Source: a candidate division WS1 bacterium
GTDB taxonomy: Bacteria; Armatimonadota; Zipacnadia; Zipacnadales; UBA5352
DNA length: 32,998 nt
Direction: 5' to 3'
NCBI GenBank assembly: GCA_003566775.1
Contig: PXBW01000197.1
Location: 1-32,998 of the forward strand
In this document: piece after piece, positions 1-32,998 of the stretch
Position numbering within the stretch: position 1 is the first letter of the stretch
Layout of the letters: each line of letters opens with the position of its first letter
Notes under the pieces: model-generated
What the model saw: only the letters and a program-made list of their open reading frames with translations
Database searches by the model: none
What the model was told of the DNA's origin: nothing
Made by a program: the position numbers and the translations under genes

Positions 1-1281
1 AAGTCGGCCTTCGGCGACCTCGCGGACGCCTCCGGCAGCGTGCAGTTATTCATGCGGCAGAACAATCTCGGTGAGGAGCGGATGGCCGAGTTCATCGACC
101 TCGATCTCGGGGACATTCTTGGGGTGACGGGCACTCTGATGAAGACCCGCTCGGGCGAGGTAAGCGTGGAGGCCACGGAGTTCACTTTACTCGCAAAGGC
201 CCTGCGGCCGCTGCCGGAGAAGTTCCACGGCCTCAGAGATCCCGAGTTGCGTTATCGCCAGCGCTATCTTGACCTTCTGGTGAACTCCGAGTCGCGTCAG
301 ATGCTCGAGGGCCGCTCACGGATGGTGACCCGCCTGCGTAAGGCGATGGACGAGCGATGCTTCCTCGAGGCACAGACACCGATTCTGCAGCCGATCTACG
401 GCGGTGCGAACGCGCGGCCCTTCACCACTCATCACAACGCGCTGGACATGCAGCTTTACATGCGCATCGCGCCGGAGCTTTATCTCAAGCGCTTGCTGGT
501 TGGAGGCTTCGAGAAGGTATACGAGATCGGCCCGTGTTTCCGCAACGAGGGCGTGGATGCGCGTCACAACCCCGAGTTCATCATGATCGAGGCGTACCAG
601 GCCTACGGTGACTGGGAGGACATGATGGAACTGATGGAGGGGCTTGTCACGGAGCTTGCCGACGAGGTCTGCGGCGGGCCGACCTTCACCTACCGTGGGG
701 ACGAGATCGATGTCACGCCGCCGTTCGCGCGAGTGAAACTTCTGGCGGCGGTGCGAGAGGCCACCGGGGTTGACTTCGCAGCGCTGGAGGGCGATGAGGA
801 GGCGCGCGAGGCCTGCTCGGACCTCGACATCGGGGACACCGAGGCGGAGACCTGGGGCGCGCTGCTGGAGAAATGCTTTGACACGTACGTGCAGCCTGAA
901 CTGATCCAGCCGACCTTCGTCACCGAGTACCCCACGCGTATCTCGCCGCTGGCGAAGGCGATGCCTGAGCGTCCGGAGACTACCTTCCGCTTCGAGCTTT
1001 TCATCGGCGCCGAGGAGTGCGGGAACGCATTCAGTGAGCTGAACGATCCGCTCGACCAGCGCCGGCGCTTCGAGGAACAGACGGCGGCTCGCGAGGCCGG
1101 GGACGCGGAGGCGCATCCACTCGATGAAGACTTCGTGACCGCGCTTGAACATGGGATGCCGCCCGCCGGCGGCATGGGCATGGGAATCGGGCGGCTGGCA
1201 ATGCTGTTGCTCGATGCATCGAACCTGCGCGAGGTCATCGCGTTTCCGCTGATGAAGCCGCAACAGCAGGCGACCGAATGA
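1..1281 (+). CDS. lysS: Lysine--tRNA ligase, class II (5'-truncated by window)
   Basis: Charges tRNA-Lys with lysine in the cytoplasm. The reading frame is open from base 1, and the first residues (KSAFGDLADASGSVQLFMRQ) belong to the N-terminal OB-fold anticodon-binding domain, so the true start lies upstream. 426 codons are visible, against about 490-510 for the bacterial family. Class II motif 2 is clear (FRNEGVDARHNPEF, about 540-580) and motif 3 lies near 1165-1215 (GMGMGIGRLAMLLL) with its conserved Arg; the usual Asp of GIDRL is Gly here. The C-terminal end (REVIAFPLMKP) is typical. Stop TGA at 1279-1281. The next gene starts about 155 bases downstream behind a hairpin, so this is probably the end of a transcription unit. 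Identification is secure; only the N-terminus is missing. Confidence 0.95.
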   Translation, partial: KSAFGDLADASGSVQLFMRQNNLGEERMAEFIDLDLGDILGVTGTLMKTRSGEVSVEATEFTLLAKALRPLPEKFHGLRDPELRYRQRYLDLLVNSESRQMLEGRSRMVTRLRKAMDERCFLEAQTPILQPIYGGANARPFTTHHNALDMQLYMRIAPELYLKRLLVGGFEKVYEIGPCFRNEGVDARHNPEFIMIEAYQAYGDWEDMMELMEGLVTELADEVCGGPTFTYRGDEIDVTPPFARVKLLAAVREATGVDFAALEGDEEAREACSDLDIGDTEAETWGALLEKCFDTYVQPELIQPTFVTEYPTRISPLAKAMPERPETTFRFELFIGAEECGNAFSELNDPLDQRRRFEEQTAAREAGDAEAHPLDEDFVTALEHGMPPAGGMGMGIGRLAMLLLDASNLREVIAFPLMKPQQQATE

Positions 1282-1303
1282 CAGGCGGGTGTTATCAGAG
1301 ACA

Positions 1304-1345
1304 CTTCCGGCGCTTCCCTCCGCGGGGAGGAGTGAGGTCCGGAGG
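1304..1345 (+). terminator. Two-part stem-loop after lysS, possible terminator
   Basis: The outer arms CTTCCGG (1304-1310) and CCGGAGG (1339-1345) pair with one G-U. They enclose TCCCTCC (1315-1321) pairing imperfectly with GGGAGGA (1325-1331). There is no T-run, so intrinsic termination is uncertain. Position 23 bases after the lysS stop supports the call. Confidence 0.33.
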
Positions 1346-1436
1346 GGGATAAGGCGCGAGCTTGCGTGCATTGCAGGACAATCTGCGCCCACAGGTGCCG
1401 GAGCACAGCACAAAGGTTAGCCGATCGGGGTGTCCA

Positions 1437-2327
1437 ATGCATAGACTTATGGCGCTCTTCCGGTGCATGAGGCCGTGGCAGTACACTAAGAACCTTCTCG
1501 TCTTCGCCGCACTGGTTTTTGCGCGGGAGCTGCATGATCCCGCATCTGTGCTCACCGCCGTCAATGCGTTCGTTCTGTTCTGCATGCTCTCGAGTTCGGT
1601 CTACCTGATCAATGATATTCGGGATGCCCCCGAGGACCGCATGCACCCGGAGAAGTGCGATAGACCGATCGCATGTGGCGCGCTGCAGCCATCGACCGCG
1701 GCAGTTGCCGCCGTGATCCTGGCCTCCGTCGGTCTCGGCGGCTCCTTCATAGTTAACCTGTCACTCGGTATGGTGGCTGCGGGGTACTTCGGTCTGCAGA
1801 TGCTCTATCAGGTCGCGCTCAAACAGATCGTCATCCTGGACCTCTTCGCCATAGCGGGTGGATTTCTGCTGCGAGCGGTCGCGGGCGCCGAGGCCATTGA
1901 CGTGGAGATCTCGCCGTGGCTGCTGATCTGCACGCTGCTGCTGGCGCTCTTCCTCGGCCTCGCGAAGCGCCGGGGAGAGATAGTACTGCTCGAGGAAGGG
2001 GCGGGCGGGCATCGTCCTACGCTCGACTTGTACTCGCTTGAGATGCTCGATCAACTGATCCCGGTAATGGCCGCCTCAGCACTGATGGCATACTGCCTCT
2101 ACACCATCTCGGATCGTACCGTCGACCAACTCGGCAGCACGCGCCTGATATACACGATCCCATTCGTCATTTACGGCATCTTCCGCTACATCTATCTGGT
2201 TCACGTGCACGGGCATGGGGGAGCCCCCGATAAGACCTTGCTTACGGACCGGCCGTTGCTGATCAATGTCGCATTATATGCCATTACGGCGATGATCATT
2301 ATCTATCTCATACCCGATGGACACTGA
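1437..2327 (+). CDS. UbiA-family decaprenyl-phosphate phosphoribosyltransferase-like protein
   Basis: Integral-membrane prenyltransferase of the UbiA superfamily, closest in motif pattern to DPPR synthase, which joins phosphoribosyl pyrophosphate to a polyprenyl phosphate. The first Asp-rich motif lies at residues 59-81 (NDIRDAPEDRMHPEKCDRPI spans most of it), matching the N-D-x-x-D-x-x-x-D-x-x-H-P-x-K-x-x-R-P-I pattern of this subfamily. The second loop includes LLRAVAGAEAIDVEISPW followed by LAKRRGE. About eight hydrophobic segments; 296 residues, normal for the family. I chose ATG 1437 because GGGG lies about six bases upstream and the protein then begins MHRLMALFRCMRPWQYTKN, as expected; the frame is open back to a TTG at 1362. 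In actinobacteria the product feeds arabinan synthesis; in this organism the acceptor pathway is unknown, and no arabinosyltransferase gene is visible nearby. Confidence 0.88.
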   Translation: MHRLMALFRCMRPWQYTKNLLVFAALVFARELHDPASVLTAVNAFVLFCMLSSSVYLINDIRDAPEDRMHPEKCDRPIACGALQPSTAAVAAVILASVGLGGSFIVNLSLGMVAAGYFGLQMLYQVALKQIVILDLFAIAGGFLLRAVAGAEAIDVEISPWLLICTLLLALFLGLAKRRGEIVLLEEGAGGHRPTLDLYSLEMLDQLIPVMAASALMAYCLYTISDRTVDQLGSTRLIYTIPFVIYGIFRYIYLVHVHGHGGAPDKTLLTDRPLLINVALYAITAMIIIYLIPDGH

Positions 2328-2343
2328 GACGCCGGACTCCGTG

Positions 2344-2387
2344 ACAGCGGTCGGGAGCGCAGCGAGAGTCGTGCGGGTGGCCGCTGT
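2344..2387 (+). terminator. Inverted repeat after the UbiA-family gene, possible terminator
   Basis: ACAGCGGTC (2344-2352) pairs with GGCCGCTGT (2379-2387) with one G-T wobble, giving nine base pairs around a 26-base loop. It begins 17 bases after the stop codon. There is no T-tract, so it may only stabilise the 3' end. Confidence 0.38.
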
Positions 2388-2619
2388 AAGTTCAAGCATG
2401 GTGTTGAACCCGAGATCAATTTGGGAAGCGGGAGATTCATGGGGGCAGTAATGCGCGTTCGGCCTCTTTCACCACTGACGGTTGCATGCTCTGAAGCGTT
2501 ACACTCCTGGCTCGTAAGAAGTCCAGCGTCTCGGCCCCCCTTGATGATGATGTGAGCCCCGAGAGTTCATCTTAAGACTCCATCATCTTTTTCTTAATTC
2601 CGGTTACTCTCACGGCATT

Positions 2620-2652
2620 ATTGGGTATGCCCCTCAGTAGGACGTACCCAAT
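2620..2652 (+). promoter_or_regulatory. Perfect 8-bp inverted repeat upstream of the TPR gene
   Basis: ATTGGGTA (2620-2627) and TACCCAAT (2645-2652) are exact reverse complements separated by 17 bases. The element ends 29 bases before the ATG at 2682, in the 5' leader or promoter region. It could be an operator or an RNA hairpin; no regulator is encoded next to it. Confidence 0.35.
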
Positions 2653-2681
2653 CCCGGGGTGGAGAAAACAGGGATCTGTCC

Positions 2682-5153
2682 ATGCGGACCCTCCGCAAGC
2701 ATCTAGACCTTCCGTCAGTGTCTGATCCGGTTTCCGATGAGACGGCGTTCGCGATCTTTCTGCCACGCCGCACCACGCGTCTGCTGTATCGTGTCCTCGC
2801 GATGATCGCCGGGATCGCGGGGGGAATCCTGTACGCGCGTTTCGTGTTGGACGATGTCGGTCTCTGGTGGACGGCCGCTACCGCTTCTGTCGGCGGCATC
2901 TTCATGTACGTGGCCATCCTGATGCCCGGCGCCGTCACTCATCACGCTCGCAAGTCATATCTGCGATTGCTCCTGGGGATTCGAACGCGCAGTCTCAGGA
3001 AGGCAATAGCGGCAGTTTGTCGGCGGGCGGAGGAGCAGGTGAAAGAAGAGGAGGACGATCCAGAGGCATGGCAAATCCTGGGTGTGACATCATTGCTGGC
3101 GGGGGATACTCAGCGTGCGGCCATGGCCCTTGAGCGCGCCGCTGAGTCGGGTGGGAACAGCGGAAGCCGGCTCAATCTATCAGTCGCGTTGGCCGAGACA
3201 CAGGATGTCAAAGAGGCGGCCGAACTGCTCCTGCATTCCAGCGAGAACGGTGCCATGGGCGATGCCGCCAGACACAACATCGGTGTGTTGATGTCAAGAA
3301 GACCCCCGCAGGGGGTCGTTGACCGAATCGTAGAGCGCCTCGACACTCTTCGGGTGCCGGCAGTCCTCAGCAGTCTCGGGACGTGGGAGCTTGAGCGGGG
3401 CGATCTCGAGATGGCGGAGCATTACTTCAACGCGGCGATTGAGGAGGATCCCTCATTGGTGGCGGCGCGGGCGAACCTTGCGCTCGTCGCCTATCGCAGA
3501 GGGCGCACCGCGGAGGCAATCGAGCAGATGCACGAGGCATCGGTGCTGGATCCTCTGCATCCGGACCTCGCGAACAGCCTCGGTGCCCTGGTGTGCGCGG
3601 ACGGGCGTCCGATGGTGGCTGCGAAGATACTGCGAAAGGCAGCCACGCTTGCTCCCGGAAGCCCTGCGGTGGAGTTCAACCGCGGGACCGCGCGGCTCGC
3701 CCTGGGGCAGTATCGGGACGCCGTGGACAGCTTCATAGATCCGCACGTACGCGACGCCTGGCCGGTTCATTCCGCACACAATGCAGCACTTGCGCTGATA
3801 GGTCTTGGACGCATGAATGCCGCGCGCGAACACCTTGAGCAGGGCCTCGAGCATGATGAGAATGATCTCGATCTTATCAACAATCTCGGCTGTGTCGGAT
3901 GGTGTGAGGGTGATGATGGAGCTCTCGAGCATTTGGCCGAGTTTGAGGGAAGCGTCGAGCATGAGGGGATCCTGCTGAACATAGTGGCCCACCGTATCGC
4001 GACGGGTCAGACAGAGGAATCGCTGCGAGTGCTCGGTGGACTGAGGCAACGGCGTGTGCAGGATGCGGCAATACCCTTCCTGCGGGGGCTGGCGTTGCTC
4101 GTCGAAGCGGTACGCCTCCATAAACCGGATATGTCGAGGCGGCAGAGGCAGAGCTTCTTTGAGGCACTGCATCGCTGCACGAGGCCCTTCAACGCGGCAG
4201 CGGATTCGGAGAGCACATCCGTAGAAGCGCGCGCGAATCTGGCACTTTATCGCTATCTGCGGCTTGACTTCGCCGAGGCGGCGGAGGACTTTCGCGAGAT
4301 CGCAGAGGAACTCCCCCAGGACGGATTTCTTCAGTTCTGTGTCGGCACGGCGCTTGCGGAGCATGCGGGGCAACTGCAGACAGAGCATTCGGCGGAGAGG
4401 GGCGAGTTGGTCGGCGGAGCACGGGACGCGCTGCGGCGAGCCCGGCGGCATCTTGAACGGGCGGTCGAGCTTGGCGAGGTAACCGGAGACGCATACTGCA
4501 ACCTCGGCATGTGTGCGTACGATCTTGGTGACGTAGAGGGCGCATTGACCGCGTTCAGGCGCATGATGCAGCTTGAGGACAGTGCCGATGCCGCGAACAA
4601 TCTTGCGATTGTTCAGGCCCGCGAGGGGCAGCAACTGCAACGCAAGGCGCGGGCAACGAGTCTCGTGAGCAAGCAGCGTGAGCAGAAGATGCTTGAGCAG
4701 GCGAGGACCCATCTGTCCACCGCCCTGCATTACTTCGAGAAGGCACTACATTACACGCCTAAGGATCCCGTGCTTCACGGTAACACCGGGCTCGCCTACA
4801 TGCTCAGGAATCGAGGCGGTGACGTGGAGGCTGCTCTGCGGCACTGGCAGCGGATGTTGGCGCTCGGTGGCAAGTACATGGGGCGTCGCTACGAGGAGCT
4901 TACTGCCCTGGCGCACGGTGAAGGTGAGCGCGCGCAGTTCGACGAGACACTGATGGCGTTCCGTTCATTGGACCCCGCCCGGTGCATGGTGACGATTCCA
5001 CCGCGGCTATCGGGGCCGCGGTACGCGCTGCGCCCCATCTCCGATGAGATTGACTGGACTTTGGTGAGCGATGATCCTCAGGTGCGTGAGGTTCTGCGCA
5101 GGCGTGAGCGTCTTGCAGCGCTGCGCAAGCGCCTTGCGCGACTCTCCATGTGA
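2682..5153 (+). CDS. Membrane-anchored tetratricopeptide-repeat protein
   Basis: 823 residues. An N-terminal cytoplasmic-looking segment is followed by two membrane helices (about 35-54 and 61-84). The rest is a long helical solenoid of TPR units with the usual small/aromatic spacing, for example YFNAAIEEDPSLVAARANLA, IEQMHEASVLDPLHPDLANS and YFEKALHYTPKDPVLHGN. Several stretches have an A/L-rich spacing with E/R-rich helices that suggests degenerate repeats. TPR arrays are protein-interaction scaffolds; nothing indicates a catalytic domain, so the partner is unknown. Start ATG 2682 has AGGGA seven bases upstream. The gene stands alone between two non-coding leaders. Weak similarity to envelope-biogenesis TPR proteins is possible but cannot be asserted from sequence alone. 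Confidence 0.88.
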   Translation: MRTLRKHLDLPSVSDPVSDETAFAIFLPRRTTRLLYRVLAMIAGIAGGILYARFVLDDVGLWWTAATASVGGIFMYVAILMPGAVTHHARKSYLRLLLGIRTRSLRKAIAAVCRRAEEQVKEEEDDPEAWQILGVTSLLAGDTQRAAMALERAAESGGNSGSRLNLSVALAETQDVKEAAELLLHSSENGAMGDAARHNIGVLMSRRPPQGVVDRIVERLDTLRVPAVLSSLGTWELERGDLEMAEHYFNAAIEEDPSLVAARANLALVAYRRGRTAEAIEQMHEASVLDPLHPDLANSLGALVCADGRPMVAAKILRKAATLAPGSPAVEFNRGTARLALGQYRDAVDSFIDPHVRDAWPVHSAHNAALALIGLGRMNAAREHLEQGLEHDENDLDLINNLGCVGWCEGDDGALEHLAEFEGSVEHEGILLNIVAHRIATGQTEESLRVLGGLRQRRVQDAAIPFLRGLALLVEAVRLHKPDMSRRQRQSFFEALHRCTRPFNAAADSESTSVEARANLALYRYLRLDFAEAAEDFREIAEELPQDGFLQFCVGTALAEHAGQLQTEHSAERGELVGGARDALRRARRHLERAVELGEVTGDAYCNLGMCAYDLGDVEGALTAFRRMMQLEDSADAANNLAIVQAREGQQLQRKARATSLVSKQREQKMLEQARTHLSTALHYFEKALHYTPKDPVLHGNTGLAYMLRNRGGDVEAALRHWQRMLALGGKYMGRRYEELTALAHGEGERAQFDETLMAFRSLDPARCMVTIPPRLSGPRYALRPISDEIDWTLVSDDPQVREVLRRRERLAALRKRLARLSM

Positions 5154-5345
5154 CACGTCGCCTCGGAGGGGGCAGGTAACTCACTTCGGGACACGCGGGC
5201 TACGGAGTGTCGATCCATTCTCCATAGAGGTAAGATCCACAGACTCTGAATCGAGCTTCGCTGGCGAAGAGGCGTTCATGTCTGGAGCATCAGAGCGTGT
5301 TGCTGGATCTATGAGTAGATTGCTCTTGCGGTAATCGAAAAGAAG

Positions 5346-5411
5346 GTGCTCACAGGCACAGGGTGAAAGTCCGTATTGTCTGCAACGCGAAGTTCGGATG
5401 TGCTGGAGGTG
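5346..5411 (+). promoter_or_regulatory. Structured leader with mutually exclusive stems next to the ribosome-binding site
   Basis: GCACA (5356-5360) pairs with TGTGC (5399-5403) and TCCG (5370-5373) pairs with CGGA (5395-5398). The two helices stack end to end on the 3' side, with a one-sided nine-base bulge GGGTGAAAG (5361-5369). GTGC (5346-5349) can instead pair with GCAC (5356-5359). The Shine-Dalgarno sequence GGAGGTG (5405-5411) follows immediately. The bulge resembles the GGTGAAA-TCC block of cobalamin riboswitches, but the rest of that fold is absent. Upstream, 5244-5295 holds a nested hairpin pair (CTCTGA/TCAGAG around CTTCG/CGAAG). This is a candidate cis-acting RNA, not an identified class. 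Confidence 0.3.
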
Positions 5412-5417
5412 TCTGCC

Positions 5418-7838
5418 ATGCGACACTGCAGTGTCACGACGGCACTGATGTGTGCATTGCTCTTCATGGTCGCGATACCGGGGACCGCGCAGTTGCCTCG
5501 CTTACCACGCGTCCCTGACGCAGAGGACATCGCAGGGGAAGTGCTGCGAGGACGAATTCCGGGCCTCGATCAGATCCTGCGGGAAGACCCCGCGATCGCC
5601 ACCACCTTCGACGACGCAGTTTACGGCGTTTCGATCATCGACGGCTTCGATCCGGTGGTGACCGCGCCGATGAGCCAGCTTCCGTACACCGGGGACGGTG
5701 CATTCCTGGTTGCTCTGCCCGGCGTATTTGAACTGGAAGCACAATCTTTCTGCCTCCATGCGGGCACCCATGGGCCGGGTCAGGGTGAGGGCTATCTCTG
5801 GGCACCACTGAGGGGCGCCCAGGCGCGGATGATCCAGCACGTGATGGATGCCTATATGCAGCATCCGGAACTCGACCAACGCCGCGTGCAGTCGCTCATC
5901 TGGGGCATCCAGTCAAAGGCGCGAATCAGTAACATGAATCCAGAGGTGCGGGAGGTTGCGCGGGTGCTGCTCACGAGGGAGCAGATCCGCAGTCTTGACG
6001 GAGGCGCGCTGGGAGATGTCCCGCGTGAGCTCTTCGACCAGGCGTTCGTGGATATTCCACGTGAGGTGCGGATGGTGCTGGAGGCGGAGGCGATGCTCCG
6101 CAATCGGCTCCGGCAGGAGGTCTTCAATTTCGCGGAACTCGAGCGCATCTCGGTTCTTGCAGGCGATCCTCCGCGTGAGCTTAACGGCGAGGACGTGCCC
6201 CGAGGGCGCTGGTCATTTGAGCCGAGTGGGTTCTTTGTGCGCTACGAGCCACGCGGATACAGGCGCACGCAGATTCAGCTCTACGCGCCGGAGCGCTTTC
6301 GGGCCGTCACTGACGCCATGAACCGTATCACCTCGCTCACCGACCACACCGGAAACATCATCGAACTCAACTACGCCGGAGATGGTCCCACCGCCGCAGA
6401 TGGTGACACCGATGTGCTGGCACATGCGCTTGAGGCGGTGACGCTGATTGCAGCGGGCCGTGAGCCGGTCGAGTGGCGCGCCACCGGGGAAGATATCGTA
6501 CTGACCGGTCTGCCCTCAGGACGCGGCAGCCTCCCGGGCGAGTTGAACGCGCTCTATCAGAGGGGAGTGACCGCGCTGTCGGATGTGCGCGAGCTTGCGC
6601 GCAACGTTGATGGCGCGACACCGGACTCGCCGCTGGTCGGGAATGTGATCGATCTGGCCCATCTCTCGACGGCGGTGCAGCGACTCGTGGAGCGAAACGG
6701 TGTGACACCTGACGGCATGGATCTGCAGGTGATGGCGCACCGTGCAGTAGCCTCGGAACTTGCTGTACTCTTGCTGGACGCCGAGGAGCAGGCCGCGTTC
6801 CGATCGCCGAAGCGTGAGACGCGACTGGCAGTGCTGCCGTGGGCGACCGGAGCCGTCATCGACCTGGGCAGGCCGGCATGGACACAGCTCATAAGCAGCG
6901 GCACGCCGGAGTATCGGCCCTCGCGCGGCACCGGAACTCCCGCGAGTCGGGGGCGACAGCGGCTCGGCACCTCGGGCGCGTCTCACGAACTGCCGACCTG
7001 GGACCCGCGAACAGATCGCACCGATGATCCACGCAATGGCCCCTCCGGCAGCCAGGGCAAGTCCGCTTATGGTAATGCGCGGGATGGTATCAACGCGATT
7101 CAGCGTGGCCAGACTGTTGTCAATGTTGCTACAGGACCACGCTCATGGGCCCGGGGCAGGATCGGTTTTGGGATACCCAACTATCTCTTCGGACGCATCC
7201 TCGACTTCAACTTCGATACGTGGGGGAAGGCCACCGCGGCGATCGGCACCGATCCACCCGTTGCCGACTACGATGTGATCGCGATGCCCGAACCGATTTC
7301 GATCCCGACCTTCGCACCGGATGAGGAGGTCTCCCCCGAACACACCGCCGCGGTGCAGGCGCTGGCGGATGTGATGACCCAGCAGCTTGCGATCGTGCGC
7401 GCGGCGAACGTCACCGAAGACCGTCTTGGCGGTGCGATGGCCGCCGAAGACGAGGAGTGGACCATGCGCCAGGCCGCCGCTTTGACGGATTACAAGCATC
7501 AGGCGGGCCATGGGATGATGGAGATCGCGCGCGGCATCGAGGACGTGCTCGACGCGTTACGCAACTCCGATGTCAGTGAGCTTATCGTCACACGCGAGGC
7601 GGTGCTGGAGTACCAGCAGCGACTGCGCACCGATGGCTTCGATGCAGAGGAGCGGCAGGCCGCGCAGATACTCCTCATCGATGACGAGAAGCTTCAGACG
7701 CTGCTGGCCGAGCGGATCGCCGCCGACCCAGACGAACTTACCGGGGACCTGATGGTGAAGTATCAGGACTTCGCTCAGGCACTCTGGTGGCTGGGGATGA
7801 GCTGGCGGAATCTGCCTGCCTCACAACCGGGCGGGTAA
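5418..7838 (+). CDS. Large secreted protein with a thioester-like Cys/Gln signature; function unknown
   Basis: 806 residues with a signal peptide (residues 1 to about 24, ending PGTAQ). ATG 5418 is chosen over an in-frame TTG at 5376 because GGAGGTG sits six bases upstream and the signal peptide then starts cleanly. After cleavage I find one cysteine, C112 (5751-5753), in SFCLHAGTHGPGQGEGYLW; 46 residues later comes RRVQSLIWGI with Q158 (5889-5891). These fit the two motifs of thioester adhesin domains (aromatic-C-hydrophobic, and hydrophobic-Q-x-x-hydrophobic-W). A second conserved-looking block is GRWSFEPSGFFVRYEPRGYR (about 265-290). Residues about 500-570 are Gly/Ser/Arg-rich, probably a linker, followed by a helical C-terminal region. 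No membrane anchor or sorting signal is visible. Likely co-transcribed with the gene 71 bases downstream. That it is a gene is secure; the thioester reading is inference. Confidence 0.85.
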   Translation: MRHCSVTTALMCALLFMVAIPGTAQLPRLPRVPDAEDIAGEVLRGRIPGLDQILREDPAIATTFDDAVYGVSIIDGFDPVVTAPMSQLPYTGDGAFLVALPGVFELEAQSFCLHAGTHGPGQGEGYLWAPLRGAQARMIQHVMDAYMQHPELDQRRVQSLIWGIQSKARISNMNPEVREVARVLLTREQIRSLDGGALGDVPRELFDQAFVDIPREVRMVLEAEAMLRNRLRQEVFNFAELERISVLAGDPPRELNGEDVPRGRWSFEPSGFFVRYEPRGYRRTQIQLYAPERFRAVTDAMNRITSLTDHTGNIIELNYAGDGPTAADGDTDVLAHALEAVTLIAAGREPVEWRATGEDIVLTGLPSGRGSLPGELNALYQRGVTALSDVRELARNVDGATPDSPLVGNVIDLAHLSTAVQRLVERNGVTPDGMDLQVMAHRAVASELAVLLLDAEEQAAFRSPKRETRLAVLPWATGAVIDLGRPAWTQLISSGTPEYRPSRGTGTPASRGRQRLGTSGASHELPTWDPRTDRTDDPRNGPSGSQGKSAYGNARDGINAIQRGQTVVNVATGPRSWARGRIGFGIPNYLFGRILDFNFDTWGKATAAIGTDPPVADYDVIAMPEPISIPTFAPDEEVSPEHTAAVQALADVMTQQLAIVRAANVTEDRLGGAMAAEDEEWTMRQAAALTDYKHQAGHGMMEIARGIEDVLDALRNSDVSELIVTREAVLEYQQRLRTDGFDAEERQAAQILLIDDEKLQTLLAERIAADPDELTGDLMVKYQDFAQALWWLGMSWRNLPASQPGG

Positions 7839-7909
7839 GCCCTGGCTCTCAACGCCTCACAATGACCAATATGCACGCGACCGGCAATCTCTGTCGGGAG
7901 GTGTTCAGG

Positions 7910-9313
7910 ATGTCCGGTAGAGACCGACGTCCGATGCGTTCGCTCCTCGTCGCGATGATGGCGCTCGTCCTGATCGCAGCCGTCAGTATCGCCCTCAGCG
8001 TTGCGAACGCGCGCTCAACCTCGTCCAGTGTCCGTGCCGCCCTGCTCCCCATCATCACCGCACTCAGCCAGGCAGAGGCGATCGATACTACGGACCTGCT
8101 TCCGGACGGCGTGACACCCCCGCCCCCGGTGGCGCAGGCGATTGAACGCACGGCACTGGCCTACCTGGCGGCGATTGATACGGGCGACTGGGAGGCGGCA
8201 TGGGCGCTGACAGATCCAGAGAGCCGTGGTGGTATAGAGATGGATGGCTGGGCCCTGCCGCGGATCGCCGAGGCCGAGGGCAGCGGACTGGAGAGCAGGT
8301 GGCATGATGGTATGCTCCCCCTGCTTATGATGGGCGCCGACGCTGAGATGGGCCGAATTGTCACAGAGGAGATGAGCGGCTGGGTGGAGTTGACGGTGCG
8401 CACAGCCGTTCCCGGCACCCTCGTGTTGCGGCGGGCGGGAGAAGACTGGGCTCTTGACCTTGAGGCAACGCGCCAGATCGAGGCCCGAGATGCCGTGCGC
8501 CGCCAGTTGAAAGCGCTCTCCCAATCCGACGACGATCCATCGAGCTTCTTCCGGGCGATGATTATGATGGAGGGCGACGGTCTGGGCGCTCTTGCGCTCA
8601 CGGAACTGGCGCTCTCACGGCAGATGCAGGCTGAGTTCCACGTGGAGCAAGTCCGAGCGACGGATGACCGCGCCATCGTGCGGGTGAAGGGCGAATCGAT
8701 CATCCGCGTCGCAATGCCGCTGGCCAATGGAGATCGCGGCTGGAGCCTGGCGTGGTGCAGGGCCCCGGTCTTTCTTGACGCCGAGGTGAGCTTCGAGGAC
8801 GCGGTGGCCGGAACGCTACGCGCTCCGATGCGGGGACGGGACGCGTCGCAGATCTGTCGGTCAAACCTGAAGCAGCTTGCGCTCGGGATGCTCATGTATA
8901 CACAGGATTATGATGAGCATTTCCCGCCTGCGGACCGCTGGTGTTCAGCGGTCTACCCTTACACGAGGAACCGCGCCATTTTCAGTTGTCCCGCCGACGA
9001 TGCGGATTTCAGCTACGCCTTCAACTACAAGCTCAGTCGCCAGTATCGGGAAGCAGTCGGTCACCCGGCGGGGACGATCATGCTCCACGAGTCGGAGATC
9101 GGCAGGGGTAATGCCTTCGACTGGCCGGACTACCCCGGATCCTCACTGCCGATACCGGGCAGGCATGACGGCCTCAACAATTATGCATGGGTGGATGGCA
9201 GCGTCAGCATGAGGCATCCGGACCATCCCTCGGTCCAGGCGGACGCGTACCGGCTGGGCCAGCAACCGCCACCCCGGAGGTCGCCGATGGATGACTTTGA
9301 TGACTTCCGATGA
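7910..9313 (+). CDS. Membrane-anchored protein with C-terminal H-x9-DG domain
   Basis: 467 residues. One N-terminal hydrophobic helix (about 10-33) anchors an extracytoplasmic protein. Residues about 77-200 (ERTALAYLAAIDTGDWEAAW onward) look like an NTF2/SnoaL-type fold. Residues 311-430 carry the pattern found after prepilin-like leaders in planctomycetes and Armatimonadota: SNLKQLALGMLMYTQDYDEH, a SCPADD block, and H419-x9-D429-G430 (HDGLNNYAWVDG). The usual GFTLIELL-type N-terminal methylation motif is absent, so this is not a classical pseudopilin. ATG 7910 is preferred because GGGAGG lies about eight bases upstream; the open frame extends back over the previous gene. It probably forms an operon with the secreted protein ending at 7838. 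The role of the H-x9-DG domain is unknown. Confidence 0.86.
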   Translation: MSGRDRRPMRSLLVAMMALVLIAAVSIALSVANARSTSSSVRAALLPIITALSQAEAIDTTDLLPDGVTPPPPVAQAIERTALAYLAAIDTGDWEAAWALTDPESRGGIEMDGWALPRIAEAEGSGLESRWHDGMLPLLMMGADAEMGRIVTEEMSGWVELTVRTAVPGTLVLRRAGEDWALDLEATRQIEARDAVRRQLKALSQSDDDPSSFFRAMIMMEGDGLGALALTELALSRQMQAEFHVEQVRATDDRAIVRVKGESIIRVAMPLANGDRGWSLAWCRAPVFLDAEVSFEDAVAGTLRAPMRGRDASQICRSNLKQLALGMLMYTQDYDEHFPPADRWCSAVYPYTRNRAIFSCPADDADFSYAFNYKLSRQYREAVGHPAGTIMLHESEIGRGNAFDWPDYPGSSLPIPGRHDGLNNYAWVDGSVSMRHPDHPSVQADAYRLGQQPPPRRSPMDDFDDFR

Positions 9314-9789
9314 TCGGGCGACAGGCGCCGGCCTAACGGCCTGACAACAGGGCGCGAGGCCAGTCGGGCAATGTCGCCGGCGCTGCCCCCGAGTGCCTCA
9401 TAAGTGGATCGGGCACAGGGGTTGGACGGCAGGCGCTGCTGCGGAGAATGCTGAGATCCCAGCATCCACATTTTCTCGGCCACACAATAGGCCGCCGCTC
9501 CGGCAGAGACATCTACCCCAAATGAGCAGGTTTGATGAAGTCATCTGGGGAAGTATGCCACCGCGCTCTCGCACAGACCCGCCGCGGGATAGCAACGCGT
9601 GGCGCCGCACATCGTCTGGCGGTCGCGGCGAAATTCGAGCCGGTCGAACTCGAGCCACAGGTTCGGTGTGCTCCGAGCGTGCACCATGACGCCACAGGCC
9701 CGTCGCTTTGTCACCGCGGGAGTGAGGTGGCTGACCCCGGTTGCGTCGGGCAATGGTACCCGGTAGCTCTGTCAGGGGAGGCAGCACAG
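9314..9789. other. 476-base non-coding stretch with several hairpins
   Basis: No ORF here has both a ribosome-binding site and recognisable protein character; open frames on both strands are Arg/Pro/Ser-rich shadows. Visible structure: TCGGGCA/TGCCCCCGA (9364-9370/9384-9392, two bulged C), ATGCTG/CAGCAT (9448-9453/9460-9465, followed by TTTTCTC at 9471-9477, a weak terminator candidate), and CCCCAAATGA/TCATCTGGGG (9516-9525/9541-9550, one mismatch). The promoter of the cyclase gene is presumably in the right half. Confidence 0.55.
9516..9550 (+). repeat. 10-bp inverted repeat with one mismatch
   Basis: CCCCAAATGA (9516-9525) faces TCATCTGGGG (9541-9550) across a 15-base loop; only one pair (A-C) is mismatched. 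It lies about 240 bases upstream of the cyclase-like gene. It may be an operator or an RNA hairpin. Confidence 0.35.
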
Positions 9790-10434
9790 ATGCGCATAAT
9801 CGACCTCAGCGGGCCGATTGAGAACGGCATGTGGTCGTACGGTCCGCCCTATCCGGATGCAGTTATTCAGGAGATCGAGCAGCCGGATTTCATCGAGCAC
9901 GAGACATTCTCATGGCGCTTCGAACTCGGGGCGCAGACGGGAACCTACCTTGAGACCTCATTGCACGTGCGGCGTGATGGACCGGAACTGATCGAGGTCC
10001 CGGTTGAGGATCTGTTTATGCGTGACGCGACTGTGCTGCGTGTGCCCTGTGGGCCGGATCAGCGCATCGAACGCGAGGACCTTGAGGGATGTGATGTGGA
10101 GATCCTGTCGGGTGACGCGGTGATCGTGGCCACTGGATGGGAGAAACACTGGAACGAATCGGACTTTGTCTCCGAATGTCCCTGGTTCAGCTACGAGGCC
10201 ATGCGCTGGATCCTCGATCACGAGCCTTTCATGATGTGCGGGGACATGCCACGCTTCGATTCATGGGATGAACCTCAGGGCTTCTGGGAAGAGTTTTTCG
10301 AGCAGGGAGTACTGTTGCTGGCGCCGCTGATTAACCTCGGTCAACTGCGAGCCGATCGCGTTAAGCTCACCGCCCTCCCGATGAAGGTCGTTGAGACCTG
10401 CGCTGCCCCCTGTCGGGTGGTTGCGACGGAGTAA
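9790..10434 (+). CDS. Cyclase/kynurenine-formamidase-fold protein with degenerate metal site
   Basis: 214 residues, the usual size for the cyclase family (PF04199), whose metal-dependent members hydrolyse amides or act on polyketides. The start MRIIDLSGPIENGMWSYGPP and the later VEILSGDAVIVATGWEKHW place it in the fold. The signature H-x-G-T-H-x-D-x-P-x-H reads Q49-T-G-T-Y53-L-E55-T-S-L-H59, so two of the three histidines and the aspartate are replaced. In the C-terminal half the family's H-x-x-L-L and E-x-L-x-N-L positions read WEEFFEQGV and LAPLINLGQL, lacking the expected His and Glu. It therefore probably does not bind metal in the canonical way. ATG 9790 has GGGGAGG eight bases upstream; the open frame continues upstream to 9532 without protein-like sequence. 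It stands alone. It could be a non-catalytic binding protein or an enzyme with altered chemistry. Confidence 0.88.
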   Translation: MRIIDLSGPIENGMWSYGPPYPDAVIQEIEQPDFIEHETFSWRFELGAQTGTYLETSLHVRRDGPELIEVPVEDLFMRDATVLRVPCGPDQRIEREDLEGCDVEILSGDAVIVATGWEKHWNESDFVSECPWFSYEAMRWILDHEPFMMCGDMPRFDSWDEPQGFWEEFFEQGVLLLAPLINLGQLRADRVKLTALPMKVVETCAAPCRVVATE

Positions 10435-10579
10435 GCGCGACGCTTTGGCCATGAGCGGGACGAGATTGATCGCCGCACCGTGTTCCGCCGCTTCATGATG
10501 CCTCGCAGGACGCATATCTCTATGCAATTTGGCATTGCCCAGGCCTGTCGCCACCGGGACTCGCTGGAGTAAGAGAAAT

Positions 10580-10640
10580 CCTCGGAATCAAGTTTGTCCG
10601 AGGTGCGTCCCTACAACTGAAGGACAATCACCGAGGAGGT
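10580..10640 (+). promoter_or_regulatory. Leader hairpin that can alternatively pair with the Shine-Dalgarno region
   Basis: CCTCGGA (10580-10586) is perfectly complementary to TCCGAGG (10597-10603) across a 10-base loop. CCTCGG can also pair with CCGAGG (10631-10636), which overlaps the GAGGAGGT ribosome-binding sequence (10633-10640) of the next gene. Two exclusive structures, one hiding the ribosome-binding site, are thus possible. Confidence 0.3.
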
Positions 10641-10649
10641 GCATGAGAG

Positions 10650-11000
10650 ATGAAGAGGACTTCACACAGGATGATGGTAACCGGGATCGTCGTCGGGTTG
10701 ATGCTCATCGCAACTGCTGCATGGGCAGCCTCCGCCGGGGCGATGACGGCCGATGGCGCAGAGGCTGAGATGACGGTTCGCGCGCAGACGATGGAGCGCG
10801 CGAGGGCCGGTGTACGCGATGGACAGGGACAGGGACGCGGCCCCGGGTTGGCCACAGGTGCCCGTGCAGGCGAGGGTCATGGCCGAGTGGATGGCTATCG
10901 CGATGGAGCGGGCTATGGCCCGGTCGAGGGACGCGGTCTGAGGCGCGGCCCACGCGACTGCACGGGCAGGGGCAAGCCGTACTACTGCAGTAACAGTTGA
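10650..11000 (+). CDS. Small secreted Gly/Arg-rich protein
   Basis: 116 residues. The N-terminus is a textbook signal peptide (MKRTSHRMMVTGIVVGLMLI followed by a cleavage site after ATAAWA, about residue 26). The mature part, about 90 residues, is low-complexity and rich in Gly, Arg, Asp and Ala (for example DGQGQGRGPGLATGARAGEG), and ends with two cysteines in CTGRGKPYYC. I recognise no family. ATG 10650 is preceded by GAGGAGGT at nine bases; a second ATG at 10643 is out of frame and too close to the ribosome-binding site. The leader contains alternative stems and the 3' side carries a cluster of hairpins. The signal peptide plus ribosome-binding site make it credible as a gene; its function is unknown. 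Confidence 0.7.
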   Translation: MKRTSHRMMVTGIVVGLMLIATAAWAASAGAMTADGAEAEMTVRAQTMERARAGVRDGQGQGRGPGLATGARAGEGHGRVDGYRDGAGYGPVEGRGLRRGPRDCTGRGKPYYCSNS

Positions 11001-11359
11001 CGTCACCGACCATGCGGCCGCTTCGCATAACCAAACGGCGGCATGGTGATAAGCCGAGTGTTGAATCGCTTATCGGCACGATCTTCAAGGGGCGGCTCCT
11101 CGCACAGGACCGCCCCGGCGGTATTCTCTTCCTGAGACGTGCCATCTTTGAGTTGGCTCTCCCCACGATCTTCCGCTTGAACTGTGAACTGGGATATTGG
11201 TCCTCGAAATCACTATTCGCTCCATTCGGAAACTCTTCGCCCACAAGCCCGCGAAGCCGAAACCGATCGTTCAATGCACTACCCACTGTCCGGCCCCCGG
11301 GTGCAGTGCATGGTTCTCAGCCGCATTGATGAGACGGGGAGAGACGGCAATTCTGGGTA
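11001..11359. other. 359-base non-coding stretch with a series of stem-loops
   Basis: No convincing ORF. Perfect or near-perfect inverted repeats follow one another: 11011-11020/11036-11045 (10 bp, one mismatch), 11048-11054/11068-11074 (GATAAGC/GCTTATC), 11089-11100/11106-11116 (terminator-like), 11235-11240/11251-11256 (CTTCGC/GCGAAG), 11274-11280/11305-11311 (ATGCACT/AGTGCAT, enclosing CCGG/CCGG), and 11347-11351/11359-11363 (GCAAT/ATTGC). It could be a terminator region plus promoter, or a structured RNA. Confidence 0.5.
11089..11116 (+). terminator. GC-rich stem-loop, likely terminator of the small secreted gene
   Basis: GGGGCGG (11089-11095) pairs with CCGCCCC (11110-11116). After a one-base bulge TCCT pairs with AGGA around the loop CGCAC. 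The stem is 11 bp and is followed by a pyrimidine-rich GGCGGTATTCTCTTCC. There is no pure T-run, so the call is moderate. Confidence 0.45.
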
Positions 11360-13825
11360 TTGCTCTACGGTGAGATTCGGCCCCAGGACCGAGATCCTCC
11401 CGGTGTCTATACCAGGGCAGACGCGGAAGGTATTATCTCGCTACTACGCGAACTGATTCGCGCGTTGACCCCAGATCACCGGGCGGGCAGAATCGTCATC
11501 ACAGCGATGATCGCGGCAGGTTTTGCGGCGGGAGTCGCGCAGGTTCTGCTAATGCGCGAGTTGCTCGTCATCGCATACGGGAACGAACTGTCGGTGGGAC
11601 TCCTGCTTGCCTGCTGGCTGGTGGCGGGCGCTGTCGGAAGCATCGCGGCCAGATCCATTCTGCGCGGCGAAGACGCAGATGACCGATCGGCGCGTCTCAT
11701 GGTGTTACTCGCGATGCTCCCCACCGTCCTCCTCGCGGGATCGATCTGCCTGTGCAGGGCCGCTCCACTGCTACTCACTGCGCTTGATGAAGTTGACTCC
11801 GCCAACGCGGTGGTGGCTTCGCTCGTGCGCTGGCTGTCCACGCGTCCCGGCGAGATGCTGGGGCCGGGGCAGATCGCGCTTATCGGGAGCCTGGTGGCAC
11901 TCGGCCCCGCCGCCCTTGACGGACTTCAGTTCGCAGCGGGCGCCGATCTGTACTCGCGGGCTCAAAGCCGGGAAGCCGCCGGGCCTGCCTACGCGGCGGA
12001 CGCAATCGGCCATCTCATCGGCGGCGTTCTCCTTGCGACCGCAGTGGTCATCATGGCGGATCCTTTCACTATCGCGCTGATCTCCGGAGCGGTGAACCTG
12101 GTCGCCGCCGGTCTTCTCGCACACTGCTTCCTTGGCATCTCGAAGTCCTCTCTGAGGCGGGGGATTGCCGTCGCGTCGGTGATGCTGGTCCTGGCGGGCA
12201 CCGCAGCCCGTCCGTTACACGATCTCTCGCTTCGCTGGCGCTGGCATAACCACGATCCTATTGCGAGCATTGAGAGCATTCACGGCAATATCGCGCTGAT
12301 GCGCCAGCAGCCCGACGGTATCTATGTATATCAGAGCGGCATATATAGTGGAGCCTCGCCCGCGCTGCCGGGCACCGTGGAGGAGGTGGTGCACTTCACG
12401 ATGCTGCAGCATCCGAATCCCCGGAGGGTGCTGCTCATTGGCGAGGGCATTACCGGCGGGTTGCGCGAGGTACTCAAGCACGAGCCGGAGCGAGTCGACT
12501 ACGTCGAACTTGATGCTGCGCTTTTCGAGATGGCGCAGAGGTGGGCGGCTCCGGAGGATGCCGAGGCGCTCGCGGATCCGCGTGTGAATAAGATCGCGGG
12601 AGACGGTCGGCGCAGGATCGCGCTGGCGGGTAGCGAAGGACCGCGCTGGGACATCATACTGGTGGCGCTGCCCGATCCCGCTACAGCGCAGCTTAATCGG
12701 TTCTACACGGTTGAGTTCTACGCACAGGCGGCCGCCGCTTTGCGCGAGGGAGGAGTCATCGGCTGGCAGATTCCCGGCTCGACCGGCTACTTCGGCTCTG
12801 CGCTGCTGCGGCTGCATCGGTCGCTGCTGGCAACGGCATCGGCCGTCTTCGACCAGATCGTGCAGATGCCTGGAGAGAGCGCGGTTGTGGTCGGATCGCG
12901 TGAGACCCCACTCACCGATGACTGGAAGCAGCTTGAGGAGAGGCTTCGAGAGCGCGGTGTCGAGTCAGCCTGGTTTGATGCGATGCTGCCCGATCGGCTT
13001 GATCCGTCGATGCTACGCGCCGTGAAACGTACCGTGTCGGCCCGGACCGAAACGGACACCGGAGTGGCGATCAACACCGATCTGCGCCCGGTTGGATACT
13101 TCCTCGATCAGACCTGGTGGCTGACTCAGTTCCGTCCGGGGGCGGCGCGGGTGCTGTCCGAGGTGAGCGTGCTGCGAGCGCGCCATGTGCTCACTCCACT
13201 GGTGGCGGGCGCGATGATCCTGCTGTGCCTTCTCTGGCTGCGCCCGGTGCGCACCGCCACTGTGCCTTTGTCGGTCTGCGCCAGTGGCTTTGCAGCGATG
13301 ACCCTGCAGATCGTGCTGATATTCACCTTTCAGGCGATCTATGGCTACGTCTATCATATGGTTGGCGTCATCATCGGGTCTTTCATGGTGGGCCTTGCCG
13401 TGGGGAGTGTCGGCGCTCACCGCCTGCTGCGGTCCAGCCTGAAGGGCAGGGCGCGACAGGGGCTGCCGGTCGCACTGGCAACGATAGCGGTGGCGGCCCT
13501 GTTGCTTGGCCCCGGTCTGCGCGCGATGGCGCACGCCGGCCCGGTGAGTGTGGTGGTGCAGGTCATCTTCCCGGCGATCACGGCCATTGTGGGGCTGACA
13601 GTGGGTAGCATATTCCCGCTCGCGGCATCGGCGTGGGAGGAGTTGCCAACGTCCGGGGCGTGTGCATGGCTTTACGCTGCGGATCTCGTCGGCGCCGCTG
13701 GAGGGGCGGTGCTCGCCGGAGCGTTCTTCGCGCCGGTTATCGGGATTCCCGGGACGTGCACGCTCGCTGCGGTGATCGCGACCGCAGCGGCACTACTCAC
13801 GGGTGTGAGGTCACTGATCAAATGA
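11360..13825 (+). CDS. Fused polytopic membrane / spermidine-synthase-like protein
   Basis: 821 residues as drawn. An N-terminal block of membrane helices (about 45-285) opens IAAGFAAGVAQVLLMREL, as in fused spermidine-synthase proteins. A soluble Rossmann methyltransferase-like domain follows (about 300-565): RRVLLIGEGITGGLREVLKH, VDYVELD, AGDGRRRI, and LPDPATAQLNRFYTVEF. A second membrane block (about 590-821) ends the protein. The aminopropyltransferase catalytic Asp in the strand before DP is replaced (ILVALPDP), so true spermidine synthesis is doubtful. The start is uncertain: TTG 11360, TTG 11465 or ATG 11507 are all in frame, none with a good ribosome-binding site; family comparison favours 11465 or 11507. 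It is convergent with the DUF2330 gene. Function of this fused family is not established; transport of or signalling by a small cation is speculation. Confidence 0.86.
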   Translation: MLYGEIRPQDRDPPGVYTRADAEGIISLLRELIRALTPDHRAGRIVITAMIAAGFAAGVAQVLLMRELLVIAYGNELSVGLLLACWLVAGAVGSIAARSILRGEDADDRSARLMVLLAMLPTVLLAGSICLCRAAPLLLTALDEVDSANAVVASLVRWLSTRPGEMLGPGQIALIGSLVALGPAALDGLQFAAGADLYSRAQSREAAGPAYAADAIGHLIGGVLLATAVVIMADPFTIALISGAVNLVAAGLLAHCFLGISKSSLRRGIAVASVMLVLAGTAARPLHDLSLRWRWHNHDPIASIESIHGNIALMRQQPDGIYVYQSGIYSGASPALPGTVEEVVHFTMLQHPNPRRVLLIGEGITGGLREVLKHEPERVDYVELDAALFEMAQRWAAPEDAEALADPRVNKIAGDGRRRIALAGSEGPRWDIILVALPDPATAQLNRFYTVEFYAQAAAALREGGVIGWQIPGSTGYFGSALLRLHRSLLATASAVFDQIVQMPGESAVVVGSRETPLTDDWKQLEERLRERGVESAWFDAMLPDRLDPSMLRAVKRTVSARTETDTGVAINTDLRPVGYFLDQTWWLTQFRPGAARVLSEVSVLRARHVLTPLVAGAMILLCLLWLRPVRTATVPLSVCASGFAAMTLQIVLIFTFQAIYGYVYHMVGVIIGSFMVGLAVGSVGAHRLLRSSLKGRARQGLPVALATIAVAALLLGPGLRAMAHAGPVSVVVQVIFPAITAIVGLTVGSIFPLAASAWEELPTSGACAWLYAADLVGAAGGAVLAGAFFAPVIGIPGTCTLAAVIATAAALLTGVRSLIK

Positions 13826-13876
13826 GAACCTCGCGGCAGATCAACGGATCGTCTGCTTTGAGAGCGAGTTGATTCT

Positions 13877-13914
13877 GCGTCATCGGTAGGTTTATCTCGG
13901 ATGATGCCCCCTTT
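13877..13914 (+). terminator. Stem-loop between convergent genes, possible terminator
   Basis: GCGTCATC (13877-13884) pairs with GATGATGC (13900-13907), eight pairs with one G-T, over a 15-base loop. CCCCC then TTTT follow. It lies about 50 bases after the spermidine-synthase-like stop and just before the stop of the opposing DUF2330 gene. Confidence 0.4.
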
Positions 13915-16900
13915 TCAAGGCACCCGCTGCAGCTTGAGAAAGAAGTCGCTTCTACCGAGCACTGGAGCGGCATCCTCAAGCGGTCCTCCAGCCTGCCACG
14001 TCTCCAATCGATGCCTGCTCATTGCCGCCGAATCGTACTCCGCATACAGATCACCCGCCGAGAAGTAGTATCCGGGCAGCCATCCGGCGAAACTGACGGT
14101 CAACTGCTCGGGATAGAGCCACGCCTCTCGGTTCATCAGATTGTCTGTGCTGTGTTGCATCAGTCGATGAGGCGGACGGTCGGGCCACAGAGCGAAGTAC
14201 ATCCTGGGGCTCCGATTAGCTTCCACCAGCACTACGACCCAGGCCCCCGTTGCATCGTCCTTGCCTGCTATCAGCGCTTTACACGGCTGGTTCGCGTTCG
14301 TAACATTCCGCGAGTAACGCGCGATTTCGGTCCCGGTTGTCTCACCGAGTTTGTACACATAGATCGCGCCGACATCTGCGCCCGAAGAGGTCCCGATACT
14401 CGCCGCCTCATTTGGCTCCGCGGGCCCCCAAGCGACACCGAGTTCCTGTCCGTCGATAAGCAGGTCATCCACCATGAGGCCATCCTCAGGGGGCTCGATT
14501 ACCGCGGAGGCGCCATCCGGATCGATCATAACGACGCCCCTGCCTTGTGATGCGGCCGTAATCCGGCCATCTGCAACGTGCCACAGGCCGCTCGGGACAT
14601 CATTGGCTATTGTCTCGGTGCGTCCATCCGGCATAATCCGCTTCAGTGTCCCCGGCGGAGTGGCTTCAACAAAGGGATGGGAAGGCAGGTCCGCAAATAG
14701 GCCCACCAGGTCCTCTTCATTCATCCATTCGATCTCCACACAACCGTCGCCGCCGGGTACCGCCGCCGGGACGGCGCCCTCTTCAATCAGATAGACTCGA
14801 GTCAGATGGGCATCGCCTCGTTCTCCGATGCGATACCCCTGGATTCGCGCGAAGGCTGCAATGCGGTCCTTTTCGGGATGAAGCGCAAGGTCGTGGATGC
14901 CCACCGGCCAATGGCCGTCGATCAGATCGACTACGCCGCTAACCCAACCGCCGTCCGAGTCGAGGTCTTCGGTGGGCAGCTTCGGCGGAAAGAGATCGCA
15001 GAGTCTTATCTGGGCCGGAGCATCTCTACCGGCAATCGCCGCCCGTGACTCATCCGCCGAGAGACTGCGCACAAGTCTGCCGCGCTCCATCGATAAGACG
15101 TAGGCCTCGTGCTGCTGCGGCCACGCCATGAATGCGTTCATTCCGACGGGCAGGAAACGCATGACTCGCCCATCCGGTGAGCGCGACAGCATTTGCAGCG
15201 AGTTAGCGGACAATCTGGCCGGATGGGGAGGGAGTTCGCCTCGCTCCTCCCGCTGGAGTTCCGGGGTATCCTCCCGACTGATTGTGATGGTCAGCCCGCC
15301 CGAGGCGATCATCGGCGAGCCGGTCACCTCGTACACCCACGTGTCCCGCGCCTGCGTCAGAGGATCCTCAGGAAGCTCCGTGAGATATGGTCCTGCCCAC
15401 CTCTCCGGCCCCTCGACCTCGTTACCAGAGGAGTCGATGGCCACCTCCGGTGATTCTTCGGAGGTCAGATCATCCAGCGTGGCGGGATAGGAACCGGTGT
15501 CATCGAGAAATGCATGGATTGCGCGATCCAGTGCTTCGAGCGCCCGGTTGTGTTCGTTCAGCGCGTTACGCGCGGTAATGGCCTTCCCTGCGATCGCAGG
15601 GGATAGCACGCCCACCCGCCCGAAGGAGAGCCCCGCGCCCAGCACCAGGAGAGTGAGAGCAAACGCCCGCGCTGCCCGTCCAAGTGCTCCGCTACACGAC
15701 AGAGCCCCCCACGCGAAACCGAAGAGAACTGTGAGGGGGATGAGCGCCATCAGCGGAAAGGTCAGCCGCATCAGATGAACCTGAAAAGGACTGTTTGCCG
15801 CCAGGAGTGGCTCCCAGACCGCCCACACAACTCCAAGGCCGACGGCAGTAGCGGCCGCTGCAATGCCCGCGTGTTCGGTGCGGGAGGTACTGCGATCACG
15901 CCTGATGAAGGACAGCACGCCCCATGCCAATACCAGCACCATCACTGCGGCGAGGCCTCCCGTCAGGAGGCCCTCAGTGTCGGGAAAGCTGGCGCGAGTC
16001 GAACGGGGCAGGCGCAGCGGCATCAGCCACAGTAACGCACCTGTTGCTATCGCAAATGCGGCGAGAGCGCGGAATCGGTCTCCTCGCTGCATCATCAGCA
16101 CTCCGCGGACCACCTCAAAGACCAGCACCGTTGCCCAGATGAGCAGCCCGAGCATCTGCGCATTGTTCAGGTAGCGCTGCTCTGCAGCAGGATAACCCGT
16201 GACGTACTGCACGGCCACCACGTAGCCGGCGGCCAGCAGCACCCAGATTGTGATTCGAAAGAGCGGCAGGGGTACGTCTTCATCAGTCGTTTTCGCGCCC
16301 GCGAGCGCGACGATCACTGTCACCACTACCAGGACGAAGCACAGGAGCGCCGCCCATGACTGCAGAGCGGGTGGCAGCACAATTGAGAAGACGCCCATCG
16401 CACCGAGAGACAGCGCGGCGTAGAGCAACGGCAGTGGCACGCGACGTGCGGCGATCCCTCCTGTTGCCAGCACCAGGAAAACCACCCCGGCCACCGGCCA
16501 GACCGGGATGTCCATCCTCCCCAGGCCCTCCAGCGCGTCCGGGTCGGGCAGCTCGCCGTAACGCTCGATGACCGTGCGGTCGCCACGCACAGCCGCGGAG
16601 GCAAAAGTGAGGTCCTCCATCTCATCGCGCTCGATGATCGTCCAGAGCCGCGTCGCCCAGAGTTCACGCAGATCGCCCTGGTCTGGCGCAGGCCACTCAC
16701 CGTCGCGCCAGCTCAGTGCGCCCCGGCCGACGACTCCATAGCCGGCATATTCCAGCACTGCCGCAGGTCCGTCCGGATGCCGTTCGATAAGCTCCCGGCG
16801 GATACGCGCGTAGCTGGTACCCTGCCCATGTTCGCCAAGCGGTATGCGTACTCGAGTGAGGTTCTCGCACTCAACCGGGTCGCGCGTGAGCGCGATGAGA

Positions 16901-17619
16901 GTCAGAGCCGTCTTCTCGCGGGAACTACCGCGCGAAATATGCAGAGGATAGGTGAGCTTCTCAGTGGCGAATTCAATGCCAATCGGCCTGACGTCGTCGA
17001 GTATCGGGCGCTCTTCCGCCACCGCAGGCAGCGCCCGTAGCGCCACAAAATACCACGCTTTCTCAACATAATGCCCGAGCAGGTCCGCATGCTCCTCGGG
17101 AGTGGCGTAGCCGTGCTCGTTCAGCCAGTCGATCAACACCTCCGGCCCGGTCGCGGATAGCACTGAGACCTCGTAGTCACCCACCTGCATGCGGCGATGC
17201 AGAGTGACCCTTTCCGGCTGAGGAGGCCCATCCGACAGGTCAAATCCCTCGCTCCAGGTTCCGCGGGCTCTCGCGGGTTCCGGCATCTCAATACGGGTTC
17301 TAACTACAGGTGCTGAATGCCTGAAGATGCCGTCGATGAAGTCAGAGGCGGCAATGAACACGTCGCCATCACCGGGTTCGCCGGGTACCGGAATTACCCA
17401 GGCGAAGTCCGCGGCTGGACCATGGTAGGTGGTTTGAATCAGGAGGGCCTGACGCCCATCCTCTATCTCGATAACGACGCCCTTCTGCTCGGTCGAGGTG
17501 GCGCCGAGTTCGCCGTGGAGGTGCGAGTACGCGAGCTTCGGCATGAAGAAACCATCGGCGCCTGCAAACCGCGCGGCGAGCAGAAGCCAGAGCACGATCC
17601 ACCCAACGCGAAGACGCAT
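13915..17619 (-). CDS. DUF2330 protein fused to membrane block, pseudopilin-like segment and large C-terminal domain
   Basis: 1234 residues, far longer than the usual 300-450 of DUF2330 proteins. Order: signal peptide (1-21, ending FAGA); DUF2330 domain (about 22-330) with DGFFMPK, KGVVIEIEDGRQALLIQTTY and FAWVIPVPG; about nine membrane helices (370-680); a segment at about 685-785 (genomic 15265-15567) with NRALEALDRAIHAFLDDTGS, DLTSEESPEV and WAGPYLTELPEDPL, resembling the extracellular part of type II pseudopilin GspG; then about 430 residues with repeated short strand-turn patterns, possibly a beta-propeller, ending LKLQRVP. The start ATG (17619) has GGGTGA seven bases upstream. It is divergent from the YhcH-family gene. 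The N-terminus and the C-terminal regions probably face outside. Function unknown. Confidence 0.9.
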   Translation of the reverse strand: MRLRVGWIVLWLLLAARFAGADGFFMPKLAYSHLHGELGATSTEQKGVVIEIEDGRQALLIQTTYHGPAADFAWVIPVPGEPGDGDVFIAASDFIDGIFRHSAPVVRTRIEMPEPARARGTWSEGFDLSDGPPQPERVTLHRRMQVGDYEVSVLSATGPEVLIDWLNEHGYATPEEHADLLGHYVEKAWYFVALRALPAVAEERPILDDVRPIGIEFATEKLTYPLHISRGSSREKTALTLIALTRDPVECENLTRVRIPLGEHGQGTSYARIRRELIERHPDGPAAVLEYAGYGVVGRGALSWRDGEWPAPDQGDLRELWATRLWTIIERDEMEDLTFASAAVRGDRTVIERYGELPDPDALEGLGRMDIPVWPVAGVVFLVLATGGIAARRVPLPLLYAALSLGAMGVFSIVLPPALQSWAALLCFVLVVVTVIVALAGAKTTDEDVPLPLFRITIWVLLAAGYVVAVQYVTGYPAAEQRYLNNAQMLGLLIWATVLVFEVVRGVLMMQRGDRFRALAAFAIATGALLWLMPLRLPRSTRASFPDTEGLLTGGLAAVMVLVLAWGVLSFIRRDRSTSRTEHAGIAAAATAVGLGVVWAVWEPLLAANSPFQVHLMRLTFPLMALIPLTVLFGFAWGALSCSGALGRAARAFALTLLVLGAGLSFGRVGVLSPAIAGKAITARNALNEHNRALEALDRAIHAFLDDTGSYPATLDDLTSEESPEVAIDSSGNEVEGPERWAGPYLTELPEDPLTQARDTWVYEVTGSPMIASGGLTITISREDTPELQREERGELPPHPARLSANSLQMLSRSPDGRVMRFLPVGMNAFMAWPQQHEAYVLSMERGRLVRSLSADESRAAIAGRDAPAQIRLCDLFPPKLPTEDLDSDGGWVSGVVDLIDGHWPVGIHDLALHPEKDRIAAFARIQGYRIGERGDAHLTRVYLIEEGAVPAAVPGGDGCVEIEWMNEEDLVGLFADLPSHPFVEATPPGTLKRIMPDGRTETIANDVPSGLWHVADGRITAASQGRGVVMIDPDGASAVIEPPEDGLMVDDLLIDGQELGVAWGPAEPNEAASIGTSSGADVGAIYVYKLGETTGTEIARYSRNVTNANQPCKALIAGKDDATGAWVVVLVEANRSPRMYFALWPDRPPHRLMQHSTDNLMNREAWLYPEQLTVSFAGWLPGYYFSAGDLYAEYDSAAMSRHRLETWQAGGPLEDAAPVLGRSDFFLKLQRVP

Positions 17620-17669
17620 GGCGATTCACCCGATCTGTTGAACGCACTGAGAAGCATTCGCAGCCTGCC

Positions 17670-17675
17670 ATTATA
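17670..17675 (-). promoter_or_regulatory. -10 box for the DUF2330 gene
   Basis: On the minus strand this is a perfect TATAAT. The start codon lies about 50 bases downstream. A -35 hexamer at the right spacing is poor. An inverted repeat CGGAAC/GTTCCG (17683-17688/17697-17702) lies just upstream and could be an operator in the divergent region. Confidence 0.38.
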
Positions 17676-17817
17676 GACAGTTCGGAACTCTGCGGGGTTC
17701 CGGGGGTTAAGCTTACCTGGTGTCAGGCCCTCACGTCTGCCTGAAGAAGAAGGAAGCCCCGAGGCGCGGGGAGAAGTACTTGCTGCCGAAGCAAACACCC
17801 ATGGGAGGATGATTACG

Positions 17818-18264
17818 ATGATCATCGACAGGCTGGAGAATGCCGATCGCTACCTTGCCGTGCATCCAGGGCTTGAGGCCGCGTTCGATCTGTTGCGCAC
17901 GTTCGATTTCGACGCCGCCGAAGATGGGCCGGCCGAGATCGATGGCGAGCGTCTCACCATCAACATGCTGCGACGCGACCTGAAGCTTAGGGACGAAGCG
18001 AAGCTCGAGTCTCACGAGAGATACATCGATATCCAGTATATGCATCGAGGGGCGGACGAATTCGGCTGGATGGTCACCGATGACTGCAAGCAGCCCATCG
18101 ACAAGTACGATGCTGAGAAGGACATCATCAAGTATGACGATGCCCCTGATGCGTATTTCCCGCTGCTTGAGGGCATGTTCGTGGTCTTCTTCCCGGAGGA
18201 CGCACATGCGCCGTTGGTGGGCGAGGGGAGTGTCGAGAAGCTGGTCGTCAAAGTGCTGTTGTAG
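17818..18264 (+). CDS. YhcH/YjgK/YiaL (DUF386) family protein
   Basis: 148 residues, normal for the family, a cupin-like metal-binding sugar protein associated with sialic acid, gulonate and beta-galactoside catabolism. The start MIIDRLENADRYLAVHPGLE is characteristic. Key motifs are SHERYIDIQYMHRG (H66, Y69, D71, Q73) and GMFVVFFPEDAHAP (D128, H130), which correspond to the conserved metal and substrate pocket. Three in-frame residues precede this ATG (first ATG 17809), but GGGAGG at 17803-17808 abuts that one and is correctly spaced (nine bases) for 17818. A CCCCG/CGGGG hairpin (17757-17771) lies in the leader. The next gene, a surface hydrolase, has its own promoter. The exact sugar is unknown; anomerase or isomerase-like action is likely. 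Confidence 0.9.
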   Translation: MIIDRLENADRYLAVHPGLEAAFDLLRTFDFDAAEDGPAEIDGERLTINMLRRDLKLRDEAKLESHERYIDIQYMHRGADEFGWMVTDDCKQPIDKYDAEKDIIKYDDAPDAYFPLLEGMFVVFFPEDAHAPLVGEGSVEKLVVKVLL

Positions 18265-18286
18265 CTGCAGGCTGTGGAGTTATAAT
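18259..18286 (+). promoter_or_regulatory. Promoter for the PhoPQ-related hydrolase gene
   Basis: A perfect TATAAT (18281-18286) is 16 bases downstream of TTGTAG (18259-18264), a half-matching -35 that overlaps the stop codon of the YhcH gene. Transcription would start about 40 bases before the GTG start codon. Confidence 0.45.
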
Positions 18287-18331
18287 GCTTAGAGTATCAG
18301 AGCCGACGACGTGAAAGGGGAGATGGTCATC

Positions 18332-19822
18332 GTGAAGGAAGTCCTGCTGGCAGGCATATTGTTGCTGCTGTGCGTTGGCGTATGGGCGCAGCCCATACAG
18401 AACTACGTCGACAGGCCCGAAGAGGTGTATGGATGGGAGGTCGAGCGCATCGAGACCGTTGGCACTGCTGAAATAGTGCACCTGAAGGTCACCTCGCAGA
18501 CCTGGCGCGACATTGTCTGGACGCACCGGGTGCAGTTGATTGTGCCGGAAGAGTGCGACTATCCGGAGACGGCGCTCATGCTGATCACGGGCGGTTCGGC
18601 CAGCGCCTCGGAGCTTCTGATGCTGACCTCAGCGGCAACTATGGTCTCAGCGCCGATGGTAGTTCTTGGCGATATCCCGAATCAGCCGCTCTTTGACGGT
18701 TTGACGGAGGATGCGCTGATCGCACTTACCTTCAGCAACTATCTCGAGACCGGTGAAGAGGACTGGCCGCTGCTTTTCCCCATGACCAAGGCGGCGGTGG
18801 CGGCGATGGATGCGGTGGAGGATTACACCAGCGGTGAGTGGGAGAGTCCGATCAACAGTTGGGTCACTACAGGCGGATCAAAGCGTGGCTGGACCACATG
18901 GTTCACCGGCGCCGTCGTGCCCGAGCGGCTCAAAGGGATCGTGCCGATGGTATATGACAACCTGAATCTACCCGCGCAGATGCAGCAGCACCTCGATGCG
19001 TGGGGCGAGTATTCTGCGATGATCCACGATTACACCGAGCGCGGACTGCCGGATATGCTCACAACAGAGGAGGGGCGCGAGCTTGGGGCGATCGTGGACC
19101 CGTACACCCTGCGCCACCGCATCGACATTCCGCAGTTTACCATCTCGGGTACCAACGATGAGTACTGGCCGCTGGACGCCGCGAATCTTTACTGGGATGA
19201 TCTCGTCGGTACCAACTTCATCCTCTACGTGCCCAACGCCGGGCACGGGATTCCGGACATGGAGCGGGTGATAAACGCTCAAGTTGGCTTCTTCCTCGCG
19301 GCGACCGGCCGGGATCCGCTGCCCGACCCCTCGTGGGAGTTCGAAGATACCGGCTATCTTCGACTTACCGTCGATCCGGGCGACGTCCTCCCGGTGACTC
19401 GCGTGACACAGTGGACGGCGCATGCGCCGACACGAGACTTCCGCCCGGTGGAGTGGACTGAGCGCCCCGCATTGGAGCACCGTGGCCGCTACATCGCACG
19501 CGCTCACTATCCGGAAGAGGGTTATACCGCGATCTTTGCGGAGATAGTGTATGAAGTCGATGGGCGGGAGTTCCCGCTCTCGACGAATGTGCGGATCATC
19601 TCGTCGGAGGATGCCGACCGTCTGGGAGCGCTCCCGCACGAATCCTCCGATGAATCGGCGGCGCTTGCCGGTCACGTAGATAGCGACGCGGGGGGCGTCA
19701 GCGCCGGACTCGCGCCTGCGGGCTTCATCATTGCCGGACTGGTCGCCACAGTAGCTGGGGCCGCAGTGTTTATCAGAAAGCGGGCGTTGAACGAGAAGAA
19801 GCCCGGGCATAGTCCCGCGTAG
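18332..19822 (+). CDS. PhoPQ-activated pathogenicity-related family hydrolase, secreted and C-terminally anchored
   Basis: 496 residues of the PqaA-type alpha/beta-hydrolase family (PF10142). A signal peptide covers residues 1 to about 19 (MKEVLLAGILLLLCVGVWA). The catalytic triad is visible: nucleophile S183 in TTGGSKRGW, D276 in SGTNDEYW and H305 in NAGHGIPD. An all-beta C-terminal part (about 340-440) and one membrane helix (about 455-478) followed by RKR indicate an anchor with the enzyme outside. GTG 18332 is favoured because GGGGAG (18317-18322) is nine bases away; earlier in-frame starts (GTG 18311, ATG 18323) lie on or before this sequence. It has its own TATAAT promoter and is followed by a strong terminator. 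Substrate unknown; it could act on an ester or peptide of the extracellular environment. Confidence 0.9.
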   Translation: MKEVLLAGILLLLCVGVWAQPIQNYVDRPEEVYGWEVERIETVGTAEIVHLKVTSQTWRDIVWTHRVQLIVPEECDYPETALMLITGGSASASELLMLTSAATMVSAPMVVLGDIPNQPLFDGLTEDALIALTFSNYLETGEEDWPLLFPMTKAAVAAMDAVEDYTSGEWESPINSWVTTGGSKRGWTTWFTGAVVPERLKGIVPMVYDNLNLPAQMQQHLDAWGEYSAMIHDYTERGLPDMLTTEEGRELGAIVDPYTLRHRIDIPQFTISGTNDEYWPLDAANLYWDDLVGTNFILYVPNAGHGIPDMERVINAQVGFFLAATGRDPLPDPSWEFEDTGYLRLTVDPGDVLPVTRVTQWTAHAPTRDFRPVEWTERPALEHRGRYIARAHYPEEGYTAIFAEIVYEVDGREFPLSTNVRIISSEDADRLGALPHESSDESAALAGHVDSDAGGVSAGLAPAGFIIAGLVATVAGAAVFIRKRALNEKKPGHSPA

Positions 19823-19864
19823 CGCGGTGAAGCAGGCCGGAGATCTGGTCGCGTCCGGAGCGAG

Positions 19865-19892
19865 CGGCAGCGGAATGGATGATCCGCTGCCG
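19865..19892 (+). terminator. Intrinsic-terminator-like hairpin after the hydrolase gene
   Basis: CGGCAGCGGA (19865-19874) and TCCGCTGCCG (19883-19892) are perfect 10-bp arms around an eight-base loop, followed by TCTGCTTT. It lies 43 bases after the stop. Confidence 0.62.
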
Positions 19893-19917
19893 TCTGCTTT
19901 GCATGGTGGCCAGGCGA

Positions 19918-19954
19918 ATTGCGGCGAAAGGTCTAAGTGAGACTCGCCGCGAAT
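19918..19954 (+). promoter_or_regulatory. Hairpin in the leader of the DUF6785 operon
   Basis: GCGGCGA (19921-19927) pairs with TCGCCGC (19944-19950), extended by ATT/AAT across one bulged base. Closer to the start, CTCGA (19978-19982) can pair with TCGAG (19992-19996), partly covering the GAGGAG ribosome-binding site (19994-19999). Confidence 0.33.
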
Positions 19955-20007
19955 ATCTGTCGGCGTGATCTGTCGTTCTCGAGGATGCTCGTCGAGGAGT
20001 CTCACGC

Positions 20008-21999
20008 ATGGCTGTTGACATCGGCACGTCCCACACGCAGGAGACCGCTCCACGGCGCCAGATGATGGGTATGACCTGGCGCGCCATCGTTCTCTCCATC
20101 ATCTTCTGCGTTATCGCGAGTTACTGGATCGAATGGTCGGAGGTAGTTGAGCGGTTCTGCCAGGTGACCGAGGCGGTTCCCGCCGTTCCTGCGGTCGCTT
20201 TCCTGATCCTGCTGGTAGTCCTCAATCCTCTCGTGCGCCGCATCAGCCGTCGTTTCGCTCTCGAGAGGCGTGAGGTGCTCATGGTGTACGTCTTCCTCAC
20301 CATAGCCACCTCGATGGCAGGTTGTGGGATCGGGCGCTTCTTCATCAACACCATCCCGGTTCCGTTCTACTTTGCGACCCCCGAGAACCAACTGGATAAG
20401 CTACACGATTACATCCCCGAATGGACGGTACCCCATGACAGCGAGGTCCTGCGCCTGTTCTACGAGGCGTCGGAGACCGGTGAGATTCTCTGGGGGCCGT
20501 GGCTGGTCCCACTGGCAGCGTGGGGGGTGTTCTTCCTCGCGCTGTGGATCACCATGATGGCGATGATTGCGATCATCCAGACTCAATGGTCGGAGAAGGA
20601 GAAGCTGACCTACCCGCTGCTGTACCTGCCGATCGAGATCACCGAGGGGCTGAACACACGGTCGCTTGTGGTCGATTTCTTCCGCAGCCCGATCATGTGG
20701 ATCGGCTTTGGCATCGCCGCGCTCTACAACTTTGGCAATATCGTCCAGGCCTTCAATCCTGGCTTCTCCGCTCTCGGAAGGATGTACGACATCGGTGCGC
20801 TCTTCACTGAGAGGCCCTGGAGCGCCATCCAGCCGCTGCAAGTTCACTATCGACCGGAGATGGTCGGTTTCGGTTACCTTGTGTCGACGGAAGTCGCGCT
20901 CAGCATCTGGGTGTTCTCGCTGATGCTGCGTCTTCAGTCAGTTGCCGCCGCGGCGGCAGGGATAGATGTGGCGGGACTTCCTTTCGTGCAGGAGCAGGGG
21001 CTCGGCTCGTACCTTGCGATGGCAATCTTCCTGCTCTGGGTTGCTCGCGGTCATCTCAGTGACGTGTTTCGGAAGGCATTCACGGGTGATCCTGAGATAC
21101 GAGATGAAGACGAGCCGATGGGATATCGCACCGCGGTGATTGCCTTCGTGCTGGGTCTTGCGGTAGTGCTGGCGTGGGTCAACGCCGCGGGAATGGCGCT
21201 TTGGGTCGCGCTGCTGTACTTCGGGCTGATACTTGCGGTGGCGCTGGTGTATGCGCGTGTGCGGGCCGAGGTGGGCGTGCCGCTGATCTGGATGTTCCCC
21301 TACTATCAACACTTTCGCGCGATCAAGTACACGCTTGGCTCCGAGCCGCTGCAGGTGGGAGGCAGTTGGCGGACCCTGACAGGCTTCGCCACCCTGGTGT
21401 TCCTCTCACGCGGATATTACCCCGCGATGACCGGCTACCAGACGGAGAGCTATCGGCTCGCGCGGGAGACCGGCATCCGGGAGAGATCGATGTCGTGGCT
21501 GATGATCATCGCGATGATCGTGGGCTTCTACGTCGCGATGTGGTTGCACCTCCGTGCGTATTACATGTACGGGTCGGGGGGGCTCGCGGCCATGGGAGGC
21601 TGGGGATTTGGGATCGCGCGGAACGAGTATGAGGCGGTAGTGGGTTATTCGCGCGCCCATTCCTTGCCCGACCCCTGGAGGATCGGGGCCACGGGCGTGG
21701 GCTTCCTGTTCACCGCCGTTCTGGTGATCATCCGCATGTTTCACCTCCGGTTCCCGTTGCATCCGCTGGCCTTCGGAATGGCCGGGTCTTACGGCAGTCT
21801 CGTCTGGGGCAGCTTCTTCATCGTCTGGATCATCAAGAGCATCGTGTTCAAGCTCGGAGGGATGTCGGCTTACAAGCGGTTGATACCCGGCTTTCTCGGC
21901 CTCGCGCTGGGACATTACTTCACCGCGGGAATCGCCTGGGGCCTGATCGGGCTGCTGGGGGGCGAAGCGTTTCAAAGGTACTACGTGTTCTTCGGATAG
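20008..21999 (+). CDS. DUF6785/DUF6784-type polytopic membrane protein
   Basis: 663 residues with roughly 13-14 hydrophobic helices spread over the whole length. Conserved-looking loops include REVLMVYVFLTIATSMAGCG, TQWSEKEKLTYPLLYLPIEI, ARVRAEVGVPLIWMFPYY and MTGYQTESYRLA. These match the DUF6785 (N-terminal) and DUF6784 (C-terminal) family that is frequent in Armatimonadota and planctomycetes; the repeated fold and Glu/Lys/Tyr-rich loops recall oligopeptide transporters, but that link is my inference. ATG 20008 has GAGGAG eight bases upstream. Only 23 bases separate it from the nucleoside phosphorylase gene, so they are co-transcribed. Substrate unknown. Confidence 0.88.
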   Translation: MAVDIGTSHTQETAPRRQMMGMTWRAIVLSIIFCVIASYWIEWSEVVERFCQVTEAVPAVPAVAFLILLVVLNPLVRRISRRFALERREVLMVYVFLTIATSMAGCGIGRFFINTIPVPFYFATPENQLDKLHDYIPEWTVPHDSEVLRLFYEASETGEILWGPWLVPLAAWGVFFLALWITMMAMIAIIQTQWSEKEKLTYPLLYLPIEITEGLNTRSLVVDFFRSPIMWIGFGIAALYNFGNIVQAFNPGFSALGRMYDIGALFTERPWSAIQPLQVHYRPEMVGFGYLVSTEVALSIWVFSLMLRLQSVAAAAAGIDVAGLPFVQEQGLGSYLAMAIFLLWVARGHLSDVFRKAFTGDPEIRDEDEPMGYRTAVIAFVLGLAVVLAWVNAAGMALWVALLYFGLILAVALVYARVRAEVGVPLIWMFPYYQHFRAIKYTLGSEPLQVGGSWRTLTGFATLVFLSRGYYPAMTGYQTESYRLARETGIRERSMSWLMIIAMIVGFYVAMWLHLRAYYMYGSGGLAAMGGWGFGIARNEYEAVVGYSRAHSLPDPWRIGATGVGFLFTAVLVIIRMFHLRFPLHPLAFGMAGSYGSLVWGSFFIVWIIKSIVFKLGGMSAYKRLIPGFLGLALGHYFTAGIAWGLIGLLGGEAFQRYYVFFG

Positions 22000-22022
22000 T
22001 GCAGGCGTGAAGGAGGAAGATC

Positions 22023-22796
22023 ATGCGCATCGGACTGATAGCGGGCAGCGGGCTCGAACAGCTTTATGAGGACAGGATCGGGCGCCCTACCGCCGTTGAT
22101 ACCGCGTACGGCCATGCACCAGTGTTTATGCTTGATGCCGATGATCGGGAGGTGGTGTTCCTCCCTCGTCACGGTCGCGGCCACTCGATCCCCCCGCACA
22201 GGATCAACTATCGCGCGAACATCCGGGCACTGGAACGGCTCGGCTGCGAGTGCGTTATCGCCACGAACGCGGTGGGCTCGATGAATCCGGAGATGCAGCC
22301 GGGGGACTTCGTGATCTGCGATCAGTTCCTCGATTTCACCAAACAGCGCCCGCTCACGTTCTTCGATGGTGAGGAAGGCCAGGTCCGGCATGTGGATGTA
22401 ACCGATCCGTACTGCCCGCGATTGCGCGAACACCTGGCTCAGACCTGCCGCCGCTCGGTAGGTGAGGAGCCGCATAACACCGGGACTTACGTCTGTGCTG
22501 AGGGGCCACGCTTCGAGACACCGGCGGAGATAGAGATGTACACGAAGCTGGGCGGAGACGTGGTGGGAATGACCGGCGTGCCCGAGGTTGTGCTGGCGCG
22601 TGAGGCGGGGCTCTGCTACGCGACGGTTTGCATAGTAAGCAACGCGGCGGCAGGCATGACCGGCGCTCAGATCAGCCACGATGAGGTCATCGAGTTGATG
22701 GATGAGCGTCGCCCGACTTTACACAAGTTGCTGCGCGCGGCCCTCGAGACGGTGGAGCCTGACGCTACCTGCTCCTGCCGCAGCCCGTTCGGCTGA
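22023..22796 (+). CDS. S-methyl-5'-thioinosine phosphorylase / purine-nucleoside phosphorylase-like (MTAP family)
   Basis: 257 residues; phosphorolysis of a purine (deoxy)thio-nucleoside in the cytoplasm, in methionine salvage or purine salvage. Signature elements are all present: GLIAGSGLE (phosphate loop), LPRHGRGHSIPPHRINYRAN, TNAVGSMNPEMQPGDFVI, AEGPRFETPAEI and GMTGVPEVVLAREAGLCYA. The base-recognition loop after this reads SNAAAGM with N207, whereas adenine-specific MTA phosphorylases have Asp there (TDYD) and 6-oxopurine enzymes Asn. This favours methylthioinosine, inosine or guanosine over methylthioadenosine. ATG 22023 has GGAGG six bases upstream. It follows the DUF6785 gene by 23 bases and precedes the DUF4268 gene by 81. 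Confidence 0.92.
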   Translation: MRIGLIAGSGLEQLYEDRIGRPTAVDTAYGHAPVFMLDADDREVVFLPRHGRGHSIPPHRINYRANIRALERLGCECVIATNAVGSMNPEMQPGDFVICDQFLDFTKQRPLTFFDGEEGQVRHVDVTDPYCPRLREHLAQTCRRSVGEEPHNTGTYVCAEGPRFETPAEIEMYTKLGGDVVGMTGVPEVVLAREAGLCYATVCIVSNAAAGMTGAQISHDEVIELMDERRPTLHKLLRAALETVEPDATCSCRSPFG

Positions 22797-22877
22797 GTGC
22801 GCCGGCACTTATTGTTGAGCTGTCCCTCCCTGGAATCACGGGAGAGTGTTGCCGCCCTTGCAGGAGGAGAAAGCCAA

Positions 22878-23816
22878 ATGTCCGGCATCGGACGCATCGA
22901 GCGTGTCGATCTACGCCAGGTCTGGCCTCACGAGGCATACGACTTCACTCGGTGGCTGGGAGAGAATCTCGACATACTCTCCGAGGAGCTTGGGGTCGTT
23001 CTCGCTGATGCTGAGACTGAAAGCACAGCGGGCGACTTCAGCGTGGATGTGGTTGCGAAGGACGAGGCCGACCGCACCGTAGTGATCGAGAACCAGCTTG
23101 AGCGCAGCGACCACGATCACCTCGGCAAGCTCTTAACCTATTTCGCGATGATGAACGCGGATGCGGCGGTCTGGATCGTGAGCGACGCCCGTCCCGAGCA
23201 CGTTAGCGCGGTGAGCTGGCTCAATGAGAACTCGGAGGCCGACTTCTACCTGGTGCAGGTGGAGGCGATACGAATCGCCGAATCGCCACCTGCCCCGCTG
23301 CTGCGCCGAATCGTAGGCCCCAGTCCTGAAACCCGCGAGGCGCGACGCAAGAAGCAGGAGATGTCGGAGGGGGACACCTTGAGGTATCAGTTCTGGGAAG
23401 AACTGCTTGATCGCGCAGCGGGCAAGACCAACCTGCACGCGAGTGTCTCACCCTCGAAAGGTGCGTGGATTGCAACGGGCGGTGGCGTAAGTGGCTTATT
23501 GCTTAGCTACGTAATAGCACGCGAATGGGGGCGGGTCGAGCTTTACATTGACAGGGGGCAGGACAGTCGAGACACCAACAAGAGCATCTTCGACCAACTA
23601 CACGCAGCCAAGGATGAGATCGAGGCAGACTTCACCGAATCTCTGCATTGGGAGCGTCTGGACGACGCACGCGCCTGCAGGATCAGTTATCGGGCGAAAA
23701 ACGGCGGGTATTTGTCGGATCGGGAATACTGGCCCGGAATACAGGATGCTATGATCGATGCGATGATTCGGCTCGAGAAGGCGTTGCGACCGCACATTGA
23801 CCAGTTGGATATGTGA
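22878..23816 (+). CDS. DUF4268 domain protein with N-terminal PD-(D/E)XK-like domain
   Basis: 312 residues. Residues about 20-110 carry the pattern GDFSVDVVAKDEADRTVVIE followed by NQLERSDHDHLGKLLTY: D57, then E71-N-Q73, resembles the D...E-x-K/Q core of restriction-like nucleases. Residues about 168-305 match DUF4268 (RYQFWEELLDRA, SGLLLSYVIA, VELYIDRG, NKSIFDQLHAAKDEIEADF, LHWERLDD). Such proteins occur in many bacteria without an assigned role; nucleic-acid cleavage or defence is plausible. ATG 22878 is used because GGAGGAG lies eight to nine bases upstream; the frame extends back to 22797 without similarity. The next gene starts 13 bases downstream, so they are co-transcribed. Confidence 0.88.
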   Translation: MSGIGRIERVDLRQVWPHEAYDFTRWLGENLDILSEELGVVLADAETESTAGDFSVDVVAKDEADRTVVIENQLERSDHDHLGKLLTYFAMMNADAAVWIVSDARPEHVSAVSWLNENSEADFYLVQVEAIRIAESPPAPLLRRIVGPSPETREARRKKQEMSEGDTLRYQFWEELLDRAAGKTNLHASVSPSKGAWIATGGGVSGLLLSYVIAREWGRVELYIDRGQDSRDTNKSIFDQLHAAKDEIEADFTESLHWERLDDARACRISYRAKNGGYLSDREYWPGIQDAMIDAMIRLEKALRPHIDQLDM

Positions 23817-23829
23817 GTAATCCGACAGA

Positions 23830-24777
23830 ATGCGGGACGTCACAGACTATATCGGCACCCGAGTCCCGAAGCCAGATAGGGAACGGTCGTTAATCGTGAT
23901 CGCCGCGAACATGATCGAGCGGTTCATCTGTCCCGCCTGCGGTGGCCGGCCTCTGCGCCTCGAGGTCGATGAGGTCAGCGACGGTATCATAGTTGAGGGA
24001 AGCCTCGGATGCCCGGACTGCAAGAGGTGGCACAGGATTCGCGACGACATCCCAACACTGATGCCGCCGGAGTTGGCCGCCAGCCTGCGTGCGGCGGGAG
24101 AGCGCTGGGAAGAGTGGCGGGAGCAAATGAGTTCATTCATCCTGCAGCGCGAAAGAGACGGGAGCGTTTCGGATGAGGCGGCCCGGCGAGCCGACGCAAA
24201 GCGCGCGATGCATGAGCGCTTCATCGCTTTCTGTGACTTTCCCCAGGACGAATTCGCCTGTATCGACATCGGCAGCGGCTCCGGCCATATTGCCGACCTG
24301 CTGGCTGAACCATGCGATTATCTTGGAATCGACCCTCTTCCAGCCGGGCGAGCACCCGGAAGCGAGCTTCCCACACACATACCGAGGCCATCTCGCCCGG
24401 TAACGCTCATACAGGGAGTGGGGGAACGGCTGCCTCTCGTTGACGACTGCTTCGATGCGGCGATCATCGCGGGGACACTCGCTCACTGTCGCAGCCCTGA
24501 GGAGTTGCTGGCGGAGACCCTGCGGGTCCTCAGGAGCGGGGGCACGCTGGGGTTAATGCAGGAGACCGTTGAGGAAGATGAGGGCATCGGAGGCAGAGTC
24601 CGCTCGCTGGTCTCGAAGCTCACGGGAGGCGACAGCGATTCGCGGGGCCAGGTGCGTCTGCACAGCTTTACATCGTCGCGTCTGCTGGAACTGCTTTGCA
24701 CGCGATTCGATTGTGAGAAGCAGTCCGCGGACGAGTCGGGACGGCAGTTCCTCCGCGCAACTGCGCCGGAAATGTAG
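23830..24777 (+). CDS. Class I SAM-dependent methyltransferase with N-terminal zinc ribbon
   Basis: 315 residues as drawn. A Trm112-like zinc ribbon comes first (C34-x2-C37 in FICPACGG and C61-x2-C64 in GCPDCKRWH). The Rossmann methyltransferase follows: motif I CIDIGSGSGHIADLL (about 144-158), YLGIDPLP, and a Methyltransf_11 block ERLPLVDDCFDAAIIAGTLA followed by ETLRVLRSGGTLGLM. There is no DPPY or NPPY motif, so it is not an amino-DNA methyltransferase; a small-molecule or lipid-type acceptor is more likely. ATG 23911 (MIERFICPAC) is an alternative start typical for such proteins; neither start has a clear ribosome-binding site. It is 13 bases after the DUF4268 gene. Confidence 0.84.
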   Translation: MRDVTDYIGTRVPKPDRERSLIVIAANMIERFICPACGGRPLRLEVDEVSDGIIVEGSLGCPDCKRWHRIRDDIPTLMPPELAASLRAAGERWEEWREQMSSFILQRERDGSVSDEAARRADAKRAMHERFIAFCDFPQDEFACIDIGSGSGHIADLLAEPCDYLGIDPLPAGRAPGSELPTHIPRPSRPVTLIQGVGERLPLVDDCFDAAIIAGTLAHCRSPEELLAETLRVLRSGGTLGLMQETVEEDEGIGGRVRSLVSKLTGGDSDSRGQVRLHSFTSSRLLELLCTRFDCEKQSADESGRQFLRATAPEM

Positions 24778-25087
24778 CGAACGAGGTGGGGCCTCCTGCC
24801 GCTGGACCTTCGCCCCATGCCCGCAATCGGAGTTGCAGTCACCACGCAATCGATGACGCTTCGTCGCGTCACACCCGGATCTACGCGCCGTCGCAATGGT
24901 CGCATCCTGCCGGCATGGATGCCTGTCAAACCGTGGGGTGGTCGTGTGCTTGCGAGGGCATAGCCCCAAGAGTCACCGCGCGGGGACGCTCCAACAGCCT
25001 GGTCCGGGAAGGGGAAAGTTGAGTGAGAGCGAACTCGAAGATGATGGTTATGCTCATACATGCATCGAATCTCAGGAGTGACGGCTA
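24778..25087. other. 310-base non-coding stretch
   Basis: No credible ORF. TGACGC/GCGTCA (24854-24859/24866-24871) is a perfect 6-bp hairpin with a six-base loop and may mark the 3' end of the preceding operon. A short GGGC/GCCC stem lies near 24955-24966. AGGAG at 25074-25078 is the ribosome-binding site of the glycosidase. No clear promoter was found. Confidence 0.5.
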
Positions 25088-27835
25088 ATGCCCGACGACG
25101 ATCATCGCGATCTGATTGGACTGCTCGAAGATCCTCCCGCCGACTCGCGGCCTGCGATGTTCTGGCTGCTAAACGGCGAGTTGGCGCCCGATCGCATCCG
25201 CGCTCAGATTCGACAGATGGCGGATCGGGGCTGCGGTGGCTTCTTCCTTCACCCGATGGCGGAGAACTTCCGCACAGAGGACTTCATCAGGGGCATGGAG
25301 CCGGATTATCTTTCCAATGACTACTTCGACATGATCCGGGTTGCGGTGGAGGAGGCCGCTGCACTGGGGCTGTACGCATGGCTCTACGATGAGGGAGGCT
25401 GGCCGAGTGGCAGTGCCGGCGGGCGCGTGCTTGAGCGCCATCCTGAGCTTGCGGCCAGGGTCCTGCGCGTCGGCGGCAGTGGAGAGACGGTTGCCGAGGT
25501 CACGGTGGGGAGTGAGGTTCTGCGCTTCACACTCGAAGAGATAGATGGCGATGTCGATGCCCTCAATCGAGATGCGACTGATCGGTTTATTGCACTTACC
25601 CACGAGCGATATGCGGAGGTCGTGGGAGACTACTTCGGCAGCACAATCCCGGGTATCTTCACCGATGAGGTGCGCGTCCGTGGCGAGGTCGGCACCGACG
25701 CGATTCCATGGACCGGTGAGATGCTCGAGGAATGCAGGAGCCGACGCGACTTCGATCTGACGCCGTGGCTGCCCGCTCTGTTTTCCGAGCAGGCGCTGGG
25801 ATTCGATCCGGAGGAGCACTTCACACCTGAGGACGTCGCGGCTGTTCGGTGTGAGTTCTGCGAGTTATGGACGGATCTCCTCGAGGAGAACTACTTCGAG
25901 CCGATCAACCGCTGGTGCCGTGAGCGTGGGTTAATTCACACCGGCCACGTGGGAGGAGAGGACAACCTCCCGCAACATAGACGCGGTTTCGGGCATTTCT
26001 TCAAGACCGCCGGAGCGCTGCACGCGCCCGGTGTTGACGCCATCTGGCGGCAGGTCTTTCCCGGGCAGGACAACTTCCCGTTCCCGGCTCTTGCATCCTC
26101 CGCGCTCCCGGCACGCGAGACCAAGACCGTGGGCGCGCAGCAATGGCGGGGCCTCGCGCTGAGCGAGAGTTTCGCCGTTTACGGTTACTCCCTCACGCCC
26201 GAGCAGATGCGCTGGGTAGCGGATTATCAGTTCGTGCGCGGGATCAACTACCTTGCGCCGATGGCACTCTACTACGACACAGACGGCGGACACTGGATTG
26301 GGACGATGAGCCACCTTGGTGAGGGCAATCCGCTCTGGGATGCCTTCTCATCTGTCGCGGATCATTGCGCCACCATGAGCGCGGCGGTTCGGGCGAGCAG
26401 GCCGGTGGTGGATGTCGCTGTGTACTATCCGATTGAGGCCGCCTGGGTCGGGGGCGAAGCAATGGAGAACGCCTGGGCTTCGCTGCGACAGGTCTGCGAT
26501 GCTCTGCAGAGCAGGCAGATGGCGTTCGACTTCATCGACGCCAGCACGCTCATGGCCGCGGAGATCAGCGACGGCTGCCTCGCCACACCCGGGCAGCTTT
26601 ACGGCACGGTGATCGTTCCTCAGACCCCGGTAATGCCCGTTGGCGCTCTGGAGGCTCTCGCGAATCTTCACGCGGAGGGCGGTCGCGCGGCGTTCTGCGA
26701 AGATATTCCGCAGATGAGCGCCGATCTTAACTCGGCCGAGCACTTTGCGCGGTTGCGAGTGCGACTGCTTGAAGGTGCAGTAGAGATGGATCGACGCGCA
26801 CAGGAGACCATGGGAGGGGATGACCCGCGAGGCCTGGGAGCATCTATGACCTTTCCACTCGATGGCTTCTCAGCCGCCTACCTTGGCTCCGATTCAGTAG
26901 CCCGCTTCACGGATCGCGAGGTCTCAGAGGATGCCTGCCTTGTGGTGCCCGCGGATGAGGTCGACAGGCTCGCCGAGATGCTGCTCACGGTCATCGGTCG
27001 CCACGAGCTTCAGATCGACGGCGCAGAGCACGATCTCAGCATGAGCAGTCGGGCGGCAGGCGATACGGGGGTTCACCTGCTGCATAATGAGAGCGAAGAG
27101 GAGATCGACCTTCGCCTGATGCTGGTGCACGGACAACCGAGGATCGTTGAGCAGTGGGATACGCTGAACGGCACCGCTCGCGTGGTCGCAGTTCATAGCG
27201 AGGTTAGTGAGCCGACTCACTTCACGGTGACTCTGATCGCAGGAGCATCGGCGCTGATCACCACGCGATCGATGACCGGAGCAGCCGAAGTCGAGCGCCT
27301 GCCGAGGCTGCGACGCAGAGGGACGGAGGTGCGCGCTCAGTCTATCGAGATCGTTGAAGAGGCGATTATCACCGAGCACGGCGATCTCCGGGTGCGAGAG
27401 GTCTCGTACGTCCCTGACGAGGTGCCGGCAGATTTCCCGCTCAGACCACTCGAGGAGATGGGATTGGACCATTTCGCGGGTGTTGTGCGCTACGAACTCG
27501 ATCTTTACGTGCCACCCGATGATGTTGAGGACACGCTCTTCCTCGATCTCGGTGAGGTAGGATGCATCGCAAGGGCCTCGCTTAATGGTGAATACCTCGG
27601 GGAGAGCGCATGGCCGCGTCATCTGATGGAGATCACCGGCGTGGCGGCGCCGGGGATGAACGAGCTTGTCGTCGAGGTCACAACGACGCTCGCGAACCAG
27701 GCTGCACGCAGGGAAGTCGTGGAGATGGCGCAAGAGCGCGGCTGGATGAACGCGTACTATGAGCGCGTGCTGCCGTGGATGCGCGAGGACAATCGGTCCG
27801 GTCTGATCGGTCCCGTGCAGTTACTGCGGGGGTAG
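25088..27835 (+). CDS. GH106-like glycoside hydrolase (alpha-L-rhamnosidase type)
   Basis: 915 residues. The N-terminal barrel opens PPADSRPAMFWLLNGELAPD with IRQMADRGCGGFFLHP, typical of the GH106/alpha-L-rhamnosidase group. Probable active-site strands include GIFTDEVRV (about residues 188-196) and LIHTGHVGGEDNLPQ. A C-terminal jelly-roll sugar-binding domain (about 795-915) has VVRYELDLYVPPDDVEDTLF, LDLGEVGCIARASLNGEYLG and ending GLIGPVQLL. No signal peptide is present, so it acts in the cytoplasm or is exported otherwise. ATG 25088 has AGGAG nine bases upstream. The downstream permease gene is 126 bases away. The substrate specificity (rhamnose-containing glycan versus other) cannot be settled from sequence. 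Confidence 0.84.
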   Translation: MPDDDHRDLIGLLEDPPADSRPAMFWLLNGELAPDRIRAQIRQMADRGCGGFFLHPMAENFRTEDFIRGMEPDYLSNDYFDMIRVAVEEAAALGLYAWLYDEGGWPSGSAGGRVLERHPELAARVLRVGGSGETVAEVTVGSEVLRFTLEEIDGDVDALNRDATDRFIALTHERYAEVVGDYFGSTIPGIFTDEVRVRGEVGTDAIPWTGEMLEECRSRRDFDLTPWLPALFSEQALGFDPEEHFTPEDVAAVRCEFCELWTDLLEENYFEPINRWCRERGLIHTGHVGGEDNLPQHRRGFGHFFKTAGALHAPGVDAIWRQVFPGQDNFPFPALASSALPARETKTVGAQQWRGLALSESFAVYGYSLTPEQMRWVADYQFVRGINYLAPMALYYDTDGGHWIGTMSHLGEGNPLWDAFSSVADHCATMSAAVRASRPVVDVAVYYPIEAAWVGGEAMENAWASLRQVCDALQSRQMAFDFIDASTLMAAEISDGCLATPGQLYGTVIVPQTPVMPVGALEALANLHAEGGRAAFCEDIPQMSADLNSAEHFARLRVRLLEGAVEMDRRAQETMGGDDPRGLGASMTFPLDGFSAAYLGSDSVARFTDREVSEDACLVVPADEVDRLAEMLLTVIGRHELQIDGAEHDLSMSSRAAGDTGVHLLHNESEEEIDLRLMLVHGQPRIVEQWDTLNGTARVVAVHSEVSEPTHFTVTLIAGASALITTRSMTGAAEVERLPRLRRRGTEVRAQSIEIVEEAIITEHGDLRVREVSYVPDEVPADFPLRPLEEMGLDHFAGVVRYELDLYVPPDDVEDTLFLDLGEVGCIARASLNGEYLGESAWPRHLMEITGVAAPGMNELVVEVTTTLANQAARREVVEMAQERGWMNAYYERVLPWMREDNRSGLIGPVQLLRG

Positions 27836-27859
27836 CTTCTCGCGTCTGAACGATGGGGT

Positions 27860-27912
27860 GGCACTGCGGATGCATGAGATCAAGTGCTTCACAAACCTCG
27901 CCGGGGAGTGCC
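27860..27912 (+). promoter_or_regulatory. Leader with alternative stems before the lactate-permease-like gene
   Basis: GGCACT (27860-27865) can pair with AGTGC (27883-27887) or with AGTGCC (27907-27912), so two exclusive hairpins are possible. The ribosome-binding site of the next gene is weak (AGGCGG). Short arms make this tentative. Confidence 0.22.
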
Positions 27913-27961
27913 TTCTGTTGCGTGGACACAATCAAACCAGAGTCGTGACAGGCGGTATGTG

Positions 27962-29467
27962 ATGCTGACACTCCTCGCACTTGTTCCGATCATCGTGCTG
28001 GTCGTCGATCTCGTGGTCTTTCGGCGAAACATCGTGATTACCGCCACCGCCGTGGCCATTCTGACGGTGGCGATCGCACTCGTGGGATGGCGCATCGATC
28101 CCATGGTTATTCCCGGTTCCGCGTCTAAAGGCGCACTCGTGGCCCTCGACATATGTGTCATCATCCTCGGTGCGCTGGTATTCCTGAATCTGATGCGCTC
28201 ACTCGGTATCATCGACGCCATCGAATTCCATCTCGGCAGGGTGTCCGGGGATTCGCGGGTGCAACTGATTCTTCTCGCATGGCTCTTCGGCAGCCTTATC
28301 GAGGGTTCGGCGGGCTTCGGCACCCCCGCGGTGATTGTGGTCCCGCTGCTGGTCTTCATCGGGTATCCGCCCGTCTTCTCGGTCGCTGCGGCGCTGGTCG
28401 GCAACTCGGTTAACGCGAGCTTCGGCGCTGTAGGCACCCCTGTTCGTATCGGCTTCGGGGAATTGGCCACGCCCGCTGTAGTGGCGGCTACCGGATGGCT
28501 CGGGGCGCTTATGTGCGTGTTCGTGCCCGTGCTCCTGCTGGGCATGATGACCGCGCGCCTGCGGGAGGGTCCCGGCTTCTTCCTTGACGCGCTTCCTTTC
28601 GCGCTCTTCTCCGGCATCGCGACGGCGGTACCCTTCTATCTCGCCAGCTTTGTGGGTATCGAGTTCCCATCGATCATGGGCTCCCTGGTGGCGATCGCGT
28701 TGGTGTTCGCGGTTCGGAGAGTTAGCTTCCTCATGCCGAAGGAGGTGCACAGCATCAAGGAACGCTCATTGGAAGAGCCGGAGCGAGGTATGGCGAGCAT
28801 AATTATGCCCTACGTACTGCTGCTGTCGCTCCTCGTGCTTGCGCGCTACGTTCTTCCCTCAGTGGGTGTGCCGCTGCCGGCAGACCTTACACACAGTATC
28901 AACCTGTTCAACCCGGGATTGGTGCTGTTGCTTGTTGCGGGCATCATGATGCTGTGGTACCGGGTCACCCGAGGGACGGCCCGCGAAGTTGCGGAGAAAT
29001 CCGTGCGCTCGCTGGCGCGACCGGCGTTGACCATTCTCATCATCGTCACGATGATGCAGGTGATGATCAACTCCGATCAGAATGCGCTCAACATCGACAG
29101 CATGCTCTTCTACGCATTCACGAACATACGCAACGTGGCGCTTCCGGCAATCGCGCCTGTGCTGGGCGCATTCGGCTCCTTCGTGACGGGCAGCGTGACC
29201 GTCTCAAACCTGACATTCGCAGTCGCTCAGGCGGAGGCGGCAGAGGTCGTTGGTTACCCGGTGATGGTAATCCTCGCGTTGCAGATTATCGGGGCTACCG
29301 GCGGCAACACCATCTCCATTCCGAACATCATGGCCGCGCAGGCAGCCGGTGACATGGAGGGTCAGGAGAACGACATACTTCGGGCAACGCTGCCGTGGGT
29401 GGGCGCCTACCTCGCGCTGGTGATCCTGCTGGGGTTGGTGATGCTTGGACTCCTTGCAGCGACGTGA
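27962..29467 (+). CDS. L-lactate permease (LctP) family transporter
   Basis: 501 residues with about 12-13 membrane helices, slightly shorter than typical LctP (about 550). The family signature EGSAGFGTPAVIV lies at residues 114-126, and the C-terminal half has GSVTVSNLTF and IGATGGNTISIPNI. Members carry L- and D-lactate, glycolate and related 2-hydroxy acids by proton symport across the inner membrane. ATG 27962 gives a clean first helix (MLTLLALVPIIVL); the frame extends back to 27884 without a good start. It lies downstream of the GH106-like gene and ends 36 bases from the convergent MFS gene. The substrate here may be a sugar acid rather than lactate, given the neighbours. Confidence 0.9.
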   Translation: MLTLLALVPIIVLVVDLVVFRRNIVITATAVAILTVAIALVGWRIDPMVIPGSASKGALVALDICVIILGALVFLNLMRSLGIIDAIEFHLGRVSGDSRVQLILLAWLFGSLIEGSAGFGTPAVIVVPLLVFIGYPPVFSVAAALVGNSVNASFGAVGTPVRIGFGELATPAVVAATGWLGALMCVFVPVLLLGMMTARLREGPGFFLDALPFALFSGIATAVPFYLASFVGIEFPSIMGSLVAIALVFAVRRVSFLMPKEVHSIKERSLEEPERGMASIIMPYVLLLSLLVLARYVLPSVGVPLPADLTHSINLFNPGLVLLLVAGIMMLWYRVTRGTAREVAEKSVRSLARPALTILIIVTMMQVMINSDQNALNIDSMLFYAFTNIRNVALPAIAPVLGAFGSFVTGSVTVSNLTFAVAQAEAAEVVGYPVMVILALQIIGATGGNTISIPNIMAAQAAGDMEGQENDILRATLPWVGAYLALVILLGLVMLGLLAAT

Positions 29468-29503
29468 AGCCGGTCTGGCGGATACGATGTACCCTGCCGG
29501 CGC

Positions 29504-30799
29504 TCAGGTGCGCCCCTGCACCTTCATCCGCAGCGTCGCCGCTCCGATCGCACCCATCAGCGCAACGCCGGCCGCGAGCAGCATTGCGAGGCGAAGCGAT
29601 CCAACCGCATCAGCGACTGCACCCGCCACCGTCGGTGCCGCCGCCTGACCGACACCAAAGAAGAGCGTCGCGAAGCCCAGTGCCGCGGGAGCGAGTTTCG
29701 GTCCGACGATATCCCCGGAGGCGGCCGACATGATGGCGGGGATGCTCCACGCGGTAAGGCCGAAGAGGATCGCGGAGATGGTCAGGGCGACGGGAGAGGC
29801 GGTGAGACCGAAGATGGCGAACGCGACCACGTGGATCAGGTAGACGATCATGAGCGCAGGGCCGCGTCCGAGGACATCGGACACGTGCCCCCAGATAATC
29901 CCGCACGCGAGGCTCAGCCAGCCCACCAGCATGAACAGGTTACCCGCGGCTGCCTCGGTGTATCCGGCCTCCTGCACAAGGATTGCCACGAAGAAGGTGA
30001 GGTAGATGATATACGAAAAGCCGTGTGGGAAGTAAACCGCGCCGAGATGCCACACGGAACGCGCGCGGTACACCGCGCCCCACTTCAGCCCCGCCCTCGC
30101 CCGCTCGCCGTTGCCTGAAGTATCCTCCACCACGGGACGGAGACCGCAATCCTCCGGACAGTTGCGCAGAAGCAGTGCAGCAATCATCGCAATGATGAGC
30201 ACCAGCGTCCCGAAGCCCCACCAGCACACCCGCCAGCCCATATCGCCGTAAGCGTTCAACACCGCAGGGACCGAAGGGCCGATTACGATGAGCACGAATG
30301 ATGAGCCGGAGACGAGTATCCCTGCCGCAAGTCCGCGCCTGCGGGCCGAGAACCACGCGGCCATCAGGCCCATCACCGGGACATAGCTCGCGCCACTGCC
30401 GATGCCCGTCAGCAGACGCCAGAACGTGGCACCGGCGAAGCTGCTGACCATGCCGGTAAGCAGCATGCTGAGACCCGCGAGCGTAAGGCCCGCCGCTATC
30501 ACTACGCGCGGCCCCAGTCGCGAGGCCAGCGCACCTCCGATTGCTGCAAGCATCAGATAGCCGAAGAGATTCGCGGTAGCGATGACTCCCGCCTGCGTAT
30601 TATCGAGGCCGATGCCCTCCTGCATGGCGGGAAGAACGGTCGAGTATCCGAAGCGCGCGAGGCCCAGCGCAGCGCCCACGACCATCGTCCCGACAATCAG
30701 CATTACCCAGCGGTGCTGGATGCGTCGATGCGGTGCAAACAGGACCCGGTAGCCGGCTTCAGGTGGCAACTTACGTGCGGGCTGAGACAAACTCCTCAT
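29504..30799 (-). CDS. MFS transporter (YbfB/YjiJ-like)
   Basis: 431 residues, 12 helices. The N-terminus HRWVMLIVGTMVVGAALGLA followed by RFGYSTVLPAMQEGIGLDNT and AGVIATANLFGYL fits the YbfB/YjiJ-like branch of the major facilitator superfamily; the loop 2-3 motif is ALASRLGPR. Substrate cannot be told from sequence. The open frame extends upstream to 31021, but those residues are not membrane-protein-like. At the chosen ATG the AGGAG sequence abuts the codon; an in-frame TTG nine bases further (4th codon) would be better spaced, so the true start may be there. It is convergent with the LctP-family gene. An inverted repeat about 55 bases upstream may regulate it. Confidence 0.86.
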   Translation of the reverse strand: MRSLSQPARKLPPEAGYRVLFAPHRRIQHRWVMLIVGTMVVGAALGLARFGYSTVLPAMQEGIGLDNTQAGVIATANLFGYLMLAAIGGALASRLGPRVVIAAGLTLAGLSMLLTGMVSSFAGATFWRLLTGIGSGASYVPVMGLMAAWFSARRRGLAAGILVSGSSFVLIVIGPSVPAVLNAYGDMGWRVCWWGFGTLVLIIAMIAALLLRNCPEDCGLRPVVEDTSGNGERARAGLKWGAVYRARSVWHLGAVYFPHGFSYIIYLTFFVAILVQEAGYTEAAAGNLFMLVGWLSLACGIIWGHVSDVLGRGPALMIVYLIHVVAFAIFGLTASPVALTISAILFGLTAWSIPAIMSAASGDIVGPKLAPAALGFATLFFGVGQAAAPTVAGAVADAVGSLRLAMLLAAGVALMGAIGAATLRMKVQGRT

Positions 30800-31313
30800 C
30801 TCCTGTACCGTTGCGCTCGGAGTTGCAGAGCGACATGCATGGTAGCCCTGCAGGCCGCCAGCACGGTACACATGCGTACAGGCACCTGCGCTGGCGGAGA
30901 GACCGATCCTCCATGAGGGCATCGGCAGGCGGACATTCTCCTGCCATGGCCGGTCTTTGGTGGATGATGTTTCAGATACGACGGCTTTGCATGTGGGTGA
31001 TCGTCGCTGAGATGGACACACTAACAGAGCCCCCGCATCTGGCGGAGACTCATCTCTTGGTCACCACATAACTTACATTAAACTGATCGTTCTTTGCAAG
31101 GGGAACTCCGGCCCGGGCCACTCTGGAGGTCGCACGTCGATGTCCTACCGTGACCCGGATCCGGCGCTCGCACACGCTACCGCAGTACTGGAGTTGCGGT
31201 GAATCTCCATCCCGCGCTCAACGTCCGCATCGGTCGCGCCAAGGTGCTGCTTCGCGCGGTCCCGGCACTGCTGTATGGCGCGCGCAGGGCCTGCTCGCGT
31301 TCGGTCACCATCG
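30800..31313. other. 514-base non-coding stretch upstream of the MFS gene and downstream of the Fe-S genes
   Basis: Both flanking genes read leftward, so this holds the 3' end of the Fe-S operon and the promoter of the MFS gene. I see the inverted repeat 30855-30897 and an AT-rich patch near 31060-31100 where, on the minus strand, TTGCAA (31094-31099) and TAAGTT (31070-31075) are 18 bases apart, a weak promoter candidate. No credible ORF. Confidence 0.5.
30855..30897 (-). promoter_or_regulatory. Perfect 8-bp inverted repeat enclosing a second palindrome, upstream of the MFS gene
   Basis: CCGCCAGC (30855-30862) and GCTGGCGG (30890-30897) are exact arms; inside, GTAC (30866-30869) and GTAC (30876-30879) form a second nested palindrome. 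It lies 56-98 bases upstream of the MFS start, in the leader or promoter. A candidate operator or attenuator. Confidence 0.35.
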
Positions 31314-32360
31314 CTACTCCTCGTCCTTCAGACCCACCTCGCCCTTCGGGCTGAGTGTCCACATCGGCTTCTTGCGGAACTCGTTCTCGAACGCGCGATC
31401 CGGCTCACCCGCCGGGCCGTTGCTCATGAAGCACGCTCGGATGCAGCCGCGCGCGCCGCACACCGCGTAGTAACCGACGCCGGTCAGCATCTCATACGCG
31501 TAATCGACCACGTGACCGCTGGGGAACTCTTCGGTCTTGCGCCAGGTGCCGCGGCCCACCGTGTACGTGAGCTTGTACGCCTCCTCCTCCGAGCACTCCT
31601 GCTCCGCCACCGGCATGTAAAGACCGGGGCAGTCCCTGCACAGGAAGGGTGACGCCTCCTTGTTCAGGCCGTGGTGCGTCAGCGTACACTTGCCCATGTG
31701 TACGTCGCCCCAGCGGTAGGTGTTGTCCTCGATCTGAATCTCGACGACCTGCTTCTCCCTGATGTGCGGGATGCAGTGGCCGGGGCATTCATCGACGCAG
31801 GCCATGCACAGGTTACAGATCGAGTTCGGCTCCATCAGCGGGTCCGGCTCAAGCTCCGCGTCGGTGAGGACCATGCACAGGCGCTGGCGTGGGCCGAACT
31901 CCGGCGTCAGGAAGACCTTCGACCAGCCCATCTCGCCCACGCCCGCCGCCACGCCGGCGATTCTTATGTTCGGATAGACGTTCATGCCGGGCTGTCCCGC
32001 ACGTACCGGCGCCCTCTGCGGCTCGGCCTCCGCCACGCCGGGATAGACCGGCACCGCCTCGAAGCCGTGGTCCTCGATGAAGCAGGCGGTCTCATACTGC
32101 GCCTTCGGCATGAACAGAGAGTTGAGGCGGTTGTAGCCGTAGAACGTGTAGTTGCTCCAGTGCGTCCCTTCCTCGATGCCGCGATAGACGCCGCGCGGGA
32201 TGCGCCGTCCTATGACGATCGCCGACCGCGCCTCGGGGAAGATGTAGCGCGGGTCCATCTGCTCCGGAGCGCCCTCGAAGCGCTCCATGTTCGCCACGCC
32301 GCAGAGGTCGGCCCCGGCAGCCTTGGCGAACTCCTTGACCTGCTGCGCTGTGATCCTCAC
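31314..32360 (-). CDS. 4Fe-4S protein of the QueG/reductive-dehalogenase-like family
   Basis: 348 residues. The N-terminal half resembles epoxyqueuosine reductase and dehalogenase-type proteins: AAGADLCGVANMERF, FPEARSAIVIGRRIPRG, IRIAGVAAGVGEMGWSKVFL and TPEFGPRQRLCMVLTDAELE. One ferredoxin cluster motif is clear (C182-x2-C185-x2-C188-x3-C192-P). The second is unusual: C225, C241-x2-C244 and C301-x4-C306-x3-C310 are spread over 85 residues instead of C-x2-C-x2-C-x3-C. No Tat or Sec signal is seen. GTG 32360 is the start because it overlaps the upstream stop (GTGA) and GGGGGG lies about seven bases upstream; the longer open frame to 32480 is read-through of the other gene. Function unknown; redox chemistry on a small molecule is likely. 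Confidence 0.86.
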   Translation of the reverse strand: MRITAQQVKEFAKAAGADLCGVANMERFEGAPEQMDPRYIFPEARSAIVIGRRIPRGVYRGIEEGTHWSNYTFYGYNRLNSLFMPKAQYETACFIEDHGFEAVPVYPGVAEAEPQRAPVRAGQPGMNVYPNIRIAGVAAGVGEMGWSKVFLTPEFGPRQRLCMVLTDAELEPDPLMEPNSICNLCMACVDECPGHCIPHIREKQVVEIQIEDNTYRWGDVHMGKCTLTHHGLNKEASPFLCRDCPGLYMPVAEQECSEEEAYKLTYTVGRGTWRKTEEFPSGHVVDYAYEMLTGVGYYAVCGARGCIRACFMSNGPAGEPDRAFENEFRKKPMWTLSPKGEVGLKDEE

Positions 32361-32998
32361 ATTCGCGCCCCCCTGTCGGCCTCGCTGAAGCCCTCGGGGT
32401 CGGCGCAGCCGGTTCCCGCGCCCGGGCCGATCCTGACCTGCTGAGGATCCATCAGCTCGCCGGAGACATCGATCGCCCACGGCTCGCGGATGCGGAACGG
32501 TGTCGCGAACTCCGTATCCAACTTCCCGTTATCCTCCAGCATCTGCATGCAGGTTCTCATGCAGATCGCGCCGAGGCGGTCGGGCGGCCCGTTGGGATGG
32601 TAGCGGTTCGGCCTCGCTCCGTTCTGACAGCGGCGGCACTTCGAGTAATCGATCTTCGCGACCGTGTACTCTCGCCCGGCGACGGTCATGCTCTCCTCGT
32701 CCTCGGGGTCGAGCGCCCCCAGCGGACATATCTCGGCACAGCGCATGCACATGCCGCACAGCCCCGCTTCCAGCAGAGGATCGCCCTCGAGCGGCGCATC
32801 GGTCAGGATAAGCTGGAAGCGCTGGCGGTGGCCGAACTCGGGAGTGAGCGCGATGCGCACCCAACTCATCTCGGCGAGCCCCGCGCAGAAGGCCATCTTA
32901 TCCATGTCAGGATATACGTTCGGCTCCACGGCGCCCTCGCGCACGGCGATGCCCTGCGGGTGTACGCCCGGCGGGAAGGCAAACGGCGGCACTGCCTC
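32357..32998 (-). CDS. 4Fe-4S protein, paralogue of the downstream gene (5'-truncated by window)
   Basis: The frame is open to the window edge, so the N-terminus is missing; 213 codons plus stop are visible. It shares the block WVRIALTPEFGHRQRFQLIL with TDAPLEGDPLLEAGLCGMCM, and a ferredoxin motif C-x2-C-x2-C-x3-C-P (GLCGMCMRCAEICPLGAL). A second Cys group is split (KCRRCQ and ICMRTCM). It clearly aligns with the neighbour over this region. Its stop TGA (32357-32359) overlaps the GTG start of the neighbour, so translation is coupled and the two proteins may form a heterodimer. The C-terminal tail is hydrophilic and unlike the neighbour. QueG-like assignment is by analogy. Confidence 0.85.
   Translation of the reverse strand, partial: EAVPPFAFPPGVHPQGIAVREGAVEPNVYPDMDKMAFCAGLAEMSWVRIALTPEFGHRQRFQLILTDAPLEGDPLLEAGLCGMCMRCAEICPLGALDPEDEESMTVAGREYTVAKIDYSKCRRCQNGARPNRYHPNGPPDRLGAICMRTCMQMLEDNGKLDTEFATPFRIREPWAIDVSGELMDPQQVRIGPGAGTGCADPEGFSEADRGARM

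Follow-up and report, generated by a model that had tools for sequence, protein, structure and literature searches.

A candidate Cys-Gln thioester in an undescribed family of exported bacterial proteins, with predicted selenocysteine variants

To our knowledge, internal thioesters serving covalent binding have been reported only from the surface proteins of Gram-positive bacteria and from the complement/alpha-2-macroglobulin family. The window analyzed here, a stretch of 32,998 nucleotides from a candidate division WS1 bacterium, encodes, in a lineage of the Gram-negative type, a secreted protein in which an earlier note, made from the sequence alone, had recognized a cysteine motif resembling that of thioester domains (TEDs), an observation that is upheld here. 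The question raised by this locus is whether such a protein can form an internal thioester and, if so, between which side chains. The preferred answer, with a probability of roughly 0.6, is that the window protein is exported and serves covalent attachment in a TED-like manner, through a C112-Q514 thioester, target binding included. Its family, which spans many bacterial phyla, has not been described before.

The features of the gene and its product are collected in the table. Three cysteines occur in the open reading frame, two of them (C4 and C11) in the signal peptide, which leaves C112 as the sole cysteine of the mature protein, as had been noticed from the sequence. The 203-residue insertion region starts with a single RHS/YD-like repeat at about residues 294-320 (window 6294-6392), with no further copies found in the window protein; among 86 family members, 14 have weak matches to the RHS_repeat model and 11 to YD_repeat_2x. 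Searches of the window protein against Pfam and NCBIfam gave no match, an LPXTG anchor is absent from it and from the member C-termini compared, and no Pfam stalk domains of the isopeptide or ester type were found in it or in 20 diverse members. In the 4.4-Mb assembly, the gene is preceded by those of a UbiA-type prenyltransferase and a TPR protein and followed by those of a protein with a weak, sub-cut-off DUF1559 match, a cyclase and a spermine-synthase-domain protein; no gene neighbor common to family members across phyla was found.

Features of the TED-like protein and its gene, in window coordinates
Feature	Coordinates	Strand	Basis
Gene, 806-aa secreted TED-like protein	5418..7838	+	ORF translation
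Sec signal peptide, residues 1-24 (MRHCSVTTALMCALLFMVAIPGTA, followed by QL)	5418..5489	+	By eye; similar signal peptides start homologues
C motif, residues 110-126 (SFCLHAGTHGPGQGEGY)	5745..5795	+	Invariant Cys; registers on the thioester Cys of 6/7 class II TEDs
C112 (TGC), predicted thioester Cys; TGA in 3 relatives	5751..5753	+	Alignment
T motif, residues 154-165 (QRRVQSLIWGIQ), helix; Q158 and W162 invariant	5877..5912	+	AlphaFold model, alignment, TED TQxxPhiW motif
R264-W265-S266, start of beta region; R and W invariant	6207..6215	+	Alignment
Insertion, residues 293-495, missing from short members	6294..6902	+	Length comparison among members
Q motif, residues 505-520 (TGTPASRGRQRLGTSG)	6930..6977	+	Invariant Gln; registers on the class II TED acyl Gln
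Asp/Gly-rich linker and mostly helical C-terminal extension, residues 521-806; absent from short members	6978..7835	+	Alignment

Homologues are present in 22 of the 41 genomes of the window's order and in 61 of 291 genomes of the phylum Armatimonadota, the named relatives being Armatimonadota genomes of candidate division WS1 (class Zipacnadia). A genome scan by DNA patterns yielded 153 relatives, 80 of which were retained; represented among them are Acidobacteria, Aminicenantes, Cyanobacteria, Meiothermus, WOR-3, Chloroflexi, Ignavibacteria, Sphingomonads and Lysobacter (for the most part metagenome assemblies, with taxon names as in the records). Two of the three patterns used lie in the Cys region and bias the scan towards it; members of the phylum found by profile HMM alone are free of this bias and display the same conservation. 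No relatives were found in viral, phage and plasmid collections, and no scanned member has a curated-model match above cut-off in its N-terminal domain. Minimal members of 300-370 aa consist of the TED-like domain only, and some members start with lipoprotein-type signal peptides, consistent with export. One member from Ignavibacteria (L132) carries an adhesion-associated AMOP domain behind the TED-like domain (ORF residues 373-446, E 4e-9).

Alignment of 81 complete homologues from about ten phyla (MAFFT) reveals nine invariant columns, namely G102, C112, G116, G133, Q158, W162, R264, W265 and Q514 in window numbering. C112 is kept in all 22 homologues of the order that cover the site and in 81/81 complete members, a constancy well beyond chance, and the site is likewise Cys or, in three cases, TGA in the members that the profile HMM alone detected. 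As it is the sole Cys conserved across the family, a disulfide is rejected and the earlier view of C112 as an unpaired cysteine is confirmed. The reading of the protein as a Cys protease or hydrolase was dropped for want of an invariant His (the best is found in 66/81). C112 lies within S110-F-C112-L-H-A-G (5745-5765), and the C motif has P at C+8, G at C+11 and Y at C+14. The second motif quoted in the earlier note, R-R-V-Q158-S-L-I-W162, likewise lies where it had been located (Q158 codon, 5889-5891), and Q158 is as constant as C112, both in the first alignment and among complete members (81/81), so that the proposed co-conservation of the two residues is established. R264-W265-S266 is nearly fully conserved family-wide, and we know of no TED counterpart of it.

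Co-conservation with C112 extends to a second glutamine. Q514 (6957-6959), the predicted acyl Gln, lies in RQRLG and is invariant in 81/81 members; the alignment rows end 12 residues past the Q motif, so the end position of this motif was known beforehand while its columns are those of MAFFT. The consensus of the segment, (F/Y)DPS..xAVPxNTxRQRLxQS, takes the form TPASRGRQRLGTSG in the window protein, containing Q514; it is internal in long members and forms the very C-terminus of short ones, about a dozen of which end at this segment. The Gln is retained in outliers despite changes in the following residues (KQILGLS, SQIGGDS, MQAVAAS, RQPSGQS), and in all of about 26 complete divergent members found by HMM (for example GHQLILMS, GFQTLGSS, GSQNLGGS and NQTLGLS). 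Q287, the first guess for the acyl Gln, was dropped because only 41 of 86 members have Q at this position and 32 have E. In the window protein, with its insertion, the Gln lies 402 residues from the Cys, as against 203-209 in the shortest members. The assignment of the crosslinking Gln to Q158 thus probably gives way to Q514, Q158 being the Gln of the TQxxPhiW motif, and with it falls the objection that the Cys-Gln spacing is shorter than in classical domains.

Three motifs characterize published TEDs: the C motif, TQxxPhiW on a helix and, about 130-195 residues further on from the Cys, a strand that contains the separate acyl Gln. In the family, the [YFL]C-Phi-zeta motif of TEDs occurs as F-C112-L-H, with Cys in 81/81, and TQxxPhiW occurs on a helix as V-Q158-S-L-I-W162, with V/I in place of T. 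The conserved acyl Gln of the TED strand Phi-Q-zeta-Phi-Phi has its counterpart in Q514, where the preceding residue is R/S/K and not hydrophobic. The correspondence was examined on seven plasmid-encoded class II TEDs, with TIE-pLS20 as the starting point, by sliding the family profile without gaps over about 300 possible places per TED and over shuffles of the same protein. The best-scoring place had the family Cys on the TED Cys in six of the seven (p 0.002-0.056). For the Gln motif it coincided with the acyl-Gln position, also in six of the seven, with a consistent register and with scores that are individually significant in only two. These TEDs are mutually related, so that the six matches are not six independent tests; two of the proteins are less than 30% identical to TIE-pLS20. 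The matches include the published C68/Q256 pair of TIE-pLS20, in which Q256 was derived from a model and conservation (PMC8092201), and which is C57/Q245 in the numbering of the record used. In the plasmid collection, 107 records, chiefly from Bacillus and Listeria, have matches to class II TED genes of the TIE-pLS20 kind.

Comparisons over the whole domain are less favorable. The Pfam TED model matches 5 of 86 members below cut-off (best E 0.012), over the Cys-to-Trp segment in both members inspected in detail, the better of which reaches 15.9 bits for a cut-off of 22 bits; the window protein has no match. Whole-domain profile comparison with class II TEDs by HHalign is non-significant (31 of 300 column-shuffled profiles reach its score); two of its three runs put the best piece at the Cys motif. 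Mini-HMMs given full family weight were too specific to inform.

AlphaFold models of the domain without its Q motif (pLDDT 88.9, pTM 0.85) and of a complete short cyanobacterial member, L086 (pLDDT 89.9, pTM 0.90), are confident. The former contains helices before and over the T motif (model 109-119 and 127-138, that is residues 136-146 and 154-165), in agreement with the helix that had been proposed ahead of the Gln motif. In L086, whose C74, Q120 and Q283 correspond to C112, Q158 and Q514, the element order is the same as in TEDs (strand-Cys, helix, Q/W helix, strand-Gln), and the C-terminal Gln segment lies beside a strand with a pLDDT of 96-97, which counts against a disordered tail or a sorting signal. 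Foldseek PDB searches with the two models did not retrieve the TED fold, a six-stranded barrel with a three-helix bundle, and the top 50 matches contain no TED, nor did the domain without its Q motif find one among viral structures. Rhs strands were matched only in the first PDB search, made with that domain, and a PDB sequence search with two profiles gave Rhs repeat matches and chance matches only. As neither whole-profile HHalign nor Foldseek provides support, the family is called TED-like and is not filed as a TED member; it probably functions like a TED and may be a distant one.

Further information on C112 comes from the three Armatimonadota members with TGA, each of which has a single in-frame TGA within the domain, exactly at the Cys codon. 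The contexts are QSY-TGA-LHAG (L160, genome G126), QSY-TGA-LRAG (second copy at L162, G108) and QSY-TGA-LKAG (L164, G049), and the Q motif is retained in all three. At L162, tandem paralogues occur, one with Cys (TGC; 1435-2967) and one with TGA at the same codon (2986-4464). The three members occupy three places in the tree, each nested among Cys members, one placement having low support. With the published bacterial SECIS model (PMC13188914), a SECIS-type hairpin just downstream of the TGA is accepted in 3/3 TGA members versus 4/107 Cys members. Genes for tRNA-Sec and SelA are above cut-off in all three genomes, as is SelB in G126 and G049; in G108, which is 88% complete, no SelB is above cut-off. 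The machinery alone is weak evidence because about half of the phylum has SelB above cut-off (141 of 291 genomes), and it is the TGA position and the hairpins that carry the argument. From their sequences, the three members are predicted selenoproteins, with selenocysteine at exactly the residue equivalent to C112. The main text of a 2026 review of prokaryotic selenoproteins (PMC13188914) includes neither thioester proteins nor Armatimonadota. An origin of these TGA codons in sequencing errors or in pseudogenes is highly improbable: all the sequences come from metagenome assemblies or draft genomes, yet the domain has a single in-frame TGA in each of three lineages, at the Cys codon every time, accompanied by the hairpin contrast, tRNA-Sec and SelA described above.

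An Aminicenantes member (L112) was excluded from the selenocysteine set since its stop is a TAA (4757-4759) at another site in the domain, and it is probably a pseudogene or a sequencing error; its existence is the other point in favor of errors among the TGA members. The window's own genome (contigs C78 and C185) encodes SelA, SelB and tRNA-Sec while its family member uses TGC. In another genome (G016, contig C31:2536-3663), a SelB match itself contains one in-frame TGA and lies near a tRNA-Sec at 4438-4529.

In the mechanism proposed, the C112 thiol would attack the side-chain amide of Q514 after export, with loss of ammonia and formation of a buried internal thioester. The helix carrying Q158 and W162 would brace C112, in the role of the TQxxPhiW helix of TEDs. 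A partner nucleophile (a lysine amine or hydroxyl, for example) would then break the thioester, so that Q514 links the protein covalently to the partner; in the TGA members, a selenoester would take the place of the thioester. We infer bond formation, the C112-Q514 pairing, attachment to a partner and the selenoester. Given the lack of a stalk and of LPXTG and the existence of minimal members made of the TED-like domain only, equal likelihood is given to crosslinking of the envelope or matrix and to adhesion to other cells. The wider proposal of a third kind of thioester domain, widespread in diderms and using a Sec-Gln selenoester in some lineages, is tentative, with the odds against it.

Selenocysteine usually marks redox enzymes, and a conserved Gln and Trp next to Sec/Cys are reminiscent of the Sec-Gln-Trp center of glutathione peroxidases. 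The main rival is therefore an extracytoplasmic thiol or seleno enzyme, peroxidase- or reductase-like, whose Cys/Sec redox center would be lined by Q158, W162, R264 and Q514, any TED ancestry being structural only. Exchange of Cys and Sec at one site is typical of redox selenoproteins, according to PMC9312934. Six polar or aromatic positions are wholly invariant, and Q158, W162, R264 and W265 are conserved as fully as the presumed bond residues, which is not so in TEDs; judged from the alignment, this pattern looks more like an active site than a thioester domain. Against an enzyme of this kind stand the lack of a resolving Cys and of a conserved His, the absence of any redox family match in Pfam or NCBIfam and of a redox fold (Foldseek on the complete short member gave no significant match), and the correspondence of the Gln segment with the TED acyl Gln, which it leaves unpredicted. 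It is regarded as unlikely. Less probable still is a TED-derived fold devoid of a thioester, with C112 as a free reactive thiol (for metal or disulfide exchange, for example) and RQRL as a structural or processing motif. The missing firm TED membership in Foldseek and Pfam would agree with it, as would the glycine/proline-rich linker that adjoins RQRL in long members, but the Gln outlasts its basic neighbors, unexpectedly for a processing site, and its segment is confidently folded and a plain C-terminus in about a dozen short proteins. The C112-Q158 thioester of the earlier note, within a short loop-helix unit, retains very little credibility: both residues are invariant and probably close, as the TED motif Gln contacts the Cys backbone, but Q158 is helical and matches a Gln that in solved TEDs sits on helix alpha 2, hydrogen-bonds to the Cys backbone and is not required for the bond, being dispensable for thioester formation in Cpa, and the equally invariant Q514 matches the known acyl Gln.

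If the C112-Q514 reading is true, a widespread diderm family would show covalent protein attachment to be far commoner than thought, including in free-living bacteria without an animal host, and its minimal members offer an easy system for chemistry tests. With selenocysteine at a bond-forming site, selenium would be put to an unusual and perhaps non-redox use, and a Sec-Gln selenoester would be the first candidate for one that is internal, genetically encoded and used in covalent attachment. The tandem Cys and Sec paralogues of L162 provide a clean natural comparison within one genome.

Among known systems, the CxEQ thioesters of the complement/alpha-2-macroglobulin family would share with the present one the chemistry of an internal Cys-Gln thioester, if the bond forms. 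Their Cys and Gln are three residues apart. These thioesters have been described as not related to TEDs. The TGA members resemble known bacterial selenoprotein families in the alignment of TGA with an invariant Cys, the downstream SECIS-type hairpin, SelA and tRNA-Sec, and differ from them in having no redox motif such as CxxU. Class I TEDs (SfbI, Cpa, CpTIE), compared by description, have in common with the family the [YFL]C motif, the TQxxPhiW helix and an acyl Gln far downstream, at 129-153 residues from the Cys versus 203-209 in short family members; the family departs from them by its diderm, mostly uncultured lineages, the lack of LPXTG and stalk, the RHS-like insertion, additional helices, the missing Foldseek and above-cut-off Pfam matches, and Sec variants. 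From class II TEDs (TIE-pLS20, BaTIE, SaTIE; PF20610/PF08341) it differs by its occurrence in diderm, mostly uncultured lineages, without LPXTG or a detected isopeptide stalk, by a variable RHS-like insertion where these have an Ig-type beta-sandwich, and by more helices, Sec variants, no retrieval by Foldseek and no Pfam match above cut-off. The likeness to class II TEDs includes the order of Cys strand, helix, Q/W helix and later acyl Gln, the pattern C-Phi-x6-P-x2-G-x2-Y around the Cys and P-x5-QRL around the acyl Gln, an insertion between the head and the Gln strand, and an N-terminal position behind the signal peptide.
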